Positions 1-64,000 of a DNA stretch of 64,000 nt are shown one piece after another. The notes beneath the pieces are model-generated. The model worked only from the letters and a program-made list of their open reading frames with translations, made no database searches and was not told where the DNA came from. Numbering within the stretch: the first letter of the stretch is position 1; each line of letters opens with the position of its first letter. The stretch is taken from positions 18,239 to 82,238 of IMG/VR virus record IMGVR_UViG_3300006028_000011. The stretch is one strand, 5' to 3'. This stretch comes from a virus. The position numbers and the translations under genes are program-made.

Positions 1-2
1 AC

Positions 3-89
3 AAGTCCGACGCCATGGTGGCCGAGTACGTCGAGGAGGGTCAGCGCTTCGGGCGCCACGCCCAGGACTTCATCGACACCGGCGACTGA
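3..89 (+). CDS. 3' end of an unidentified gene (partial)
   Basis: The reading frame is open from the left edge to a TGA at 87-89 and encodes an acidic 28-residue C-terminus ending FIDTGD. It runs convergently with the next minus-strand gene, and a hairpin lies between them. It is too short to assign a function. Confidence 0.35.
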   Translation, partial: KSDAMVAEYVEEGQRFGRHAQDFIDTGD

Positions 90-109
90 AGGGGTCCGAA
101 CGCCCTTCC

Positions 110-129
110 GGGCACGGGTCGACGTGCCC
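110..129. terminator. Hairpin between convergent genes
   Basis: A perfect 7-bp stem, GGGCACG at 110-116 and CGTGCCC at 123-129, encloses the 6-nt loop GGTCGA. It sits between a plus-strand stop (89) and a minus-strand stop (136), so it could serve as a bidirectional terminator. There is no clear T-run. Confidence 0.35.
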
Positions 130-135
130 ACGAGT

Positions 136-852
136 TTAGCCCGGTTGCGTCCGATCTTGGGAGCGCACCTCGGCAGACCAGCGCCGGAGCGCCGACCGGG
201 CCCGGCTGATGCGGCTCTCCACCGTCTCGATCGAGATCGGCATCCCGCGCCGGCTGCGATGGCCGCCGGGCCGCCGGTCGACCATGTCGCGGACCTCGAA
301 CAGGCACCGCATGCCGCCGCGGTGCTCCCGGTCCGGCCGCCGGCAGTCGCCGCTGCAGGGCTCCAGGCTGTACCTGAACGCCTCGGCCTCCACCTGCGGC
401 AGCCCGGCACGACCGGTCACCCACTCGCCCGAGCGCTCGGTCCAGCCGAGCACCAGGTCCTCGACGTCGGCGCCCAGCAGCTCGCGGCGCAGGTCCTGGT
501 CGACGTCCGCCGGCACCGGCGACGAGGACAGGCCGACGCGGCCCTCGGCGCGATCGAGGATTCTCAACCAGCGCGTCTCGAACTGGGCCAGGCCGGCGCC
601 GTGGTGCGTCTCGCCGCAGGACAGCGCGGCGTCCACCCAGGCCAGCAGCACGGCGAGCTCGTCGATCAGCACCCGCAGCCCCTCCCCACGTTCCCAGCGG
701 CCCCGCGACTGCCGGTCCGAGATGATGTCGCCGGCGTCGCGGCCCGGCATCGGGCGGGGCTTCTCGCCACCGGGCAGGAAGCCGGCGGCCCGCAGCCGCC
801 AATCGCGGATCCGCGCCGCCTCGGAGTCTGCATCGTGGGTCGTGGCGATCAC
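136..852 (-). CDS. Hypothetical phage protein, 238 aa
   Basis: The GTG start overlaps the stop of the upstream gene as GTGA. Composition is coding-like, with no membrane segment. Residues near the C-terminus (TVESRISRARSALRR) resemble the recognition-helix region of sigma-70 region 4, but no other sigma domain is visible. Function unknown; probably the last gene of this minus-strand operon. Confidence 0.6.
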   Translation of the reverse strand: MIATTHDADSEAARIRDWRLRAAGFLPGGEKPRPMPGRDAGDIISDRQSRGRWERGEGLRVLIDELAVLLAWVDAALSCGETHHGAGLAQFETRWLRILDRAEGRVGLSSSPVPADVDQDLRRELLGADVEDLVLGWTERSGEWVTGRAGLPQVEAEAFRYSLEPCSGDCRRPDREHRGGMRCLFEVRDMVDRRPGGHRSRRGMPISIETVESRISRARSALRRWSAEVRSQDRTQPG

Positions 853-1601
853 CTCGAGGCGGGCTCTGGCGGGACGTCGCGGAGCAGGGCGGCCACCTGC
901 GGGACCTGGTCGGCCATCACGCCATGCCCCATGACCTCACCGAGCGGGGTCAGGTACAGGGCGCGCCGCACCTCGGCCCGGAGCGCCTCCATCTCGCCGA
1001 GTAGGCGTCCGACGTCGGCCTGGAGCTCCAGGTTGCCCTGCTGGCACAGCCGGAACGCGGCCTTCACCTCGGCCACGCCGTTCACTGAATCGACCGCCAG
1101 ACGGGCGTCCTCGGTGGTGAACATGACGCCGATCAGCTCGCCGTTGGCGCCGTAGATCGGCCGCTGGCGCGGGCCTGGCTCGTCGGTCCGGTGGCGGCCG
1201 GTGCGCCAGGGTGCGTCGGCGGTCTCGACTGCGTCGCGGCGCGCTGCCAGCTCCGCGTTCTGGTTCCGGATCGTCGCCCACGCCGCCTCGACATGGCGCA
1301 CGATCGCGGCCTGCTCCGCCTCGGTCCACAGATCGTGACGCTGGATCTCGGCCCACTGCTCCGCCGTCAGCAGCGGGCCGACCCACGGGGCGGGGGTCGG
1401 CCCGACCTCGTCCAGTGCGCGGAGCGATCGCATCAGGCAGTCGCACAGTTCCGGCCGCCCCATCGCGTAGCGGCACTCGTATGCGTGGCCCTCCTCCCGG
1501 ACCGCCGCCACGAGGTCCGCCAGACGGTCGGCGTCCGCCATCGCCAGGACCACCGGGCCTTGCGCGGCCCGGTGGCGCAGGGTGTCCTCGTAGCGGGTCA
1601 C
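849..1601 (-). CDS. Hypothetical phage protein, 250 aa
   Basis: GTG start at 1601 overlaps the preceding stop; its own stop overlaps the next start (GTGA). The protein is rich in Ala, Glu and Arg, with a predicted helical stretch around residues 70-115 (WAEIQRHDLW, IRNQNAELAARRD) and another around 175-210. Cysteines in the N-terminal third (ECRYAMGRPELCDC) could bind metal. No family recognised. Confidence 0.6.
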   Translation of the reverse strand: MTRYEDTLRHRAAQGPVVLAMADADRLADLVAAVREEGHAYECRYAMGRPELCDCLMRSLRALDEVGPTPAPWVGPLLTAEQWAEIQRHDLWTEAEQAAIVRHVEAAWATIRNQNAELAARRDAVETADAPWRTGRHRTDEPGPRQRPIYGANGELIGVMFTTEDARLAVDSVNGVAEVKAAFRLCQQGNLELQADVGRLLGEMEALRAEVRRALYLTPLGEVMGHGVMADQVPQVAALLRDVPPEPASR

Positions 1602-1675
1602 CGCCCCTCCCGAGGCGCCATCAGCTCCGTCGCCTCCACGTCGAAGACCATGATCGGGCTGTCTGCGAGCTTCAT
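1598..1675 (-). CDS. Small ORF, 25 aa
   Basis: This tiny frame has a very strong ribosome-binding site (GAGGAGGAGCG directly before ATG). Its start overlaps the upstream stop (ATGA) and its stop overlaps the downstream start (GTGA), so translation is plausible. The segment VFDVEATEL looks like the first motif of DnaQ-type exonucleases, but nothing else of that fold is present, so no function is claimed. Confidence 0.4.
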   Translation of the reverse strand: MKLADSPIMVFDVEATELMAPREGR

Positions 1676-1938
1676 CGCTCCTCCTCGAGTTCGTTCGCGG
1701 TGCAGCGGCCGCGCACCGTCTCGGCGTAGCGGCGGCCGCGGATCTCGGCCGGCTTCCACATGCACCCGCAGAGCTCGCAGCGGCGCCAGCTCGGCCACTC
1801 GCACGACGTGGTGGCGCCCTCGCAGCCCAGGCAGGCGCAGCGGTGGTCGGCCAGCAGCGCCAGGGCGCGGCCGAGGTTCCAGGGCGCGGGCCGGGCGGGC
1901 GCCGGCTCGCGGTGGCCGAGCTGCTGGGCGACGGTCAT
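1672..1938 (-). CDS. Small Cys-rich (zinc-ribbon-like) protein, 88 aa
   Basis: Start ATG overlaps the upstream TGA. Residues 34-60 contain CACLGC and CELCGC, a spacing suited to one zinc site. The C-terminus ends in an acidic ELEEER tail whose codons also form the ribosome-binding site of the next ORF. Likely a nucleic-acid- or protein-binding accessory protein; specific role unknown. Confidence 0.55.
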   Translation of the reverse strand: MTVAQQLGHREPAPARPAPWNLGRALALLADHRCACLGCEGATTSCEWPSWRRCELCGCMWKPAEIRGRRYAETVRGRCTANELEEER

Positions 1939-2372
1939 GCTGCGCCCTCGGCGCGGCCGGGCCAGTCGCACCCGACCACACCCGGCGCCGCCGCGAGCCA
2001 ACCCCGGCGACACCGGCGGCAATGCGCCCAGCCGCCCGGGGAGAGCTGCGGGTCGGTCAGCGGCCCACGGCAGGCAGGACACGCTCCGGCCTGGACGGCC
2101 CGGGCTACGGCAGCGGCCTGGCAGCGGACGCAGATCCACGTCGCCGGCGTGATGATCCGCGCAGGGATGTCTCCGTGCGCAGCCTGCTCCCACCGAACCA
2201 CACGCAGCCAGCCGACCTCGTCGCACAGCGAGCCGAGGCCCGGGCGCTCGAACAGGTGCTGGATGCCCCAACCGGACGTCGGGCCCTCGGGCTGACCGGC
2301 CACGATGTAGTCGCCGAACATGCACTGGCGCTCGGCCGCGGTGGCGATGTAGACGCCGGACGTAGGGCTCAC
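1935..2372 (-). CDS. Zinc-finger-like phage protein, 145 aa
   Basis: GTG start overlaps the stop of the replication-protein gene (GTGA). The C-terminal half has two Cys pairs (CVRC and CPAC around residues 82-100, CRRC plus a later Cys around 118-135), typical of zinc ribbons. The N-terminal half is globular and unrecognised. It lies directly behind the replication gene, so a DNA-metabolism role is possible. Confidence 0.6.
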   Translation of the reverse strand: MSPTSGVYIATAAERQCMFGDYIVAGQPEGPTSGWGIQHLFERPGLGSLCDEVGWLRVVRWEQAAHGDIPARIITPATWICVRCQAAAVARAVQAGACPACRGPLTDPQLSPGGWAHCRRCRRGWLAAAPGVVGCDWPGRAEGAA

Positions 2373-3328
2373 TGAAGCGTCCTCGGTGCGGTCGCCAGCA
2401 TGTCTCCGAGTCGGGTCAGGCCGTTCACGTGGCTCCGGCCAGACGGCACCGACTGGTCGTCTACGATCGCCGCGTCGAGCTCGCCGAGCATCGCCTCGAA
2501 GAACTTCGCCTGACGGATCGGGTCGCCGCGGGCGGTGGCCTGCCCGGCTCGCCGTCGGCAGGGCTCCAGGAAGGCTCTCTCGCCGAGGCGGGCGAGGTGC
2601 TGATATGCCCACGGCCAGTTCTGGACGCGCTTCTGGTCGGCTGGAGAAAGCATCCCTCCGGCCATCAGCGAGCCCAGTTCGGCGACGAGGCGGTCGCCGA
2701 GTGCCGTTCTCGGATCGGCTTTAGCCTCGGGCGGCGCTCCAGGCGCGGGCATTGAGTCAGGAGGCTTTCGGTCGGAGACCGTCTCGGAGGCGCCGTTAGG
2801 CGCCGGAGGACCGGGAACGGGTCTGGGTTCGGGAACGGGATCGAGATACCCAGCGCGCGGTTGTGCGCGAGGGGTGTCACATCCCGAAACGGGGGGCGTC
2901 ACAGGTGCGTCACTCGTGACGGCTGTAGTGACGACCTGTGACGTCACAGGTGCGTCACGGACGGGGTCTGCTCTGGCCGCATCCTCCCGTTCTCGCGCCC
3001 GCTTTCGGCGCATCCGCTCCTTCGAGGTGGCGGGGTTGTACTCCTCGTGGTCGTGGATCTCGTAGACGCCTGGCTGGAGCTCTTCCCAGCAGCCAGCGTC
3101 GTAGCCGTACTCCGTCGGTACGTGGAGCAACTCGGCGATGGCGGTCTTCGGGTTGCGGATTCGATGCCGAGCACAGAGCTCCGCTACGTCGTCTGCGAGG
3201 AGCCTCCCGCTGGTCTCGTGGCGGCGGGTATACGACACCGCCGTCCAGTACAGGCGGAACGCCTCGTGGGAGAGGCGACGCAGCTTTCGGTTCTCGTCCA
3301 TCTCATCGTCGAGGCGACACCAGGTCAT
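2369..3328 (-). CDS. Phage replication-initiator / replisome-organiser-like protein, 319 aa
   Basis: The N-terminus (TWCRLDDEMDENRKLRRL) has the form of the winged-helix domain found in many actinophage replication proteins, which begin with a W-x-R-x-D-D motif followed by a helical DNA-binding domain to about residue 100. A proline-rich linker (about 150-200) leads to a helical C-terminal domain (about 215-300), as in DnaD/replisome-organiser proteins. Start ATG overlaps the HNH gene stop. Assignment is from fold-level resemblance only. Confidence 0.6.
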   Translation of the reverse strand: MTWCRLDDEMDENRKLRRLSHEAFRLYWTAVSYTRRHETSGRLLADDVAELCARHRIRNPKTAIAELLHVPTEYGYDAGCWEELQPGVYEIHDHEEYNPATSKERMRRKRAREREDAARADPVRDAPVTSQVVTTAVTSDAPVTPPVSGCDTPRAQPRAGYLDPVPEPRPVPGPPAPNGASETVSDRKPPDSMPAPGAPPEAKADPRTALGDRLVAELGSLMAGGMLSPADQKRVQNWPWAYQHLARLGERAFLEPCRRRAGQATARGDPIRQAKFFEAMLGELDAAIVDDQSVPSGRSHVNGLTRLGDMLATAPRTLQ

Positions 3329-3783
3329 TGGAGGATCTCGCTGGCTGGCTTGCCGGCAGCGATAGCGGCCCTGCGGAAGCGGAGCCTTCCGATCTCATCC
3401 TTGACGGATCGGACGACGCCCAGGCATCCGCGCAACTGGGCATCGCTCCCGTCCTCTGTGGGCGAGACCATCCGCAGCATGGCCGTCCACGACACCAGCT
3501 CCTCTTCCTCATTCGCGAGAGCCTCGTCCACCGGATCGTCCTCTGACTTCCCGCTGAGGTAGGCGTGGCAGCCCCTACAGACGCCGTTGAGGTCCTCGTG
3601 GCCAATCCGCTCGTACGTCAGGTGATGCGTGGCGGCGAGGCGATGGAGGCGGCACCGTTCGCAGTAGGCATCGGCCGCCCAGGCAGGTATGCCGAGGCCG
3701 GCGCGAAGTCGCACAGCCTCGCGTAGCAGCGCCCACTCCCGTGAGGCCAGGTATCTCTTGTAGTCGAACTCGTTCTCGGCCAA
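3325..3783 (-). CDS. HNH endonuclease domain protein, 152 aa
   Basis: The HNH core is visible: CERC (about residues 42-45), ATHHLTYERIGHEDL with the catalytic His pair, then GVCRGCHAYL. The N-terminal helix (YLASREWALLREAVR) is typical of phage HNH nucleases. The C-terminus is helical. It sits between the replication protein and a DNA methyltransferase. Such proteins act in recombination, packaging or homing; which applies here cannot be told. Confidence 0.75.
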   Translation of the reverse strand: MAENEFDYKRYLASREWALLREAVRLRAGLGIPAWAADAYCERCRLHRLAATHHLTYERIGHEDLNGVCRGCHAYLSGKSEDDPVDEALANEEEELVSWTAMLRMVSPTEDGSDAQLRGCLGVVRSVKDEIGRLRFRRAAIAAGKPASEILQ

Positions 3784-3874
3784 TCGATGGCTCTCCGTGT
3801 TCGCCGATGGGGACGTGACGCCCGGCGCCCGGTCGCCGGCTCTGCCGTGTGGCCGCCCGCGGCGGCCCGGGTGG

Positions 3875-5440
3875 TCAGGTGGCGGACTCGTCGAACAGCC
3901 CGACCTGCACGAGGGCGGGCGTGGCGTCTGCGGGGTGCGGGGCCGGCCTGGTCGCCGGGCGCGGGGCTGACCGTGGCTGAGCGCGCCAGTACGTCAGCCG
4001 GGCGAGCGCGGTCCGCACCGACTCCTCGTCCTGCTCGATGCCGATGGCCTGGAAGCCCTCCAGGACGGCCGCGATCAGCGTGGTGCCGCTGCCGGCGAAC
4101 GGGTCGAGGATTACCCCCCCCTGCGGCGTGACGAGGCGACACAGCCACCGCATGAGGGCGAGCGGCTTGACCGTCGGATGGGTGTTGCGCTCGCCCGGCG
4201 GGAGGCCAGCGCTGCGCTCGCGAGGGCTGGCCTTGGCGCAGTAATAGAAGCGGCTGGCGGCACCTGTGTCGTCGTAGAACTTGCGCTGCTGGTCTGTGGG
4301 CTGCCAGCCGTCGTCGTTCATCAGGCCGAGGGCGGTGTGGTTGGTGCCACCTTTGCCAACGATCCGCTCGCCGCTCTGTCGGTCCAGCTCGGCCACCGGA
4401 CAGCCCTCGACGCACTCCCAGGACTCGACGGTTTCGGTGCCGTCGGGGTCGGCGTGGCGAGTCATCACGGGGTTGCTCGCGAAGTCGCCGAGACTGCGCC
4501 GCTCCACACTGGCCATGCCGCGTGACGGCCGGCCCGGCGGCGCGATGCCGCGGACCTTCCGAGCCCCCACCGCCACGCAGCCCTCGGCGTGCGAGAGCAC
4601 CAGGTTGGCCGGCCAGCGACCGATAGAGCAGTCCGTTTCAGCCGCAGCCATCGGCCCGGCCATCGACCCCCGCGTGGCGACCCGGTCGGTGAGCGGCCAG
4701 ACGCCCTTGTCTGCCCCCGTTCCCACCCGGCACCCGCCCACGTTGATCGCGCCCGTCCCGTGCTCCAGGATGTTCGTGGCCACCGAGCCCCGGAAGGGCC
4801 TGCGGAAGACCAGGACGGCCTCCCAGGCGGGCTTGAGGGCGACGTTCCACCCCTGCCACCGACGAGCCTCGTCGGTTGCAGGGGTGGTGATCGGGGTTGG
4901 CGAGAATCGGTCCGCGCGTCCTTCCGCCAGACGCCATCCCATCGATGCAGTCCAGGCGGGCCGCTCTGCGAGTACCTCCCGCTCGGCGCCCGCCATCCGG
5001 TCGATCGCCTTGGACACGTCCAACCCCTTGGGGAAACCCTGTCCGTGCATCCAGCGCAGTGCGGGCGGCCCCTCCGAGGCGATCGTGTCGCGGTTCTCGA
5101 ACCCGGCGAAGCGGATGGCCAGCGAGAGGAGGTCCCACGTCCGGGTGCTGCTGAACGCCAGCAGGTGGGCGCCGGGCTTCATGACCCGGTAGACCTCGCG
5201 CCAGTACTCCGGACCGGGGACGAAGCTGTCCCACGAGCGGCCCATGAATCCTGCGCTGCCGTGCTCGTACTCGTCGCCGGCCAGCCAGTGGCGCACGACC
5301 TCGGCGATGTCCGGCTCACGGCTCAGGCCGTACGGCGGGTCCGTCACCGCCGCGTCCACGCTGGCGTCGGGCAGCTCGCGGAGGCGCTCGCGGCAGTCGC
5401 CGTGGAGGAGGCGGACGGGACCGGAGGTCCAGTCGCTCAT
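3875..5440 (-). CDS. DNA N4-cytosine/N6-adenine methyltransferase, 521 aa
   Basis: Motif IV DPPY (about residue 37) precedes motif I DPFAGSGTTL (about 460), the order of beta-class DNA methyltransferases. HPTVKPLALMRWL matches the conserved H-P-x-x-K-P segment. The long middle region (about 120-420) should hold the target-recognition domain and has Cys-rich patches. ATG at 5440 overlaps the stop of the Mom-like gene (ATGA), so the two are translationally coupled. It probably protects phage DNA from restriction. No partner nuclease is adjacent apart from the small HNH gene. Confidence 0.85.
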   Translation of the reverse strand: MSDWTSGPVRLLHGDCRERLRELPDASVDAAVTDPPYGLSREPDIAEVVRHWLAGDEYEHGSAGFMGRSWDSFVPGPEYWREVYRVMKPGAHLLAFSSTRTWDLLSLAIRFAGFENRDTIASEGPPALRWMHGQGFPKGLDVSKAIDRMAGAEREVLAERPAWTASMGWRLAEGRADRFSPTPITTPATDEARRWQGWNVALKPAWEAVLVFRRPFRGSVATNILEHGTGAINVGGCRVGTGADKGVWPLTDRVATRGSMAGPMAAAETDCSIGRWPANLVLSHAEGCVAVGARKVRGIAPPGRPSRGMASVERRSLGDFASNPVMTRHADPDGTETVESWECVEGCPVAELDRQSGERIVGKGGTNHTALGLMNDDGWQPTDQQRKFYDDTGAASRFYYCAKASPRERSAGLPPGERNTHPTVKPLALMRWLCRLVTPQGGVILDPFAGSGTTLIAAVLEGFQAIGIEQDEESVRTALARLTYWRAQPRSAPRPATRPAPHPADATPALVQVGLFDESAT

Positions 5441-6315
5441 GCCGCCCTCCCATCGAGGCGGACCCGACACGGCTCGCACGGGCAGGGCGGCGCCGCGGGC
5501 GGCAGGCCCAGCTGGATCAGCCGCCGACGCGGGCCGACGCGGAAGGCGTAGCGGTGGCTGCCGTGGTGGCGGATGCGCCGGACGCCGACGCGCCCGAGCG
5601 CGTCCCGCAGCCAGTCAGGCCGGTCCTCGCCCGGTCGCCGGGCCCGTGCGCCGAGGCCAACCAGGAGCCGTTCGCCGGCGGCCGCCCCGCGCTCCCCCGC
5701 CCGGATCTTCTGCACGGTCCGCGCCGACAGGACGCGACCGTCGGGCAGCAGGAGCTGCGTCCGCGGAGTGCTGCGCTCGTGGTACGTGGCGTTGCCGGCC
5801 TGGTAGATCAGCCCGACGTGGCCGGGGAACACCCGGAGGCCGTCCACCGTGGACCTCGCCACCGGGTCGGAGAAGCTGACGACGCCGCGTAGGCCGGTCG
5901 CCGCGGCCAACTCCCAGACGCGGGCCAGGAACCACGTCTCCGCGTTCGCTGGCACGCTGTCGGCCAGCACGAAGCGCCCGAGCTCCAGCGACTCGCTCAG
6001 CGGCTCCAGGTCGGGGAACAGCGAGGTGAGCACGGCGCTCTGCACCGGCACGGAGAGCACGGCAGTGCCGACCAGCCAGGGCCCGTCGTGGAGGCCGTAG
6101 GCGAAGCGCGCGGCCGGGTACGAGCCGCTGTAGTGGTTGGCCTCGACGAACGGCCGCGCCTCCCGCTCCACCAGCGGCGCGACCTCGTAGCGGGCCTGGT
6201 CGAAGCCGCCCTCGGAGCGGTGGCGCCAGCTGTGCCGGCGGCTCCGCCAGCGCTGGCACCAGGGGGAGTGACCGCTACCCCCCGATGCAGTGGTCCCGGA
6301 GGTCCAGGCGCTCAT
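5437..6315 (-). CDS. Mom-like / GNAT-fold DNA-modification protein, 292 aa
   Basis: After a basic N-terminal extension, the core (about residues 45-200) shows segments such as EANHYSG, LELGRFVL, ANAETWFLARVWELA and VSFSDP. These resemble the GNAT-fold family that includes phage Mom proteins, which modify adenines so that restriction enzymes fail. Position next to a DNA methyltransferase supports that role. The C-terminus is Arg-rich with a CPCEPC cluster. Start ATG overlaps the upstream TGA. An alternative is an unrelated GNAT acetyltransferase. Confidence 0.55.
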   Translation of the reverse strand: MSAWTSGTTASGGSGHSPWCQRWRSRRHSWRHRSEGGFDQARYEVAPLVEREARPFVEANHYSGSYPAARFAYGLHDGPWLVGTAVLSVPVQSAVLTSLFPDLEPLSESLELGRFVLADSVPANAETWFLARVWELAAATGLRGVVSFSDPVARSTVDGLRVFPGHVGLIYQAGNATYHERSTPRTQLLLPDGRVLSARTVQKIRAGERGAAAGERLLVGLGARARRPGEDRPDWLRDALGRVGVRRIRHHGSHRYAFRVGPRRRLIQLGLPPAAPPCPCEPCRVRLDGRAA

Positions 6316-6608
6316 GGCGTGCGCTCCCGGCACGGCGAGCTGACACCCATTCCCGACACCCCAGCGCTGGCGGTGGCGGTCAGGAGGTGGCGGTCGCTGG
6401 CGGCATCCCCATATTCACCTGGCGGCAGCCGGCGGGGTCTGTCGCCCCGTGGCGGGAAGATAGACGGATGATGTACATCCATCCCCCGTCCCGCGACCGG
6501 CTGGCCGGGGAGCTCCGCGCCCTGGTCGCTGGAACTCAGGAGCCAGGTCTCGGAGGCTGAGACCAGCGCCTCCTCGACCGCGATGACACCCATTTCTGAC
6601 ACCCTCAC
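6312..6608 (-). CDS. Uncertain ORF, 98 aa, beside integrase
   Basis: The GTG start overlaps the integrase stop and the stop overlaps the next start, as in real genes of this window. The sequence nevertheless looks like a regulatory or attachment region: it carries two copies of a 21-nt direct repeat, a palindrome around ATGTACAT (6473-6480) and the inverted repeat GGTCTC/GAGACC near 6547-6564. It may be a coding gene, a non-coding attP region, or both. Confidence 0.35.
   Translation of the reverse strand: MRVSEMGVIAVEEALVSASETWLLSSSDQGAELPGQPVAGRGMDVHHPSIFPPRGDRPRRLPPGEYGDAASDRHLLTATASAGVSGMGVSSPCRERTP
6341..6361. repeat. Direct repeat copy 1 near integrase (candidate arm/attachment site)
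   Basis: TGACACCC-ATTCC-CGACACCC matches 6584-6604 with three mismatches. Each copy contains the unit GACACCC twice at 13-nt spacing. Paired short direct repeats beside an integrase gene are expected of arm-type integrase or excisionase binding sites; this is inference. Confidence 0.45.
6584..6604. repeat. Direct repeat copy 2 near integrase
   Basis: TGACACCC-ATTTC-TGACACCC, the second copy of the 6341-6361 repeat, 243 bp away. It ends directly at the integrase stop codon. Confidence 0.45.
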
Positions 6609-7816
6609 CCTGCCGACTCCTCGCCGCGCCCAGTGGCCGCCTCGTCCTCGCCCCACGCCGCGTCCAGCACGGCCAGCTGCTCGCGCAGGCCGTCGTCCTC
6701 GAGGTGGCCGTAGAGGTCGGCGGTGATCTGGATGCCGGAGTGCGCGAGCACCTCGGAGACGGTCTTGAGAGGGATCTTGAGGGCCAGCATCACGGAGGCC
6801 GCGCTATGGCGCAGGTCGTGGAACCGCCGCTCCCCCAGGCCGGCCCGCTTCAGCAGCCGCTGGAAGTGCGCCGTCACGTACTGGCCGTGGAGCGGGAGGC
6901 CGTTCGGACGGGTGAACACCAACTCGATCGGCCTCCCGTCGCTCTCCATGACGCTCCAGCTCGGCCCGGCCGCCTCTCGTTCTGCCTGCTGGCGTGCGAG
7001 GTGCTCGCGCAGGGCGGCGGCCACGGGCGCCGGCAGGGGCAGCGATCGCGGCGCCTTCTTGGAGCGCGACCGGCGCACCGAGCGCAACTGCCAGGACGTG
7101 TCGATGCGGACCAGCTTCATCGGCCAGCGGATGCGGGTGAAGTCCTCCGCGATGTCCTGGCGCCGGAGGCCGAGCAGCGAGGACTTGCGCTGCCCGAGCA
7201 CGGCCGCGGTCAGGTAGAGCGCGTACAGGCGGTCCCCGCGGATGCCGGCCAGGAACGCGCGGGCCTCGGCCAGGGTCAGGATGTTCTCCGGCGCCGCCTC
7301 CGCCGCAGGCATCTCGATGAGCTCGCTTGAGGCTGGGTTGCGGTGGATCAGGCCCAGCCGGTTGGCGCGGCCGAGCGCCGAGCTGAGCGCGATCCAGATC
7401 GACCGCACCATGTTCACGCTGAACGAGCGCTGCATGGCGTCGAGGAAGCGCTGGATCTCCAGCGGGTCGAGCTGCGACAGGCGGCGGCGGCCGAGCACCG
7501 GCTTGATGTGGAGCCGGACCAGGCTCTCGTAACGCTGGTACGTGAGCGGCTCGCGGCTCGCCTTGACCGTCTCCAGCCATTGGTCGAGCCACTCGTCGAG
7601 CGTGCGCGGCGCCGCCACGCCGGACGCGGTCAGGCGACCCTGCTCCTTCTGGCGCTGGAGCCGGCGCAGCACCTTGGCGGCCCCGGCCTCCGTGTCCGCG
7701 TACTCGTACTTCCGCTGCCGCTTCCCGAGCGGGTCGCGGCCCAGGTCGATGCGGACCTGGAAGCGCCCGTCGCTCCGCCGGGTGATGGAGCCCTCGCCGC
7801 GCGCCCGCCGCCTCAC
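6605..7816 (-). CDS. int: Tyrosine-recombinase integrase, 403 aa
   Basis: Residues about 1-50 form an AP2-like arm-binding domain (GRFQVRIDLGRDPLGKRQRK). Residues 70-170 form a SAM-like core-binding domain. The catalytic domain shows Arg about 210 (GQRKSSLLGL), HxxR-H at about 333-337 (FHDLRHSAAS), His about 359 (LAHSG) and the nucleophile Tyr about 369 (ADLYGH). The GTG start is set by the GTGA overlap with the excisionase stop. It catalyses site-specific integration and excision. Length and domain order are normal for actinobacterial phage integrases. Confidence 0.92.
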   Translation of the reverse strand: MRRRARGEGSITRRSDGRFQVRIDLGRDPLGKRQRKYEYADTEAGAAKVLRRLQRQKEQGRLTASGVAAPRTLDEWLDQWLETVKASREPLTYQRYESLVRLHIKPVLGRRRLSQLDPLEIQRFLDAMQRSFSVNMVRSIWIALSSALGRANRLGLIHRNPASSELIEMPAAEAAPENILTLAEARAFLAGIRGDRLYALYLTAAVLGQRKSSLLGLRRQDIAEDFTRIRWPMKLVRIDTSWQLRSVRRSRSKKAPRSLPLPAPVAAALREHLARQQAEREAAGPSWSVMESDGRPIELVFTRPNGLPLHGQYVTAHFQRLLKRAGLGERRFHDLRHSAASVMLALKIPLKTVSEVLAHSGIQITADLYGHLEDDGLREQLAVLDAAWGEDEAATGRGEESAG

Positions 7817-8049
7817 TGCGTGCCACCTTCCAGGCGCTGGCGCCACCACTCGTCGAGCAGCGCGACCGGGATGCGGACCATCCGATCTCCGTCCAGGCGG
7901 ACGTGCGGCACGGTGCCGCGCGCGATCCAGCGCTCCATCGTGCGGCGCCCGACGCGGATCCGGGCCGCGGCCTCCTTTATGGTCAGCAGCACCGGCGCCG
8001 CCGACTCCTGCTGCCGCGGGCGGAGGTGAATGACAGGAGCGTTGCTCAT
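7813..8049 (-). CDS. xis: Excisionase / MerR-type HTH protein, 78 aa
   Basis: A single HTH_17-type winged helix covers about residues 22-72: LLTIKEAAARIRVGRRTMERWI then RMVRIPVALLDEWW. This is the usual size and fold of excisionases, and it lies immediately upstream of and overlapping the integrase. ATG at 8049 follows GGGGTAAGG. It probably directs the integrase toward excision. Confidence 0.8.
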   Translation of the reverse strand: MSNAPVIHLRPRQQESAAPVLLTIKEAAARIRVGRRTMERWIARGTVPHVRLDGDRMVRIPVALLDEWWRQRLEGGTQ

Positions 8050-8051
8050 CC

Positions 8052-8375
8052 TTACCCCACCTCGACTGACCGAGGCAAGCCGTCGGCTCTGCCCAACGCC
8101 ACGAAGGCGTTGTGTCTGCGCGGCAAGCTGACCCGGCTCTCGCGACTCCAGCCCTGCGTGTCTGTATAGAGCTGCCAGGCGACGCCTCTGCTCGGCACCG
8201 AGGAGAGCCAGGTGAAGGCCCGGGTCTCCTCGCCGAGGTCCCACAGCGGCATCGCCAGGTGGCAGAGCCGGCAGAGCTGGATCAGGTTGGGGAGGAGGTC
8301 CAGGCCGCATCCCCGATCGCTGGCGGCCGCCTTGGGCGGCATCCCGGGCAGGAGGGGCTGCGCGACCGGCGTCAC
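8052..8375 (-). CDS. Half-HNH-like protein, 107 aa
   Basis: The segment LLPNLIQLCRLCHLAM is the C-terminal part of an HNH motif (N-L-x-x-L-C-x-x-C-H), but the N-terminal CxxC and first catalytic His are not evident; only one Cys precedes it. The remainder (WDLGEETRAFTW) is unassigned. GTG start overlaps the cytosine methyltransferase stop. It may be a degenerate or atypical HNH protein. Confidence 0.5.
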   Translation of the reverse strand: MTPVAQPLLPGMPPKAAASDRGCGLDLLPNLIQLCRLCHLAMPLWDLGEETRAFTWLSSVPSRGVAWQLYTDTQGWSRESRVSLPRRHNAFVALGRADGLPRSVEVG

Positions 8376-9571
8376 CGGACCGCCTCGGCGAACAACTCGT
8401 CCTGCATGTAGGTCGTCCCGTCGTCGCCGGTCGCCACGGCGGCCTTCGTCTCGCGCTTCGCCGCCTTCCGCTCGTCTCGCAGACGCCGGCGGCGCTCGGC
8501 CCGCGTCTCGCCGTCCGCGTCCCGCACCTCGCCGCCCCGGCGGACGCCGCGCTGCGCCACTCCGACGCCCGCCGTCGCCTCCAGCATCTGCCGCAGGTTG
8601 TCGGCGATACCCATGCCGCCAGCCTCGGCCATCCGGCAGATGGCGTCGACGACCAACTCCCCGTCGGGGGTGACCATCGCGGCCATGTTCGGGACGTTCT
8701 CCATCATCCAGGCGCGCGGCTGGATGTCGCAGACGATCCGGACGAAGTCGAACACGAGGCTGTTGCGCGGGTCGTACACGTTCCGCCTCCCCGCCGTGGA
8801 GAAGCCCTGGCAGGGCGGGCCGCCGCAGACCATGTCGATCTTCCCCGGCTCGGCGCCGAGGACGCTCAGGATGTCGTGGCCGGAGAGATGGCGGGCGTCC
8901 GCCAGGAACAGCGCCCGGCACGGCTCCAGGCACTCCTTGTCGTCCACGGTGTTCAGCTCCCGCACGTACTCCGAGCCGTAGTCGCGCGGGTTGGGCAGGA
9001 CGCCCTCACGCTGGAGGCGCGCGGACCTGATCCAGCCCTGTCCGGCGGACGGCCAGGTCAGGTACTCGCCGTGGTCGACGAGGGGGGCGTGCTCCAGCGG
9101 GTGACGCTCCTGCGTCAGCGTCTCGCCTGTGGCGACGTCGCTCCAGCCGCCCCTGCCGCTCTTGTACTTCGGGTTCCGCACCCTGCCGGCCCGCTTCCGC
9201 TCGGAGTCGTTCGCCTTGATGAAGGCCGCCTTCCGGTCCGGGTCCGCGTAGATGCGCGTGGTCGGGTCGCCGAGGTTGCAGAGGTACGTCATGGCGGCAT
9301 GCACATCCCACTCCAGGGCGCCGACGACGTGGATGCCGGCCTGGTGCAAGCCGAGCGACATGCCGCCGCAGCCGGCGAACAGGTCGATGCCGGTCGGGTA
9401 CCGGCTCAGCTTCACGGCGGCCGGCACGTACAGGCCGGTGCCGTTCCGCTGGTACCCGTCCCACTCGCTCCACGACCGGACCCGCGCGAACTCGGCGCCC
9501 CGGATATCGGCGAACGCCCGGGTGACGCCGAGCGCGTGCTCCACCTGGGCGACGAAGGCGTCAGTGGCCAC
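8372..9571 (-). CDS. C5-cytosine DNA methyltransferase, short C-terminus, 399 aa
   Basis: Motif I (GIDLFAGCGGMSLGL, about residue 60), motif IV with the catalytic Cys (GGPPCQGFSTAGRRN, about 255) and motif VI (MMENVPNM, about 295) are clear. A roughly 130-residue insertion separates motif II from motif IV. After motif VI there is no recognisable target-recognition domain or motifs VIII-X, only a charged tail. This layout also occurs in other actinobacterial prophage enzymes as I recall. Start GTG lies inside the end of the upstream gene. Confidence 0.85.
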   Translation of the reverse strand: MATDAFVAQVEHALGVTRAFADIRGAEFARVRSWSEWDGYQRNGTGLYVPAAVKLSRYPTGIDLFAGCGGMSLGLHQAGIHVVGALEWDVHAAMTYLCNLGDPTTRIYADPDRKAAFIKANDSERKRAGRVRNPKYKSGRGGWSDVATGETLTQERHPLEHAPLVDHGEYLTWPSAGQGWIRSARLQREGVLPNPRDYGSEYVRELNTVDDKECLEPCRALFLADARHLSGHDILSVLGAEPGKIDMVCGGPPCQGFSTAGRRNVYDPRNSLVFDFVRIVCDIQPRAWMMENVPNMAAMVTPDGELVVDAICRMAEAGGMGIADNLRQMLEATAGVGVAQRGVRRGGEVRDADGETRAERRRRLRDERKAAKRETKAAVATGDDGTTYMQDELFAEAVR

Positions 9572-9743
9572 GCCGGCTCTCCCTCCCAGCCCGCACCAGC
9601 GCGACCGCCTCGTCCCCGGTGACCTCGGTGCCGTCCGGCCCGATCGTGTGGCCACACGGCACGCGGTCCCCGTCCTGGCCCTCTACCGGCTGCGACAGCT
9701 CGCGGGGCCAGGTCTCCGGCTGGATCAGGGCCGCGTCAGCCAC
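9561..9743 (-). CDS. Small hypothetical protein, 60 aa
   Basis: It overlaps both neighbours by about 10 nt. It contains a single CGH motif (VPCGHTIGPDGTEVTGDEAV) and no other recognisable feature. It belongs to the chain of small genes ahead of the cytosine methyltransferase. Confidence 0.5.
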   Translation of the reverse strand: MADAALIQPETWPRELSQPVEGQDGDRVPCGHTIGPDGTEVTGDEAVALVRAGRESRRGH

Positions 9744-10071
9744 CGCTCTCCTCCTCCCCGAACTCCTCTCGGTACGGGTCGTGCTGGCGGAGCAGCTGCT
9801 CCTGGACCTCGAAGACGGAGTCGAGCACCTCCTGCACGCTCCCGCCCCGCAGCTCGGCCAGCGCCCGCTCGGGCAGTTCGGACAGCCGCTCCCGGATGCG
9901 CTCGCCGAGCCAGGCCGGCAGCGCGCTCACGTCCTGGAGGTTCTGCGCCTCCAGCCAGCCGAGCACCTCGTCGGTGGCTGCCAGCCAGCGGGCCCACTCG
10001 TAGCGGCGGTCGTTCAGCCGCTGCTGGCGCACCGCGCGGCGCTCGATGTCCACGTTGGCGTCCGCGATCAC
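9736..10071 (-). CDS. Hypothetical helical protein, 111 aa
   Basis: A mostly helical, highly charged protein with heptad-like stretches (IERRAVRQQRLNDRRYEWARWL; VLDSVFEVQEQLLRQ). It ends in an acidic EEFGEEESGG tail. No family recognised. Confidence 0.55.
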   Translation of the reverse strand: MIADANVDIERRAVRQQRLNDRRYEWARWLAATDEVLGWLEAQNLQDVSALPAWLGERIRERLSELPERALAELRGGSVQEVLDSVFEVQEQLLRQHDPYREEFGEEESGG

Positions 10072-10307
10072 GGCAGTACCTCCCGCATCGTCGCGATGGC
10101 AGCCTGCATGGCCCGGCCGTGGCGCTCCTCGGCGTCGATGGCGTCCTCGGGCCGCGCCCGCTGGAGCGCCCGCCAGGCGGCCCAGACCTCGTCGCGCTCG
10201 AAGAGCGGGACCTGGAACCAGTGAGCGCGGCAGGCGAGCATGGCGGCCGGGACGCGCCGCTCGCAGCCGGGGCCCGGGCAGAGGTGGGTGCTGGCCTCAG
10301 CCGCCAT
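10068..10307 (-). CDS. Small Cys-containing protein, 79 aa
   Basis: The N-terminus has CPGPGCERRVPAAMLACRAHWFQVP, three Cys and one His forming a likely zinc knuckle, similar in style to small phage proteins of unknown function. The helical C-terminus follows. The ATG at 10307 lies inside the end of the upstream gene. Confidence 0.55.
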   Translation of the reverse strand: MAAEASTHLCPGPGCERRVPAAMLACRAHWFQVPLFERDEVWAAWRALQRARPEDAIDAEERHGRAMQAAIATMREVLP

Positions 10308-11262
10308 CGGAGCCCTCCCCGGGCGTCTCGCCCAGCTCCTTCGACACGGCCGCCCACGCCTTCTCCAGGCGCTTCCCGGCGGCGCCCTTGGCCGCGTCGG
10401 CCTCCTCGTAGGGCCCGGACTCGGCATCCGCGGCCGACTCGATGTCGAACATGGCGCGGAGGAGCGCGGTGTCCGCCTCCTCGTGCGCGGCCTGGGCGCT
10501 GTACAGCTCGCGGAGGATGCCGGTCAGACGCGCGATCTCCGCGTCCTGCCCCTGGGCCTCGGCAGCGTCATCCTCGTCGTCCGGCTGGGCGGCGGCGTCC
10601 GGCCCAGCGGCGCCCTGCTGGCCCAGCGCTGCCTTGATGGCAGTCGCGAACTCCCTCACGTCCCGCTGGATCTCGTCGTGGGTTCCGCCGCAGCCGTAGT
10701 TGGCCTGCATCCACTGCGCGCGAGCCTCAGGGGTGTCGCTCAGGGCGAGCAGTTCGAGCGCGCCGTCCAGCAGGTCGAGCCACCTGGCCGCCGTCTCCAG
10801 CTTTTCGGGCCACCCCGTCAGGAGCCCGCGCAGCCGCGCGATCTCCGCGTCCCGGTCGGCCCTCTCCCGGGCGCCAACGGCCTCCTCGTCGGATGCGTAG
10901 CCCCACGCCTTGGCGTTCTCCTCGCGCAGTTCGGCGATCACCGCCGCGACCAGTTCGGCCGTCGGCATGTCGCGCTTCTCCTCGACGAGGTTCGACCGCT
11001 GGTCGCCGACGAGGGCCTCGATGGCGGCGAGCTGGTCCAGCAGGTACGCGATGTCGGCCGGGGCGTTGCCCAACATCTTGAGGTCGGCGCGGGTCAGCGG
11101 CGGAGCGTCCTCGGCGAGGCGGTCTCTCGTCACCGGCAGGATCGTCCAGCGGTCGCCGTCCGTCGCGTCCTCGGGCTCGATGAACACGCCCACCGTCGCG
11201 GCCTCCAGCCGCTTCCGGATCGCGGCCACGCGCTCGTTGGTCTGGACGGTCTGCTCAGCCAC
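10297..11262 (-). CDS. Coiled-coil-rich hypothetical protein, 321 aa
   Basis: GTG start at 11262 overlaps the stop of the upstream gene. Several predicted helices and coiled coils (LVAAVIAELREENAK; RERADRDAEIARLRGLLTG; GQDAEIARLTGILRELY) with an acidic low-complexity stretch around residue 235 (PDDEDDAAEAQ). No catalytic motif seen. Probably structural or scaffolding in DNA metabolism. Confidence 0.55.
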   Translation of the reverse strand: MAEQTVQTNERVAAIRKRLEAATVGVFIEPEDATDGDRWTILPVTRDRLAEDAPPLTRADLKMLGNAPADIAYLLDQLAAIEALVGDQRSNLVEEKRDMPTAELVAAVIAELREENAKAWGYASDEEAVGARERADRDAEIARLRGLLTGWPEKLETAARWLDLLDGALELLALSDTPEARAQWMQANYGCGGTHDEIQRDVREFATAIKAALGQQGAAGPDAAAQPDDEDDAAEAQGQDAEIARLTGILRELYSAQAAHEEADTALLRAMFDIESAADAESGPYEEADAAKGAAGKRLEKAWAAVSKELGETPGEGSDGG

Positions 11263-11482
11263 GGCGCTTCCCTTCCTTCGCGATCCTCTCGCGTGCGCAG
11301 GCGAGCGCCTCCTTCCGCGTCTCGTGGGAGTGGCGCAGCGCCCGCTCGCAGTTCCACAGCCAGGCGTCCGTGCCGCGCTCCTTGATGACGCCCCGGAAGC
11401 GGCCGGCGGTCCGGTCACAGGTGGACCAGCTCGCGACCATGCCGTCCTCGGGCTGGAAGATGAGGCGGTCAGCCACGGCCAT
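11255..11482 (-). CDS. Small hypothetical protein, 75 aa
   Basis: It overlaps the upstream nuclease gene by 14 nt. Its sequence (VASWSTCDRTAGRFRG, DAWLWNCERALRHSHETRKEAL) suggests a small mixed alpha/beta fold. Function unknown. Confidence 0.5.
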   Translation of the reverse strand: MAVADRLIFQPEDGMVASWSTCDRTAGRFRGVIKERGTDAWLWNCERALRHSHETRKEALACARERIAKEGKRRG

Positions 11483-12605
11483 CTCCCTCCTCGGCCGCCT
11501 TGCGCCGCACCCGGGTCCCGACGAGCGCCTTCCTCGTCTTGAACGAGGGCGGGCTGAACTCCATGACTGCCATCCCGGCCGCCAGGGCCATGTCCTGGAC
11601 GCCGCGGTTGGTGGCGGTGCGGGTCGTCAGGCCCACGAACGACCGCCAGTCCATGCCCTTCGATCGGGCCCAGGCCGCCACCGCGGACGGGAGCGCCACC
11701 CAGCGGAAGGTGGGCTTGCGCGAGAGCAGGTAGCCGATCTCCTCGCCGTTGACGTCGAGCCGCGCCTCGCGGTCCCGGTAGTACTCCTCCAGGAGGTCCC
11801 AGCGCACGGTGGCGGCCGCGTCGAGGCGCCTGTGCTCGGAGAGCAGCACGTCGGCCTCGTCGTCCGTCTGGGGCGCCACGGCCACCGACGGCAGTGACTC
11901 GCCGCAGGTCCGTCGCAGCGCGCACCCGGCGCAGGACGGGCCGCCCACCGGGGCGCCGGGTCCCGCCTCGAGGCGGTGCCGCAGGCCCTGGAGGGTGGCG
12001 TCCCACCACTCGTCCAGCTCGCCGCGCTCGATGGTGATGGGGTCGTGCGGCCGGCCGTAGCGGACGAGGTCCAGGACGAGGTCCAGACGCTCCAGGGCCG
12101 GCCGGGTCAGGAAGCGCATCTGCGCGTACCAGTGGAGCTGGAACTGGTGGTCCATCTCCCCCTGCTCGGTCTTGTAGTCGGTGACGCGCTCCCAGGTCGC
12201 CTCGTCGTCCGGGTCGCCACCGTCCACGCGGTCGATCCGGTCCGGGGTGCAGACCAGGATCGCCCAGCCGACGTGGAGCGTGATCGGCTCCTCGACGGCG
12301 GCGATCGTGTGCAGGTCGCCGAGGTGCGTCTGGGTGAAGCGCTCGCAGAGGCCCGCGTACTCCCGCCAGCGGGACTGGAGGAGCCCCGGCGTGCGCGCCC
12401 AGGCGTCCGCCGCCAGGTCGCGCCAGCCGGTCATGTCGGTCTCCTCGCCGAGCGCCTGGAGGTGCCTCCAGTAGGCGGCGATGAAGCGGTGGACGGCCTG
12501 CCCGAAGGCCAGGCGCTCGGACCGCTCCATGACGAACGCCGGGCAGCTCGCCAGGCCCTCGGCCAGCGAGCGCCGGATGGTCGGGACGGCGTGCGCGACG
12601 CTCAT
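11469..12605 (-). CDS. PD-(D/E)XK nuclease of RecB/Cas4-like family, 378 aa
   Basis: The nuclease core is visible as CTPDRIDRVD (motif II Asp), ERVTDYKTEQG (the D-x-K motif) and FQLHWYAQM (motif QhxxY), between about residues 120 and 180. A later GGPSCAGCALRRTC (about 225-238) could anchor an Fe-S cluster with an earlier Cys. Such phage RecB-family proteins act in recombination or DNA end processing. The start is fixed by ATGA overlap. It is distinct from the cas4 gene at 33 kb, which is half its length. Confidence 0.75.
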   Translation of the reverse strand: MSVAHAVPTIRRSLAEGLASCPAFVMERSERLAFGQAVHRFIAAYWRHLQALGEETDMTGWRDLAADAWARTPGLLQSRWREYAGLCERFTQTHLGDLHTIAAVEEPITLHVGWAILVCTPDRIDRVDGGDPDDEATWERVTDYKTEQGEMDHQFQLHWYAQMRFLTRPALERLDLVLDLVRYGRPHDPITIERGELDEWWDATLQGLRHRLEAGPGAPVGGPSCAGCALRRTCGESLPSVAVAPQTDDEADVLLSEHRRLDAAATVRWDLLEEYYRDREARLDVNGEEIGYLLSRKPTFRWVALPSAVAAWARSKGMDWRSFVGLTTRTATNRGVQDMALAAGMAVMEFSPPSFKTRKALVGTRVRRKAAEEGDGRG

Positions 12606-13987
12606 GACCGACCCTTTTCGTTCGGGTCCGCGACCTCGGAGTCGCTCGCCGCCGGGGCCCGGAGCTGCTGCTCGATCCACGCGCGGTGACGGGTAGTGAG
12701 GTAGGTCGCCTGGCCGATCGGGGCGTTCGGGAGCGGCACGTACGGCGCCCACTCGCCGGTCGCCTTCGTGCCGAGCGCGTGGTAGGACGCCTCGACCAAC
12801 TCCCGGTACCGCCCGAGCGTGTCCGGCTTGCCCGGCACGCCGCCGCAGGCCACCTTTAGCTCGTCGACGTCGTCCTGGCTGAGCTTGCGGACCACCTCCT
12901 CTTCGGGCTCCGACCACGTGGCGTCGTCGGAACGGTCTGCCTCGGCCTCGGCCTCGTCGAGCCGGGCCGCGTCCACCGCGTCGTCCCGGTCGGTGAACGG
13001 CGCCTGCGGGGTGCTGGGGGGCAGCGCGCGCTGGACCGCCGCGACCGCGGGGCGGTCCACCGGCTGCGGCTGGATGTCGGAGACGTGCGCGAACTGCACC
13101 TCCTGCGTGGCCAGAGCGAGCAGCTCGCGCCGCTTCGCCGGCGGCAGGATCGCCCGGGCCGTGCCGCTGGGGTCGTAGGTGAACGTCAGCGCCTCGGCCA
13201 GGTCGTACTTCACGGCGAGCGTCGCCTTCACCACGCGCCCCTCCGGCGTCGAGATCGGGCGGGCGATGCGCGCCAGCGTGAACGGCACGTTGTGGCTGCG
13301 GCCGGCGCGCGCCCGGAGCATCCGCAGCCCGCTCTGGACGTCGACGGCGCCGTTGAACGAGCCCGTGCTCACCTGCACCCAGCCGAGCTGGCGGATGTAG
13401 TTGGGCGCCTCCGGGTTCGTCTCCGGGTGCAGCAGCTCGGCCGAGAACCGCCCCTCGCGGTGGCAGCCGGGCAGCGTGTTCTCCTTGGTCCGCTGCGAGT
13501 GCCAGAGCGGGCAGTCGGGCCCGAGGCAGGTGGCCGTCCAGCCGCCCTTGCGCTCCTCGCCGAGGAGGTGGCGCCGGCGCAGGACATCGGCGTAGGCCGG
13601 GTCGCGGACCCACGCCTCGCCGACCTTGCCGTCCTCCTCCCCGCCACCGGTGCCCGAGCACCGGATGCGCGACTTTCCCCAGGCGCGGTTCAGCAGCTCC
13701 CAGCTCACCTCGCGCCCGTTGGCCACCGCGTCGAACTCCCAGGGCAGCATGAAGCGCAGACCCTTGCCGAGGCCGTAGACCTCCTCGGCCGCGTCCTTGA
13801 TCCGCTGCCCGCCGTACGCCGCGAGGATGGCCTCGAAGATGTCCGGGTCGCAGCCGGCCTCGCGCTTGATGCAGAACACGTCGCTGTCGCGCGGGAAGTC
13901 GCCGCGCTCGCCGCGCTTCTTGTAGCCGAGGCGGATGATCGCCCAGCGCGGCGTCCGCACCTCCTCGCTGAGTCCGTTGATCGTCAT
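12602..13987 (-). CDS. Metal-binding protein of Gp3/RDF-like type, 461 aa
   Basis: The N-terminal 280 residues follow the plan of Gp3-like phage proteins: a segment predicting substrate or DNA contacts (PRWAIIRLGYKKRGERG), AAYGG (about 55), then Cys/His groups (CLGPDCPLWHSQRTKENTLPGCH, about 155-178) and a PFTLARI strand. Related proteins include recombination directionality factors, though many are annotated only as metal-binding. The C-terminal third is acidic and low-complexity. It forms an overlapping pair with the PD-(D/E)XK nuclease, suggesting joint action in recombination. Confidence 0.45.
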   Translation of the reverse strand: MTINGLSEEVRTPRWAIIRLGYKKRGERGDFPRDSDVFCIKREAGCDPDIFEAILAAYGGQRIKDAAEEVYGLGKGLRFMLPWEFDAVANGREVSWELLNRAWGKSRIRCSGTGGGEEDGKVGEAWVRDPAYADVLRRRHLLGEERKGGWTATCLGPDCPLWHSQRTKENTLPGCHREGRFSAELLHPETNPEAPNYIRQLGWVQVSTGSFNGAVDVQSGLRMLRARAGRSHNVPFTLARIARPISTPEGRVVKATLAVKYDLAEALTFTYDPSGTARAILPPAKRRELLALATQEVQFAHVSDIQPQPVDRPAVAAVQRALPPSTPQAPFTDRDDAVDAARLDEAEAEADRSDDATWSEPEEEVVRKLSQDDVDELKVACGGVPGKPDTLGRYRELVEASYHALGTKATGEWAPYVPLPNAPIGQATYLTTRHRAWIEQQLRAPAASDSEVADPNEKGRS

Positions 13988-14313
13988 CAGCGCGTCCCTC
14001 CGAGCTGCTCGACCTGCGCGACCACCAGGCCCTGGTCGAGCGTCGTCACCGCGCCCGCCATCGCCGCCCGCCGGCTCGCCGCCTCGGCCTCCTTCTCCCG
14101 CTTCCAGGCGGCCAGCCAGGTCGCGCGCCCGACCGTCCACGCCATGGTGTGCTCGGGGGTCCCGACGACCAGCCCGAGCGGCCCGGCGATGTCGCGCTCG
14201 AACGCTGTGGCGAAGGCCTCCTGCTCCCCGGCCGGCATCCGGGCGACCTCGATCGCCCGGTAGGGGTTGTGGCCGTCGGCCGAGATGCGGCCGTTGATGG
14301 CGCCGGTCGCCAT
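13987..14313 (-). CDS. Hypothetical protein, 108 aa
   Basis: ATG start. The N-terminal half contains DGHNPYRAIEVARMPAGEQ, and the C-terminal half is a long helix (WLAAWKREKEAEAASRRAAM). The stop overlaps the next start (ATGA). Unrecognised. Confidence 0.55.
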   Translation of the reverse strand: MATGAINGRISADGHNPYRAIEVARMPAGEQEAFATAFERDIAGPLGLVVGTPEHTMAWTVGRATWLAAWKREKEAEAASRRAAMAGAVTTLDQGLVVAQVEQLGGTR

Positions 14314-14688
14314 CTACGTGTCCTCCCGGTCGCGGAGCAGCGGCTCCAGGGCGAGGCGGGCCAACTCGCAGCGCGGCTCGTGGCGACCGTCCCGCGTCTC
14401 CGGGCTGGTCGCGCACCAGCAGCGGCCGTCGCGCTCGCTCCAGGCCGTCGACATCGTCGCCCGCACCGCCCCCACCAGCTCGGGCAGGTTGTTGATGACC
14501 AGCGTGACGAGGCAGGCGTCGGACGCCGCCATCGACTCCGCGACCGGCCAGCCGCCGTAGATCTCGATCGTCTCGCGGTTGTCGTCGGTCGGCTCGATGT
14601 CGGCGAGGACCTCGCCGTCGGCCGACACCCGCCACGGCCGCTTGGTCGCGTCGGCCGCGTGCAGCTCCAGGAGGTCGAGCAGGTTCAC
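14314..14688 (-). CDS. Small phage protein, 124 aa
   Basis: The sequence (LLELHAADATKRPWRVSADGEVLADIEPTDDNRETI then MAASDACLVTLVINNLPELV) follows a widespread phage hypothetical family in which an N-terminal W-rich strand pair is followed by a helix and a late Cys cluster (CWCATSPE, CEL). GTG start overlaps the upstream stop. Role unknown. Confidence 0.6.
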   Translation of the reverse strand: MNLLDLLELHAADATKRPWRVSADGEVLADIEPTDDNRETIEIYGGWPVAESMAASDACLVTLVINNLPELVGAVRATMSTAWSERDGRCWCATSPETRDGRHEPRCELARLALEPLLRDREDT

Positions 14689-14972
14689 CACGCCCTCCAG
14701 GGCTGCGTCTCCGCCGCCAGCAGCAGCGCGCCGCCGGCGGCCACGAAGGCCGCGACGATCCGCGCCCGGTGCCGCGCCCACCAGCAGGCCAGCCGCAGGA
14801 CGCCGCGCCGTCGCGCCCGGCGCTCGGCCGCGCCCACCCAGGCCCAGCGGGTCCGGGCGATCAGCCAGCCGGGCCGGGTCCGCGAGAACATGGACGGCCG
14901 CCGGACGACGGACCGCCCGTAGGGGCGGCCCGTCAGGATGTTGACGTCGGGCGGGAAGTCGAAGGTGGCCAT
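14685..14972 (-). CDS. Small membrane protein, 95 aa
   Basis: One hydrophobic segment near the C-terminus (RIVAAFVAAGGALLLAA, about residues 70-86) follows an Arg-rich stretch, giving a predicted cytoplasmic N-terminus. No motif. Confidence 0.5.
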   Translation of the reverse strand: MATFDFPPDVNILTGRPYGRSVVRRPSMFSRTRPGWLIARTRWAWVGAAERRARRRGVLRLACWWARHRARIVAAFVAAGGALLLAAETQPWRAW

Positions 14973-15254
14973 CTACGCCGCCCCCAGCACGAACTCGATG
15001 GGTTCCACGTCCTCGCCGGCGAGCCAGGCGAGGAACCACGTCCTCACCCGCCCGTCCAGCTCGTGGCGCTCGACCTGGGTCCCGTCCTCGCGGTCGATCC
15101 GGATGCCGGTCTCGTCGGCCTCGACCAGGCCGCGGTGGGTCCCGCCGACGCCGGTCGCCCGGGAGACGGCGAACGCGATCGGGTTGCGCCTCGCGGAGCC
15201 CCGGGCGCTCCGGGCGATATCCTCCGCGCTGACGGCGATCGTCCAGCAGCCCAT
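14973..15254 (-). CDS. Hypothetical protein, 93 aa
   Basis: ATG start and TAG stop directly abut the neighbouring genes (stop TAG then ATG with no gap). A mixed alpha/beta composition, no Cys cluster beyond one near the N-terminus. Unrecognised. Confidence 0.5.
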   Translation of the reverse strand: MGCWTIAVSAEDIARSARGSARRNPIAFAVSRATGVGGTHRGLVEADETGIRIDREDGTQVERHELDGRVRTWFLAWLAGEDVEPIEFVLGAA

Positions 15255-16142
15255 CTACGGCACCTCCCCGTTCAGCTCGTCGCGCCGCTGCTCGGCCGCC
15301 TCGGCGGAGTCGAAGCTCCGGATGTGCTCGCCGGTCGCGTCGACGAGGGCCCACTCGCTGATGTCCACCTGCTCGACGTGGTACGGCGGTGTCGAGGCGC
15401 GCTCGGACTCCGGGTCGGCCTCCCGCGCCGCGCGCGCCGCGATTGCCGCGAGGATCGCCGTCCGGTTGCGCTCCTCGACGTAGGCCCGCGTGTCGGGCTC
15501 GTCGAAGCCGTTGACCACCGCGCCGTCCGGCCGGACGACCAGCCAGTCGCCGAAGCGGCCGGCCTGCAGGTCGTCCTCCGTCGTCTTCCGAACCCGCCAG
15601 CCAGGCGTCAGCCCGGCGACGAGGATCTCGAGCGCGGCGGCCTGCTCGGCCCGCTGCGCGCGGAGCTTCACGATGTCGTCGAGGCGCCGCTGGGCGACCT
15701 CGGTGGCCGACTCGCCGACCACGTCGCCGCGCTCGCTCAGCCACGCGTAGGCATCCCAGGCGCGGTGCTTCTCCTCGTCCCACTCCTCGCCGGGGCTGTT
15801 CCACCGGACGTCGGACCGCGAGGTGGTGATGCGGGCGCTGTCGGTCGCGGCCGCGACGAACAGGTCGTACTCGTGGCCCAGGGCCTGGATCTCGCCCAGG
15901 ACGACCTCCAGCGGGCGAGCGGGCGGGTCGTCGGCCTGGACCATGGCCAGGATCGCGGCGAGCCTCCTCTCGGTGATGGTCGCCGCGTGGTGCAGCTCCC
16001 CCCAGGCCCTCACGTAGTTCTGGGCGGCCTCGGGCGAGCTGGGCGTGAGCAGGTGCTCGCGGGCCGTCCGGAGGGCCGCCGAGAGGTCCCTGTACACCTC
16101 GTCCACGCTGACGCGGAGGTCGTGCCAGGACTGGTCGTCCAT
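15255..16142 (-). CDS. Hypothetical protein, 295 aa
   Basis: Helical in the first 190 residues (LSAALRTAREHLL, RRLDDIVKLRAQRAEQAAALEIL), then a beta-rich part (GDWLVVRPDGAVVNGFDEPD) and a C-terminal segment WALVDATGEHIRSFDSAEAAEQRRDEL resembling short bacterial repeat domains. No enzyme motif seen. Confidence 0.55.
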   Translation of the reverse strand: MDDQSWHDLRVSVDEVYRDLSAALRTAREHLLTPSSPEAAQNYVRAWGELHHAATITERRLAAILAMVQADDPPARPLEVVLGEIQALGHEYDLFVAAATDSARITTSRSDVRWNSPGEEWDEEKHRAWDAYAWLSERGDVVGESATEVAQRRLDDIVKLRAQRAEQAAALEILVAGLTPGWRVRKTTEDDLQAGRFGDWLVVRPDGAVVNGFDEPDTRAYVEERNRTAILAAIAARAAREADPESERASTPPYHVEQVDISEWALVDATGEHIRSFDSAEAAEQRRDELNGEVP

Positions 16143-16451
16143 CTACCTCGCCCCCGGGTGCCCGACCAGCACCCAGAACAGGACCGCGACCATGACGATC
16201 ACCACGAGGAGACCGACGGCGGGCGCCACGGAGAGGAACTCCGAGAACCGCCGGTCGGCCGCCGGGTCGATCCAGCTCAGCGCCTCGGCGTACTGGGGGT
16301 GGGCCTCCAGCGTGGCGAGCATCTGCCGGGCGTCGACCAGTTCCCAGTACCTGATGTACCGGCCCGTGGCGACGTCGACGAGGTGGAAGTAGTCGCCCAC
16401 GGCGGTGAGGCGGTACCCCTGGCTGGCCGCCACGCGCTGCGAGGTGGCCAC
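16143..16451 (-). CDS. Membrane protein, 102 aa
   Basis: One strong C-terminal transmembrane segment (VGLLVVIVMVAVLFWVLVG, about residues 78-96). The N-terminal domain (LTAVGDYFHLVDVATGRYIRYWE) is beta-rich. This suggests a tail-anchored inner-membrane protein. Confidence 0.55.
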   Translation of the reverse strand: MATSQRVAASQGYRLTAVGDYFHLVDVATGRYIRYWELVDARQMLATLEAHPQYAEALSWIDPAADRRFSEFLSVAPAVGLLVVIVMVAVLFWVLVGHPGAR

Positions 16452-16736
16452 CTACAGCACCTCGAAGGGGCGGGCCGCCGCCACGAGGCTGGTCGACAGG
16501 AAGATGGCGGCCGCGGCCGCGTCGAGGGACTCACCCTCCGTGGGCTCGTTCCAGTTGAAGTAGCAGGCGTACTCCGGCGACTCGTTCAGGATGTTGGCGC
16601 CCTGGACGGCGCGCACGCCGGTGGCGAGCTGCACCCAGCGTCCGGACTGGCGGTCGATCAGCGTCGGCACGCCGCCGGCGCCGATGACGACCTCGAAGCG
16701 CGGCTCCTCGGGGCTGGCGATGGCGGTGATGGCCAC
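16452..16736 (-). CDS. Hypothetical protein, 94 aa
   Basis: A beta-rich N-terminus (RFEVVIGAGGVPTLIDRQSGRWVQL) has the same layout as the neighbouring 102-residue membrane protein (a strand, then R-x-G-R-Y/W). This suggests an ancient duplication, but the C-terminus is less hydrophobic here. Confidence 0.5.
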   Translation of the reverse strand: MAITAIASPEEPRFEVVIGAGGVPTLIDRQSGRWVQLATGVRAVQGANILNESPEYACYFNWNEPTEGESLDAAAAAIFLSTSLVAAARPFEVL

Positions 16737-17123
16737 CTACCGGCCCTCCGCCACCCAGTCGCCGTCGGGGGCGGCGGCCTGGGCGTCCTCGTCGCTCTCG
16801 ATCGCGCGCGCCAGCACCGAGCCCGGCACGACCGCGATCCACTCGTCGCCGCAGAGCCACTGCCACCAGCCGTTGGCGAAGCGCACGCGCTGCCCGTCGA
16901 ACAGCACGACCTCCGTCGGGGCGGCCGGCTGCTGTGAGATCATTGACATCGCGAACTCCTCCTGGGGGTTCAGGAGACCCGGGCGGTGCTTGCCGGCAGC
17001 CTGGGTCTCGTCGTACATGGGGGCGGCCACCTTCGCGCCGCTCCCTGCCTGGCGGTCTCGACGCAGCGGGAAGCGCCGCACGCCGCGCGGTCGCATCTTC
17101 TCGTCGGGCCCGATGACGGTCAT
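16737..17123 (-). CDS. Hypothetical protein, 128 aa
   Basis: The C-terminal part (VVLFDGQRVRFANGWWQWLCGDEWIAV) resembles a small beta domain. The N-terminal part is basic. ATG at 16927 inside the gene is an alternative start that would give about 62 residues. Confidence 0.45.
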   Translation of the reverse strand: MTVIGPDEKMRPRGVRRFPLRRDRQAGSGAKVAAPMYDETQAAGKHRPGLLNPQEEFAMSMISQQPAAPTEVVLFDGQRVRFANGWWQWLCGDEWIAVVPGSVLARAIESDEDAQAAAPDGDWVAEGR

Positions 17124-17126
17124 GGC

Positions 17127-17603
17127 CTACGCGGCCTCCCCCGCGAGCAGGCTGAGGGCGCGCCGCGCGGCCCGCTCCAGCCGGTCGAGCCGCCGCCGCG
17201 GCGGGGTCATCAGCGTCCGCGCCGTCCAGGCCGCCTCGCGCGCGATCCGGTCCGCCAGGCCCGGGAACCGCGCCTCGACGCGCTCGTGGACCTTCATCAG
17301 CCGCGCGTACTCGGCGGGCGTGCGCTCGGCGCGCAGCTGGTCTGCGGAGTAGAGGAGCTGGACCCGCCACAGCCAGTAGCCGTGCAGGCCGGGGTCGCCG
17401 CCCAGATCGAGCAGCACGTCCAGGTCGGCGATCGCGGCCTCCGTGAGGGCCTGCAGGTCGTCGAGGGCGGTGAGCTCGATTCCGGCGAACTCCAGCGCGT
17501 CCGACGCGGTGTCGAGGTGCTGGAGCAACTCCGCCAGCTCGTCGCGCAGCGCCCGCGTCAGGGGCAGGTGGTCGGCGGGCGTCTCGGGGGTTCCGGTCTG
17601 CAT
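17127..17603 (-). CDS. Hypothetical helical protein, 158 aa (first gene of leftward operon)
   Basis: A mainly helical protein (LAELLQHLDTASDALEFAGI; LQALTEAAIADLDVLLDLGG). It is the first minus-strand gene after the divergent promoter region at 17.6-17.7 kb and begins the chain running left. A second in-frame ATG four codons upstream (17615) is possible. Confidence 0.55.
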   Translation of the reverse strand: MQTGTPETPADHLPLTRALRDELAELLQHLDTASDALEFAGIELTALDDLQALTEAAIADLDVLLDLGGDPGLHGYWLWRVQLLYSADQLRAERTPAEYARLMKVHERVEARFPGLADRIAREAAWTARTLMTPPRRRLDRLERAARRALSLLAGEAA

Positions 17604-17735
17604 GCAGGCCAGCATGTAGCACTTTGTAAGAGATGTCAATACCCCGGTTGAATACCCGGACGTATTTGGTAGCAAAATGTTGCAAGTGGCTCGCGATCGT
17701 GGCACAATTAGTCCGAATTGGTCACAATTTGTTGC
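17604..17735. promoter_or_regulatory. AT-richer divergent control region with repeated motifs
   Basis: Markedly lower GC than the surroundings. It holds two direct repeats of G(G/T)CACAATT starting at 17701 and 17721, 20 bp (two helical turns) apart, and two TGTTGCA motifs (17678-17684 and 17730-17736). It separates the leftward operon from the plus-strand Nudix island, so it likely contains two promoters and operator sites, perhaps bound by the HTH-Nudix protein. Confidence 0.5.
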
Positions 17736-18356
17736 ATGACGTTGCGCCCGATCCAGGAAGTGGCCAAGGAAGAGGGCGTCAACGTGCTGACGCTGTACCG
17801 GCTGATCCGAGCCGGGAAGATCGCGCGGTACAAGCGGGCCGGCGATCGTCGGACTTTCGTGGACACCGAGCAGGTCCGGGAGGTGCGCGGATTCCGTCGC
17901 GTCGCCGGACCCGAGCCGGGCGCCGAGCCGGTTCCCGCCCAGCCGGTCGAGGCCAAGCCGGTCGTCGCCCTCGCCGTCGTCTCCAGCGATGGCCGCGTCC
18001 TGATGACGCGCCGCCGCTTCCCCGAGGGTCGCTTCGCCTGGGGCTTCCCGTCCGGCAACGTGGAGCCGGGCGAGACGCCCGAGGCCGCCGCCGTGCGCGA
18101 GGCCAGCGAGGAGGTCGGCCTGACGATCGAGGTCGAGGGTCGCCTCGGCGAGCGCGTCCACCCGGTGACCGGCCGGCAGATGATCTACTTCCGCTGCCGG
18201 ATCATCGAGGGCGTCCCGCACCTCGTCGACCACGACGAGCTGGCCGAGGTCCGCTGGGTCACGCTGGCCGAGGCTGACGAGCTGGCGGCGCCGCAGGGCG
18301 GGATCTTCGAACCGGTCCGCGAGCACCTGCTCCGGCTGTCGGCCGCGGCCGAGTAG
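17736..18356 (+). CDS. HTH-Nudix fusion protein, 206 aa
   Basis: Residues 1-50 form an excisionase/MerR-type HTH (IQEVAKEEGVNVLTLYRLI, then KRAGDRRTFVDTEQV). After an Ala/Pro linker, residues 75-205 form a Nudix hydrolase with a complete box at 107-129 (GNVEPGETPEAAAV then REASEEVGL). Nudix enzymes cleave nucleoside diphosphates linked to another moiety. The fusion suggests a regulator that senses or destroys such a nucleotide (compare NrtR regulators, where a Nudix fold carries an HTH). It starts the plus-strand island; ATG at 17736 is the first in frame after the operator. Confidence 0.8.
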   Translation: MTLRPIQEVAKEEGVNVLTLYRLIRAGKIARYKRAGDRRTFVDTEQVREVRGFRRVAGPEPGAEPVPAQPVEAKPVVALAVVSSDGRVLMTRRRFPEGRFAWGFPSGNVEPGETPEAAAVREASEEVGLTIEVEGRLGERVHPVTGRQMIYFRCRIIEGVPHLVDHDELAEVRWVTLAEADELAAPQGGIFEPVREHLLRLSAAAE

Positions 18357-18363
18357 TGGCCGC

Positions 18364-18642
18364 GTGCCGCTGAGCCTGACGTTCACCGGCCACGCCCTGC
18401 GCGCGATGATGGACGAGGACATCGACTTCGACGAGGTCCGCGGCGCCATCGAGCGAGAGGACGTGATCGAGCGGTACGAGAGCGATAGGCCGTACCCGAG
18501 CAGGCTGCTGCTCGGCCGCAGCGGCCCGCGGCCACTCCACGTCGTGGTGGCGACCGACGAGGCTGGCGGCCACATCGTGATCACGGCGTACGTCCCCGAT
18601 CCGACCCGCTGGAGCGGCGATTTCCGCAGGAGGACGACATGA
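18364..18642 (+). CDS. DUF4258 toxin-like protein, 92 aa
   Basis: The pattern FTGHALRAMMDEDIDFDEV, then VIERYESDRPYPSRLLLG and LHVVVATDE is that of the DUF4258 family, a RelE/MqsR-like small fold commonly encoded beside YgiT-type zinc-finger antitoxins. GTG start; stop overlaps the next start. It probably is an mRNA-cleaving toxin or a remnant of one; catalytic residues cannot be confirmed by eye. Confidence 0.7.
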   Translation: MPLSLTFTGHALRAMMDEDIDFDEVRGAIEREDVIERYESDRPYPSRLLLGRSGPRPLHVVVATDEAGGHIVITAYVPDPTRWSGDFRRRTT

Positions 18643-18872
18643 GCGAGCGGCTGTGCGTGATCTGCCGGACCGGCCGGCTCGCCGCCGGGCACGCGACCTT
18701 CGTCCACGAGCGCGCCGACCACGTCAGCGTGGTGCGTGGCGTCCCGGCCGAGGTCTGCGACAATTGCGGCGAGCCGTACTTCGACGAGGCGGTGGCCCGT
18801 CGCCTGCTCGCCCTCGCCCGCCAGAGCGAACAGCTCGGGCTCGACGTGGGCGTGCGCCAGTACGTCGCGTGA
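18639..18872 (+). CDS. YgiT-type zinc-finger antitoxin, 77 aa
   Basis: Two CxxC motifs (CVICRTGRL and CDNCGEPYFDE) separated by about 30 residues form the YgiT/MqsA N-terminal zinc finger, followed by a short helical tail that in longer relatives leads to a DNA-binding HTH, absent here. ATG overlaps the toxin stop. It should neutralise the DUF4258 protein. Confidence 0.75.
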   Translation: MSERLCVICRTGRLAAGHATFVHERADHVSVVRGVPAEVCDNCGEPYFDEAVARRLLALARQSEQLGLDVGVRQYVA

Positions 18873-19765
18873 CGGCCGCGCGCACTCCCGACGGACGTCC
18901 GCTGACCGTCGCCGCGATCATCCCCCACCCCGACGGGCGCCCGGAGGTGCTCATGTCCGGTCGCGTGGGAGCGGCCGGCAGCGCCTGGTTCTGGATCGGC
19001 GGCCACGTCGACGAGGGCGAGGAGCCGGCCGAGGCTGCGCTGCGCGAGATCGGCGAGGAGCTGGAGGCGGACGACCCCCACGTCGTGCGCCTGCTCGGCG
19101 TCCTCGACCTCCACGCCGACGTGTCCGGCATCTGGGGCGAGGGCTTCGAGCGCGGCTTCCAGGTCTGCTACGTCCAGGTATCGCTCGGGTCGGCCAGGGT
19201 CCGCGTGAGGGACCACGACGAGCTGACCCTGGTCGGCTGGAAGCCGATCGCGGACGTCGCCGAGGCGGTGGCCTCCCTGCCGGCCGAGGTCGGGGCGGCC
19301 GCCGTGCGCTTCGCTCGCGAGGCGCTGGACCTGCGGCCGGTCGCCTGCACCTTCACCGTCCGCGGCGGCCAGCTGCTCATGGTCCGCCGTCGCGAGCCGG
19401 AGGGGACGCTCGACTGGCACACCCCGGCCGGCAAGGTCGAGCCCGGCGAGACGCCCGAGCAGGCCGCGGCCAGGGAGGCCGAGGAGGAGGCCGGCGTGGT
19501 CGTGGAGGTCACGGGCTACCTCGGCAGCCGGGTTCATCCCGCGACCGGCCAGCCGCTTCTGTACTTCGCCTGCCGCTGGATCAGCGGCGAGGCCCAGCTC
19601 CGCGAGCCCCAGAAGGCGCGCGCTGTCGAGTGGACTCCGATCCCCGAGGCGCTCGCGCGCTGGGACGGGCTCAAGGGCGGCGTGTTCCCGGCGGTGCGGG
19701 AGTATCTCGAAGGCGCGTGGACCGCGCACGTCGCCAAGACAGGCGCCCGGCCGGCGGGCGAGTAG
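18869..19765 (+). CDS. Tandem Nudix hydrolase, 298 aa
   Basis: Two Nudix domains lie in one chain. The first box is at about 45-67 (GGHVDEGEEPAEAALREIGEE) and the second at about 188-210 (AGKVEPGETPEQAAAREAEEE). Both keep the R-E-x2-E-E core. The GTG start overlaps the antitoxin stop, so the gene is coupled to the toxin-antitoxin pair. The second domain resembles the Nudix domain of the HTH fusion at 17.7 kb (both contain HPVTGRQ/HPATGQP-like segments), pointing to duplication. Substrate unknown. Confidence 0.8.
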   Translation: MTAARTPDGRPLTVAAIIPHPDGRPEVLMSGRVGAAGSAWFWIGGHVDEGEEPAEAALREIGEELEADDPHVVRLLGVLDLHADVSGIWGEGFERGFQVCYVQVSLGSARVRVRDHDELTLVGWKPIADVAEAVASLPAEVGAAAVRFAREALDLRPVACTFTVRGGQLLMVRRREPEGTLDWHTPAGKVEPGETPEQAAAREAEEEAGVVVEVTGYLGSRVHPATGQPLLYFACRWISGEAQLREPQKARAVEWTPIPEALARWDGLKGGVFPAVREYLEGAWTAHVAKTGARPAGE

Positions 19766-19786
19766 CGGGGGCGTAAGCTGGCGACC

Positions 19787-19978
19787 ATGGCGACCGATCC
19801 GGCCTGGGACGCGATCGACCAGGAGATCCTCGACATGTACGCAGCGAACCCTGGCCTCAAGGATGAGCTGGACGAGCTGGAGCGGCAGATCGAGGCCGGC
19901 GACGCTGACGGCATCCCCGACGCCGAGGTCCGCCGCCAACTGCTGGAGCTGGGCGTCCCCCTCGACGAGGACGCGTAG
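19787..19978 (+). CDS. Putative antitoxin, 63 aa
   Basis: A short acidic helical protein (ILDMYAANPGLKDELDELERQIEAGD) preceding a RelE-like gene with 21 nt between them, the normal antitoxin-toxin order. No DNA-binding motif is obvious. Confidence 0.55.
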   Translation: MATDPAWDAIDQEILDMYAANPGLKDELDELERQIEAGDADGIPDAEVRRQLLELGVPLDEDA

Positions 19979-19999
19979 CTGGCACCCGACCGGCTGCGG

Positions 20000-20254
20000 G
20001 TGTACTGGACTCCCCGGGCGCTGGTGCAGCTCCGCGCCCTGGCGAAGCGGGCTCCCGTCCAGGCCGCCGCCGTGCATCGAGCCGTGAACTGGCTGGCCGA
20101 ACGCGGGCTCCCGGAGCTGGGTCGCCGCGACCCCGGCGGAAAGAGCCGGCGCGTCTGGCTGGTGCCGCCCCAGGAGGTGCTGTACCTGGCCCGCGACGGG
20201 GGGCTGTGGGTACTGGCCATCCGCGACAGCCGGCGGCGGCTGGAGCCCTGGTAG
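20000..20254 (+). CDS. RelE/ParE-like toxin, 84 aa
   Basis: GTG start. YWTPRALVQLRALAKR, AAVHRAVNWLAERGLPELG and WVLAIRDSRR match the alpha-beta order of RelE/ParE toxins. The length is typical. It follows the 63-residue antitoxin. Confidence 0.6.
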   Translation: MYWTPRALVQLRALAKRAPVQAAAVHRAVNWLAERGLPELGRRDPGGKSRRVWLVPPQEVLYLARDGGLWVLAIRDSRRRLEPW

Positions 20255-20258
20255 CGCG

Positions 20259-20576
20259 ATGCCCCTGACTCCGGACGACCCCGTCGACCCGGCCGATCCG
20301 CGCGAGATCGAGTACTGGCTGTCCGATCCGACGCTGCGGGCGAACCTGGAGTCGCTCCTGAGCAGCGAGGAACGCAACCTCCCGATACCCGAGAAGGCCC
20401 GGCTGATCGCGGACCGGATCGACGACGAGGCCGCGGCGCTGTTGGAGGACTCGGAGCTGCGAGCCGACCTGGAGGACTTCGTGCGCCGCGCCGAGCGGGG
20501 CGAGCTGGAGCCCGGGGTGTCCCACAACGAAGCCCGTCGGATCGTGGGCCTGCCGCCGCTGCCCGAGTACGACTGA
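20259..20576 (+). CDS. Hypothetical acidic protein, 105 aa (last gene of plus-strand island)
   Basis: An acidic helical protein (REIEYWLSDPTLRANLESLL; RADLEDFVRRAERGELE). A shared theme with the 63-residue antitoxin (L-x-D-E-L-E/Q then E-x-G) suggests a related regulator. The stop converges with the minus-strand gene at 20595. Confidence 0.5.
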   Translation: MPLTPDDPVDPADPREIEYWLSDPTLRANLESLLSSEERNLPIPEKARLIADRIDDEAAALLEDSELRADLEDFVRRAERGELEPGVSHNEARRIVGLPPLPEYD

Positions 20577-20594
20577 AGCGCCCGCTGCCGTAGC

Positions 20595-20780
20595 TCAGCC
20601 ACGGGCCCGCTCCTCGCGCAGCCGTCGGGCGATGCGCTCGCGCACCAGCACGACGACCTGGCGAAAGACCTCGTACGTCGAGCCCAGGGTGGCGACCCGG
20701 GCGCTGAGGCCGGCGTTCTCCGCCTCCAGCTCGGCGATCCGCCGGCTGGCCGCGGTCAGCTCGTCGGGGTCGGCCGTCAC
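20595..20780 (-). CDS. Small coiled-coil protein, 61 aa
   Basis: Heptad pattern in ASRRIAELEAENAGLSARV followed by a basic helix (VRERIARRLREERARG). ATG overlaps the upstream TGA. Function unknown. Confidence 0.5.
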   Translation of the reverse strand: MTADPDELTAASRRIAELEAENAGLSARVATLGSTYEVFRQVVVLVRERIARRLREERARG

Positions 20781-21148
20781 GCCGCCCTCCTGCCGACTCG
20801 CCGGGCCGCCAGGACCTCGTCGCCGCGGCTGCGGGCGAACGCCTCCGCGTCAGGCTGGGCGCGGGCGCAGTAGATGGCCCGGCCCGGGTCGCAACGCCGG
20901 CACTCCGTCATGTGGCGGCGGAGCTTCGCCAGCAGCCGCTCGGAGTCCCGGTCGGCCACCTCCTGGATGCGCCGGACGCGGGTAGCGAACACCTCCTCCC
21001 TGCGCGCCGCGGCGAACGCCTCGGCGTCCGGGCGCGCCACCGGGCAGTAGATCCCGCGGGCGGGGTTGCAGCGCCGGCACGAGCCGCCGCGGCCGCCGCT
21101 GATGTGGGCGCGCAGGCGGGCGAGGAGGACGGCGGAGGAGTCAGCCAC
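20777..21148 (-). CDS. Duplicated Cys-box protein, 123 aa
   Basis: Two copies of a 40-45-residue unit are visible: LRAHISGG, CRRCNPARGIYCPVARPDAEAF, AAARREEVFA (about 12-53) and LRRHMTE, CRRCDPGRAIYCARAQPDAEAF, ARSRGDEVLA (about 75-115). Each has C-x-x-C plus a Cys 7-8 residues later and an H in the preceding helix, a plausible zinc site. Internal tandem duplication in a small phage protein. Confidence 0.65.
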   Translation of the reverse strand: MADSSAVLLARLRAHISGGRGGSCRRCNPARGIYCPVARPDAEAFAAARREEVFATRVRRIQEVADRDSERLLAKLRRHMTECRRCDPGRAIYCARAQPDAEAFARSRGDEVLAARRVGRRAA

Positions 21149-21671
21149 CGGCCACCTCCGCGACGTACTTCGCCCGCCTGGCGGCCCAGCCGAAGCACAG
21201 GTCGGCCGGCTCGCCGGTCGCCTTGAACGGCCGGCCGCCGGCCTGGGGCGGGGCGTATTCCAGCGGGCTCGCCTCCACGACCATCCGGGATGGGTGCCGG
21301 TAGCGCACCGGCCGCCGCATCCCCTGGTGACAGAAGAACGGCTGACCGCGGATCACGAGGTCGTCGAGCAGCTCCTGGTCGCCGTCCGCGTCCGGATCTC
21401 CGCGACGCTCAGGCGAGCCGGGGCGGAAGGCGCAGTCGGCGCACATGGAAGACCGGCAGCCGAACAGCGGCCCCTCGCTCCTGGGCTCGGCCTGCTCGAC
21501 GTCGTACTCCGGCTCCCAGCAGGTGCAGCCGGACGGACCGCGGGCGGCGCTGCCCATGCAGCACATCCCGGTCATCGGCGTCTCCGGCCAGTCGCGATGG
21601 ACGTCGAAGTGGACGAAGCTCTCGACGGCCGGCCGCCGCCCGGCGTTCCGCTGGGCGCGATCAGAGGTCAT
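21141..21671 (-). CDS. Cys-rich hypothetical protein, 176 aa
   Basis: Cys-rich throughout (MCCMGSAARGPSGCTCW, FGCRSSMCADCAFRPGSPE, FFCHQGM), with the CADCAFRPG...FFCHQGM arrangement found in phage proteins that probably bind zinc or an Fe-S cluster. The stop overlaps the next gene's start. Confidence 0.55.
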   Translation of the reverse strand: MTSDRAQRNAGRRPAVESFVHFDVHRDWPETPMTGMCCMGSAARGPSGCTCWEPEYDVEQAEPRSEGPLFGCRSSMCADCAFRPGSPERRGDPDADGDQELLDDLVIRGQPFFCHQGMRRPVRYRHPSRMVVEASPLEYAPPQAGGRPFKATGEPADLCFGWAARRAKYVAEVAGG

Positions 21672-22179
21672 GCCGCCCCGCCCGCCACTGGCTCGCCGGC
21701 ATGAACTGGAGCCCGGCCGCCTCCGCGCACCCCTCGTCCTCGGGCCGGTCGCCGACCATCAGGCCCAGGGCGGGCGGGTAGGTCTCGCCCGGGTGCCGCT
21801 GGGCCATCGCCAGGGCGGCCTCGATCACGAGCCCCGGGCGCGGCTTCCGGCACCAGCAGGCGCGGTCCGCCGGGTCGATGGCATCTGGGTGGTGGGGGCA
21901 GGCCGCGATCGAATCGAACAGGCCGCCGCACTGGCGCTGCGTCTCGGCCATGGCCGCCTGGACGCGCTCCCAGGTCACGCGGCCCTTGGCGACCCCCCCC
22001 TGGTTGCTGACGCCGACGATGCGCCAGCCGGCCGCCCGGTAGCGGTAGAGCAGGTTCGGGACCTCGGGGTAGACGTGGACGTCCTCCGGGCCGCCGACGT
22101 AGTGGCCCAGCTCGTCGACGCTCCAGCGAACGGTGCCGTCGATGTCCAGGTAGAGGACGGGGACGCGGGGCCCGATCAC
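21661..22179 (-). CDS. HAD-superfamily phosphatase (GmhB/HisB-N-like), 172 aa
   Basis: Motif I LYLDIDGTV with catalytic Asp 12 and Asp 14, motif II SNQGG, a Cys/His zinc loop (ACPHHPDAI and WCRKPRPG) and motif IV VGDRPED. This set is typical of D-glycero-manno-heptose bisphosphatase and histidinol-phosphatase-like HAD enzymes. GTG start. The phage substrate may be a sugar phosphate or a polynucleotide 3'-phosphate. Confidence 0.8.
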   Translation of the reverse strand: MIGPRVPVLYLDIDGTVRWSVDELGHYVGGPEDVHVYPEVPNLLYRYRAAGWRIVGVSNQGGVAKGRVTWERVQAAMAETQRQCGGLFDSIAACPHHPDAIDPADRACWCRKPRPGLVIEAALAMAQRHPGETYPPALGLMVGDRPEDEGCAEAAGLQFMPASQWRAGRHDL

Positions 22180-22607
22180 CCGACCGCCTGCACCCGCTCG
22201 TCGCCCGCCAGTTGGGGGACCATGAGTCGGACTCCGTGGATGCGCGCGCACTCGTCAGCCAGGCCCTGGGCCAGCGCGAGGTTCTTGCGGGCCGGCGAGA
22301 CGTAGTGGTCGATCGCAGTCCGGAACATCTCCACGTCCCAGAAGTCGATCTGCACCGCCCTGCCCTTGAAGCTCCCGATCAACGGGACGCCCTCGTCGTC
22401 GCGCATCTTGCGCACCTCCTTGCGCACCCACTCGACCAGCTGGGCGCGACCGAGAAGCGCGGTCAGGTCGGGGAACTCGCTCTCCGCAATCCCGGCCAGC
22501 ACGGCGTAGTCCACGCCGTCAGGCCCAGCCACGGCGACGGCGCCCTTCAGGCGCTCGAGCAGCGGATCGAGTGCGTCGGCGGCGACGTGGCGCTTCGTGC
22601 TTCTCAC
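22176..22607 (-). CDS. Hypothetical protein, 143 aa
   Basis: GTG start overlaps the HTH gene stop. The N-terminal half (VAADALDPLLERLKGAVAV, ALLGRAQLVEWVRKEVRKMR) is helical, and FKGRAVQIDFWDVEMF is a strand-rich middle. No recognised family. It may form a two-gene unit with the upstream HTH protein. Confidence 0.5.
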   Translation of the reverse strand: MRSTKRHVAADALDPLLERLKGAVAVAGPDGVDYAVLAGIAESEFPDLTALLGRAQLVEWVRKEVRKMRDDEGVPLIGSFKGRAVQIDFWDVEMFRTAIDHYVSPARKNLALAQGLADECARIHGVRLMVPQLAGDERVQAVG

Positions 22608-22864
22608 TGGGCCTTCCTCCGGAGCTGGATGACGTTCTCTGTCGTCCTGCCTGGTGCCGGTGACCGAGAAACCTGGGTCGGTTTCTCGGTCGGACCTGAC
22701 CGAGAAACCTGGGTCGTTTTCTCGGTCAGGTACCACTGCACCGTTGACAGCGAGAGGCCCAATGTCCGGGCGATCCCCCGCTGCCTCATGCCGGCCGCGT
22801 GCAGGTCGCGGATGGCCTTGCGCCGTCGCTGGCGGGTTTCGGCATCGTCACGAGGCATGGGCAC
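22604..22864 (-). CDS. HTH protein with repeat-encoded tail, 86 aa
   Basis: Residues 12-46 form an HTH of the resolvase/transposase type (RRRKAIRDLHAAGMRQRGIARTL then GLSLSTVQWYL). The following segment repeats T-E-K-x-T-Q-V-S-R-S twice because it is encoded by two tandem DNA palindromes (22662-22727). Likely a DNA-binding regulator; the palindromes may be its own operators. Confidence 0.6.
   Translation of the reverse strand: MPMPRDDAETRQRRRKAIRDLHAAGMRQRGIARTLGLSLSTVQWYLTEKTTQVSRSGPTEKPTQVSRSPAPGRTTENVIQLRRKAQ
22662..22727. repeat. Two tandem 30-bp palindromes
   Basis: Copy 1 (22662-22691) has arms GACCGAGAAAC and GTTTCTCGGTC (perfect 11-bp) around CTGGGTCG. Copy 2 (22698-22727) has the same left arm and loop, and right arm TTTTCTCGGTC (10 of 11 paired). 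The two are separated by GGACCT, so the period is 36 bp. They fall within the end of the HTH gene. Confidence 0.85.
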
Positions 22865-22979
22865 GCTCCGGCGGGTAGTCGCCGGCCTCGGTCCTGCGTC
22901 GCTCGATGGCCGCCGCCATGACGATGGCGAGCCGGTCCGGCACGACGACAGGCCACGCGAGGGCCAGGTTGGCGCTCAC
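22848..22979 (-). CDS. Small ORF, 43 aa
   Basis: GTG overlaps the upstream stop; the 3' end overlaps the HTH gene start by 17 nt. A hydrophobic N-terminus (ALAWPVVVPDRLAIVMAAAI) could insert in a membrane. Low-level support. Confidence 0.4.
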   Translation of the reverse strand: MSANLALAWPVVVPDRLAIVMAAAIERRRTEAGDYPPERAHAS

Positions 22980-23260
22980 GCTGGAGCGACCTCCTCGGCC
23001 GTGTCCGCGACCAGCCGGTAGCCGGTAGTGGTCGGGCGGAAGCGGTCGATGCGGATGCGGGTCAGCCGGCCGCCCTTCTTCGCGCCGACCCGGCGGCAGA
23101 GTGCGACCGGGACGACCTCCTCGACGTAGCCCATCTCGCCGGAGCTCCAGTACCTGTGGCGGTGCGTGCCGAGCCGGACGACCTCGATGCGGCGCCCCTC
23201 CGAGCGCGGGTCGTTGTCGGCCCACACCTGACCGGGCCGCACGACGGGCAGGTCAGCCAC
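22976..23260 (-). CDS. DUF6354-like phage protein, 94 aa
   Basis: VRPGQVWADNDPRSEGRRIEV is the signature opening of a small actinophage family, followed by basic strands (RLTRIRIDRFRP). Likely a beta-barrel fold. GTG start. Family name from memory. Confidence 0.55.
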   Translation of the reverse strand: MADLPVVRPGQVWADNDPRSEGRRIEVVRLGTHRHRYWSSGEMGYVEEVVPVALCRRVGAKKGGRLTRIRIDRFRPTTTGYRLVADTAEEVAPA

Positions 23261-23399
23261 GGCTCGCCTGCTCCAGGGCCGCGACGCAGCGCGCCTCCAC
23301 CAGGTCGCGCTCCTCCTCCGTGCGGCTGGCCCACCAGTGGGCCAGCGTGGACTCGGTGTCGACGAGGACGGCGATCAGGGCGCGGGCTGCGGGAGTCAC
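23253..23399 (-). CDS. Small hypothetical protein, 48 aa
   Basis: The frame opens with GTG overlapping the upstream TGA and ends overlapping the next GTG. It encodes a helical peptide with STLAHWWASRTEEERDLVEARC. The overlap pattern is the main support. Confidence 0.45.
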   Translation of the reverse strand: MTPAARALIAVLVDTESTLAHWWASRTEEERDLVEARCVAALEQASRG

Positions 23400-23710
23400 C
23401 CGACGGCCGTCAGCAGGCGGAGCTGGCCGGCGCGCTCCCGCTCCTCGTAGTCCGGCTCCCAGGCCGCGATGATCTCGGCGACGGTGCGCTCGTCGTCACC
23501 CTCGCTGAACGGCACGCTGTTGGCCCAGCCCGGGTCCGCCGGCATCTGTCGGTTGAGGGAGGCGTAGGCGCCCATGGTGCACGCCTCGGACTCGTTCTTG
23601 GCGATCCGCTCGGCCTCGCGGGCGCTGCCGGCCATGACGTAGACGACGTCACTGATCTCCACGCGGTACAGCCGCGACGGTGTCAGGGTCGGTTCGATCT
23701 CGGGTGTCAC
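23396..23710 (-). CDS. Hypothetical protein, 104 aa
   Basis: An N-terminal beta strand pair (RLYRVEISDVVYVMAGS), then a helix (AREAERIAKNESEACTM). This resembles small phage proteins with a strand-helix 'DpdA-like' or PemK-unrelated fold, but no real match is recognised. GTG start overlapped with the upstream gene. Confidence 0.5.
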   Translation of the reverse strand: MTPEIEPTLTPSRLYRVEISDVVYVMAGSAREAERIAKNESEACTMGAYASLNRQMPADPGWANSVPFSEGDDERTVAEIIAAWEPDYEERERAGQLRLLTAVG

Positions 23711-24228
23711 GTCTCCTCCACAGCAGCCAGGAAGGCCTTGCTCTCCACCTCGATGGGCCGCCGAGGGTCCACCAGGTGCACCGCCAGCACCACCCGCTCA
23801 TCGGCGGCGGTCGCGACGATGCGCTGCATGTCGGCGGGCGCGGTGATCAGCCCCAGCCAGTCAGGCGAGTCGTCCCAGGCCAGGGCTCCCGGCCGCGTCC
23901 AGCCGGGGACGCCGTTGCGGCCCGGGAACGTCGTGCGCCCGCAGGCACCGTCGATGAGCGGCTTGAGCGCGGCCACGCAGCCGTCGCCGTCGTAGAGCGG
24001 CCGCCGCTTGTAGACCGCGACCTCGAGGTAGCGGCGCGCCGGCGGCTCGCAGGGCACGGGTGCCGGCCAGCCGGCGGCGTGCCGGGCGGACATCGCCATC
24101 CGCCAGGCCAGGTCCCGCCACACCGCCTTCTCCGCGTCGCGCCGCGCCGAGTGGCCGCGCGACTGGCTCCAGTTCGGCGGCACGGCCGGAACCACGACGC
24201 GGGCCGACGTGGCCAGAGCCACGCTCAC
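23707..24228 (-). CDS. RusA-like Holliday-junction resolvase, 173 aa
   Basis: VVPAVPPNWSQSRGH (substrate-strand start), the basic segment AVYKRRPLYDGDGCVAALKPLIDG with its Asp pair, and AWDDSPDW match the RusA family, whose catalytic Asp residues coordinate Mg2+. A late VHLVD strand completes the fold. It resolves branched DNA during phage recombination or packaging. Confidence 0.75.
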   Translation of the reverse strand: MSVALATSARVVVPAVPPNWSQSRGHSARRDAEKAVWRDLAWRMAMSARHAAGWPAPVPCEPPARRYLEVAVYKRRPLYDGDGCVAALKPLIDGACGRTTFPGRNGVPGWTRPGALAWDDSPDWLGLITAPADMQRIVATAADERVVLAVHLVDPRRPIEVESKAFLAAVEET

Positions 24229-24437
24229 AGCGCCCCTCGCGTCGCGACCAGCGCCAGGACGCCAGCGGCGCCGGCGAGGAGCAGGGTGATGCCGGTGACG
24301 ATCACGACGGCGATCAGCCGGCAGTCGCGGTCCGTCAGCCGGTCGGTGTCCGGCGTCCGCCGGGCCCGGTCGACCCATGCCCGCATCGCGGCGCAGCGAG
24401 TGTCGTCCGTGGTCGCCGGCCAGCCGCGCAGGGTCAC
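24225..24437 (-). CDS. Small membrane protein, 70 aa
   Basis: One transmembrane helix (LIAVVIVTGITLLLAGAAGVLALV, about residues 41-65, written here only to show hydrophobicity in part) follows a basic cytoplasmic N-terminus. GTG start overlapped with the upstream small ORF. Confidence 0.45.
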   Translation of the reverse strand: MTLRGWPATTDDTRCAAMRAWVDRARRTPDTDRLTDRDCRLIAVVIVTGITLLLAGAAGVLALVATRGAL

Positions 24438-24532
24438 CGGCGCCCTCCGCCGATGCCGCCGCCCCGGGCGAGCCAGAGCAGGGGCGCCCCGAACAGCACG
24501 CACAGGATCAGGCCGCCGAGCAGGTACTGCAT
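24434..24532 (-). CDS. Small membrane peptide, 32 aa
   Basis: ATG start overlaps the upstream TGA (TGATG). LLGGLILCVLFGAPLLWLA is one transmembrane segment. Support comes from the overlap pattern and hydrophobicity. Confidence 0.4.
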   Translation of the reverse strand: MQYLLGGLILCVLFGAPLLWLARGGGIGGGRR

Positions 24533-24768
24533 CAGCCAGCCCTCCGGCGCCGCAGCGCCTCCAGGGCGGCCGACGTCTCCGGGCTCAGCTCGCCGACGAC
24601 CAGGCGCACGACGGCGTACGGCCGGCGGTGGCGGTCCCGGGCGATGCCGAGGCGGTAGCCCGGGTCAGAGGGGACCGCGCCGCTCGGGGCGGGCGAGGAG
24701 GGGTTGCCCCCTCCTCGCACCTCCACCGAGCATGGCTGCGGGGGCGAGGTCTGGGTTGGAGCGGTCAT
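24532..24768 (-). CDS. Hypothetical protein, 78 aa, carrying a structured DNA element
   Basis: The C-terminal half (GYRLGIARDRHRRPYAVVRLVVGELSP, partly) is coding-like. The N-terminal third (CSVEVRGGGNPSSPAPSGAV) is entirely encoded by copy A of a 73-nt structured repeat, so that part may be a later insertion or the true start may lie downstream. ATG at 24768 overlaps the upstream stop. Confidence 0.4.
   Translation of the reverse strand: MTAPTQTSPPQPCSVEVRGGGNPSSPAPSGAVPSDPGYRLGIARDRHRRPYAVVRLVVGELSPETSAALEALRRRRAG
24679..24751 (-). ncRNA. Structured repeat element, copy A (GCAA tetraloop)
   Basis: Read on the minus strand, an 11-bp perfect stem GCGAGGAGGGG / CCCCTCCTCGC closes the GNRA tetraloop GCAA (24693-24718). 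An outer 6-bp stem GCTCGG / CCGAGC (24726-24731 with 24682-24687) encloses it. Copy B at 40861-40933 is the same length, 73 nt, with only 7 differences. Six of them lie in the loop and its closing pair, which changes G-C to C-G. Confidence 0.6.
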
Positions 24769-24947
24769 CGCACCGGCGCCCCGAGGCGCTCCAGCGCGAG
24801 GGCCTCCATCTCGTCCACGACGGCGACCGGGTCGACGCAGGTGGTGGTCACACGCTCGACGCGACCGCCGACCACCTCGATCCACCAGCCGGTCCAGCCG
24901 GTCGGACTGTCCGCGTCGCGCTCGACGACGAGGCGGCGCTCGATCAC
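24765..24947 (-). CDS. Small hypothetical protein, 60 aa
   Basis: A beta-rich domain (RRLVVERDADSPTGWTGWWIEVVGGRV partly) with a C-terminal helix (VAVVDEMEALALERL). GTG start overlaps the LuxR-type gene stop. Function unknown. Confidence 0.5.
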   Translation of the reverse strand: MIERRLVVERDADSPTGWTGWWIEVVGGRVERVTTTCVDPVAVVDEMEALALERLGAPVR

Positions 24948-25312
24948 GCCGGCACCTCGACGAGCCCTAGCTGGAGCGCGCGCAGCAGGGCGCCGGCCGC
25001 GCCCGAGCCGTGCAGCTTCCTCGCCGCCTCGCCGACGTGGTTCCGCAACGTCTTCGCGTCGCAGCCGATGTGAGCGCGCACCGCCACCTCGCCGCCGCCC
25101 AGCGCGTAGAGGCGCATCACCTCCAGCTCCCTGGGTGTCAGCTGCTCGGCCTCCAGCTCCGGGGGCGCCAGGCGCAGCGGAGCGACGCGGCACGACAGGT
25201 CGCTGACCACCATCGCGGTCCGCGCGCCGCCGGCGACCGGCCAGAGCGCGGCGGCCACTTCGCCCGGCGGCAGGGGCGCGCCCTCGACGGCGACGAGGAG
25301 GACCTGCGTCAC
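24944..25312 (-). CDS. LuxR-type HTH protein, 122 aa
   Basis: The C-terminal region, about residues 57-102, is a GerE/LuxR HTH: LTPRELEVMRLYALGG, AHIGCDAKTLRNHVGEA, ARKL. The N-terminal 55 residues are short and hydrophobic, not a receiver domain. A DNA-binding phage regulator is likely. In an operon with a membrane protein and an XRE regulator. Confidence 0.7.
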   Translation of the reverse strand: MTQVLLVAVEGAPLPPGEVAAALWPVAGGARTAMVVSDLSCRVAPLRLAPPELEAEQLTPRELEVMRLYALGGGEVAVRAHIGCDAKTLRNHVGEAARKLHGSGAAGALLRALQLGLVEVPA

Positions 25313-25494
25313 GGGCGAGCCGGCACCGTGCAGATGACCGCCGGGTCGGGCTGCCGATGCGCTGCGGTGGAGGCCAAGTACAGCATGCCGACCGCGGTGG
25401 CCGTGGCGACGAGGGCGACCAGTGCGACGGCGAGGGCCGCGACGATGGGCCAGGTGCGGGCCCGCGGCCGGCGGGGCGGCATGGCGACGATCAC
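25309..25494 (-). CDS. Small membrane protein, 61 aa
   Basis: A basic N-terminus followed by a transmembrane helix (WPIVAALAVALVALVATA) and a short external tail with one Cys. Overlaps both neighbours by 4 nt. Confidence 0.5.
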   Translation of the reverse strand: MIVAMPPRRPRARTWPIVAALAVALVALVATATAVGMLYLASTAAHRQPDPAVICTVPARP

Positions 25495-25718
25495 GCCGCC
25501 CCCTCCGCGGCCTCGCCCATCAGGCGAATCGCGATCTCGGACGGGGGGTGCGCCTCGAGCGTCCGGCAGATCCTGGAGAAGATCTCCACGGAGGCCGTGC
25601 CCGAGCCGTAGACCTTCCAGAGGGTGTTCGGGTTGATCCCCGCCTTCTCGGCGAAGTCCTCCTTGGACCAGCCCCGTAGAATCCGCTCCCGCTCGAGACG
25701 ATCACGGCTCACTGGCAC
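25491..25718 (-). CDS. XRE-family HTH regulator, 75 aa
   Basis: LERERILRGWSKEDFAEKAGI, then NPNTLWKVYGSGTASVEIFSRI (in two parts) is a standard XRE helix-turn-helix. The start GTG at 25718 is preferred because the upstream ATG at 25766 lies within a tandem operator repeat. It faces the plus-strand regulator at 25859, so the pair resembles a lysis-lysogeny switch. Confidence 0.65.
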   Translation of the reverse strand: MPVSRDRLERERILRGWSKEDFAEKAGINPNTLWKVYGSGTASVEIFSRICRTLEAHPPSEIAIRLMGEAAEGAA

Positions 25719-25734
25719 GCGAGGCGACCGACCT

Positions 25735-25813
25735 TCGGTAGCTTCACGGCGAGTCGGTAGCTTCACGGCGAGATAGTAGCATGACTACCGCGTAGCGTGC
25801 GTGCTGCTACCGA
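25735..25813. promoter_or_regulatory. Operator region of divergent regulators
   Basis: TCGGTAGCTTCACGGCGAG occurs twice head to tail (25735-25753 and 25754-25772, period 19 bp). The reverse complement of its first eight bases, GCTACCGA, follows at 25806-25813. Lower GC (ATAGTAGCATGACTACCG) lies between. This is the layout of a multi-site phage operator. Confidence 0.6.
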
Positions 25814-25858
25814 GATGCCGTTAGAAAGTCACGCGCTTGCCGTTACGCTGGCGCCACC

Positions 25859-26326
25859 GTGGATCGACCAGACACCGGCGCTGCACACGAGCGCACCAGG
25901 CGGCTGTTCGCGACAGCGATCGAGCGGCGCGGCGGCCCGAAGGCCCTCGCGCACGAGCTGGCCATGCTGGGGGTGGACGCCGCCGAGCGCACCGTGGCCA
26001 GCTGGAGGGAGGGCAGGTACTTTCCGCGAGCGGACATCGCGATCTTGGTGTGGTCGCTCGCCGGCGTGCTCCCGGCGGACGAGCACATCAACGGGGCCGC
26101 GGCTTCGTCGCTGCTGGCCGACCAAGTCGCCGACCTCGCCCAGCGCATCGAGCGCCTGGAGGGCCGGCAGCGGGCCTGGGAGTGGGAGCGCCGGTCGGCC
26201 GCCGGCGAGGAGCTGCCGCCGCCGCCCGTTCCGGAGGGCGCCGTCGACCTGTCGGTGGCGCGGCTGGAGCGCACGGTCCGCGACCTCCAGGACCAGATCG
26301 ACCGGCTACGCAGACAGCAGGCCTGA
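25859..26326 (+). CDS. Repressor-like HTH/coiled-coil protein, 155 aa
   Basis: An N-terminal HTH (about 15-62: ALAHELAMLGVDAAERTVASW, in part) is followed by a coiled coil (LADQVADLAQRIERLEGRQ), a Pro-rich linker and a second coiled coil (ARLERTVRDLQDQIDRLRR). This suggests an oligomeric DNA-binding repressor. GTG start, alone on the plus strand, divergent from the XRE gene. Confidence 0.6.
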   Translation: MDRPDTGAAHERTRRLFATAIERRGGPKALAHELAMLGVDAAERTVASWREGRYFPRADIAILVWSLAGVLPADEHINGAAASSLLADQVADLAQRIERLEGRQRAWEWERRSAAGEELPPPPVPEGAVDLSVARLERTVRDLQDQIDRLRRQQA

Positions 26327-26695
26327 CAGCAGGTCCAGGCCGGCGGCCGTGCCGGCCAGCTGGAGCGCGATCACGCCGAAGTGCATGGGCGGGGTCGGGC
26401 CGGTTGGGTCCTCCCAGGCCTCGATCACACCGATCGTGATGTCGGTGCGCCCGGTGCGGTCGGCGAGCTCGTCAGCCCACTCGTCGGGCGATTGTCCGGC
26501 GAGGGCGCGGAGCCCGCGCATCAACTCTGCAACCAGGGCGCGCGCCTCGCTCTCGGACGCGCAACTCCGCGACGACGGACGTTGACCCAGACCGACGGTA
26601 CCCACAGCAGGCAGCACCTCACACCACGCGATGGACTTGGGGTGCCGGGGCGGGACGCCGGCCGGTCTCCAGCGTAACCGCCATCGAGGGCGCAT
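26306..26695 (-). CDS. HTH-like hypothetical protein, 129 aa
   Basis: The C-terminal 80 residues (SPDEWADELADRTGR, then VIEAWEDPTGPTPPMHFG) resemble an XRE-type HTH with an inserted loop. The start is uncertain because the first 40 residues are basic and low in predicted structure. Its 3' end overlaps the plus-strand repressor by 21 bp. Confidence 0.45.
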   Translation of the reverse strand: MRPRWRLRWRPAGVPPRHPKSIAWCEVLPAVGTVGLGQRPSSRSCASESEARALVAELMRGLRALAGQSPDEWADELADRTGRTDITIGVIEAWEDPTGPTPPMHFGVIALQLAGTAAGLDLLSGLLSA

Positions 26696-26742
26696 AACCG
26701 AACGCGGGACAATTTGCTCAGGAGTTTGGGCCGGCCAAACAG

Positions 26743-26769
26743 AGAGGGCCGGGTTGTCCCCGGCCCTCT
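26743..26769. terminator. Hairpin terminator of the 26.8-32.5 kb operon
   Basis: An 11-bp perfect stem AGAGGGCCGGG / CCCGGCCCTCT with loop TTGTC. It lies 70 bp beyond the stop of the last gene (26840) of the minus-strand chain. Only a short T stretch follows, so termination may need Rho or be Rho-independent in the high-GC manner. Confidence 0.6.
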
Positions 26770-26839
26770 TCCCGCTGCGGCCCGACCCGTGGGAGTGGTT
26801 CGTCTCCGTGGGGTGGACCGCCTATTCACTTCCGGCAGG

Positions 26840-26929
26840 TCAGGCCAGCGACCCCTCCTCGCCCGACTCCGGGTCCAGGTAGGGCTCCAGCTCGGCCAGG
26901 GCGGCGGGGAGCCAGTCCGGTGCCGTCAC
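26840..26929 (-). CDS. Small ORF, 29 aa
   Basis: GTG start overlaps the GNAT gene stop (GTGA). It encodes DWLPAALAELEPYLDPES, an acidic helix. Only the overlap supports it. Confidence 0.35.
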   Translation of the reverse strand: MTAPDWLPAALAELEPYLDPESGEEGSLA

Positions 26930-27564
26930 GCCATCGCTCCCGTCAGCTCCGCCGGCGTCTCGCCGGCGAGCAGCGAGGCGGAGGGCCCGAGCATCTCCCG
27001 GGCGCGCTCCACCAGGCGTGCGTCGGCGTAGTCGGCCGGCACGCTCCAGATCTGGGTCGGGGGCGGCTCGTGCTCCGCCGTCACCCGCAGCACCGGCCGG
27101 AAGCCGGCCCGCGCGTTGGCGCGCTGGCTGGCGATCTTGTCGTCTCCGATGCCGCCCCAGAGCGTGTCCCAGCCCTCCCGGGCCAGGTGCCACGCGATGT
27201 GCTCCAGGATGGCCGTGAAGAGCCCGCGGCCGCGGTGGGCCTCCAGCGTCTCGGCGCCCCACGCGAAGCAGTCGCCGGCGCCGAGCTGGAGCGTGCGGCG
27301 GAGCGGCGTCGCATAGGTCTCGCGCGTGGAGACCCAGCACCAGGCCACCACCTCCTCGTCCCGCCAGCTCCAGGCCACCCACGCGCCGCCGCCGGCGACG
27401 CGCTCCAGGATGGCCGCCTCGCTGGTGCCCATCGCCCTGGCCAGGTGGCCGGCCATCGCCTCTGCACGGCCGACCTCGGTGATCGCGTATCGGCCGTCCA
27501 GCTCGGGCCGGGTGGCGTGGCGCAGGTCTCGGGCCCAGAGCGCGCCGGTGAAGACGTCGCTCAC
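26926..27564 (-). CDS. GNAT-family acetyltransferase, 212 aa
   Basis: Motif A with the acetyl-CoA-binding loop is visible (ETLEAHRGRGLFTAILEHI, about residues 108-126), preceded by strands VAWCWVST and followed by NARAGFRPVLRV, a typical GNAT motif B. The substrate cannot be inferred. GTG start overlaps the upstream stop. Confidence 0.7.
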   Translation of the reverse strand: MSDVFTGALWARDLRHATRPELDGRYAITEVGRAEAMAGHLARAMGTSEAAILERVAGGGAWVAWSWRDEEVVAWCWVSTRETYATPLRRTLQLGAGDCFAWGAETLEAHRGRGLFTAILEHIAWHLAREGWDTLWGGIGDDKIASQRANARAGFRPVLRVTAEHEPPPTQIWSVPADYADARLVERAREMLGPSASLLAGETPAELTGAMA

Positions 27565-27848
27565 GCCGCCGCCCTCGCGGTCTGGGTCGCGGGCGCCGCC
27601 GCCTTCCGGCTGGCGCGGCGCCAGTTCCGCCAGGCCTGCCAGATGAGCAGCACGACCACGAGCAGGCCGTACTGGGTGGTCGCGATGGCGATCACCAGCA
27701 GACCGACCTGCGCTGCCATGACGCAGAGCCAGCCGACGCGCCGCCCGCGGCCGAGCAGCCAGTACCCGCCGAGCACCGGCAGGGCGGTGACCAGGGACAG
27801 CCAGCTGGGCAGGACGACGTGGTGCCACACCCAGGCCGCCGTGGTCAC
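27561..27848 (-). CDS. Membrane protein, 95 aa
   Basis: Three hydrophobic segments (about 13-32, 39-57, 60-74) interrupted by basic loops (GRGRRVGW, WRNWRRASRK) suggest a three-helix inner-membrane protein, similar to small actinophage membrane proteins. No motif. Confidence 0.6.
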   Translation of the reverse strand: MTTAAWVWHHVVLPSWLSLVTALPVLGGYWLLGRGRRVGWLCVMAAQVGLLVIAIATTQYGLLVVVLLIWQAWRNWRRASRKAAAPATQTARAAA

Positions 27849-28039
27849 GCCGCCCTCCGGGTCGGCCGCCGGCCGCCGTTGGCCCGGGCCGCCTGGGCGG
27901 CGACCACGCGCAGCGCGGCCTCCCGCTCGGTGAACTGGCGCAGCAGGGCGTCGAGGGTGTCGACGGGGACGCGCACGTACGACCGCTCGGCGCGGCGGGC
28001 GCGGACGACGGCGCGTCCGATGGTGACGATCGGGTTCAA
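27845..28039 (-). CDS. Small basic protein, 64 aa
   Basis: Basic, helical (VDTLDALLRQFTEREAALRVVAAQA). ATG at 28039 overlaps the upstream small ORF. Possibly DNA- or RNA-binding; unrecognised. Confidence 0.5.
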   Translation of the reverse strand: MNPIVTIGRAVVRARRAERSYVRVPVDTLDALLRQFTEREAALRVVAAQAARANGGRRPTRRAA

Positions 28040-28107
28040 GATGCTTCCTCCCTTGGAATCACGCGTACAGGTCGCGGAGGTGCAGGGTTGGTGGTGTGGG
28101 GCGCCAT
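28036..28107 (-). CDS. Small ORF, 23 aa
   Basis: ATG start shares its A with the upstream TGA; the stop overlaps the next ATG. Pro-rich (HTTNPAPPRPVRVIPREE). Overlap pattern is the only support. Confidence 0.3.
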   Translation of the reverse strand: MAPHTTNPAPPRPVRVIPREEAS

Positions 28108-28379
28108 CAGCCGCCGGCCTCCGCGGTGTCCCAGCACCAGTACGCCGCCGACTGCATCCCGCAGCCGCGGTCGCACTCCAGCCCCGCGCAGGCGGAGCCG
28201 TCCATGTCGAGGTGGACGTCCGGCGAGCCGTCCTTCCGCGCCTGGAGCACGTACGTCCCGCCGCAGCCGGCCCGGTCGCAGGGGCGGCGGACGTCCGGCA
28301 GCGACCCGGGCATGGCGTCCAGGGCGGCCTGCAGGCGGCGCTCCGTCGCCCGGTGCTCGGCCGGCACGCCGACGGTCAC
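28107..28379 (-). CDS. Cys-rich hypothetical protein, 90 aa
   Basis: Five Cys residues (CDRAGC, CAGLECDRGCGMQ, WCW) plus a helix ERRLQAALDAM suggest a zinc-binding fold. GTG start overlaps the upstream stop. Confidence 0.5.
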   Translation of the reverse strand: MTVGVPAEHRATERRLQAALDAMPGSLPDVRRPCDRAGCGGTYVLQARKDGSPDVHLDMDGSACAGLECDRGCGMQSAAYWCWDTAEAGG

Positions 28380-28597
28380 GGTCGCATCCCCGGGTACCGC
28401 GCCAGGTCGGCGCCGACGGAGTCCGCATAGCTGTAGAACGACTCGGGGTCGATGCACCAGAGACGGCCCTCGAAGAGCTCGGCCTCGATTACGCCCGTCC
28501 GGCACAGCTCTGCCACCTCGTCCTGGGTGATCCCCAGCGGGCCGGCCACCTGGCCAAGGGCGAACCAGCCTCGCTCTGCGGCCTCGGTTTCGATCAT
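28376..28597 (-). CDS. Small HTH_17-like protein, 73 aa
   Basis: GWFALGQVAGPLGITQDEV then EGRLWCIDPESFYSY has the order of MerR/excisionase-type winged helices (a helix, a strand pair with W, an acidic linker). ATG at 28597 follows GGAGGA at good spacing, which decides this start. Confidence 0.5.
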   Translation of the reverse strand: MIETEAAERGWFALGQVAGPLGITQDEVAELCRTGVIEAELFEGRLWCIDPESFYSYADSVGADLARYPGMRP

Positions 28598-28608
28598 GTC
28601 GATCCTCC

Positions 28609-29055
28609 TCACATGCCTCGCGGCTTCGCGCGCCAGCGGCCAGGGGCGACCCGTGCCGCGCGCGAACGCAATCTGGTGTGCACCGTGGTGCGGCCCATGT
28701 AGCCGGCCATGGCCTGGACGACTTCGGAGAACGTCAGGCCGCCGGGAGGCGCGCCCTCCAGCAGCGCCGCGAGGCGTACATCGGCGCCCTCGCGGAAGCG
28801 GGGCGTCTCCGGAGTCGGGTCGCTATGCGCCGGTGCCTCCCGGCGGATGGCCAGGGCCTCGGCCTCGGCGGCTTCCTCCCATGTGCCGTGCGGCTCCAGT
28901 TCCAGCCGCGCGACTTCCGCCCACCAGGCCTTGCGGGCGTGCTCGCTCCACCGCCGCAGTGGATCGCAGCTCATGCCCACGTAGAGGAGGTGCCCGTCGG
29001 CGTCGAAGAGGCGGTAGACGCTCGCGGGTAGACGTGGGCCTGGCAGGAACGTCAT
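28609..29055 (-). CDS. GIY-YIG endonuclease domain protein, 148 aa
   Basis: The first 50 residues contain SVYRLFDADGHLLYVGMS (the GIY-YIG core), then RRWSEHARKAWW and a later Glu-rich helix (WEEAAEAEALAI), matching the standard GIY-YIG fold. A further HTH-like C-terminus (LTFSEVVQAMAGYMGRTT) may bind DNA. Start ATG overlaps the upstream stop. It could be a homing or anti-competition nuclease. Confidence 0.7.
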   Translation of the reverse strand: MTFLPGPRLPASVYRLFDADGHLLYVGMSCDPLRRWSEHARKAWWAEVARLELEPHGTWEEAAEAEALAIRREAPAHSDPTPETPRFREGADVRLAALLEGAPPGGLTFSEVVQAMAGYMGRTTVHTRLRSRAARVAPGRWRAKPRGM

Positions 29056-29714
29056 CGCTCCTCCGGCCGCCGCGGCGTCGTCGAGCTGGCCCGGAACCGG
29101 CCGTGGCTCGGGCGCGTGGCCGCCAGCACCTCCAGATACTTCCGGACGGTGTTCTCGGACATGAACTCCTCCATCTCGACGACGTAGTGCTTGAACGGGT
29201 GCCCCGAGAGGGGCGCCTCCCAGAGGAGGTCGGCCAGGCGCTCGACAGCGGTCGACTCGACGGCGGGCGCGGGAGGAGGTGTCGGCGGTGAAGCCTCGGC
29301 CTCGACCACCGCCGTCACCTCCTCCCGGAGCCTGTACGCCACCCACCGCTGCACCCCGAGGGCGATCAGCGCGAGCAGCCCGATCCCCGACGCGGGGTCG
29401 AACAGGCCCTTCCACCAGGCCACCAGGAGCCACCCGACGACCCCTGCCGCGAATGGCCGGGCGGCCGCCCCGACGGGCCCGTTGAGGTACCGCCAGAGCC
29501 TGCCCAGCCCGACCCCCGCCCCGACGAGTAGGAGGGCCCGCACCAGGCCGGGCAGGTACCACCCCGCGAAGGCGACCCCCACCACGGCCAGCACGACCCC
29601 TCCCCCCCGCCGGACGAGGCGGGAGAAGTCCAGCCGCGTCGCCCAGGCAATTCCGAGTTCGAATGCCTGCTGTGCGATCTGCGTTTTGGGCGATTTGGGC
29701 GACTGGACTCCCAC
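29052..29714 (-). CDS. Polytopic membrane protein, 220 aa
   Basis: Three to four hydrophobic segments (about 39-55, 58-76, 85-104, 108-126) then a proline-rich linker and a C-terminal soluble domain (AVERLADLLWEAPLSG, MEEFMSENTVRKYL). Preceded by a basic N-terminus. Plausible membrane component of a transfer or secretion apparatus. Start GTG. Confidence 0.55.
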   Translation of the reverse strand: MGVQSPKSPKTQIAQQAFELGIAWATRLDFSRLVRRGGGVVLAVVGVAFAGWYLPGLVRALLLVGAGVGLGRLWRYLNGPVGAAARPFAAGVVGWLLVAWWKGLFDPASGIGLLALIALGVQRWVAYRLREEVTAVVEAEASPPTPPPAPAVESTAVERLADLLWEAPLSGHPFKHYVVEMEEFMSENTVRKYLEVLAATRPSHGRFRASSTTPRRPEER

Positions 29715-29715
29715 G

Positions 29716-30246
29716 TCACCGACCCCGCGGAGTGGGGGAGGCGGGGAGCGCCGGACCCGTGTCGACGGCCTGGCAGATGTTGGCCGCGGGCTTGATCCCG
29801 AGGTAGGTGGCGGCGAGCGACGCGGCGCCGCTCTGGCCCAGCGTCATGGCCACGAGGACGACGGGCAACAGGGCCACGCCGACCGCGATGCCGACCGGAC
29901 CGATCCGGGTCGCCATGCGGTGCCCGTGCGTGGACAGCGCGTGACCCTGCGGCGTCAGCTTCATCAGCAGGACGCCCGTCCCGATGCTGAGGGCGCTGAC
30001 GAGCACGAACACCAGATCGAGGGGCCGCACCACCCCCAGGAGTCGGTTCAGGAACGTGTTGAGCCAGGCCTCGAGGAGGCCGGTGTAGATGATGTAGATC
30101 AGGCCGGCCGACACCGCGACCGCGAGCCAGGTCTTGAAGTGCGAGTTGCTCGCCCGGCCGCCGCCGCCACCACCTCCCGCGCCCGGCGGGGCGCCTCCAC
30201 CGCGGCCCGGCCGGGTCCAGTCGCTGATCTTGTCGAAAACGCTCAT
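29716..30246 (-). CDS. Multi-TM protein with Gly-rich N-terminus, 176 aa
   Basis: An N-terminal Gly-rich segment (about 15-35) precedes hydrophobic helices at about 40-58, 77-92 and 112-133. This plan (soluble low-complexity head, three membrane helices) recalls TrbC/VirB2- or PrgI-like small channel proteins in actinobacterial elements, but the assignment is weak. Confidence 0.5.
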   Translation of the reverse strand: MSVFDKISDWTRPGRGGGAPPGAGGGGGGGRASNSHFKTWLAVAVSAGLIYIIYTGLLEAWLNTFLNRLLGVVRPLDLVFVLVSALSIGTGVLLMKLTPQGHALSTHGHRMATRIGPVGIAVGVALLPVVLVAMTLGQSGAASLAATYLGIKPAANICQAVDTGPALPASPTPRGR

Positions 30247-30491
30247 CGAAACCTCCGAATCAGGGCCACCAGAGATCGGCCGGCGACCCACGGCAGCCCG
30301 TAGGCGAGTCGCGCGGAGCAGCGCAGCGTGATCAGCGCGATCACGCCGCCGTAGTGCCAGACGCGGCCGAGCCCGATGCCCAGCCGCTCCCAGCCCGGCC
30401 AGGGCGGCCGGACCGGCTCGACGTCGATCACGTCGCCGGCGAGGGGGTACTCGTCATCGCCATCGGTCAGCGCGGGGACGTAGCGGGTCAC
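30243..30491 (-). CDS. Hypothetical protein, 82 aa
   Basis: An acidic N-terminus (LTDGDDEYPLAGDVIDVEPV) and an amphipathic C-terminal half (VWHYGGVIALITLRCSARLA) consistent with membrane association. ATG/GTG overlaps bind it to its neighbours. Confidence 0.5.
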   Translation of the reverse strand: MTRYVPALTDGDDEYPLAGDVIDVEPVRPPWPGWERLGIGLGRVWHYGGVIALITLRCSARLAYGLPWVAGRSLVALIRRFR

Positions 30492-30697
30492 CTACCGGCT
30501 CCCGTGGGGTCCGGCGACGGCATGTGGCCGTCGCACGAGAGGGTGTAGCCGTGCACGACGACCGGGTGGGGGCAGACCGTTCCCCGGACGCCGCCGCTGT
30601 AGTACGCCCAGGCCCCGGCCAGGATGACCAGGACGACGATCAGGGCGGTTCCGAGCCCCCCCCCAGTGGGGCGCGGCTGCGGCTGCCACTGGTTCAC
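30488..30697 (-). CDS. Single-pass membrane protein, 69 aa
   Basis: A transmembrane segment (LGTALIVVLVILAGAWAYY) precedes an exported tail with two Cys (VCPHPVVVHGYTLSCDGH). GTG start overlapping the upstream stop. Confidence 0.5.
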   Translation of the reverse strand: MNQWQPQPRPTGGGLGTALIVVLVILAGAWAYYSGGVRGTVCPHPVVVHGYTLSCDGHMPSPDPTGAGR

Positions 30698-30828
30698 CAG
30701 GACACCGCCCCGGCGACGCCGGCCGCCACCACGAACACGGCCGCGGCGACGGCCCAGCCGATGTGGGCCGTGCCGATCTCGCGCGGCGCCACCCGCAGGA
30801 TGGCGATGAGCTCCAGCAGCCTGCTCAT
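30694..30828 (-). CDS. Small membrane protein, 44 aa
   Basis: MSRLLELIAILRVAPREIG then a C-terminal transmembrane stretch (AAAVFVVAAGVAGAV). ATG overlaps the transglycosylase stop. Confidence 0.45.
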   Translation of the reverse strand: MSRLLELIAILRVAPREIGTAHIGWAVAAAVFVVAAGVAGAVSW

Positions 30829-31502
30829 GCGTACTTCCTCCAGGCCCCGGACGTGAACGTCGTCCAGGGCGTCCAGTTCGAGCCATGCCCCGAGATCGCG
30901 GCCGTCTGCTGCGCGGCGCAGCCGAGCGCCTCGGCGCAGGCGACCGTGACCCGCGGGTGGGCGATCAGGTTGAGTTGCCAGGGGCCATACGACCGCTCCG
31001 GGCCCTGGCCGGGATCGCAGCGCGGCGGGCAGAGGTGGACGGCGTCGGAGCGGCCTCCGGACTCGGCCATCCCGATCGCGGCGCCCGTGTGGGCGGCAGG
31101 CTCGGGAACACCGGCCGCCTGGAGCGCCTGCTCCATCTGGGCTCGCGTGTAGACCACGCCTGGGCCGGCGGGGACCGGCGGCACGTAGGCCGGGTCCGGC
31201 AGGGGGCCGCCCGGCACCGCTCCCCCGGACGCCGGTGGCGAGGGCGGGCCGGCCGGCACGCAGAGGAACCAGAAGCAGTCCACCTTCCGGACCGCTGGCG
31301 CCTCCGGGTTGGTGTTGTTCGGGTGGCTGCACAGCATGACGAGGCACGGCTGCGCCGAGGTGTTGACGCCGCGCGCCTCCATCCCGGCCAGCACGGCGTC
31401 GGTCGCCTTGGCGCTTCGGCCGGGCTGCGAGTACCAGGCATCGAACCCGAGCACCGCGATGACGATCAGGACGAGCGCGAGCCCGCGCGGCGCGCAGCCC
31501 AT
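30825..31502 (-). CDS. Lytic transglycosylase-like exported protein, 225 aa
   Basis: An N-terminal signal anchor (GLALVLIVIAVLGFDAW) is followed by a Cys-bearing linker and a C-terminal SLT-like domain: MEQALQAAGVPEP, AAIGMAESGGRSDA (catalytic Glu), SYGPWQLN. This is the fold of lytic transglycosylases and related muramidases that open peptidoglycan for conjugation or phage entry. It is embedded among membrane proteins, fitting a cell-wall-penetrating apparatus. Confidence 0.65.
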   Translation of the reverse strand: MGCAPRGLALVLIVIAVLGFDAWYSQPGRSAKATDAVLAGMEARGVNTSAQPCLVMLCSHPNNTNPEAPAVRKVDCFWFLCVPAGPPSPPASGGAVPGGPLPDPAYVPPVPAGPGVVYTRAQMEQALQAAGVPEPAAHTGAAIGMAESGGRSDAVHLCPPRCDPGQGPERSYGPWQLNLIAHPRVTVACAEALGCAAQQTAAISGHGSNWTPWTTFTSGAWRKYA

Positions 31503-31639
31503 CACCCGCCCAGCCTGCGAACGGCGCCCGCCGTGGCCCACGCGAGCAGGGCGCCCAGGACGAAGTAGGCGATGCCCAGGGTGGGGTCGGGGTGCGCGAG
31601 GACGGGCGCGGCGGCGACGAGTCGAAGCGCGAAGCTCAT
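31502..31639 (-). CDS. Small membrane protein, 45 aa
   Basis: An opening strand (SFALRLVAAAPVLAHPDP) then a hydrophobic helix (GIAYFVLGALLAWATAGAV). ATG/TGA overlaps on both sides (ATGATG pattern). Confidence 0.45.
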   Translation of the reverse strand: MSFALRLVAAAPVLAHPDPTLGIAYFVLGALLAWATAGAVRRLGG

Positions 31640-32499
31640 GCCGCCGCCTGCGTGCTGGCACGCTGCGCACGGGCCCGCGTTTCGTTCGCGAGCTGCTTGC
31701 GGGCGGCCGTGAGGGCACGCTTCGCGGCGTGCTCCTGGAGGCCGGTCGCCGCGGCCACCCGGCGCCAGTTGCCGCGGGCCCGTGCGATTCGCAGCACGCG
31801 GGGATCGACGCGGCGATCCGGGCCCCGCGGCGGCCGCGAATCGTCCTCCGCATCGCCGTCGTCATCGTCCTGCGAAGCGGCTGGCTCGTCCGGGGACGAG
31901 TCATCGTCCTCCAAGAGCCCGCGGTCGACGGCGTTCGATCGCCTCGTGCGAACGAGCAGGTACCAGCAGGCCAGGGCGATCACTGGCGGCCACGCGTGCA
32001 TGCCAACCGAGATCGCATCGCCCGCGTTGGCCAGGACGTTGCCGAGGACCATGATCGCGGCCGCCACTGCGCTGATCACGCCTGCGAGCCAGGCCGACTT
32101 CCCACGGTGCGCCTGGTCGAGCGCGATGATCCCGGTCGCGAGCGAGGCGAGGTCCACGGTCGTGGGCCACGCGATCGACTCCCAGTTCTCAGGACCGCCG
32201 AAGTTGTGCCTGCTCGCGAGGTCGTACAGGCTCGCGTATGAAATCGCGTACGCGAGCACCGAGATGGCGTACGCCACCAGCTCGGCGGTTCGAGAGAGGG
32301 AGGAGGGAGCCGTGCGCATTCGCGCGTATGCCCGGCGCGCCGCGAGCTGGATCGCCTTCCTGCGACTCCACCACCCTGGCCGACGCCGACGAGCCGGGGG
32401 CGTCTCGCTCCCCATGTTCGCGGGTGGCTTCGCGGGGTCGTTCGCGTTCGCTTCGTTCGCGGTTCGCTCCACCCTTCGCAGCGGGTTCGCAAGTCGCAT
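31636..32499 (-). CDS. DUF2637 (SpdB-like) membrane protein, 287 aa
   Basis: A basic N-terminus (about 1-65), then membrane helices around residues 70-90, 112-128, 138-157 and 168-182, with AWPTTVDLASLATGIIALDQAHRG (in part) as the polar segment between them. This matches DUF2637, a family found in Streptomyces integrative elements as spread (Spd) proteins. The C-terminal tail is acidic then basic with an HTH-like stretch (RVAAATGLQEHAAKRALTAA). It follows a divergent promoter and likely starts the membrane operon. Confidence 0.65.
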   Translation of the reverse strand: MRLANPLRRVERTANEANANDPAKPPANMGSETPPARRRRPGWWSRRKAIQLAARRAYARMRTAPSSLSRTAELVAYAISVLAYAISYASLYDLASRHNFGGPENWESIAWPTTVDLASLATGIIALDQAHRGKSAWLAGVISAVAAAIMVLGNVLANAGDAISVGMHAWPPVIALACWYLLVRTRRSNAVDRGLLEDDDSSPDEPAASQDDDDGDAEDDSRPPRGPDRRVDPRVLRIARARGNWRRVAAATGLQEHAAKRALTAARKQLANETRARAQRASTQAAA

Positions 32500-32514
32500 G
32501 GCCGCCACCATACA

Positions 32515-32547
32515 GCAAAGTCCGGCGTAATGCTGGCAAAGTCCGGC
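32515..32547. promoter_or_regulatory. Tandem operator repeats (21-bp period)
   Basis: GCAAAGTCCGGC occurs at 32515-32526 and 32536-32547, 21 bp apart (two helical turns), between the divergent DUF2637 and XRE genes. The similarity extends into GTAATG/ATGATG. Likely operators for the adjacent XRE protein. Confidence 0.55.
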
Positions 32548-32589
32548 ATGATGGGCTAGGGTTAGGGCATCGAACGCTACGATGCCGAC

Positions 32590-32832
32590 GTGACCGCCGA
32601 GATCGCGCCATACCTCGCCGAGGCGCTCCGTCGCGAGCAGGGCGCGAAGGACTGGACGACCATCGAGTTGGCCGCCCGCGCCAACATCCACCGCAGCCAC
32701 CTCGCCGAGATCCTGGTGGGGCGTCGGTCGCCGAACGTCGAGACCTTGGAGCGGCTGTGCAGGGCGCTCGGTCAGCCGATCTCCCGCTTGTTCCTGCAGG
32801 CTGAGCGACTGCGAGCAGAGAGGGGAGGGTGA
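32590..32832 (+). CDS. XRE-family HTH regulator, 80 aa
   Basis: Residues 22-72 hold a canonical XRE helix-turn-helix: TTIELAARANIHRSHLAEIL, SPNVETLERLCRALG. GTG start (the earlier ATG at 32581 meets a stop after three codons). It is the only plus-strand gene here, divergent from DUF2637 and convergent with cas4. Confidence 0.75.
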   Translation: MTAEIAPYLAEALRREQGAKDWTTIELAARANIHRSHLAEILVGRRSPNVETLERLCRALGQPISRLFLQAERLRAERGG

Positions 32833-32904
32833 TCAGGGCGGCGAGGTGTCGTGCCCCAATGCGGGCATCAGCCTCGCCGCCCGTCCCTCCCGCGCATCAT
32901 GAGC

Positions 32905-32964
32905 CGAAACGCCCCGGGGCGATGAACCTCCGGGCCCGGAGGCGCCTCTACAGGGGGCGCCTCC
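32905..32964. terminator. Convergent terminator between XRE and cas4
   Basis: A perfect hairpin GGAGGCGCC (32938-32946) / GGCGCCTCC (32956-32964) with a 9-nt loop lies 8 nt from the cas4 stop. The preceding GAAACGCCCCGGGGCGAT includes a 12-bp palindrome. This matches the style of the plus-strand terminators at 43.0 and 44.1 kb. Confidence 0.55.
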
Positions 32965-32971
32965 ATCCCGG

Positions 32972-33550
32972 TCAGACGCAGACCTTCCGGTAGACGCAGT
33001 CGAGGCACTTCGTCGCCGGCGCCCGCCCCGGCATGTCCTCCGTGCCGACCACGGCCTGCATGTCGGCCACGAGGTTCCGCACGATCCGCTTGTCGGCCTC
33101 CCTGATCGCCACCTCGCGGACGACGTCGCCGCCCAGATAGTGCAGGTAGCCGCGGTTAACCAACCGGCCGTGCCGCTCCTCGAGGAGCAGGGCGTAGGCC
33201 GCGAGCTGCACCAGCTGCTCGGGCCACGGGCGCGCGGGCGGCTCGCCCATCTTCACCTCGTACACCGCGAGGTCCCCATCCGCGGCGACCAGGGCGTCGA
33301 CCTTGCCGCGGAGCCGGAGCCGCTCCGACGACAGCTCAGCGGACATCAACTTCGAGCGGGCCCGCACGCTGGCGCCCTCCCGCCATCGGTTCTGCTCCCT
33401 GGCCGCCCAGCGGTCGTGCTGCTCGCGGCCGTGCTCGGTCTTCACCGTCCCGCGCTGCTTCATGCCGAGCACGTACGCGAACCACGTGATCCGGGCGCAG
33501 TAGCGGTGGTTCATCAGGTCTCCGACCGACAGGTAGCCGTGGCGATCCAC
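32972..33550 (-). CDS. cas4: Cas4 adaptation nuclease, 192 aa
   Basis: Four Cys for an Fe-S cluster are present: Cys18 (MNHRYCARI) and Cys182, Cys185, Cys191 (KCLDCVYRKVC). Between them are the PD-(D/E)XK core (KVDALVAADGDLAVYEVKMGE) and motif QhxxY (LVQLAAYALLLEE). Cas4 trims prespacers and helps select PAM-adjacent ends. GTG start begins on the last base of the cas2 stop. Last gene of the cas operon. Confidence 0.9.
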   Translation of the reverse strand: MDRHGYLSVGDLMNHRYCARITWFAYVLGMKQRGTVKTEHGREQHDRWAAREQNRWREGASVRARSKLMSAELSSERLRLRGKVDALVAADGDLAVYEVKMGEPPARPWPEQLVQLAAYALLLEERHGRLVNRGYLHYLGGDVVREVAIREADKRIVRNLVADMQAVVGTEDMPGRAPATKCLDCVYRKVCV

Positions 33551-33852
33551 TACAGCACCTCGAAGCGATCACGCCGATGGTCGGGGAAGTGCGCCTGGCG
33601 GCCGAGGAAGCGGGCGCCCCCGAAGCAGCCGTCGCACATCGGCAGGACGTAGACGCGGTCCGACTCGCGGGCGCGCGGGTCCCTGGCGAACAGGCCCTCG
33701 ATGCGGATCTGGAGCATCTCCCTCCGGTTCCGGGTCAGGTCACCCGCGAACGCCGAGTACTGCACGCGCTCCAGGCCGAAGTCGAGCAGGAACTCCGCGG
33801 TCCGGACGCGCAGGCCGTTGTCGCCGATGTCGTAGATCACGAGCAACCTCAT
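33550..33852 (-). CDS. cas2: Cas2, 100 aa
   Basis: The N-terminal beta strand RLLVIYDIGDNGLRVR carries the conserved Asp8. The following helix and strands (FGLERVQYSAFAGDLTR), and a late Cys pair (LPMCDGC), fit the ferredoxin-like Cas2 fold at the normal length. Cas2 is the structural centre of the Cas1-Cas2 integrase. It lies 16 nt after cas1. Confidence 0.88.
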   Translation of the reverse strand: MRLLVIYDIGDNGLRVRTAEFLLDFGLERVQYSAFAGDLTRNRREMLQIRIEGLFARDPRARESDRVYVLPMCDGCFGGARFLGRQAHFPDHRRDRFEVL

Positions 33853-33868
33853 CCGCCGACGGGGCCGG

Positions 33869-34870
33869 TCAGGCCCAGCGGTGGACGTACGGCTGGTAGG
33901 CGGCGTGGCGACCCAGCAGGAACCCGACGAGGTGACGGGCCTCGCGAACGAGGAGCTCCTGCCATCGGATCCGCTCGCCGCGGTAGACGAGCTCGTCGTT
34001 GAGGCGCTCCAGGACCTGGCCGGCCACGAGCTTGCGGCCGTCGACGCCGAGCAGCACACCGCCGTCCTCGTGCTCCTCGCCATGGTCTCGGCTGAGCTGC
34101 CGCCGGCGCACCAGGGTGAGGACGGCCCGGTCGACGATCGGCTGCCGGACGAGCTCCACGAAGTCCAGGGTCAGCGACGGCTTGCCCCAGCGGTCCGTGT
34201 GGAGGAAGCCGAGAGAGGGCTCGAAGCCGCTGAGGGCGAGAGCTCGCTCAGCCTGCGCGCACGCGATGGCGTAGCCGTACGACAGGGCCGCGTTGACGAT
34301 GTCGCGCGGCGGTCGCCGGGTGCGGCCGTTGAAGCCGATCCCGTGCGGCAGGAGCGCCTTCAGGCCGTCCATGTACGAGCGACCGATCCGCCCCTCCAGC
34401 GCGAACAGCGCGGGCCTCGCGGAATGCAGCGTCGATCCGAAGTCGCGCGATTCATCGAGCAGCCCGGAGATCGTCCTCCGCTGCTCGGCGGTGGCGGCGG
34501 CGTCGAGCACGCGGAGGAGGTGCTGCTGGTTCCGACACTTGGCCGCGACCAGCGCGCTGGCGATCGCCACTCCGCGGTTGTCAGTGGCGGCGTCGAGCTG
34601 GGCGCGCTTGACGAGCGCGGCGCCCGACAGGGAAGAGGGGACGAAGCGGCCGACGAAGTCCCCCTTCCAGTCGACGAGCGCGATGTCGGTGCCCGTCTCG
34701 GCCGCCAGCGCCAACGCGTCGGTGCTGATCATCTGCTGCGAACCGAGCACGATCTGACGGACATCGTCGGCCGCCCACTCGCGATCCTCTTCGCCTACCT
34801 TGACCCTGAATCGCTGGCGATGGCGGCGCACAGCTATCCCGCGTGCATCCAGAACGATGTCCATTCTCAC
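33869..34870 (-). CDS. cas1: Cas1 CRISPR integrase, 333 aa
   Basis: The catalytic triad is intact: Glu159 (ALEGRIGRSYMDGL), His224 (SLGFLHTDRWGKPS) and Asp236 (LTLDFVELVRQPIVD). The N-terminal beta domain (1-90) and helical C-terminal domain are complete. It catalyses spacer integration with Cas2. Its gene starts 88 bp from the leader-distal end of the array, and the order is cas1-cas2-cas4 on the same strand as the effector. Confidence 0.93.
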   Translation of the reverse strand: MRMDIVLDARGIAVRRHRQRFRVKVGEEDREWAADDVRQIVLGSQQMISTDALALAAETGTDIALVDWKGDFVGRFVPSSLSGAALVKRAQLDAATDNRGVAIASALVAAKCRNQQHLLRVLDAAATAEQRRTISGLLDESRDFGSTLHSARPALFALEGRIGRSYMDGLKALLPHGIGFNGRTRRPPRDIVNAALSYGYAIACAQAERALALSGFEPSLGFLHTDRWGKPSLTLDFVELVRQPIVDRAVLTLVRRRQLSRDHGEEHEDGGVLLGVDGRKLVAGQVLERLNDELVYRGERIRWQELLVREARHLVGFLLGRHAAYQPYVHRWA

Positions 34871-34957
34871 TCTCCCGACAGCAAATCTGGGCGACCCACG
34901 TGGCCGCGACGACTCAGTTCAGCTCGCTACGTCGGACGAGGTCCCGACGCAGGTCTC

Positions 34958-36115
34958 GTGGCATCCACACTCGCCTACCACCGGCCGTCACCTGTGGCAG
35001 CCATGCTCGCGCTCCGACCGCTGCAACTGGCGTGGCCAGGCGAGCCGGGCATGGGTGACTTCGTGGCATCCACGCTCGCGCTCCGTCGGCCGCTGCAACT
35101 GGCACGACGGCGCAAGAGAGGATCGAGAGTTGGTGGCATCCACGCTCGCGCTCCGTCGGCCGCTGCAACAGCGCACCCGCGACTGGGAAGAGAAGTAGGC
35201 CGAGTGGCATCCACGCTCGCGCTCCGTCGGCCGCTGCAACCACTCGTCCCGGGCCGGAACGACCAGTCATTCACCGTGGCATCCACGCTCGCGCTCCGTC
35301 GGCCGCTGCAACCATGCTGTGCCGATCACTCAAGGAGGAGGTGATGCCGTGGCATCCACGCTCGCGCTCCGTCGGCCGCTGCAACACAGTCGCAGGGCGC
35401 CGTAGCTCCCACTGACCATCCCGTGGCATCCACGCTCGCGCTCCGTCGGCCGCTGCAACATATTGGGATCTTGGGAGCAGCCTTATTGCCATCGGTGGCA
35501 TCCACGCTCGCGCTCCGTCGGCCGCTGCAACCGCCTCGCCGGGAGCACGAAGCCACGGCCGATTCTCGTGGCATCCACGCTCGCGCTCCGTCGGCCGCTG
35601 CAACGCATAGAGTTCAGACAGATGCCGCCGCAATCACCGTCGTGGCATCCACGCTCGCGCTCCGTCGGCCGCTGCAACCCGCTTGCAGAAGATCATCGAC
35701 GCCGACCTCAGGTTGTGGCATCCACGCTCGCGCTCCGTCGGCCGCTGCAACTGTGCAGTACCCTCCGCAGCTTACCGCTCAGTCTACCGGTGGCATCCAC
35801 GCTCGCGCTCCGTCGGCCGCTGCAACTGACAAAGCGGCGATGATAGCCGCGATAACCGCAGGTGGCATCCACGCTCGCGCTCCGTCGGCCGCTGCAACCC
35901 GCGCGGTTGGCTGCTCGGACGCGGGGCCTCATCCGTGGCATCCACGCTCGCGCTCCGTCGGCCGCTGCAACCGCCTCGGCGCTGGTGCTCACGGTGATGA
36001 CCTCTCTGTGGCATCCACGCTCGCGCTCCGTCGGCCGCTGCAACCCGGCAGTGGCAGGCGCCATGCGAAGCCATCTTCGTGGCATCCACGCTCGCGCTCC
36101 GTCGGCCGCTGCAAC
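34958..36115 (-). CRISPR. CRISPR array, 15 identical 37-nt repeats plus 2 decayed repeats
   Basis: In crRNA (minus-strand) sense each repeat begins GTTGCAGCGGCCGAC and ends GCGTGGATGCCAC. Intact plus-strand repeat starts are 35063, 35133, 35204, 35276, 35349, 35423, 35495, 35568, 35642, 35715, 35790, 35862, 35935, 36008 and 36079. Spacers are 33-38 nt. At the cas1 end, a 34-nt degenerate copy (34994-35027) and a partial one (34958-34974) show decay, marking the leader-distal end, so transcription runs right to left. The 3' end of the repeat can fold as GUGG-AUG-CCAC. Array and all cas genes share one strand. Confidence 0.97.
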
Positions 36116-36280
36116 CGCAATCGCCAACTCGTAAGCGCCCACAGCAGGCGCTCGGCGTAGACTGAATCCGTCATAGAGCCGATGAGCCCGAGTTGCGTCG
36201 ACGTGGTCAACCTCCCCCTCGCGGTGGCAAGTGAGAGGTCGTCCGCGAGTACAGCAGACGTCGGGGCGCAGGTGTGGTAT
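36116..36280 (-). promoter_or_regulatory. CRISPR leader region
   Basis: The 165 bp between the youngest intact repeat and the effector stop are free of repeats and should hold the leader and array promoter. I see no strong -35/-10 pair. A weak match to the repeat's start occurs as GTTGCGTC on the plus strand at 36192-36199, too short to call an anti-repeat. No convincing tracrRNA can be shown here. Confidence 0.55.
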
Positions 36281-37963
36281 TCAGGCCACGGCATGGGGCA
36301 CACCCCTACCGTTAGCGCCTGACGGACCTGCCCGGCCCGGCTCCTCCAGTGGACGCTGGAGGACGTTTCGCGCCGAGTTGACCGTCCTCGGCGCGGTGTA
36401 ACCGCAGGCCGGGCAACGGTGAACGCGGAGCGATATGGGCTTTGGGACGAGCGTGCCGCACCGGGCGCATTCCTGCGTCGTGTGTGGTGCCGGCTTCCTC
36501 GCGACTCGACCACCAGCATCTGCCGCTTTGTAGTCGAGGGCGGCGAAGAACGCGCCCCAAGCTGCGTCGAGTTCCCCTCTGTTCCTCCTCCTCTGTACGT
36601 GTGCCGGAAGGTCCGGCTGTGGATCCGGGTTGTGCTCCGGAGCCACCGTCAACTGCTTGATGTCGAGCGCTTCGACGGAGATCTCCTCGAACTGGCGCAC
36701 CAGGGCCCGCGACACCTTGTGTCGGTGGTCCCCGCGGGCGCTGCGCTCGCGCTCCTTGGCGCGGGCGTACGCCTGCACCGCCTTCTTCCGGCGGTTGCTG
36801 TGGGCGTGGCCGGCCCTGGTCCGCCGGGCGACCCTGCGCTGCGTGCGCGCGACCCGCCTGGCGTGCCGCATGCCAGCATTGCTGCCCTCGATGAGCACGG
36901 CGGAGCCGGCCTCGTCAGGCACCGGCTCGGCGATGTCGTGGGCGGCCTGGAGGCGCCTGCGGATCCTCGCGCACGCCCTGTCGAGCTCTCCGAGTCGATG
37001 GAGGGACCGACGGTAGAGCTTGGTCAGCTCCTTCGGGCATCGGCGCGGCCGGGCTGGATCCAGGCCTCGCGCCCGGCAGTGCGCCAGCACCTCCGAGAGC
37101 TGCGCGGCCTCGCGTTCCAGCTCCTCCAGCCGCCGGCAGTCCGAGGGGTCGGTGGCCATCCGGCGCAGATCCGCGACGAGCGCCGCGGCCGCGCTGGTGT
37201 CAGCCGTGAAGGCCGTGCCCCAGGTGACCACGCCCATGTCCAGCCCGACTGCCGGACGGCCGCTGGCGGCTGGCTCGACGCTCGGCATCTCCATGGCGAT
37301 CGAGACGAACCAGCGCTTCCCGGACCGGCGCACGATGACGCTCTTCGGGATGGCGCCCATGGGGATGCGGCGGTGCTCGAGGATGCGCAGCTCGCCGAGC
37401 CCGGTGAGGCGGAGATCGCCGTTGTGGTACGTGCCAGCGCCGACGGTCTTGCCCCGGCCGAGCGATTCGCCGGTCTCGGGGTCGAAGCGCTCCTTCGACG
37501 GGCTGGTGAGGCCGAACGTCAGCGAGTCGTACCTGTGCTCGGAGCGCCAGCGCGGATACCCGGCCTTCTGACCCTTGGTCGCCCGCTGGAAGAACGCGGC
37601 CATGGACCGCTCGAGGCGCGCCAGGACCTCGTGCTGGACGAGAGCGGGCATGCCCGGCGGCAGGAGCTCGGCGTGCTCGCGGCGGAACTCCGTGAGCAGC
37701 TTGCCCTGGTCGTTCTTGGAGATGTGGGCGCCGCCGCCGCCGCGATAGACCCACCTGCCGGGCGGGTCGCTCTTTTTGCGGGGGGCGGCGTCGCCGTCCC
37801 AGAAGCGGAAGCCTCGGCCGTGCGCGTCATGGCGGCCCCACGCGTTCTTGCGGTGCTCGAGGGCCGCGTTGTAGAGCTGGCTCGCGAAGCGCAGCCAGCT
37901 CGTCAGGGCCTCGGCCTGCTCTGGCGTCGGGTAGGCGCGGTACTTGTACGTCCGAACCGTCAC
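36281..37963 (-). CDS. cas12f-like: TnpB/Cas12f-like type V CRISPR effector, 560 aa, RuvC-III Asp replaced
   Basis: The start is GTG at 37963: VRTYKYRAYPTPEQ is the classic TnpB/Cas12 N-terminus, and GGAGGG precedes it. Residues 1-235 form the WED/REC region. The split RuvC follows: RuvC-I VGLDMGVVTWG (Asp242), a helical bridge (270-420, with the ARRVARTQRRVARRT and DHRHKVSRAL segments of TnpB-type proteins), RuvC-II EEISVEALDIKQL (Glu431), and a zinc ribbon Cys499, 502, 517, 520 (ECARCG ... CPACG). The RuvC-III motif, normally DRDxNAA, reads PRTVNSA: Thr527 (codon ACG) stands where the catalytic Asp belongs, and Pro525 replaces the other Asp. Inference: RNA-guided DNA binding without cleavage. 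Alternatives are a Cas12n-like effector or a TnpB derivative. Confidence 0.85.
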   Translation of the reverse strand: MTVRTYKYRAYPTPEQAEALTSWLRFASQLYNAALEHRKNAWGRHDAHGRGFRFWDGDAAPRKKSDPPGRWVYRGGGGAHISKNDQGKLLTEFRREHAELLPPGMPALVQHEVLARLERSMAAFFQRATKGQKAGYPRWRSEHRYDSLTFGLTSPSKERFDPETGESLGRGKTVGAGTYHNGDLRLTGLGELRILEHRRIPMGAIPKSVIVRRSGKRWFVSIAMEMPSVEPAASGRPAVGLDMGVVTWGTAFTADTSAAAALVADLRRMATDPSDCRRLEELEREAAQLSEVLAHCRARGLDPARPRRCPKELTKLYRRSLHRLGELDRACARIRRRLQAAHDIAEPVPDEAGSAVLIEGSNAGMRHARRVARTQRRVARRTRAGHAHSNRRKKAVQAYARAKERERSARGDHRHKVSRALVRQFEEISVEALDIKQLTVAPEHNPDPQPDLPAHVQRRRNRGELDAAWGAFFAALDYKAADAGGRVARKPAPHTTQECARCGTLVPKPISLRVHRCPACGYTAPRTVNSARNVLQRPLEEPGRAGPSGANGRGVPHAVA

Positions 37964-38622
37964 CACGCCCTCCGCGCCATCACGGTCCACCCCGACGGCG
38001 CCGTGGCCGACGGCAGGAGCCCGTCCAGCGCCGCGCCGACCAGGTTGGTCGCCAGGCGGACCGGGGCCAGCGGGCGGCCGTGGAGGCGCTGGGCCAGCAC
38101 CAGGAAGAGGCACGCCCAGTCGCCTCCCTGCGGGGTGATCTCGACCTCGACGTACCCCGCCGCCCGGAGGTGGTGGGCGAACCCGTGGCTGGTGAAGCGG
38201 TGGAAGTCGTACGGCTCCTCATGCAGCGGCCACCAGAACGGCGCGGTGAGGACCAGGCGGCCGCCCGGCCGCAGCACCCGGTGCGTCTCCCTGATCAGGT
38301 CCGCCGGGTCCGGCACGTGCTCGGCCACCTGGGTGCAGAACACGATGTCGAAGCGGTCGCTGGCGACCCCGAGTTGCCCGGCGAGCATCAGCGCGTCCGG
38401 CCGGGTGTCCTCCGGGGTGGCGTCCACGCCGACGCACCGGCAGCCCGCGAAGAGGTCCCGGTACGGCCGGTTGCCACAGCCGACGTCCAGCACCAGCGGC
38501 GCCTCGACGCCCACCGCCGCCCGGGCCGCCGCCACCGTGCGCTCGATGTCCGGCCACAGGTAGCGGTAGTGGAGGTAGTCCTGCCGCCACGGCCGCAGCC
38601 GGCGCTCGGAGAGCCGGCTCAC
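37960..38622 (-). CDS. Class I SAM-dependent methyltransferase, 220 aa
   Basis: Motif I VLDVGCGNRPYRDLF (about residues 42-57), motif II VGVDATPED, and the post-motifs FDIVFCTQVAEHVPDPADL and LRPGGRLVLTAPFWWPL are those of methyltransferases of the UbiE/Methyltransf_11 kind that act on small molecules or sugars. Its stop overlaps the effector start (GTGA), so the two are translated together; the reason is unknown. Confidence 0.8.
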   Translation of the reverse strand: MSRLSERRLRPWRQDYLHYRYLWPDIERTVAAARAAVGVEAPLVLDVGCGNRPYRDLFAGCRCVGVDATPEDTRPDALMLAGQLGVASDRFDIVFCTQVAEHVPDPADLIRETHRVLRPGGRLVLTAPFWWPLHEEPYDFHRFTSHGFAHHLRAAGYVEVEITPQGGDWACLFLVLAQRLHGRPLAPVRLATNLVGAALDGLLPSATAPSGWTVMARRAW

Positions 38623-38807
38623 CGGCGCTTGCCCAGGAGCAGCCGCAGGGGCGGCATGTACAGGAGCACCGTCTCGGGCGCGATCCCGTCGGGCACCGAC
38701 ACCCTCACCACGACGTCGCCGGCGATCAGCCGGACCTCCTGCGGGGGCTCGGGTGCGCGCGGGAGCGGGCCGAGGACGCCGGCGAGGTTGCCGACCGCAC
38801 CGATCAC
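38619..38807 (-). CDS. Hypothetical protein, 62 aa
   Basis: A beta-rich sequence (VRLIAGDVVVRVSVPDGI) with a basic C-terminus (LRLLLGKRR). GTG start overlaps the upstream stop; the stop overlaps the methyltransferase start. Confidence 0.5.
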   Translation of the reverse strand: MIGAVGNLAGVLGPLPRAPEPPQEVRLIAGDVVVRVSVPDGIAPETVLLYMPPLRLLLGKRR

Positions 38808-39052
38808 GAGGGCTCCCCCTCGGGGAGCCGGGCTGACAGCGCCATCTCGATCGACGGCAGGCGGACCTGGGCGGTGGAACCGTCCGTCCGCTCCACCCAC
38901 ACGCGGTGCCCGGACCGGAACTCCCGGGCGAGCGCCCAGTGGACCCAGATGGCCTCGCGGATCGCGTCCGCCATCGTGCCCTCCAGCCAGCCGGCCACGA
39001 CGGCGAGCAGCCTGTAGGAGCCCCGGCTCAGCGCGACGTTGAACTTCACCAT
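38804..39052 (-). CDS. RHH-like hypothetical protein, 82 aa
   Basis: The N-terminus KFNVALSRGSYRLLAVVAG followed by a helix TMADAIREAIWVHWALAREF resembles a ribbon-helix-helix protein. ATG overlaps the upstream stop. Possible DNA-binding regulator. Confidence 0.45.
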   Translation of the reverse strand: MVKFNVALSRGSYRLLAVVAGWLEGTMADAIREAIWVHWALAREFRSGHRVWVERTDGSTAQVRLPSIEMALSARLPEGEPS

Positions 39053-39537
39053 GGGCGCATCCGCACCGCGGGCAGCCTGGCGTCCAGGGCGGTCGACAGC
39101 TCGGCGAGCGTGAGCCCGGTCCGGCGCCACCGATCGATGAGGCAGCGGGCGGGCGGGGTGATCGACTCCCGGCCGGGGTCGCGCCGGCGCGGGCCCACGT
39201 CGAAGCCCAGGGACCACGCCTCCAGCTCGAGCAGGCCGTCGTCCCATGGACCGCCGTCCTGGAGCCGCTCCAGCGCCACGAGGATCGTGTCGAGGTGGTC
39301 GTGCGGCAGCCGGCCGACCATCGCGGCCAGGCCCGGCTCCTCCTCGCTCCCGACCTCGTCCGGGTCGTCAGCGCCGATGACCGGCAGCGGGTGGTCGCGG
39401 TGCGCGCGGATGGCGGCGGCGACCCACCAGGTCCACGCCGGGTGCGGTCCGGGGGAGATGGAGACCGCCGCGTCCCACTCGGGGTCGGCGGCCTGCGGGC
39501 GGGACCGACGCAGCCGGTCGAGCAAGGACAGGCTCAC
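39046..39537 (-). CDS. Hypothetical protein, 163 aa
   Basis: Helical, with a Trp-rich region (PGPHPAWTWWVAAAI) and an HTH-like C-terminus (RCLIDRWRRTGLTLAELSTAL). Overlaps its neighbours. Unrecognised. Confidence 0.5.
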   Translation of the reverse strand: MSLSLLDRLRRSRPQAADPEWDAAVSISPGPHPAWTWWVAAAIRAHRDHPLPVIGADDPDEVGSEEEPGLAAMVGRLPHDHLDTILVALERLQDGGPWDDGLLELEAWSLGFDVGPRRRDPGRESITPPARCLIDRWRRTGLTLAELSTALDARLPAVRMRPW

Positions 39538-39821
39538 CGCGACCGCTTGCCCTCCCCTTCGCGCACCCGGCCCTGGACGAACCAGTACTGGTCAGCGGTG
39601 AGTCGGCCATCGGCCTTGGCCGCCTCCACCTCCTGCCAGGTCCCCTCCTCGGGGTAGCAGCCGAGGTGCTCCCGGACCCACTCGTCGGGCCCCACGCCGG
39701 GCGGCGGGCGCTGGTAGACGCTGGGCTCGCGGTACTCGCGCGCCGCCAGCCGGTCGGCCAACTCCTCCAGCGTCAGCTCGCCGACCCCGAAGTGACCGAT
39801 CAGGTCCGAGATCTCGCTCAT
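39534..39821 (-). CDS. SHOCT-like small protein, 95 aa
   Basis: The first part SDLIGHFGVGELTLEELADRL resembles the short oligomerisation/DUF1707-style helix pair found at the N-terminus of actinobacterial small proteins. The remainder (GTWQEVEAAKADGRLTADQYW) has a similar G-x-L-T helix. Function unknown. Confidence 0.5.
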   Translation of the reverse strand: MSEISDLIGHFGVGELTLEELADRLAAREYREPSVYQRPPPGVGPDEWVREHLGCYPEEGTWQEVEAAKADGRLTADQYWFVQGRVREGEGKRSR

Positions 39822-40015
39822 CTCACCTCCGAGCCGGGCACGACCGGCGCCGGCGTGGCGACCGCCTGGTGCGGGCCGCCCCAGCGGACGTCCTGGAACA
39901 TCTGCAGCGCCATGCGCTGCAGCTCGTCGAGGCTGGGCGCCACCGCCACCCTGGCCAACAGCTCCCACCCGATGGAGGTGCGGCGCAGCACGAGCACGGT
40001 GTGGCCGGGGGCCAT
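39818..40015 (-). CDS. Small hypothetical protein, 65 aa
   Basis: Two beta strands (HTVLVLRRTSIGWELLARVAV) and an amphipathic helix (SLDELQRMALQMFQDV). ATG shares its A with the upstream TGA. Confidence 0.45.
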   Translation of the reverse strand: MAPGHTVLVLRRTSIGWELLARVAVAPSLDELQRMALQMFQDVRWGGPHQAVATPAPVVPGSEVR

Positions 40016-40314
40016 CAGTCCCAGATCGGCCCCGGCGGGGGCAGCGCGCGGGGCTCGCGCCGGGGACACATCGCCTGGACGAGCCCGGCCAGCGCGCCGG
40101 CCACTTCCACATCGCGCCGCATCCACACCTCCCAGGTCGCGGCCCAGCGGGTACCGCGCATCCAGTCCCGCGCGATCATCTCGATCCAGGCGATCTCGGC
40201 CAGGGCGCGGGCGACGGCTCGCAGGTCGTTGCCCCGCTCGGCCGCCGCCAGCTCGCCGTAGGCCGCCCGGAGCGCCCGAAGGATGGCGTCCCCGTCGGCC
40301 AGCTGCGGGCTCAC
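40015..40314 (-). CDS. Hypothetical helical protein, 99 aa
   Basis: Long helices (AILRALRAAYGELAAAERGN; RAVARALAEIAWIEMIARDW) followed by a short Pro-rich tail. GTG start overlaps the stop of the upstream membrane peptide. Confidence 0.5.
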   Translation of the reverse strand: MSPQLADGDAILRALRAAYGELAAAERGNDLRAVARALAEIAWIEMIARDWMRGTRWAATWEVWMRRDVEVAGALAGLVQAMCPRREPRALPPPGPIWD

Positions 40315-40427
40315 GGCTCCGGCGGACGCCTGCTGGCGGCGACGAGGCCGGCCATGGCCAGCACGCCGACGCACACGCCAGCGACGAAGGCCCCGACGGC
40401 GATCGCCGCGAGCGCCAGCGGGTTCAC
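40311..40427 (-). CDS. Small membrane peptide, 38 aa
   Basis: GTG start, one transmembrane helix (AIAVGAFVAGVCVGVLAMAG) and a basic C-terminus, with GTGA overlap onto the next gene. It is the first credible gene after the 900-base non-coding stretch. Confidence 0.45.
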   Translation of the reverse strand: MNPLALAAIAVGAFVAGVCVGVLAMAGLVAASRRPPEP

Positions 40428-41327
40428 GCCGGCCTCCGCGAGGTGGGGGCCGCGATCAGGTGGTCCGTGCCAGAAGGGAATCCGATGCGAACCGGGAGAT
40501 CACGACCCCCACGCCGAGGGGCCGGGCGGCGGCCGGGACTGGCTGTGGATCCCGGACGCCGCCCGCGCCAGTCGGAGCAGGGCGCTGGGCGGGTGGAAGG
40601 CCGCGACCGTCGAGCCGCGCGGAGCCGAACGAGGGAGCCTGGCTGCCCGCGCCCGATCACGACCCTCCACGCCGCCAGGGAGGCCCCGAAGCACGAGGCC
40701 TCCCCACGGGCGGGACTGAAGGCGAAGGGGAGGGCGGAGCACGTTGCCCCGCCCTGGTTAGGGAGAGGAATTCGAACTACAGAGGGACGGGGCCCAGGCG
40801 TTTTCCCGCCCGCCCAGGCGCCCGCCCCTCCCGCATATGCGGTTGGACTCGAAGACCGCCGCCGCTCGGGGCGGGCGAGGAGGGCCGAAGCCCTCCTCGC
40901 ACCTCCACCGAGCATGGCTGCGGGGGTGAGGTCATGGAGAGGGGGCGAGGGCCTGGATGTCGAATGGGAGCGGCCCCCGCCCGGTGGCGTAGAGGTGGTC
41001 AGAGTCGACGCGAAGTGCCTGGCGCTCGGGACCAGGCGTGCCGCGTGTGTATCCGCTCGAGTAGTAGTGAGGATGATCGAAATCGACCAGGGCTTGACGC
41101 GGGCCCGAGCCCCGCGTCGGAGGCGTCCCTTCCCCGCCCTCCGGGGGGACGCTGCGGCGGCGACGACCGGGACTCCGCCAGGCCAGGTACGGCGGCTCTG
41201 GCCTTGTCCCCGTTCTGTCGCCGATCCGCAACGCATGCACCCAGCAAATCAGGCGAAGGGCTGGGGATAGGTGGCCTCCGACCCACAAAGTCGGGTCGTC
41301 GTGTGGGCTCGCGCCCACAAGCTGCGG
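40428..41327. other. 900-bp stretch without convincing genes
   Basis: No frame here shows clear coding character or the usual ATGA/GTGA chaining. It lies downstream of the XRE/TPR gene and upstream (minus-strand sense) of a small-gene chain, so it probably holds a terminator, promoters and possibly RNA. It contains structured copy B (40861-40933), and the hairpin GGAGGCC-N9-GGCCTCC near 40679-40701. One 128-residue minus-strand frame (40932-41318) was considered and not accepted. Confidence 0.55.
40861..40933 (-). ncRNA. Structured repeat element, copy B (UUCG tetraloop)
   Basis: Minus-strand stem GCGAGGAGGGC / GCCCTCCTCGC (11 bp) closes the ultrastable tetraloop TTCG with a C-G closing pair, inside the same outer stem GCTCGG / CCGAGC as copy A. 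Outside the loop and closing pair, the two 73-nt copies differ at one base. Confidence 0.65.
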
Positions 41328-42581
41328 CTACAGGGCCTGGGCGAGCTGCTCGTCGAGCTGGCGCACGGCCGGCTCGTCGCTCCAGGGCGCCAGGCGGTGC
41401 CGTCGGACACCGTGCACGCGGTGGACCGCCTCCAGGTGGCCCAGCTCTGTGGCCTCCGCCAGCGCCAGGCCGAGCATGCCGCTGGCGGCGTCGGGCTCCC
41501 CGAGCTGCGCGTAGGCGGCGCCCTGGTCCGCGTGGAGCAGGGGGCGATGGGCCGCGTACGGCGACTTGATCGGCCCCAGCACCCGGATCGCCTCGGCCGG
41601 CTCGCCGAGGAGCTGGTGGATGGAGCCCGCGAAGCTGTCCACGAGGAAGTCGGGGAGGAACCGGCGCAGGTAGTGGGTCTGGACGCGGCCCTTCGCGATG
41701 ACATCGCGTCCCCGCTCGAGCAGGACACGCGCCTCGGCGACGTGGCCGGCGGCCGCGTGCTCCTCGGCTGCGCGCAGGATGACCGGGGCCCCGATGCTCA
41801 CCGGGGTAGAGGGCGAGACCAGCCGCATCGCTCGGTCCAGGCAACTCCGGGCCTCTTGGGGGAGGCCGCCCAGGCCACCGGACTTCACCGGCGACAGGCT
41901 GTCCGCGCGCAGCATGAGGAGGAGCGCGAGGATGTCCGAGTCGCCGGCTTCAACAGCCAGCCTCTCGCCGAGGTCCAGGTAGCTGTGCGTCTCGTCCGGG
42001 CGCTGCGCCATCAGGCTGACCCACGCGCTGATCGCGCTCGTGCCCGCCGTGATCGACGCCAGCCGCCGGTACGGGCGCTCGGGCGCGGACTGCTGGAGGC
42101 GCATGTACATGGTCGTCAGGTGCATCTCCAGCTGGGGGAGGAGGTCGCGAGGGGGCATGATCGGCCGGCCGGCGGCCAGCTTCTCGGTCAGGCCCTCCCA
42201 GTAGTCGAGCAGGGTGTCGTCGAGGCCCGCGGCCGCGTGACGACGTTCCAAGCCCTGGATCACCTGGTGGGCCAGGGTAGTCGGAACCGGAGCCAGACCC
42301 GATCCGACGGCGGCCGCGCGACGAAGGAAATCACGGCGCTCCACTGCGCCCACCCTACCGCCGCAGCCGGTCAGGAGCCAGCCCGCATCGTGGTCGACCA
42401 GGCGTTCAGCCAGCGCCTGGCTGAGCCGGGCGACGGTGGATGCCCTCGGGTCGTTCCCGTTTTCAACGGACACCACTGCATCGCGGCCCACATCGGCCGC
42501 ACGTGCCAGCTCCGCCTGGGACCATTTCGCACGGTCTCGCTCCTGCCGTACGCGGTCGCCCAAGGTGACCGTCCGCTGCAT
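41328..42581 (-). CDS. XRE regulator with TPR-like C-terminus, 417 aa
   Basis: Residues 8-62 form an XRE HTH (VRQERDRAKWSQAELARAA, VVSVENGNDPRASTVARL). The remaining 340 residues are helical repeats (for example ISAWVSLMAQRPDETHSYL, HVAEARVLLERGRDVIA, GEPAEAIRVLGPIK) typical of the TPR/regulator fusions of actinobacteria. ATG at 42581 is preferred to the ATG at 42587 because GGGAGG lies 8 nt before it. Probably a host-state or peptide sensor. Confidence 0.75.
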   Translation of the reverse strand: MQRTVTLGDRVRQERDRAKWSQAELARAADVGRDAVVSVENGNDPRASTVARLSQALAERLVDHDAGWLLTGCGGRVGAVERRDFLRRAAAVGSGLAPVPTTLAHQVIQGLERRHAAAGLDDTLLDYWEGLTEKLAAGRPIMPPRDLLPQLEMHLTTMYMRLQQSAPERPYRRLASITAGTSAISAWVSLMAQRPDETHSYLDLGERLAVEAGDSDILALLLMLRADSLSPVKSGGLGGLPQEARSCLDRAMRLVSPSTPVSIGAPVILRAAEEHAAAGHVAEARVLLERGRDVIAKGRVQTHYLRRFLPDFLVDSFAGSIHQLLGEPAEAIRVLGPIKSPYAAHRPLLHADQGAAYAQLGEPDAASGMLGLALAEATELGHLEAVHRVHGVRRHRLAPWSDEPAVRQLDEQLAQAL

Positions 42582-42659
42582 AACCACACCTCCCGCCCTT
42601 CCCCTTTACGTCCCCTTAACCGTTGTGATCCTGCGCCGATGGCACGAGAATGGCAAGCA

Positions 42660-42684
42660 CGGTTGTCAGATACCTGACCAACCG
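42660..42684. promoter_or_regulatory. Near-palindromic operator candidate
   Basis: CGGTTGTCAG-ATAC-CTGACCAACCG is a palindrome with one bulged base, located between the divergent XRE/TPR gene (42581) and the plus-strand gene at 42789. Confidence 0.4.
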
Positions 42685-42788
42685 CAACAGCGGCGCAACC
42701 GAACACCGCTACTCGCAGCGTACTGCGATTCGTCCTCGAATGTCCATTCAATCGTCCTCGCTCAGACGTAGACTAGCCGACGGTGGGC

Positions 42789-43007
42789 ATGCCAACTGAT
42801 ACAACTCGGCGAGTGCCGAAGGGAGCCAAGACCGTCCGGCTGGACCCGTATGCCCTCGACGACCTGGATCACCTCCAGGGCCAGCTGCACAAGAACCAGC
42901 GGGAGATCGTCGAGATCGCGCTCGCGCATCTGCGCGAGACGGTTCGGCGGGGCGATCAGATCCACCTCGTCGTCGTCCGGGAGCGGCCCGCGAACGGCCG
43001 GGCCTGA
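42789..43007 (+). CDS. RHH/CopG-like small protein, 72 aa
   Basis: KTVRLDPYALDDLDHLQGQL then NQREIVEIALAHLRETV is the strand-helix-helix order of a ribbon-helix-helix protein (Arg/Lys strand, then two helices). It is first in the plus-strand cassette between terminators. ATG at 42789 rather than the GTG two codons earlier. Confidence 0.6.
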   Translation: MPTDTTRRVPKGAKTVRLDPYALDDLDHLQGQLHKNQREIVEIALAHLRETVRRGDQIHLVVVRERPANGRA

Positions 43008-43015
43008 ACGACGAA

Positions 43016-43050
43016 ACGCCCCCGGCCGCCGCATGGGCAGCCGGGGGCGT
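43016..43050 (+). terminator. Terminator after RHH-like gene
   Basis: An 11-bp stem ACGCCCCCGGC / GCCGGGGGCGT with a 13-nt loop containing CCGCATGGG, nine bp after the stop codon. Confidence 0.7.
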
Positions 43051-43166
43051 CAGGGGGGGTGTGGAGTCGGAGGTGGGCGGCCGGCTGGTCTCCGCCGAAG
43101 CGGGCCTGCTGCCGGTTGGAGTGTAGCGACCAGCGCGCTTGACGTGACCTGGACCCCTCGGGCAGG

Positions 43167-43571
43167 ATGTTCGCCGCATGGCGAGAGAGAGGGAACGCCC
43201 TGACAGCCCCGCCGGGTGACCGGCCGTCCCGTTGGCTCCTCGAGGTCCGCGATCCGCGGGGACGCCTCGTCCGCTGCGATCCAGACTGGTGGCGCGACCA
43301 CGTCGTGGCCGACCATCAGGAGATGGGCGCTCCCGAGCTGGTGCAGGTGGCCCGAGATGCCCTGGCCGAGCCAGGGTGCATCACGGCCTCGAAGAACCAT
43401 CCCCAGCGGGAGTGCTACTACGTCGATGCACCGCCGTCCCACGGTGGTCCACGCCTCAAGGTGAAGGTGGTCGTGGAGTTCCACAGGTTTTCCAAACGGG
43501 GTATGGTGGTCACCGCGCACCGGGTCCCGGCCATCACCTATGGCGAGTGGGAGGTCTGGAGGAGGTCATGA
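43167..43571 (+). CDS. Small nuclease-like protein (PBECR/RelE-like), 134 aa
   Basis: The C-terminal half runs PGCITASKNHPQRECYYVDAP, then KVKVVVEFHRFSKRGMVVTAHRV, the His/strand order of the phage-barnase-EndoU-colicin-RelE (PBECR) small nuclease folds. The start is uncertain. The stop overlaps the next start. Together they look like a toxin-antitoxin pair. Confidence 0.5.
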   Translation: MFAAWRERGNALTAPPGDRPSRWLLEVRDPRGRLVRCDPDWWRDHVVADHQEMGAPELVQVARDALAEPGCITASKNHPQRECYYVDAPPSHGGPRLKVKVVVEFHRFSKRGMVVTAHRVPAITYGEWEVWRRS

Positions 43572-43996
43572 CCGAGCAGCTCTCGATCGGAGAGGCGACC
43601 CTGACGAACGAGCAGGGGGCTCGCCGGGGGGTGGCGCAGCTCGACGAGATCGACCCGAAGCGCTGGTACGTCTACTACAACCGCCGCCAGGACACCTTGT
43701 ACTTCCGCGCCGTCGGGCACGGGCCGGCGACCTCGTACCACCTCCCCGACGAGCCCGAGGTGTTCCTGCGCCTGGACGGCAATCTCCACCTGGTGGGGAT
43801 CGACCTCACCGACTTCCGCCGGGTCCTGGTCAAGCGCCATCCGGAGATGCGCTATGCCGTGCGGGCCCTCCACGTCGCCCAGCTGATGCGGCGTGTCAGG
43901 TGGCTTCGCGCCGTCGCCGAGACGCTCGACCGCGGGATCCAGGCGCGGGCTCGCGACGACATCCAGCGAGTCACCGCCCGCCTCTGCCCTGGCTGA
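43568..43996 (+). CDS. DUF2283-like antitoxin candidate, 142 aa
   Basis: The segment RWYVYYNRRQDTLYFRAVGHG matches the 'Y-D-x-x-x-D-x-L-Y' core of DUF2283, a small family often beside toxin-like genes. The helical C-terminus (RYAVRALHVAQLMRRVRW) is longer than usual. ATG overlaps the stop of the nuclease-like gene. Confidence 0.5.
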   Translation: MTEQLSIGEATLTNEQGARRGVAQLDEIDPKRWYVYYNRRQDTLYFRAVGHGPATSYHLPDEPEVFLRLDGNLHLVGIDLTDFRRVLVKRHPEMRYAVRALHVAQLMRRVRWLRAVAETLDRGIQARARDDIQRVTARLCPG

Positions 43997-44051
43997 CGGG
44001 CACCTGGCCCCGCACCCCATCCTCGTCCTCGGCGCCGCCTGAACGCGACGA

Positions 44052-44086
44052 AGCGCCCCGGCCTCCGCATGGGAGACCGGGGCGCT
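44052..44086 (+). terminator. Terminator after DUF2283-like gene
   Basis: A 10-bp stem AGCGCCCCGG / CCGGGGCGCT with a 15-nt loop again containing CCGCATGGG. It resembles the terminator at 43016-43050 in both stem and loop, suggesting related cassette ends. Confidence 0.7.
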
Positions 44087-44108
44087 CGCTGGTAGGGGAG
44101 AGGTCAGA

Positions 44109-44390
44109 TCAGGGCGGACGCTCGCGCCGGGCCAGGTGGTGCCACGCGACGTGCTCCGCGCTGGGCTCGCCGTCCGGGTGGTGGCAGCGGCAGACGTGGT
44201 GCCCGCCGGCGGTCTGGTGTCGGCCGATCCGCCAGCAGCCGCGCACCTCGCAGTTGTGGCGGCGCCAGAAGCTCCAGGTGAGGGCCGCGAGAGCGCCCAC
44301 GATCCCCAGGTCCCCGCCGAAACCCGACCAGGCGAGGTACGGGACCCCGCTGGCGTCGTCCAGACCGAGGACGTGGAGGAGGGCGCCCAT
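44109..44390 (-). CDS. Actinophage-type small membrane protein, 93 aa
   Basis: GALLHVLGLDDASGVPYLAW then a hydrophobic stretch and FWRRHNCEVRGCWRIGRH match a common family of actinophage and prophage membrane proteins that end in a Cys/His cluster (VCRCHHPDG). It sits in the lysis region beside a holin-like protein. Confidence 0.7.
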   Translation of the reverse strand: MGALLHVLGLDDASGVPYLAWSGFGGDLGIVGALAALTWSFWRRHNCEVRGCWRIGRHQTAGGHHVCRCHHPDGEPSAEHVAWHHLARRERPP

Positions 44391-44394
44391 CAGG

Positions 44395-44622
44395 TCACAG
44401 CGCGGGTGGGCGCCTCCCGGTCTGGAGCGCGTGCATCCCCGCGCGGTGCTGGAACACGGGGATGAACAGCCCGAGCGCGGCCAGCGCTGCGGTGAGCACG
44501 ACGACGACCCCGGAGCGGGTGGCCGGGTCCAGGTGGAGGACGCCAGCGGCCGTGAGCACGTCGAGGATGGCGGTGACGAGCGCGACGATGGCCGCGGAGA
44601 GGGTGCCGGGCGCCGGGGTCAC
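44395..44622 (-). CDS. Holin-like membrane protein, 75 aa
   Basis: Two hydrophobic segments (AAIVALVTAILDVLTAAGVL in part; SGVVVVLTAALAALGLFIPV in part) with a short basic tail. Size and two-helix plan fit a class II holin in this lysis cassette. Confidence 0.6.
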   Translation of the reverse strand: MTPAPGTLSAAIVALVTAILDVLTAAGVLHLDPATRSGVVVVLTAALAALGLFIPVFQHRAGMHALQTGRRPPAL

Positions 44623-44672
44623 AGCTGCCGGTCCACCCAGTCCGGGGCCGGCGGGGGTCCGATGATGGTCAT
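44619..44672 (-). CDS. Small ORF, 17 aa
   Basis: ATG to TGA overlaps both neighbours; Pro-rich (MTIIGPPPAPDWVDRQ). Support is only the overlap pattern and it could be an untranslated spacer. Confidence 0.3.
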   Translation of the reverse strand: MTIIGPPPAPDWVDRQL

Positions 44673-44806
44673 GGCGAGCCTCCAGTCGAGATCGGGACGA
44701 GCGGCGCCGGCAGGATGCGAGGGCTCCCGGGCGGGCCGCCGCAGTAGGCGATGGTCAGGACGAGGACGACGAGGAGCACGGCGAGGGCGGCGACGAGCCA
44801 CCTCAG
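44669..44806 (-). CDS. Membrane protein, 45 aa, possible CTG start
   Basis: LRWLVAALAVLLVVLVLTIAY is a transmembrane helix with an exported Pro-rich tail, as in spanin/Rz1-type lysis proteins. There is no ATG, GTG or TTG in frame. A CTG at 44806 overlaps the upstream stop as CTGA, exactly where other genes have ATGA or GTGA, so CTG initiation is suggested. Confidence 0.4.
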   Translation of the reverse strand: MRWLVAALAVLLVVLVLTIAYCGGPPGSPRILPAPLVPISTGGSP

Positions 44807-45783
44807 CAGCCGGGCATGTCCTCGGAGAGGTGCGCGTGCGGGACGTTGTGCTGGCCGGACACCCCCTGCGCCTCGGCCCACGCGATGACGGCGAAGGCCC
44901 ACGAGCGCTCGGGCTCGGGGAGGCGGTGCGCGACCCGCTGGAGCCACGCGATCACGGCCGGCGGGGGGATCGGGAAGGGCGGCGGAGCCGGGCTCGGCGT
45001 GGGGGCGGGTGCGGGCGGTGCGTTGCCGCCGATCGAGTCCATGTCCGCGATGAGCGCGTCGAGCGCCAGGCCGCACGGCAGGGCGCGGCTGGAGAGGCGC
45101 TGGTAGTCGGAGGGGATGACGGCGTACTGCTCGCTGAAGTACGTGGCGACGAACGCCCAGGTCGCGCGCTGGAGCTGGCCCCAGGTGACCACCGTGACGC
45201 CGTGCGCGTCATAGCCCAGGATCGGCACGCAGTGCCCTCCGACGATGCCGCCGTCGTCGGAGACCACGTCCCACGCCTTGCCGGCCTGGAACTGGTCGAG
45301 CGCGCTGGCCGGGACGTCGAACCCGCAGTAGAGGCCCGAGAACAGCCAGCAGGCCGCCTGGAGGTCCGCCTGGTTGGCGCTGACTGCCGCCCAGCCGAGG
45401 ATCTTGTCCCCGGCGAGCCCGACGTCGCGCCACTGGGTGAGCGCCTGGACGCAGGTGCCGCCCTGATCGGTGCTCGGGTCGCCAGGGACGTACCCCAGGC
45501 CCTCGTATGCCTTGAGGATGTCGGCGTCGGAGACGATGCGCGGCGAGCCGTCGACCTCGGCGGTGAAGACCTCGGTCATGTGGGCCTGGCCCGCGATGAG
45601 GCAGTCCCCGAGCTGGTCGTTGAGGTCCATCGGCCACGAGGCGATCCCGGCCGTGTAGTTCACCGCCGCCGGGCCGGCTGGGAGGTCGCGCAGGTAGGCG
45701 CGGAGTCGGAGCTGGCGCTGGAGGACGGCGTGCGGGGTCGGGTGGCGGCCGAGGCGGTAGGGGAATGCCGAGGTCGTGGTCAT
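44803..45783 (-). CDS. C39/papain-like cysteine peptidase lysin, 326 aa
   Basis: The catalytic Cys61 (NDQLGDCLIAGQAH) and His184 (VGGHCVPILGYD), with a later Asp/Asn-bearing strand (VTVVTWGQL), give the papain-like fold used in some phage lysins. A Pro-rich linker (about 250-275) and a helical C-terminus follow. AGGAG precedes the ATG at 45783. Likely acts on the peptidoglycan peptide stem with the GH25 lysozyme. Confidence 0.7.
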   Translation of the reverse strand: MTTTSAFPYRLGRHPTPHAVLQRQLRLRAYLRDLPAGPAAVNYTAGIASWPMDLNDQLGDCLIAGQAHMTEVFTAEVDGSPRIVSDADILKAYEGLGYVPGDPSTDQGGTCVQALTQWRDVGLAGDKILGWAAVSANQADLQAACWLFSGLYCGFDVPASALDQFQAGKAWDVVSDDGGIVGGHCVPILGYDAHGVTVVTWGQLQRATWAFVATYFSEQYAVIPSDYQRLSSRALPCGLALDALIADMDSIGGNAPPAPAPTPSPAPPPFPIPPPAVIAWLQRVAHRLPEPERSWAFAVIAWAEAQGVSGQHNVPHAHLSEDMPGC

Positions 45784-45829
45784 GGTGCTCCTAGGAGAGG
45801 ACTGGTGCAGGGCGTCGGTCGGAGAGGCG

Positions 45830-46231
45830 TCAGGGGCCGCCGGGCGGGCTCGCCTCGGCGGCATCCCGCTCGGCCAACTCGGCAGCGCGCTGGGCGGCCG
45901 GGTCGCCTGGGTTCTCGGTGGCCACGCGACGCGCCAACGCGGCCATCACCTCGAGCATCTTCGAGCGCTGGCTGTTGACGATGACGTGGGTCGCCCGCCC
46001 GGTCGCCGCGATCGAATCGAGTTGGCTGCTCTGGTTCCGCGCCGCGCGGACCAGTTCGGCGGCGGCGGTTGCCGCCGCGGCCTGGGCGTGAGCGGCGTCG
46101 ACCCGAGCCTGGACGGTGGCGAGTTGCGCCTGCGCCGCATCCGCCTGGGCGCGACGCGCATCCTGTGCAGCCGCCTCCTGTGCCTTGCGCGCGGCGCGCG
46201 TGGTGACGACGGCCGACAGCACCCCGCCCAT
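45830..46231 (-). CDS. Membrane-anchored helical protein, 133 aa (possibly 153 aa)
   Basis: From ATG 46231 it is a long helical/coiled-coil protein (ARKAQEAAAQDARRAQADAA). In-frame upstream residues SPVVLIILALIAFGGSS form a transmembrane helix, but no ATG, GTG or TTG precedes them. The only starts after the in-frame stop are ATC at 46289-46291 (with GGGAGG 9 nt upstream) or CTG codons. See the finding on ATC starts. Confidence 0.55.
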   Translation of the reverse strand: MGGVLSAVVTTRAARKAQEAAAQDARRAQADAAQAQLATVQARVDAAHAQAAAATAAAELVRAARNQSSQLDSIAATGRATHVIVNSQRSKMLEVMAALARRVATENPGDPAAQRAAELAERDAAEASPPGGP

Positions 46232-46297
46232 CGACGAGCCCCCGAAGGCGATCAGGGCGAGGATGATCAGGACGACTGGCGAGCCTGCGATGCTGGG

Positions 46298-46750
46298 TCA
46301 CCTCCCGGGTGGCGCGACGCGAGGCGGGCGTCGGGACAGGACGAGCGCCGCCGCGCGCTGCGAAGCCTCCAGGGCGATGGACTGGACGGCCACCAGCACG
46401 GCGAGGACGAGCAGGGCGACGACCACCGCCAGGCCACCCGCCGCGAGAGGACGTCTGGGCAGCGTGGGCGGGACGGTGGCGGCCACCACTCCCGCAGCCA
46501 GGCCGGCAAGCACCATGAGCAGGCCGCAGGTGCGAGCGATGGCCTGGCCCCAAGCGTAGCGGCGCTCGGCCGCGGCATCTTCGGCGCGGCGGACGACGAG
46601 CCAGCCGTGCCAGGCCCTCGCTGCCAGCGGCAACACGAACAGCGCCGAGACGACAAAGCTCCCGCCCCAGAGCAGCACGGCACCCGTGAGGCCGGGCAGG
46701 CCGGGCACGGCGAACGGGAGCGGCCCGAGCACGGACCTCCACCAGGTCAC
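46298..46750 (-). CDS. Polytopic membrane protein, 150 aa
   Basis: Four hydrophobic segments (about 10-29, 33-43, 72-91, 106-123) with a basic C-terminal tail (LVLSRRPPRVAPPGR). Typical of small phage membrane proteins in lysis regions; it may be a holin or antiholin. Confidence 0.55.
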   Translation of the reverse strand: MTWWRSVLGPLPFAVPGLPGLTGAVLLWGGSFVVSALFVLPLAARAWHGWLVVRRAEDAAAERRYAWGQAIARTCGLLMVLAGLAAGVVAATVPPTLPRRPLAAGGLAVVVALLVLAVLVAVQSIALEASQRAAALVLSRRPPRVAPPGR

Positions 46751-46947
46751 GGGTCCCTCCAGAGCCCTGCTGCCCGTAGCTGTGCCCGGATGCGCTCCAG
46801 CTCGCGCGCCTGCTCGTCCTGGCGGCCCTCAGATCGCCGCTGCTGCGTGTCGGCGGGGTGCGACGGTGGCGGGGCCCGGCGCAGGCGGCGGACCCACAGG
46901 ATCAGGCTCCACGCGAGGGCCCTGAACCAGCGCAGGCACCGCCTCAC
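46747..46947 (-). CDS. Basic membrane-associated protein, 66 aa
   Basis: One hydrophobic stretch (FRALAWSLILWVRRL) then a basic and acidic coiled-coil tail (ELERIRAQLRAAGL). GTG start overlaps the upstream stop. Confidence 0.45.
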   Translation of the reverse strand: MRRCLRWFRALAWSLILWVRRLRRAPPPSHPADTQQRRSEGRQDEQARELERIRAQLRAAGLWRDP

Positions 46948-47177
46948 GACGCCAACGACCGGCCCTGCGTCTCCCGAAGGAGGCTCAAGGCCTGGTCGAA
47001 TAGATCCTGCTGGCGCGTCAGGGTCGCCTCCTGCCGCGCGATCAGCGCGTCGCGGTAGTCGATCTCGCGCTTCACGGCGATCCTCCCCCCGAGCAGCAGG
47101 CCCACGAACGTCAGTAGCAGGAAGATGGCGTCCGGGCCGCCGCTCTGGACGATGTGGATGACGTCGCTCAGGGACAC
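46944..47177 (-). CDS. Holin-like membrane protein, 77 aa
   Basis: One central membrane segment (DAIFLLLTFVGLLLGG) and a charged helix (QEATLTRQQDLFDQALSLL). Start GTG. Position after the lysozyme and before other membrane proteins fits a holin or spanin role. Confidence 0.5.
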   Translation of the reverse strand: MSLSDVIHIVQSGGPDAIFLLLTFVGLLLGGRIAVKREIDYRDALIARQEATLTRQQDLFDQALSLLRETQGRSLAS

Positions 47178-47195
47178 CGGCAGTCATGGGCCTCC

Positions 47196-48344
47196 CTACG
47201 TGTCGTGGCCCGTCGTCACGTCGACGCCGAGGTGGCCGCCGAGCACATGCACATGCGCGTCCACGCCCGCGACGGCCGCCTGCAGCGCGCTCAGGTCTGC
47301 CGGGGTGCCGCCGGCCTGCGCCGCCGCCACGCCGTCCAGCTCGGTCTTCACAGCCGCCTGGGCCGCGGCGAGGGCGGCAAGGGCTGAGGCGCTGGCCGCG
47401 TTGGAGGAGAGCGCGTCGATGGCCTCCTGTTCCAGGCCCTCGGCGCTGAGCAGCGCGGCGAGCTGGGCATCGTGGGCGGCCAGCCGGTCGGCGATCCACG
47501 AGGGCGCGCCCACGGGCTTGTTCCCGTCCGGGTCCAGCCAGGCGCCGGCCATGCCGTAGGTGGCGGCGCCGTGGGCGTCCGCGCGCAGTTGCTTGACGAT
47601 GGGGTCCTGGGGGTCGAGGCCGACGAGGCCCATGGGGTCACCTCCGTAGAGCAACGAGGCGAACGAACCGCGCAGCATGATCGAGACGTCGCAGGGCCCC
47701 GACACGCCGGCCACCGAGGCGCGGTCGGTCTCCTGCCACATGACCGGCGCCAGGCCGAGCTCGTCGGGCGCGGCCACGCCGTACTCGGCCACCCACCACG
47801 GCCAGGTCGTCGCCAGCGGGCCGAGAGCGTGCGGGCCGACGAACGACGTCGAGCAGTACCAGGGCGGCGGGTAGTCGGAGGGTCCCACGGCCGACAGGTA
47901 GGTCGCAGCCCAGTCGCGGGCCGCGCCGCCCGGCGGCCACGCCAGCGCGCCCGGGTCGTTCTCGCAGTCGCTGGCGAGGCCTCGGCCAGGCGGGAGCGGC
48001 CCCACGATGGAGTTGCACATCGCGGCCTCGTCGACCGCCCGGTTGTACGCCGGGTAGTTGAACCAGTAGGCCATCCAGGGCAGGCCCGCGGCGTCTGCCT
48101 TCGCCCGGTTCTCTGCGAAGCGCAGGTCGGCGCGCACCGTCCCGAAGCCGGCACGGAGGATGACGCCGGCGGCGCCCGCATTCTTGACGGCTCCCATGTC
48201 GACGGGGCCGTTGTACTCGCTGAAGTCCGGCACCCACTCGCCGCCCACCGCCGCCAAGCTGGCCGCGGTGTGGTGGCGGCGGACGCGGAAGCCGAACTCG
48301 TGGCGCACGCCGGGGTGGGCCGAAGCGGGGACGGGGTGGGTCAC
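47196..48344 (-). CDS. GH25 lysozyme (endolysin), 382 aa
   Basis: The GH25 barrel is visible from PDFSEYNGPVDMGAV (the D-x-S/x-Y/H-N-G motif) through LPWMAYWFNYPAY, LASDCENDPGA (catalytic Asp/Glu pair) and TWPWWVAEYG. It cleaves muramic-acid bonds. The last third is helical and repetitive and likely wall-binding. GTG start overlaps the upstream stop. Confidence 0.85.
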   Translation of the reverse strand: MTHPVPASAHPGVRHEFGFRVRRHHTAASLAAVGGEWVPDFSEYNGPVDMGAVKNAGAAGVILRAGFGTVRADLRFAENRAKADAAGLPWMAYWFNYPAYNRAVDEAAMCNSIVGPLPPGRGLASDCENDPGALAWPPGGAARDWAATYLSAVGPSDYPPPWYCSTSFVGPHALGPLATTWPWWVAEYGVAAPDELGLAPVMWQETDRASVAGVSGPCDVSIMLRGSFASLLYGGDPMGLVGLDPQDPIVKQLRADAHGAATYGMAGAWLDPDGNKPVGAPSWIADRLAAHDAQLAALLSAEGLEQEAIDALSSNAASASALAALAAAQAAVKTELDGVAAAQAGGTPADLSALQAAVAGVDAHVHVLGGHLGVDVTTGHDT

Positions 48345-48541
48345 GGGATGCCGCAGCTGGGGTTCCGCAGTGGGAGCAGCGGGCGGACGGATGGCGAAGG
48401 CGGTGTGGTCGGGGATGGAGAGCCGAACGAGGGCGGCGCGGAGACCGGCGCCCTGCCGCTCGGGGTCGCCAGGGAGCGGGTCGCCGGGCCGGCGCAGGCC
48501 GCCGAGGCGAGGATCGCGAGGGCGAGGAGAGCGGGTCTCAC
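48341..48541 (-). CDS. Small lipoprotein candidate, 66 aa
   Basis: A signal-like start (ALLALAILASAACAG) with a lipobox (LASAAC) followed by a Pro/Ser-rich external region. Likely a lipoprotein spanin subunit or superinfection-exclusion protein. GTG start overlaps the upstream stop. Confidence 0.5.
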   Translation of the reverse strand: MRPALLALAILASAACAGPATRSLATPSGRAPVSAPPSFGSPSPTTPPSPSVRPLLPLRNPSCGIP

Positions 48542-48876
48542 GACTCGTCGACGAGCAGCTTGTGGAGCTCGCCAGCGGCGCCCCCGTCCGTCCAGCCATT
48601 CCACTGGCCAGTGGCGGCCCCATACGAGTTCTCCCAGATGCGGCCGTCCTCGCCGAGGAGGATCACGATCAGCGCGCTGCCGTCTCCCATCCACTCGGCG
48701 TCGATGGCGCCCCCGCCGCCGCCGAGCGACTCCCAGACCGGCAGGTGCTCCCGGTCGGGCGAGGGCCCCAGCCACCAGACGGCGTGCGTGTCGCCGGCGT
48801 CCGGTGCGACGGCGAAGTAGTCGACGCGCTGGCTGCCCGGCTGGCAGGCGATGGCGATCGGCTGGAAGAGCGGCAT
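48538..48876 (-). CDS. Lectin-like tail protein, 112 aa
   Basis: Repeats of a W-x-L-G-x-x/P and G-x-I-W motif (AVWWLGPSPDREHLPVWES, EWMGDGSALIVILLGEDGRIW) give beta-propeller/lectin-like blades, as in short phage receptor-binding or carbohydrate-binding modules. It lies between tail and lysis genes. Confidence 0.5.
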   Translation of the reverse strand: MPLFQPIAIACQPGSQRVDYFAVAPDAGDTHAVWWLGPSPDREHLPVWESLGGGGGAIDAEWMGDGSALIVILLGEDGRIWENSYGAATGQWNGWTDGGAAGELHKLLVDES

Positions 48877-48914
48877 GCGGGCCTCCTTGGGGCAGGGCGG
48901 GGCAGGAGCGGGCG

Positions 48915-49343
48915 CTACGTCAGCACCCGCCAGGCGAAGCGGTAGGTGGTCGACGGCGCCAAAGGCCCGCTGACCCCAAGGCCGAAGCCGGTGAGCAGGC
49001 CCTGGGCGTGGATCAGGCCCGCGGCCACGATGACGCCGGCGGGCGGGGCCGGGGGCGCCACGATGCAGACCACGACCACGGGGACGCGCACGTGGGCGGT
49101 GGCATTCGTGGCGCCGGGGTAGCCCTGCGCTGCCAGCTGCTGCGTGGCGACGTCCTGGTCGGCAAGCACGCCGGCGGCCAGGTGGATCGTGGCCAGCACG
49201 CCGGCGGCCAGCCCGGACGCGCCGGTCGCGATCGCCGCTACGCCGTCGAGGCCGTCGGTGCTGACGATGGGCAGCCCGGCCGTCGCCCCAGCTCCCGCGG
49301 CCGCGCCGGGAGCGATGGTGACGCCCCCGTTGAGGTTGGCCAT
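48915..49343 (-). CDS. Tail-associated Gly/Ala-rich protein, 142 aa
   Basis: Low-complexity Gly/Ala content with strands (AHVRVPVVVVCIVAPPAP) suggests a small structural or tail-tip protein. Follows the minor tail genes. Confidence 0.5.
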   Translation of the reverse strand: MANLNGGVTIAPGAAAGAGATAGLPIVSTDGLDGVAAIATGASGLAAGVLATIHLAAGVLADQDVATQQLAAQGYPGATNATAHVRVPVVVVCIVAPPAPPAGVIVAAGLIHAQGLLTGFGLGVSGPLAPSTTYRFAWRVLT

Positions 49344-49347
49344 CAGG

Positions 49348-51162
49348 TCAGGTCGCGTGCTGCGCGAGCCACTCGGTGACGCGCTGGATCCGCTGCAGGC
49401 CCTGCTGCGGGAGGGCCCGCATGGGGAACTGGTTGAAGTAGACCGGCATGGTTGCCCGCCCCTCTGTGAAGTCCCAGCCGATCACCTGCAGGGACTGCCG
49501 GTTGATCCGGAGCGAGGGGTGGTCGACCAGCAACCTGTCGTAGAGGCCGAACTGCTCCGCCACGTCCGGGGTGCGGACGACGCCGATCTGGTACGCGGTG
49601 AGCGGGGAGGCCTTCCTGGCGCCGATCTGGATCGCGTTCGCCAGCTGGAGCGAGGCGCCGGGCGCGGCCACGTCGGTCACGGTGTCGGTGAGCACCAGAT
49701 CCCCAACGCTCGCGATGGGACCGCCCGGCCACTCGATCACGCCGCCGCTGCTGTCGCCCGGGACCGCGGAGTACCGTGTGACCGTCGAGTACATGTCCGC
49801 CACGGGTCCGACCATCGTGCCCTGGGCGACGATGTTCTCCCCCTCCCTGAGCACGATCTGTGCCGTCCGGTCGGTGCCCAGGTTGCCGTAGGTGAGGGTG
49901 TCGCCCTTGTATCCGCGCCCCGTGGTCTTCAGCGCCACGAACCCGTCCAGGCTCATGGCGAGCTGGATGATGTCGAGGTGGGTCTGGTTCTGGCTCGTGA
50001 TCTGCGGGATGACCGCGGTGGTCCCGGTGGTGGTGCCGACCTGGAAGCGGTTGGTGCCCCATGTGCCTGGCGTGCCGTACTGGCCGGTCCGGCTCTCGAA
50101 GCGGATGCGGTTTACGTACTGGGTGCTCGCACCGCTGGACGTGGGCCGGATGCCGATTCGCCCGCTGGTGATGCCGCCCAGGGAGGCGAGCGGAATGGCC
50201 AGGCCGCTGTCCTTCCCGTTCAGGAAGCACTTGACCATGTAGTTGCTGCCGCTCTGGAAGAGCGTCACGCTGAAGTGGAACGGAAAGGTGCTCGACAGCA
50301 GGCCCGTGAACACGTTGCCGGCCGCCCCCTGCAGCGTGAAGGAGCCGCCGCTCTCCGTCCAGACCTTCACGGCCACCGAGTAGGTGCCGCTCACGAACGT
50401 GGTCACGAACTCGGCGAGGAACCCGTTCTGGGCTGTGGCGTCGCTCAGCCAGAGGATGCCGCAGCCACCGGAATTCGTCACGTTGGTGTCGGCCGCGATC
50501 GTGCCCCAGATCGAGAGCTGTGACGCGTAGGCGTCCGAGGGGTGGCTCGGCCAGTTGTACTGGGCGCCGGCGCTCCAGCTGGTCGGGGCCAGCATCACCG
50601 CGAAGCCGGTGCTGCTGATCCCCTGCAGCCCGAACTGCGGGTCGGCGGTCACGTTCGAGATGGACCCGCTGACCACGTTCTGGGACCCGATGTGCAGCCA
50701 GGCGTCGTAGACCACCTCGCGGGTGGCCGAGAAGAGCTGGATGAGCTTCGCCGGCGCCGCCCCGGGCCCGATCGTCTCGCCCGGGAACAGCTGCGACTGC
50801 TGGAGCCACCACAGGGTGTCGGAGCCGTGGACCACCCAGGGCCCATCGGCCGGCCTCTCGATCGAGGTGATGACCCCCGACTGGTACGGCGTCGTCGCGC
50901 CGGGGCTGGCCCAGTACGCCTCGACGCGCTGGCCCTTGTCCAGGGCGTCGTACATGGCGGACGCCGAGCGCCCCTCGTTGCTCGAGGGCGGGTGGAGGGG
51001 CAGGGTGAACTCGCCCAGCGAGGCCGATCCCGTGACGCCCGGCTGGAGGCCCCGGACCTTCCACTGCGACCGGTGGAGGTGTGGCAGGTCGCCGACGACC
51101 TCGCCGCCGGCGTTGCTGTCCACGATCCGGTAGTTGAGGTAGCCGAGGACAGGGCTCGCCAT
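49348..51162 (-). CDS. Minor tail / baseplate protein, 604 aa
   Basis: The first part (LNYRIVDSNAGGEVVGDLPH, LGEFTLPLHPPSS) and its position directly after the distal tail protein gene are typical of siphophage tail-tip proteins; central residues (about 150-330) look like a carbohydrate-binding/lectin fold (W-S-A-G, LASL). The C-terminal part (VEYMS-like strands, GVIEWPGG) is beta-rich. It likely anchors receptor-binding parts. Confidence 0.65.
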   Translation of the reverse strand: MASPVLGYLNYRIVDSNAGGEVVGDLPHLHRSQWKVRGLQPGVTGSASLGEFTLPLHPPSSNEGRSASAMYDALDKGQRVEAYWASPGATTPYQSGVITSIERPADGPWVVHGSDTLWWLQQSQLFPGETIGPGAAPAKLIQLFSATREVVYDAWLHIGSQNVVSGSISNVTADPQFGLQGISSTGFAVMLAPTSWSAGAQYNWPSHPSDAYASQLSIWGTIAADTNVTNSGGCGILWLSDATAQNGFLAEFVTTFVSGTYSVAVKVWTESGGSFTLQGAAGNVFTGLLSSTFPFHFSVTLFQSGSNYMVKCFLNGKDSGLAIPLASLGGITSGRIGIRPTSSGASTQYVNRIRFESRTGQYGTPGTWGTNRFQVGTTTGTTAVIPQITSQNQTHLDIIQLAMSLDGFVALKTTGRGYKGDTLTYGNLGTDRTAQIVLREGENIVAQGTMVGPVADMYSTVTRYSAVPGDSSGGVIEWPGGPIASVGDLVLTDTVTDVAAPGASLQLANAIQIGARKASPLTAYQIGVVRTPDVAEQFGLYDRLLVDHPSLRINRQSLQVIGWDFTEGRATMPVYFNQFPMRALPQQGLQRIQRVTEWLAQHAT

Positions 51163-52631
51163 CAGCCCATCACCCAGCGAGCGTTCCGGATGTCGTACAT
51201 CATCTCGTCCCAGGCTTGGAGGGCCAGGCCGCCCGCCGTGATCACGTTCGGGGTGCCCGTGTACGGCCAGGCGAAGATGCCGTACAGCTTGTAGGCGCCG
51301 CCCGTGGGCCCGGCGCTGTCGCCATACCCGAAGACCGTGTTCGATGACAACCGCCCCTGCGCTGTGGTCGGCGGGTTCTGATACAGCCAGCCGAACACAG
51401 GCGAGCCGGTGGCGCTGGCCTGGACGGCGGCGTAGCCCGAGCCGGGCGACACGGGCAGGTTTGACGGGAAGGTGGTCGACGTGCCGGTGTCATTGAACCC
51501 GGTGGCGTACGCGCTCGCGGTGGACCACAGGAGCGAGAGCTGGTTGCTGCTGGTCGCGACCGGCCAGAACTCGATGGGGACGTCGCGGTGCCCGAACAGC
51601 AGCCGCAGCCTGAACAGCGACCAGGCGCCCGCCGAGGTGCTGGCCCGCAGATGCAGCCGGGCCTCCCAGGGCGAGACACGGTCCAGGTCGATCGAGCGCA
51701 GCGTGCCGGTGTTGCTGCTCCCGTCCTGCCACTGGACGCTCCCGAGGAGATGCCACGCCGGGGTGCCCAACGAGGTGTCCCAGAGATACACCGAGCAGAG
51801 CTGGCCCTGGCCGGGCTGGAAGAGCAGGAGCAGGACCCCGTTGGTCACCACGGTGTCCCCGGTGAAGTCGTGCCCGGTGCCGTAGACCTTCACCCAGCTC
51901 GGGTGGACGAACCCGCCGCTGGTGGGAACCGGGTTGCTCGCGGTGTTCTGGGTGTCCCAGCAGGTGACGTCGCCCGTCCACAGGGCCGCGACGGTGGCCG
52001 GGCGGGCGAACGGCACGTACGGCGAAGGCGCGTTGCCCAGGAAGCTGATCGGGATCACGCCCTCGGCGCCGGCGCGCGTGCCTGGGCCCGGCTGCGCGCT
52101 GGAGCCGACCGGGAAGGCCACGACGCACGACTGCCCAGGCGTGTAGCTGGTCGACAGCGGCGCCCCTTGGATGGCGAGCGCGAGGGCGGAGGGCGAGGCC
52201 GGGCTGACAGCGGACGCCGTCACCTCGACCGCCGCCCAGCCGGCACCCTCCGTGTTCATGTCCGGCCGGACGTTCTCGATGACCCACCAGCCGTCGTCCG
52301 GATCCGCGGCGAGCACCCCGTTGCCGGCTCGCCACTGCACGTAGGCCGGGTTGAGGTCGGGGTTATCCGCCAGCTCCTGCAGCTGGCGGACCAGCGTCCT
52401 CAGCGCGCCCGGGCTGCTCGGCGCGGCGCCCCCCAGCAGGCCGGGAGCCTCGACGTAGATCGTCTCCTGCCGCTGGCGCTTCTGGCCGCCGGTGGGGTAG
52501 ATGATCGTGCGGGCCCCGTAGACCAGCTCCGAGCCGATCGTCTGTCCCGGCTGGCCCCAGGTGTTCGTCTGCAGGGGCGCGCCGGCGAGGTTCGCCCCGT
52601 TGGGGCCGAGGTCGAGGTCGTTGATGATCAC
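51162..52631 (-). CDS. Distal tail protein-like, 489 aa
   Basis: GTG start overlaps the tape-measure stop (GTGA). The first 150 residues (INDLDLGPNGANLAG, TWGQPGQTIGSELVYGAR) fit a distal tail (Dit)-like beta fold; the rest is a large beta-rich region. Position between tape measure and minor tail protein is the normal place of Dit. Confidence 0.65.
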   Translation of the reverse strand: MIINDLDLGPNGANLAGAPLQTNTWGQPGQTIGSELVYGARTIIYPTGGQKRQRQETIYVEAPGLLGGAAPSSPGALRTLVRQLQELADNPDLNPAYVQWRAGNGVLAADPDDGWWVIENVRPDMNTEGAGWAAVEVTASAVSPASPSALALAIQGAPLSTSYTPGQSCVVAFPVGSSAQPGPGTRAGAEGVIPISFLGNAPSPYVPFARPATVAALWTGDVTCWDTQNTASNPVPTSGGFVHPSWVKVYGTGHDFTGDTVVTNGVLLLLFQPGQGQLCSVYLWDTSLGTPAWHLLGSVQWQDGSSNTGTLRSIDLDRVSPWEARLHLRASTSAGAWSLFRLRLLFGHRDVPIEFWPVATSSNQLSLLWSTASAYATGFNDTGTSTTFPSNLPVSPGSGYAAVQASATGSPVFGWLYQNPPTTAQGRLSSNTVFGYGDSAGPTGGAYKLYGIFAWPYTGTPNVITAGGLALQAWDEMMYDIRNARWVMG

Positions 52632-55600
52632 GTGGCCGCCATCAGCCCGCTCAGGCGGCCGTCCTGGATGCGCTGGACCAGCTCGGCGAACTCCTCGTTG
52701 CCGAGCTGGATGTGGGTGTGGAGCTCGACGGTCGGGCCCGACCCGGACCCCGAGCTCGGGTAGGCCGGCGCCAGGGACACCGCGCCGGCGCCCTGGTTCA
52801 CCGTGCTCAGCGGGACGATCAGCTCCGGGCCGGCCTCGCCGACCATCGCCAGCGTGGGACGCGTGACGATGCCGCCGCCGGCGAACCCGGGGACGCCGGC
52901 GGCGTGAGCCAGGCCGGCCACGCCGGGGACGCTCTTGGCCGCGGAGACGAACCCGTTCAGCTTGTCGGCCGCCCCGCCGACGAGGTCGGCGATCCTCTGG
53001 ATGATCGGGCCGAACGTGCCCGAGAGCCACGAGCCGAACCCCTGCAGGGCGTGCCAGACCTCGTTCGCGGCGCTGGCCACCTGGTTCCAGTGGGTGATCA
53101 GCAGGGCGACCAGCCCGATCGTCATCGTGATCGGGCCGCCGAGGAGGCCGATCGCCAGGGCGAGCACGCGGTGCTTGTCGATGAAGTCGGAGATCGAGGC
53201 GGCCGCCTTCTTGATCCAGTCCCAGACCAGGCTCAGCCACTGCACCACCTGCTTCCAGTGGGTGATCAGGACGACGATCCCGACCACGAGGAGGGCGATC
53301 CCGATGATCACCAGGGAGATCGGGTTGGCGTTGAGCGCGGCGTCGAGCAGCCACTGGGCAGCCATCCAGGCGAGCGTGGCCACGCGTACGACGCCGAGGG
53401 CGAGGGCGGCCGCCAGCCAGCTCGCGGCCGAGAGCGCGGCCTGAGCGGCGGCGGCCGCCGCGGTGGCGACGAAGCTGCCGATCGCAGCGGCGCTGGAGAG
53501 GGCCCAGCCGGCCTTCATCGACACCTGGGCGGCGATCCACACCGCGGCCGATCGGACCGCCTGCACACCAGCGGCCACCGCCGTCGCCACGAACGAGGCC
53601 ACCGCGGCGGCTCGCGCCGCCACCCAGGAGGCGGCCGTCTGCGCCGCCGCAACCCCGGCCGCCGCCGCCGTGCGTGCGTAGGACGCCATGGCGGCAAGCT
53701 CGGCCGCCACCCAGCCAGCCGCGATCTTGATCTGGGCGCCGAGCCACACGAGCACGGCCGCGACGGAGTTGGGGTTGGCCTCGGCCACCGTGGCCACGTA
53801 GCTGGCGGCCGCCTTGGCCTGGGTCGCCACCCAACCCGCGGCGATCTTCGCTTGAGCGGCCAGCCAGGCCACCGCCGTCTTCGTCGACTCGATGCCCGCC
53901 GCGACGGTGGTGGCGACGAACGACGTGGTGGCGGAGGCCGCCGTGGTCACCCACGCCGCCGCCGACCGCCCAGCGGACGCGACCCAGGCCGCGGCGGTCT
54001 TGCCGCCCTCGACGACTGCCGCCTTGCTCATCGAGGCGAAGTTGCCGGCGGCGTCGAGGGCCCCCTGCCCGAAGCCCTTGGCCCAGCCGAGGGCATCCTG
54101 CATCCCCGTCGTGACGCCGAGCGCGGACATCACCGCCTCGGTCTTGCCGATGTTCGTGGCGACCGTGGCGAAGTTGGTCGCCCAGACCCCGATGGTCTGC
54201 GCCAGCTCGATCGCCTTCAGCGCGCCGAAGCCGATCGCCAGGGCCGTCACGAGCGGCACCAGGATGTTCGAGTGGTCGGACACGAGCTGGAGCGCCGGCC
54301 CCAGGGTCGAGCTCAGCCCCTGGGCGAGGTCCAGCACGATCGGACCGGCGATCTTCAGCGCGGGGACGAAGTCCGTGCTCATGGACGACCCGATGCTCTT
54401 CAGCGCCGGCCCGATCTGGGACGCCGCCTGCTGTACGGTCTGGACGATCTGAGCCAGCTGGGCGCCGATCGTGGAGGCCGTCCCGCTGTCCATCCCCAGG
54501 GCCATCAGGAAGCCGGTGGCTCCGCCGGCGACGCCCGCGCCCTGCGCCCCCTGGGCCGTCCGCGTGACGATGTTCGTGATGGCGTCGGCCACCCGGTTGG
54601 CGGTGCTCTCGATACCGGGCATGGCGTTGGCCACCATTCCCAGCACCACGTTCGCGATCGGCATCAGCTTCTCGCCGAGCTCGACCCGCCACGCCTCGAA
54701 GCCGGCTCGCACCTGGTCGACGCGGGAGTTCAGCGTGGACATGGTGTCCGACACGTCCGAGCCGAAGCGGGCCTGCCCCTCGTTGATCATGTCGAACTTC
54801 GACTTCAGGGTGTCCAGGTGCTGGACCATCGACATGATCGCGGCGCCGCTCCGGCCGCCGCCGAAGGCCCTGGACAGCACGGCGGCCGTCTCGTCGGCCG
54901 AGAGCCCCGCCTTCTGCATGTGGTTGACGAGGTCCTGCAGGGCGACCTGGATGCCGTCCGGCCTCCGCAGGTCGGCCGACAGCTGCGTGGTCGTGACGCC
55001 CGACTTGCGGAGCGCCTCCTCCATCGCGGAGGTGCGCTGTCCGACCTCCGACTGGGTCAGCCCGAGGTCCTTCATGATCCCGGCCGCCGCCTTGGTCGGA
55101 GCGCCCAGCAGGGTGATGCTCATCTTGAGCCGGGTCGCCGCCTCGTCCGCGCTCGCTCCTCGGTCCGTCAGGTAGGCGAGGGCCGCGCCCATCGACTGGA
55201 TGGAGACCCCGAACGTCTCGCCCGCGGCCAGGAACCCGGTCGAGATGGCGGCGTTCAGCGACTGGAACTTCATGTCGCCGGCGCCGACGATCGCGTTCAG
55301 GGTGGCCATCGTGGCCTGGGCCTGGGCGCCCTTCAGCCCGAACGTGTTCATCGTCGAGGTCAGGGCGTAGGCCGTGTCGTCGAGGTTGGCCATCCCGACC
55401 TTGGCCCCGTCCGCGGCCACCTTCAGGATGGAGATCGCCTCGGCGCCCCGGTAGCCGACGCTGGTGACGTGGTACAGGCCCTCGGCCAGCTGGTCGGGCC
55501 CGATCCCGACCGTCGGCGCCAGCGCCAGGACCTGCTGCCCGAGCCAGGCGATGTCGTCCGAGGTGTCGTGCGCCTGGGTGCGCACGAGCATCATCTGGCT

Positions 55601-55744
55601 GTTGAAGTCGGAGGCCGCCTTCACCGCGCCGACGCCGATGGCGACGGAGGCCGCGACGACCGCCGTCAGGGCGATGGCCGCCGCGGCCCCGGCGGCGCCG
55701 ATCTTGCCCCACATGCCGGCCTGCGCCTCGCCTTCGGTCTTCAT
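52628..55744 (-). CDS. Tape measure protein, 1038 aa (possibly longer)
   Basis: The N-terminal TMP domain (AAAAIALTAVVAASVAIG, DFNSQMMLVRTQAHDTSDDI) is followed by a TP901-type helical core (ADEAATRLKMSITLLGAPTK, VGQRTSAMEEALRKSG), many Ala-rich repeats (AAWVASAGRSAAAWV and similar, around residues 570-830) and a hydrophobic C-terminal block. Length sets tail length. In-frame codons KFTAYDFITQIAEKIGDS extend 31 residues further upstream with no ATG/GTG/TTG; an ATC at 55835-55837 preceded by GAGAGG is a possible start. Confidence 0.9.
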   Translation of the reverse strand: MKTEGEAQAGMWGKIGAAGAAAAIALTAVVAASVAIGVGAVKAASDFNSQMMLVRTQAHDTSDDIAWLGQQVLALAPTVGIGPDQLAEGLYHVTSVGYRGAEAISILKVAADGAKVGMANLDDTAYALTSTMNTFGLKGAQAQATMATLNAIVGAGDMKFQSLNAAISTGFLAAGETFGVSIQSMGAALAYLTDRGASADEAATRLKMSITLLGAPTKAAAGIMKDLGLTQSEVGQRTSAMEEALRKSGVTTTQLSADLRRPDGIQVALQDLVNHMQKAGLSADETAAVLSRAFGGGRSGAAIMSMVQHLDTLKSKFDMINEGQARFGSDVSDTMSTLNSRVDQVRAGFEAWRVELGEKLMPIANVVLGMVANAMPGIESTANRVADAITNIVTRTAQGAQGAGVAGGATGFLMALGMDSGTASTIGAQLAQIVQTVQQAASQIGPALKSIGSSMSTDFVPALKIAGPIVLDLAQGLSSTLGPALQLVSDHSNILVPLVTALAIGFGALKAIELAQTIGVWATNFATVATNIGKTEAVMSALGVTTGMQDALGWAKGFGQGALDAAGNFASMSKAAVVEGGKTAAAWVASAGRSAAAWVTTAASATTSFVATTVAAGIESTKTAVAWLAAQAKIAAGWVATQAKAAASYVATVAEANPNSVAAVLVWLGAQIKIAAGWVAAELAAMASYARTAAAAGVAAAQTAASWVAARAAAVASFVATAVAAGVQAVRSAAVWIAAQVSMKAGWALSSAAAIGSFVATAAAAAAQAALSAASWLAAALALGVVRVATLAWMAAQWLLDAALNANPISLVIIGIALLVVGIVVLITHWKQVVQWLSLVWDWIKKAAASISDFIDKHRVLALAIGLLGGPITMTIGLVALLITHWNQVASAANEVWHALQGFGSWLSGTFGPIIQRIADLVGGAADKLNGFVSAAKSVPGVAGLAHAAGVPGFAGGGIVTRPTLAMVGEAGPELIVPLSTVNQGAGAVSLAPAYPSSGSGSGPTVELHTHIQLGNEEFAELVQRIQDGRLSGLMAAT

Positions 55745-55891
55745 GCGACCCGTCAGGGCGCCGATCGAGTCCCCGATCTTCTCGGCGATCTGCGTGATGA
55801 AGTCGTAGGCCGTGAACTTCAGGGCGAGCTCTTCGATGCTGCCTACCTCTCAACGAGCCGCTGGCCGGCCCGGCGGGTTCTACTGAGCGAG

Positions 55892-56260
55892 ATGAAGCAC
55901 CGCACGGGCACCGTCGAACTCACCGGCGACGAGTTGGTGATCCGGATCGCCGGCACGCGCAACGTCGAGGGCCGCGAGGAGCCGTGGACGCGGGAGTTCC
56001 GCGTTCCGCTCGAGGAGGCGTCCATCGAGCGCGGGTCGTGGGGTCAGCTCACCGTCTATCGCGGCGAGGAGGCCGTGCAGCTTCTGGAGGGCTGCGGGCG
56101 CCGCGACGTCTCAGCCTTCGAGAACCAGCTCGCCGATGCGCAGGACGCCATCCGCCGACGCGGTCCACTGGGAGCCGTCGCCGCCTGCGCCCGCTGCGGC
56201 GCGCCTGGCCAGGCGCAGGGCCGGCCCTGCGCCTACTGCGCGGTCACGGTCGGCGCGTAG
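55892..56260 (+). CDS. Zinc-ribbon protein on the opposite strand, 122 aa
   Basis: A plus-strand gene inside the minus-strand tail module. The N-terminal 90 residues (TGTVELTGDELVIRIAGTRN) are a beta-rich PH-like domain; the C-terminus carries CARCG...CAYC, a zinc ribbon. Its 3' end overlaps the end of the tail-chaperone extension by 17 bp and its start is 54 bp from the tape measure's upstream in-frame end. Probably a later insertion (moron). Confidence 0.55.
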   Translation: MKHRTGTVELTGDELVIRIAGTRNVEGREEPWTREFRVPLEEASIERGSWGQLTVYRGEEAVQLLEGCGRRDVSAFENQLADAQDAIRRRGPLGAVAACARCGAPGQAQGRPCAYCAVTVGA

Positions 56261-56935
56261 CTGCGGCCCGCTGCCGCCGCTCGGCCTCGGTCTCCTGACG
56301 CTTGGCGTCCCATGCCTCGTAGGCGGCCATCAGCCGCCAGGCCTGCGGCCGCTCCAGGAACTCGCGTTCGTAGAAGTCGAAGGGATCTCTCCCGTGGCGC
56401 GAGCACCAGCTCAGGATCCAGACCAGCATCGCCGCGCCCGGAAAGCTGGCGACCCGCCGGCCGTTCGACCCGAACTCCGATCGGAGGCTCAGGTCAAAGA
56501 CGAGAAAGGGTCGTACTGCCGCTCGGGCACCTCGTACTTGCTGAGCTCGTTGATCGTCGTCTGGAGCTTGGTGAGCACGCCCGGGAGCATCCCGAGGATG
56601 CGCGGGTCCTCGGGGAGGACCGAGCGGCCGTACGCCTTCGATAGGCTCAGGGCGACGTACGACCGGCGGTAGGCCATGATGTCGGTCTTCTGCTCTCGGG
56701 GGTTGCGCGGGTCGGGGCGCCGGGCCTGGCGGAGGAGCTTGTTCTCCTCGCCCTCGGTGATCGGCGCCACCTTGATCCGCTTGCCCTCGATGACGACCTC
56801 GCCGAACTCCTTGGCCGCAGCGGCCTGCTCGGTGAGCCACTCGTCGATGTCGACGTCGTCGGCCGGCCGAACGTCGGCCTGGGCCTCCAGGGCCTGCAGG
56901 TCCTCGACGCTCAGCGACTCACCGGGGCGCTGCAT
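56244..56935 (-). CDS. Frameshifted tail assembly chaperone G-T
   Basis: Ribosomes slipping -1 at CCCTTTC (56504-56510) continue in the overlapping frame (FLVFDLSLRSEFG, AAMLVWILSWCSRHGRDPF, EREFLERPQAWRLM) to a stop at 56244. The shared G head plus this 89-residue tail is the classic arrangement of siphophage chaperones. Confidence 0.75.
56489..56935 (-). CDS. Tail assembly chaperone G, 148 aa
   Basis: A mainly helical protein (GESLSVEDLQALEAQADVRP, WLTEQAAAAKEFGEVVIEGK, ILGMLPGVLTKLQTTINELS) in the usual place upstream of the tape measure. Its last codons contain the slippery sequence CCCTTTC used to make the longer G-T product. Confidence 0.8.
   Translation of the reverse strand: MQRPGESLSVEDLQALEAQADVRPADDVDIDEWLTEQAAAAKEFGEVVIEGKRIKVAPITEGEENKLLRQARRPDPRNPREQKTDIMAYRRSYVALSLSKAYGRSVLPEDPRILGMLPGVLTKLQTTINELSKYEVPERQYDPFSSLT
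56504..56510 (-). promoter_or_regulatory. Programmed -1 frameshift site (slippery CCCTTTC)
   Basis: The heptamer reads C-CCT-TTC in the G frame, an X-XXY-YYZ pattern, and the -1 frame opens into the T extension immediately after. The G stop (TGA, 56489-56491) lies 13 bp downstream. Confidence 0.75.
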
Positions 56936-57218
56936 GCCCGTCCTCCCTGGCCGAGGCCAGTGACATCGTGAGGATCGCCAGCAGCGCGCGCTCCTCGCCG
57001 TTGATGAGGTCGAGCGCCTTCTTCCGGGCGCGCTCGAACTGGCGGTCGGTGCCGCAGACCCACTCCAGGATCTCCAGCATCCGCGCCTGGTATTCCCAGT
57101 GGCAGCCCATCACCTGCTGGCGCAGCTGCCTCACGAGGACGGGCGACGTGTCCTTGACCTCGTACTCGACGTACGAGGGGGCCGCCGCCCCGCCTCGCGG
57201 TTCCGTTGCCTTGACCAT
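56919..57218 (-). CDS. Tail-associated hypothetical protein, 99 aa
   Basis: A helical protein (VLVRQLRQQVMGCHWEYQAR, FERARKKALDLINGEERALL) between the tail tube and chaperone genes. ATG at 57218 is used, though an earlier ATG (57236) is in frame. Its 3' end overlaps the chaperone start. Confidence 0.6.
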   Translation of the reverse strand: MVKATEPRGGAAAPSYVEYEVKDTSPVLVRQLRQQVMGCHWEYQARMLEILEWVCGTDRQFERARKKALDLINGEERALLAILTMSLASAREDGHAAPR

Positions 57219-57262
57219 TCCTGCTCCTGTACGCATGACGAGTCGGGGCTCGACCTACGCCG

Positions 57263-57739
57263 CTACGCCGAGTTCCAGATGAGGTCCTCGGCCTTCCACG
57301 GGATCGTCTCCTCGACGAACTTGTCGGGGCTCATGGAGAGCCCGTCCTTCTCCAGGCTCACGTTGACGAACGTGATGTTGTAGCCGGAGGGGTTCGTGCT
57401 GGCGATCCGGATGTTGTAGCGGATGGTCGGCAGCGAGCTGTGGTAGACGGAAGACGCGCTGCCCACAGACGACACCGGGGATGCCGTCATGACCATGGAG
57501 TGCACGGCACCGTTGATCCAGTAGGACTTGATGGTGCCGCTGACCTTGAGCTGACCCTTGCGGTACCCGATGCGCCTGCTCCCGAGGACGGGCAGCGCCG
57601 CGAGCATGTCGTCGAGCTCGAAGGTCAGGTCGTAGATCTCGCCCACGTTGACGTAGAGGCCCTGCGGGCCGATGGCCTGCAGGTTCATCTCCGTCCCGAA
57701 GCTCACCGCCTCGGGCTGGAGGGAGTTCAGCGAGGGCAC
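57263..57739 (-). CDS. Major tail tube protein-like, 158 aa
   Basis: A strand-rich protein (SFGTEMNLQAIGPQGLYVNVG, YDLTFELDDML, SGTIKSYWINGAVHSMVM) typical of the tail-tube fold, at the usual place before the chaperones. Confidence 0.7.
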   Translation of the reverse strand: MPSLNSLQPEAVSFGTEMNLQAIGPQGLYVNVGEIYDLTFELDDMLAALPVLGSRRIGYRKGQLKVSGTIKSYWINGAVHSMVMTASPVSSVGSASSVYHSSLPTIRYNIRIASTNPSGYNITFVNVSLEKDGLSMSPDKFVEETIPWKAEDLIWNSA

Positions 57740-57802
57740 TCAGACCTCCTCTCGGAGTGGGATGTGACGCTCGATGCCGGCGCGCCCGACGATCGACCCT
57801 GG

Positions 57803-58315
57803 CTAGGAGTCGTAGGTCAGAAGCGCATGGCCGGTCAGCGACACGTCGTAGCGCCACAGCTGCGGCCGGTCCTGGAGGACGCCGTGGCTGGCGGACGCCC
57901 TCAGCTGCCGGTAGGCGGTCAGCGACACCTGGTGGAGGAATGCCCATCCGATGACCAGGCCGCCCAGTAGCTCCGCGGTGTCTGCCCCACCGAGGAGTTG
58001 GTCGGCCCAGCATCCCACCAGGAAGGTCGCGTCGACCCGCGTGGCGCGGCGGGTCATACCCACCGGGGCCCCGACGTCCGAGACGTTCCCGAGGCTCCGG
58101 TAGGTGTCCGTCACGTCGACGTCGACGACGGAGACGATCGGGCGGGTCATCTGCCCGTCGGTCTCGCCGAGCATGTTGTCGATCAGGTCGTACGGCCAGC
58201 CGCGGACGATGGTCACCGCCTTGGCGCCGGCGTACCCGGCGGGGAAGGCGGACGAGAAGTCGAACGCGTACAGGCTGTCCATGACCTGCGTCCGGATCTC
58301 GTCGACGATCGCCAT
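57803..58315 (-). CDS. Head-tail/tail completion protein, 170 aa
   Basis: Features include TVTIVRGWPYDLIDNMLGE, RPIVSVVDVDVTDT and FLHQVSLTAYRQLR, a layout like tail completion or tail terminator proteins. ATG start shares its A with the preceding stop. Confidence 0.55.
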   Translation of the reverse strand: MAIVDEIRTQVMDSLYAFDFSSAFPAGYAGAKAVTIVRGWPYDLIDNMLGETDGQMTRPIVSVVDVDVTDTYRSLGNVSDVGAPVGMTRRATRVDATFLVGCWADQLLGGADTAELLGGLVIGWAFLHQVSLTAYRQLRASASHGVLQDRPQLWRYDVSLTGHALLTYDS

Positions 58316-58803
58316 CAGGCGAGCGTCAGCTCCTGGTGGAGCTGGCGCAGCGCCGTCCGACCCTGGCGCTCGTACCGCACCCGCATGACGGCGCCGGTGG
58401 CCGTCCAGAAGGGCCGCGGGTAGTACCGGATGTCCGTGCGCCCCCGGTTCAGCACGGCCGGGTAGTAGAACCCGTTCCGGTTCGCGACGGCCTGGTCGAC
58501 GTGGATCGTGCCGGTGGCGCCCGACGTCGGCGACCAGGTCACCGAGCCCTTCTTGGAGACGGCCGCCCGGGTGTTGCCGGTCCGTACGTACCCCGACGCC
58601 GAGATCGGCGCCTTGTACACCAGCGTGTCGAGCTGGTGGCGCGCCTCCTGTATGCCCTGCTGGATCGCCCAGGCGATCAGCCCACGCTGGACGAGCCCGA
58701 CCTTCTCGGCCGCGTTCTTGTAGCGGTTGACGACCTTGGCCCACGCCTTCTCGTCGAACGAGATCCCGGCCCGGCCGCCGCCCTGGGCGAGGGTGAGCGC
58801 CAT
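58315..58803 (-). CDS. HK97 gp10-like head-tail protein, 162 aa
   Basis: SFDEKAWAKVVNRYKNAAEK, GLIAWAIQQGIQEARHQL, and the strand GTIHVDQAVANRNGFYYPAV fit the gp10-like minor head/tail family, which joins head to tail. The C-terminus (VRYERQGRTALRQLHQE) is basic. Confidence 0.6.
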   Translation of the reverse strand: MALTLAQGGGRAGISFDEKAWAKVVNRYKNAAEKVGLVQRGLIAWAIQQGIQEARHQLDTLVYKAPISASGYVRTGNTRAAVSKKGSVTWSPTSGATGTIHVDQAVANRNGFYYPAVLNRGRTDIRYYPRPFWTATGAVMRVRYERQGRTALRQLHQELTLA

Positions 58804-58808
58804 CCGGC

Positions 58809-59261
58809 CTACCTCAGCTTCACGAGGTTGAACGACCAGAGCGAGTCGTCCGGAGTCAGGACCGGGTTCTCGACCCTGTACTTCACGTTCCCGGGGTCGA
58901 TGAGGACGTCGTCGTGCGCGATCGCGATGGCGTTCCCGGTGTCGTCGATCACCGGGCACTGGGCACGCATCATCGGCATGCTCTGGCGGCCGATGTCGGT
59001 GGTCGAGCCCATCGCTCCGCCGCCGCGCTGCACCAGCGGCTCCGAGACCATCCAGACCTTCGTCGAGGAGACGACGAGGTCCGCGGTTGCCGGCCCGGGC
59101 CCGGCGTAGAGCACGTTCCCGGTCGAGGAGGGCGTCGACAGCGTCCCCTGGAGGACGCGGTGCTCCAGGGTGGACTGCCCGATCGGACCGAGGCCGGGGA
59201 TGCCGCCGAGGCACAGGCGACGGTGGAACTGGTACTCCGCGACCTGGGCTGCGGTGGCCAT
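58809..59261 (-). CDS. Head closure-like protein, 150 aa
   Basis: A beta-rich protein (VLYAGPGPATADLVVSST, VKYRVENPVLTPDDSLWSF) of the right size and position for a head-closure (stopper) protein. Confidence 0.5.
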   Translation of the reverse strand: MATAAQVAEYQFHRRLCLGGIPGLGPIGQSTLEHRVLQGTLSTPSSTGNVLYAGPGPATADLVVSSTKVWMVSEPLVQRGGGAMGSTTDIGRQSMPMMRAQCPVIDDTGNAIAIAHDDVLIDPGNVKYRVENPVLTPDDSLWSFNLVKLR

Positions 59262-60079
59262 CAGAAGGTGTGCGCGACGACCGGGAGCGCGGCTCCCAGC
59301 TCCTGGTACACCGAGCTGCGGATCCGCTCGATCTTGCGCTCCAGGGCCTGCGGGCTGGCCGTCCCGCGCAGGATGCCGGCCGACGTCGAGGTCGCCTTCG
59401 CGTAGCGGTCCGACTCCTGCTCCAGCACCAGGCAGTAGAGCAGGCGCGCGAACTGGCGCTTCCGGTCCTCGGGCACCCGGGAGTACACGGCGTCGTTCAG
59501 CAGGCTCGCGGTGGCCACGTGGATGGTCTGGTAGCGGACGTAGATCGGCGTCCCGCCGGTGGTCGGGATGGGGTAGAGGTCGATCGCGACCGCTCCGGAG
59601 GCCGGATCGCGCGCCAGGCCGTAGAAGCCGCGGCCGTAGTGGTCGAGCTCCGAGAGGTACTCGTCGCGCAGGATGCGCTCGGAGGGGCTGTCGAGCAGGG
59701 AGGGGGTGAAGAGGAAGCGGTTCAGCGGCGAGAACGGGAGCAGGGCGAGGTAGCTGATCTCGCTCGCGGCGCTGAAGGCGTTGGTCGCCTGGTACAGGAC
59801 GTCGGTGATCCGGGCCACGGGGGAGGCGAAGCCGTTCCCCGCGTTGCAGACGTACCGCTGCTGGTTCGCCACCGTCAGGAAGCCCGAGGTCTGGGTGACC
59901 GGGTTACCGACCTGGATGTCGAGCGGGACCCAGCGCGAGAAGTCCTGGGCGACGTCCTCGGCGTAGGCGCCGTACGACTCGTCCGGGACGATGAACGGCG
60001 TGTAGAGGTCCTCGGTGAGGGCGCGGCAGTACCGGACCGCGTCCCACTCCGTGGTCCCGAGTTGGATCTGGTAGGGCAT
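59261..60079 (-). CDS. Head-tail adaptor-like protein, 272 aa
   Basis: A strand/helix protein (YRCAALTEDLYTPF-like start, VRYQTIHVATASLLND, EDRKRQFARLLYCLV) at the head-tail junction of the gene order. Assigned by position and general features. Confidence 0.55.
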   Translation of the reverse strand: MPYQIQLGTTEWDAVRYCRALTEDLYTPFIVPDESYGAYAEDVAQDFSRWVPLDIQVGNPVTQTSGFLTVANQQRYVCNAGNGFASPVARITDVLYQATNAFSAASEISYLALLPFSPLNRFLFTPSLLDSPSERILRDEYLSELDHYGRGFYGLARDPASGAVAIDLYPIPTTGGTPIYVRYQTIHVATASLLNDAVYSRVPEDRKRQFARLLYCLVLEQESDRYAKATSTSAGILRGTASPQALERKIERIRSSVYQELGAALPVVAHTF

Positions 60080-60088
60080 CAGCTCACC

Positions 60089-60592
60089 TCAGATGGACTG
60101 GAGCCAGGCCAGCCAGTCCACCTGGCGAAGGTCGATCGGCCAGGCACCCATGCCGTCGGCGATGCCCGCGCCGACCTCGAACCGCCCGAAGTCGTGCCAG
60201 GCCAGCCAGCCCCCGGGGGCGACCAGCCGCCGCGCCAGGTCCGTGTCCCGCGCGACCGAGACCCGGTCGTGCTCGCCGTCGATGAAGACGCCGTCGAAGG
60301 CCATGTCGCGGAACAGCGGCAGCACGTCCTCGAAGCGGCCCACGTGAGTGACGACGTTCGGCGCGCCGTGCCGGCGCAGGTTCGTGAAGTACGCCTCCAG
60401 GCTGTTCATGTGGCCAGCCATGGAGTCGCCCTGATGCCAGTCGACGGAGTGGACCCGCGTGGCCACCTGCGCGAGCGCGATGGTGCTGTAGCCGAAGTGG
60501 GCGCCCAGCTCGAGGACGGTCCCGCCGCGCGCCAGCTTCTGCAGCTGCGCCGTCTCGGGCGCCGTGAGCGCCGTCGGGATGCCGGTGATCAC
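60089..60592 (-). CDS. SAM-dependent methyltransferase, 167 aa
   Basis: Motif I GTVLELGAHFGYSTIALAQV, then VHSVDWHQGDSMAG and GVFIDGEHDRVSVARDTDLA (the post-I and IV segments) describe a small class I methyltransferase of the Methyltransf_24 kind. GTG start overlaps the FkbM-like stop. Its substrate is probably a sugar or protein of the virion. Confidence 0.75.
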   Translation of the reverse strand: MITGIPTALTAPETAQLQKLARGGTVLELGAHFGYSTIALAQVATRVHSVDWHQGDSMAGHMNSLEAYFTNLRRHGAPNVVTHVGRFEDVLPLFRDMAFDGVFIDGEHDRVSVARDTDLARRLVAPGGWLAWHDFGRFEVGAGIADGMGAWPIDLRQVDWLAWLQSI

Positions 60593-61353
60593 GACGGGAA
60601 GGCCTCCGCGTACGCCTCGCGCACTGCCCGTGGGATCGGGCCCTTGCCCTTCCAGCCGTTCTGCCGCGCCCACTCGTTGAGTGCCGGGGCGTCCGCACCG
60701 GCAGCCGCTGGATCTCGGGTCCGCAGGAACAGGACGTCGTCGTGCGGCTCGATCGGCGTCTGCCGGTCGAAGCCCTGGGCGGCGAGCCAGTCGATGACCT
60801 CCCTGGCGGGCGGCTCGCCGTCGTACATCGGCCGCTCGGAGCATTCGATGCAGAGGTGGCGGAACCCGTCGAGACATCTACCCATGCCGCGGAGCACCTC
60901 GAGCTCCATGCCCTGGACGTCGATGACGAGGACGTCGAACGGGGAGAGGTCGATGCAGGTCTCCGCAGCCCAAGAGTCGAAGCGCCGGAGCGGCGCCGCG
61001 ATCGAGGATCCGTGCGGGACCCGGGTCCACTCGTGCCCGTCGCCGTCGGTCGGGATCGGCACGTACTTCGAGGCGTGCTCCGTCTCGCCGTCCTCGGGCA
61101 CCTGGAGCACCAGCTCGCCATCCTCGGCACCGAGGGCCGCGTTCACGCAGATGACGCCGTGGGCGTCGCCGTACTCGCGCTGGAGCGCGGCGAAGGGTTC
61201 CGGGTGCGGCTCGAAGGCGAGGATCGGCCGGTGGTTCCGGTGCAGGTACCAGGCGATCTCGGCGCCATCGTTGGCGCCGACGTGGACGACGCCGCGCAGC
61301 GCGTGACCCTCGTCGGAGAACCAGGCGATCTTGGCCCGCACGACCGGGTGCAT
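60589..61353 (-). CDS. FkbM-family methyltransferase, 254 aa
   Basis: GVVHVGANDGAEIAWYLHRN, ILAFEPHPEPFAALQREYGD and FDVLVIDVQGMELEVLRGMG are the FkbM (Methyltransf_21) hallmarks. These O-methyltransferases often act on glycans. The ATG at 61353 is directly upstream of the GT gene end. Confidence 0.85.
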   Translation of the reverse strand: MHPVVRAKIAWFSDEGHALRGVVHVGANDGAEIAWYLHRNHRPILAFEPHPEPFAALQREYGDAHGVICVNAALGAEDGELVLQVPEDGETEHASKYVPIPTDGDGHEWTRVPHGSSIAAPLRRFDSWAAETCIDLSPFDVLVIDVQGMELEVLRGMGRCLDGFRHLCIECSERPMYDGEPPAREVIDWLAAQGFDRQTPIEPHDDVLFLRTRDPAAAGADAPALNEWARQNGWKGKGPIPRAVREAYAEAFPS

Positions 61354-61580
61354 CAGGCCCTCGCCGAGCCGAGCGTGGGCAGCGGGCCGCGCGGGCGCGG
61401 GCGTTCCTCGGCCGCCAGTGGCGTCCCCGTCGCAACCGCCTCGACGCGCCCCAGACAGACGGCGCAGTAGAACACGTCCACGATCACGTCCTCCTCGCGA
61501 CGCTCCTGGCGCAGGAACAGGAAGAGCGGCTGATGGTCGCTCGGGTGCTGCTCGGGTCCTATGGCCGGCTCGAGCGCCAC
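61353..61580 (-). CDS. Small CxxC protein, 75 aa
   Basis: The GTG at 61580 lies inside the end of the glycosyltransferase gene. The product has one CAVCLGRV pair and a Pro/Arg-rich tail. Coding support is the sensible sequence (QPLFLFLRQERREEDVIV) and its place in the cluster. Confidence 0.45.
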   Translation of the reverse strand: MALEPAIGPEQHPSDHQPLFLFLRQERREEDVIVDVFYCAVCLGRVEAVATGTPLAAEERPRPRGPLPTLGSARA

Positions 61581-62407
61581 CAGGCGGCCTCCGCGGGGGA
61601 CTGGCCGACGAACACCGGGAGCCGGTCCCGCCACTTCTCGTAGAAGCGCTCGTGGGCCATGCGGTGAACCCCAGGGTCGCCACCCAGGTGCGCGAACGCC
61701 TCGTTGTAGCGCGGGAAGTTCGCCGTCTGCCCGCTCAGGTGTCGTGCTCGGACCGGGAGCACGTAGTTGACCCGACCGGCCGCCAGGGCGGTCAGGCAGA
61801 TGTCGTTGTCGTACATGTGGTGCGCCCCGAGCGACTCGTCGAGGGCGCCCCAGGCCAGCAGGTCGGCCCGGCGCGCGCAGATCGCCATCCCGTCGACGAC
61901 CGCCACCTGCAGCGGCCGCTCGGCGTGCTTGCCGTGGTGCGACCAGTCCTCCAGGTTCGACCAGCAATGCCAGCGGGCGAGCTGCTCCAGCCGGTAGGGC
62001 GTCCGGTAGATGTCCATGGCGCCGAGGCCCTGTGCGCCGTGGAAGCCCGCCACGCCGGCCTCCGGGTGGCCGGCGAAGAACTCCAGCAGGCGGCCGTCCC
62101 AGCCCTGCTCGCGGACCATCAGGTCGTTGTGGAGGAGGGCGACGACGTCGCCGCTTGCGTAGCGCAGCCCCACGTTGAACGCCGCCGTCGAGCCGAGCGG
62201 CTCCGGGCACGCCCAGGCGGTCCAGCGCCAGCCCCCCGCCGTCCACCGCCGCTCGGCCGCCGCCAGCCGGTCGTGCTCCTCGGCCGTCTCGGCCTGGGAG
62301 ACGACGACCACCTCATGCGCCTGCGCGCAGCGGCCGAGCGTCTCGCCGAGGAACTGCTCGGTGACCTCGATCGCGCCGCAGGCGGCCGTGACGATCGAGA
62401 GACTCAC
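61559..62407 (-). CDS. Family-2 glycosyltransferase, 282 aa
   Basis: A GT-A domain: LSIVTAACGAIEVTEQFL, VSQAETAEEHDRL, then FNVGLRYASGDVVALLHNDL, where HND takes the place of the metal-binding DXD. The back half (HHMYDNDICLTALAAGRVNYV) is typical of GT2 catalytic segments. GTG start overlaps the neighbouring gene. Confidence 0.8.
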   Translation of the reverse strand: MSLSIVTAACGAIEVTEQFLGETLGRCAQAHEVVVVSQAETAEEHDRLAAAERRWTAGGWRWTAWACPEPLGSTAAFNVGLRYASGDVVALLHNDLMVREQGWDGRLLEFFAGHPEAGVAGFHGAQGLGAMDIYRTPYRLEQLARWHCWSNLEDWSHHGKHAERPLQVAVVDGMAICARRADLLAWGALDESLGAHHMYDNDICLTALAAGRVNYVLPVRARHLSGQTANFPRYNEAFAHLGGDPGVHRMAHERFYEKWRDRLPVFVGQSPAEAAWWRSSRP

Positions 62408-63120
62408 GCCGCCCGGCCGTTGAACGGCACCGCGAAGGTCTCCCTGCCGATCGGGTTGCGGCCGTCGTCGGGCACGCCCCACTTCCGGCAGTAGTGGCTG
62501 CGGCTGGCCGCGAACCCGCCTCCCTCGACCACGGAGCGCCGCTCGCCGTCGCCGCGGATGGTGCCGCTCCGGTAGTGCCAGTAGGGGGTCACCGCGTAGC
62601 CCTCGTACCCGGCGAGCTGGATGCGCCGGTGCATGTCGTTGTCCTCGAAGTAGGCGGGGTTGAAGCCCTCGTCGAACTTCCCCACGACCTCGAAGAGGCG
62701 CCGGCCGACGCAGAAGCAGGAGAAGTCCGGGCCCGGCTGCCACTGCGGCACCGCGGCGCTCAGGAGCTCGTGGTTGACCTCGTCGGTGTACATGTCGCCG
62801 TGGTTGGCGTGGCGACAGGTGACCAGCAGCGCCTCCGGGCCCGGGCGGAGTGCGGGCTGCTCGTGCTGGTCGACCAGGAGCGCGCGCGCCAGGTTCTCGC
62901 CGGAGTCCGGCCGCAGGACGACGTCGTCGTTCATGACCACGACGGCGTCGTAGCCCTCTCGGTAGAGCAGGCGGTCGATGCCGTAGTTCCAGCCCCGGGA
63001 GAGCGACCAGCCGTGCTGGGAGTTGTCCACCACCAGCAGGCGGGTGCCCCGGGGGAGGGAGTGCACCGTCTCGACCAGGCGCAGGCTGCTCCAGGTCGTG
63101 ACCACGTAGGCGACCCTCAC
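62404..63120 (-). CDS. Family-2 glycosyltransferase, 238 aa
   Basis: VVTTWSSLRLVETVHSLPRG, WNYGIDRLLYREGYDAVVVM and NDDVVLRPDSGE (N-D-D as the DXD-like motif), then PAYFEDNDMHRRIQLAG place it in GT2, likely rhamnosyltransferase-like. GTG start overlaps the RmlB-like stop. Confidence 0.8.
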   Translation of the reverse strand: MRVAYVVTTWSSLRLVETVHSLPRGTRLLVVDNSQHGWSLSRGWNYGIDRLLYREGYDAVVVMNDDVVLRPDSGENLARALLVDQHEQPALRPGPEALLVTCRHANHGDMYTDEVNHELLSAAVPQWQPGPDFSCFCVGRRLFEVVGKFDEGFNPAYFEDNDMHRRIQLAGYEGYAVTPYWHYRSGTIRGDGERRSVVEGGGFAASRSHYCRKWGVPDDGRNPIGRETFAVPFNGRAA

Positions 63121-64000
63121 CGCAGCCACTCCGGGTGGTCGACGGTCCAGCGGACCGTACGGCGCAGGCTCTCCTCGAAGTCCATCGGCTGCCGCCAGCC
63201 CGCGGCCGCCAACTTGGCGCCGTCCAGCGCGTAGCGCCGATCGTGGCCTGGTCGCGCATGGCCCTCCGGCACCAGCCGGTAGCGGAGCGGGCGGTCCAGG
63301 ATGCTGGCGACCAGCTGCGCCATCTCGAGGTTGTTGACCTCGCGCTCCCCGACCACGTTCCAGCGGGCGGGCCGGTCCGCCGCCGGATGGAGCGGCGGCT
63401 CGCCATGGAGCAGGAACACGAGCGCCGCGGCCAGGTTCCGCGCGTGCAGGTACATACGGGAGCCGACCTCGTCCTCGGACGCGCCGTAGATCGGCACCTG
63501 GCCTCCGCGGAGCACCTCGCGGATGATGACCGGGACCAGCTTCTCCGGCGTCTGCCGCTCGCCGATCAGGTTCATCGAGTTGACCAGGGTCACGGGGACG
63601 CCGTAGGTCCGCCACCAGGCGATGGCGACCGCCTCCTGCGCCGCCTTGCTCGCGCTGTACGGGTTACTGGGAAGGATCGCCTCCCACTCGCGGTGCGCGT
63701 GACCCGCCGGCGCCGGGCCGTAGACCTCGTCCGTGCTGAACTGGATGAGGTGGCGGGGCCGGGCCTCGCGGGCGAACTCCATGACGCTGAGCGCGACCTC
63801 GACGTTGTTGACGACGAAGGGCCGCGGGGCGGAGATGCTCCGGTCCACGTGGGACTCGGCGGCGAAGTTGACCAGGTAGTCGACCGGGCCGATCTCGGCC
63901 GCCACCCGGGCGCTGATCGGCGCTCCGAGCTCGGTGTGGACCATCCGCAGGCGCGGGTTGTCGACGAGGTGGCGGAGCCGCAGCGGACACCCCTGGTGAC
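63117..64000 (-). CDS. dTDP-glucose 4,6-dehydratase-like (RmlB-like) enzyme, partial
   Basis: SDR-type enzyme cut by the right edge (N-terminal Rossmann motif missing). Visible are DYLVNFAAESHVDRSI, IQFSTDEVYGPAP (the T-D-E-V-Y-G motif) and YSASKAAQE with the catalytic Y-x-x-x-K. These are typical of RmlB, which makes dTDP-4-keto-6-deoxyglucose. It is last in the right-hand sugar cluster and likely supplies the donor sugar for the two glycosyltransferases. Confidence 0.85.
   Translation of the reverse strand, partial: HQGCPLRLRHLVDNPRLRMVHTELGAPISARVAAEIGPVDYLVNFAAESHVDRSISAPRPFVVNNVEVALSVMEFAREARPRHLIQFSTDEVYGPAPAGHAHREWEAILPSNPYSASKAAQEAVAIAWWRTYGVPVTLVNSMNLIGERQTPEKLVPVIIREVLRGGQVPIYGASEDEVGSRMYLHARNLAAALVFLLHGEPPLHPAADRPARWNVVGEREVNNLEMAQLVASILDRPLRYRLVPEGHARPGHDRRYALDGAKLAAAGWRQPMDFEESLRRTVRWTVDHPEWLR

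Follow-up and report, generated by a model that had tools for sequence, protein, structure and literature searches.

What kind of CRISPR system does a phage carry when the repeats of its array resemble those of Cas12f and the effector beside the array resembles TnpB? We addressed this question in a window (the whole 64,000-nt stretch of DNA analyzed here) that comprises bases 18239-82238 of IMGVR_UViG_3300006028_000011, an 82,238-base IMG/VR record. On its minus strand, the window encodes an effector gene, a CRISPR array, cas1, cas2, and cas4, in this order and all in one direction. The features of the locus, in window coordinates, are:

37960-38622, minus strand: class I methyltransferase gene, directly upstream of the effector gene
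36281-37963, minus strand: effector gene, 560 aa, TnpB-like Cas12 with GTG start and with HTH_OrfB, RuvC, and zinc-finger TNB domains
36929-37198, minus strand: coiled-coil insert of the effector, approximately residues 256-345, between early RuvC strands
36383-36385, minus strand: codon ACG (Thr527) at the position of the RuvC-III catalytic Asp, context CPACGYTAPRTVNSARN
36252-36289, minus strand: candidate tracrRNA anti-repeat, overlapping the effector stop codon and colinear with repeat positions 5-37
36116-36280: leader, between effector and array
34958-36115, minus strand: CRISPR array, 15 identical 37-nt repeats and 2 decayed terminal repeats
35063-36115, minus strand: the 15 intact repeats and the 14 full spacers that separate them
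34994-35027, minus strand: decayed repeat 16, 34 nt
34958-34986, minus strand: decayed terminal repeat 17, lacking its 5' part, at the leader-distal end
33869-34870, minus strand: cas1, 333 aa
33550-33855, minus strand: cas2
32972-33550, minus strand: cas4, 192 aa

The record contains genes for a T4-type portal, major capsid protein, terminase, tape measure protein, GH25 endolysin, and integrase. Because these virion and lysis genes lie on the same contig, the CRISPR locus is carried in a tailed-phage genome. Its CRISPR part has a G+C content of 68-71%, near the phage value of 72%. The phage host is likely an actinobacterium, as judged from the G+C content and from a DUF2637 protein, whose gene lies directly past cas4 together with a divergent small HTH regulator gene (31639-32832). 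A DNA modification cluster at 3875-9655 surrounds the integrase gene and encodes an N6/N4 methylase, a Mom-like protein, and a C5 cytosine methylase. The methyltransferase gene upstream of the effector overlaps the effector start by 4 nt (GTGA, formed by the effector GTG start and the upstream stop codon), and the two genes may share translation through this overlap. Homology searches with I-B, I-C, I-D, and V-F proteins identified no second CRISPR effector in the 82-kb record. No Y1_Tnp was found in the record either, so that the locus lacks the TnpA transposase that accompanies tnpB in an IS200/IS605 transposon.

The CRISPR array is genuine. Its extent agrees exactly with that given in a first-pass annotation, which had also described a 37-nt repeat with a GC-rich middle and defined ends; the repeat is indeed GC-rich, and 15 identical copies carry both ends. 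In crRNA sense (minus strand), the repeat reads GTTGCAGCGGCCGACGGAGCGCGAGCGTGGATGCCAC (37 nt). The 14 spacers between intact repeats measure 33-38 nt, and no two are alike. The decayed copies lie at the cas1 side, which places the leader at the effector side and the crRNA sense on the minus strand.

The adjacent cas1-cas2-cas4 module is complete and of the kind associated with V-F systems. Residues E159, H224, and E239 of Cas1, at the expected active-site positions, are invariant within its clade. The three closest Cas1 proteins (43, 39, and 38% identical) come from type I-D loci of Actinomycetota. In our tree, the window Cas1, on a long branch, groups with I-D and V-F Cas1 proteins (92/99), with I-D as its sister group (95/94). 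An alignment-based Cas1 scan identified nine distant viral Cas1 loci, none of which (0/9) has an effector like the one described here. Spacer acquisition by Cas1-Cas2-Cas4 is well supported by the anatomy of the locus.

The effector matches the HTH_OrfB, OrfB, and Cas12f1-like TNB domains. Its sequence identity is 27-34% to most actinomycete TnpBs in the alignment and 16-17% to two Cas12f2-type proteins, and the protein falls among TnpBs (97/100), apart from Cas12f2, in the tree. The NCBIfam Cas12f2 profile gives it 17 bits, against a cut-off of 450. The PADLOC profile PDLC01691 (Cas12f) gives it 357 bits. We did not accept this 'Cas12f' label as proof of V-F, because ordinary TnpBs reach 190-250 bits on these profiles; in two sets of actinomycete genomes (396 and 395), no TnpB found exceeded 252 bits. 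On the TnpB model, the effector has a weaker score (171 bits versus 333-341). The higher Cas12f score and weaker TnpB-model score suggest that the effector belongs to a CRISPR-side group. An AlphaFold model (pLDDT 75) has ISDra2 TnpB as its best PDB match (TM 0.78, target-normalized), followed by AsCas12f (0.61), TranC (0.51), Cas12m (0.37-0.47), and Cas12n (0.34); the C-terminal half of RdCas12n matches the effector at 2.6e-12. The effector is a TnpB-like protein and not Cas12f1 or Cas12f2 (Cas14a/b) proper. Exact-peptide scans recovered no close relatives of the effector or Cas1 in IMG/VR, or of the effector in GTDB genomes.

Two features distinguish the effector from its TnpB relatives. First, it has a coiled-coil insert of ~90 residues that has no match to the TnpB profile and is absent from the relatives. 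We considered an internal duplication of the RuvC-II module as its origin and rejected this; profiles give it no support, and the AlphaFold model shows a coiled coil. Second, the RuvC D-E-D triad is incomplete. The RuvC-I Asp and RuvC-II Glu are retained, and the RuvC-III Asp is replaced by Thr527, the equivalent of D361 in ISDra2 TnpB. Aligned TnpB relatives and one Cas12f2 protein have Asp at this site (alignment row L079, a mis-picked frame, was left out of the comparison). The near context, APRTVNSARN, contains no acidic residue. The replacement is seen in one contig and is unreplicated, and it may be a contig error.

We favor a reading in which the locus is a phage-borne, spacer-acquiring, TnpB-derived type V system that probably binds its targets rather than cutting them, and we regard the odds of its being right as evenly balanced. 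New spacers would be inserted by Cas1-Cas2-Cas4 next to the leader that separates effector and array. The 3' end of the effector gene would supply a tracrRNA-like RNA that pairs with the repeat, and the resulting duplex would be trimmed by host RNase III, a maturation route that we infer from the family. The effector ribonucleoprotein would then bind targets beside a PAM and would mainly block transcription or replication of competing mobile elements, not cut them. Because the RuvC triad is incomplete, binding without efficient cutting is predicted, as in Cas12m, which silences without cutting and protects the cell by this silencing (PMC10442227). RuvC inactivation with retained interference has occurred several times in type V, and approximately 50 independent TnpB-CRISPR captures have been inferred (PMC12669027). 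The 3'-terminal hairpin of the repeat would have no special part in this mechanism.

It is also possible, if rather doubtful, that the locus is a self-updating RNA-guided repressor. In this adaptive system, cas1-cas2-cas4 would let the array grow by acquisition, and the sole effector would be a TnpB-like Cas12 that is nuclease-dead, has a new coiled-coil insert, and was captured separately from Cas12f. If so, the phage would silence its rivals rather than destroy them. The spacers had no match in phage records or in their own phage and nothing beyond one chance-level partial match among plasmids, and 20-nt seeds of four spacers had no match in IMG/VR. Since the spacers yielded no target, their use against rival elements is something that we infer.

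An ordinary cutting V-F/V-U system, in which the RuvC-III change is tolerated, compensated elsewhere, or a contig error, would account for the intact fold, zinc finger, and RuvC-I and RuvC-II residues, the 560-codon open frame, and the complete adaptation module. However, the aligned relatives that we checked retain the catalytic Asp, and no acidic residue lies close to Thr527. Moreover, in characterized Cas12 and TnpB enzymes, changing a single triad residue abolishes cleavage. We therefore consider a cutting system unlikely, though it deserves to be taken seriously.

We compared the repeat with those of Cas12f-type and type I-D arrays. We searched 84,980 genomes with a two-repeat pattern (ATGCNAC, 32-40 nt, GTTGCAG, 20-24 nt, RATGCNAC); it matched 42 stretches, among which were real 37-nt-repeat arrays from five genomes (Nanoarchaeia, Auribacter, Diapherotrites, Latescibacteria, and Woesearchaeota). 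The Latescibacteria array consists of a single weakly conserved repeat pair and is the least sure of the five; the Woesearchaeota repeat is one that we take to be that of Un1Cas12f1. The Nanoarchaeia and Auribacter arrays directly adjoin Cas12f2/Cas14b genes and are accompanied by cas1-cas2-cas4. The Diapherotrites locus has the order array-cas1-cas2-cas4, as in the window, and the contig end truncates it on the effector side. P-values comparing the five fetched repeats were left unused because matching ends were already a requirement of the search pattern. The same repeat pattern had no true relative in IMG/VR, where it yielded one odd repeat array. This array (L011:1488-3471, IMGVR_UViG_3300036421_000021) lies beside integrase genes on a phage-like contig and has 24 imperfect repeats of approximately 37-41 nt (..AGTGCATCGGACAGATGCAAC), mostly 69-74 nt apart; its spacing is CRISPR-like, its repeats are variable, and no Cas gene was seen in the locus.

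The resemblance to Cas12f repeats that the first-pass annotation had pointed out is thus real, and the window repeat has the 37-nt length, GTTGCAG start, and ATGC(A/C)AC end of a V-F repeat. Its start is not specific to V-F, however. The type I-D loci of Actinomycetota with the closest Cas1 (a type label that is our own call from gene content) have 36-37 nt repeats that also start with GTTGCA and that end in ATTGAAGC; V-F is therefore indicated by the 3' end only. The GTTGCA start more likely marks the Cas1 clade, probably following this integrase, and the ATGC(A/C)AC end is the V-F-like part of the repeat.

These comparisons also bear on whether the TnpB-like gene is a bystander, either a transposon remnant or a TldR-like repressor with a guide RNA of its own, while the array and cas1-cas2-cas4 supply crRNAs in trans to a host effector such as a type I-D system. 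Such an arrangement would fit the clustering of the effector with TnpBs and not Cas12f2, the closeness of Cas1 to type I-D Cas1, the possibility that phages use host Cas proteins (PMC7162821), and the existence of phage-encoded dead TnpBs (TldR; PMC13418256). Yet the record has no Y1 transposase, and the effector gene immediately precedes the array on their common strand, just as effector and array are neighbors in Cas12f2 loci. At its 3' end, the repeat is V-F-like (GATGCCAC) rather than I-D-like (ATTGAAGC), and the effector profile score is above those of transposon TnpBs. On this evidence, a bystander gene is improbable.

The first-pass annotation further proposed that the repeat ends in a hairpin, GUGG-AUG-CCAC, that serves as a processing site next to each spacer. 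This hairpin (4 bp, -2.5 kcal/mol) can form in all 15 intact repeats, and decayed copy 16 retains 3/4 stem pairs by eye; what fails is the notion that it exceeds chance. The 3' 17 nt of the repeat fold no better than shuffles (z -0.11), and the full repeat is equaled or outdone in folding by 191 of 200 shuffles. Terminal stems of 4 bp or longer turn up in 12.6% of shuffled repeats (4.5% if only Watson-Crick pairs are counted) and in 5.3% of 37-mers sampled from the phage of the window. Among five Cas12f-type repeats, none folds in its last 18 nt. These repeats instead pair end to end (GTTGCA with TGCAAC), a pairing that has one mismatch in the window repeat. We therefore ruled out the hairpin as a conserved V-F feature; it does not argue for V-F, and it probably does not serve as a processing site. 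A Cas12f-type system with crRNAs cut at this hairpin is very improbable even though every intact repeat can form it, given its chance-level occurrence, its absence from the five Cas12f-type repeats, and the pairing of Cas12f crRNA repeats with tracrRNA (PMC8763643, PMC7229846).

A tracrRNA-like partner, as the favored binding system would use, has a candidate at 36252-36289. This anti-repeat would pair with most of the repeat, and it occupies the site at which the scaffold RNA is found in Cas12n and TnpB; in Cas12n, the tracrRNA is located within the effector mRNA (PMC11641405). Its score is ordinary in this GC-rich genome (13% of 300-nt windows are equally good), and its duplex energy equals the shuffle mean. 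It is thus a candidate only, not above background. A search of Rfam returned nothing.

Our best reading is that the locus is a complete class 2 CRISPR-Cas system, type V by TnpB capture, with a single RuvC/TNB effector of V-U-like character beside the array. It counts as V-F at most broadly, with V-U2 to V-U4 merged into that type; because the effector does not group with Cas12f1 or Cas12f2, we do not file it as V-F proper. It would nevertheless work like a V-F/V-U system. Type V systems formed by TnpB capture are a known kind, and such captures are a live topic (PMC12669027). The new elements are the altered triad, the insert, a Cas1 that belongs to the I-D/V-F clade, and carriage by a phage with full adaptation genes; CRISPR systems on phages nearly always do without genes for spacer acquisition (PMC7162821). 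The repeat-level claim is modest by itself. The locus as a whole would serve to test whether binding alone can sustain adaptive immunity, and how repeat ends follow Cas1, not the effector.

Among known systems, the Cas12f2/Cas14b loci of Nanoarchaeia and Auribacter share the 37-nt repeat with a GTTGCAG start and ATGC(A/C)AC end, an array that adjoins a small Cas12, and the presence of cas1-cas2-cas4. They differ in their effector (16-17% identical to that of the window, on a separate branch), which has a RuvC triad that looks intact, and in gene order (cas1-cas2-cas4-cas12f-array versus cas12-array-cas1-cas2-cas4 in the window). Their repeats have no terminal hairpin and have perfect GTTGCA/TGCAAC end pairing, in contrast to the mismatch in the window repeat. 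The type I-D module of Actinomycetota is alike in its Cas1 (38-43% identical), cas1-cas2-cas4 genes, and GTTGCA repeat start, whereas it has a multi-subunit effector complex with a Cas10d-type protein and repeats that end in ATTGAAGC.

TnpB proteins (ISDra2 and IS200/IS605 relatives) resemble the effector in sequence (28-34%), in fold (TM 0.78), and in their HTH_OrfB, RuvC, and TNB domains. Unlike them, the effector is encoded beside a CRISPR array and adaptation genes without TnpA, has the ~90-residue coiled-coil insert, and has lost the RuvC-III Asp. TldR proteins are nuclease-dead TnpBs with a mutated RuvC, a single gRNA, and no CRISPR array; the effector has a mutated RuvC-III, but an array and cas1-cas2-cas4 are adjacent to it. 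Cas12n (type V-N, formerly V-U4) is likewise TnpB-like, and the C-terminal half of RdCas12n matches the effector; the fold match is partial (TM 0.34), and Cas12n cuts DNA. Finally, Cas12m (type V-M) is a small TnpB-like Cas12 with a non-canonical RuvC triad that binds to silence (PMC10442227). Its triad is HDD, whereas the window effector is changed at the third residue, and the folds of the two proteins match at TM 0.37-0.47.
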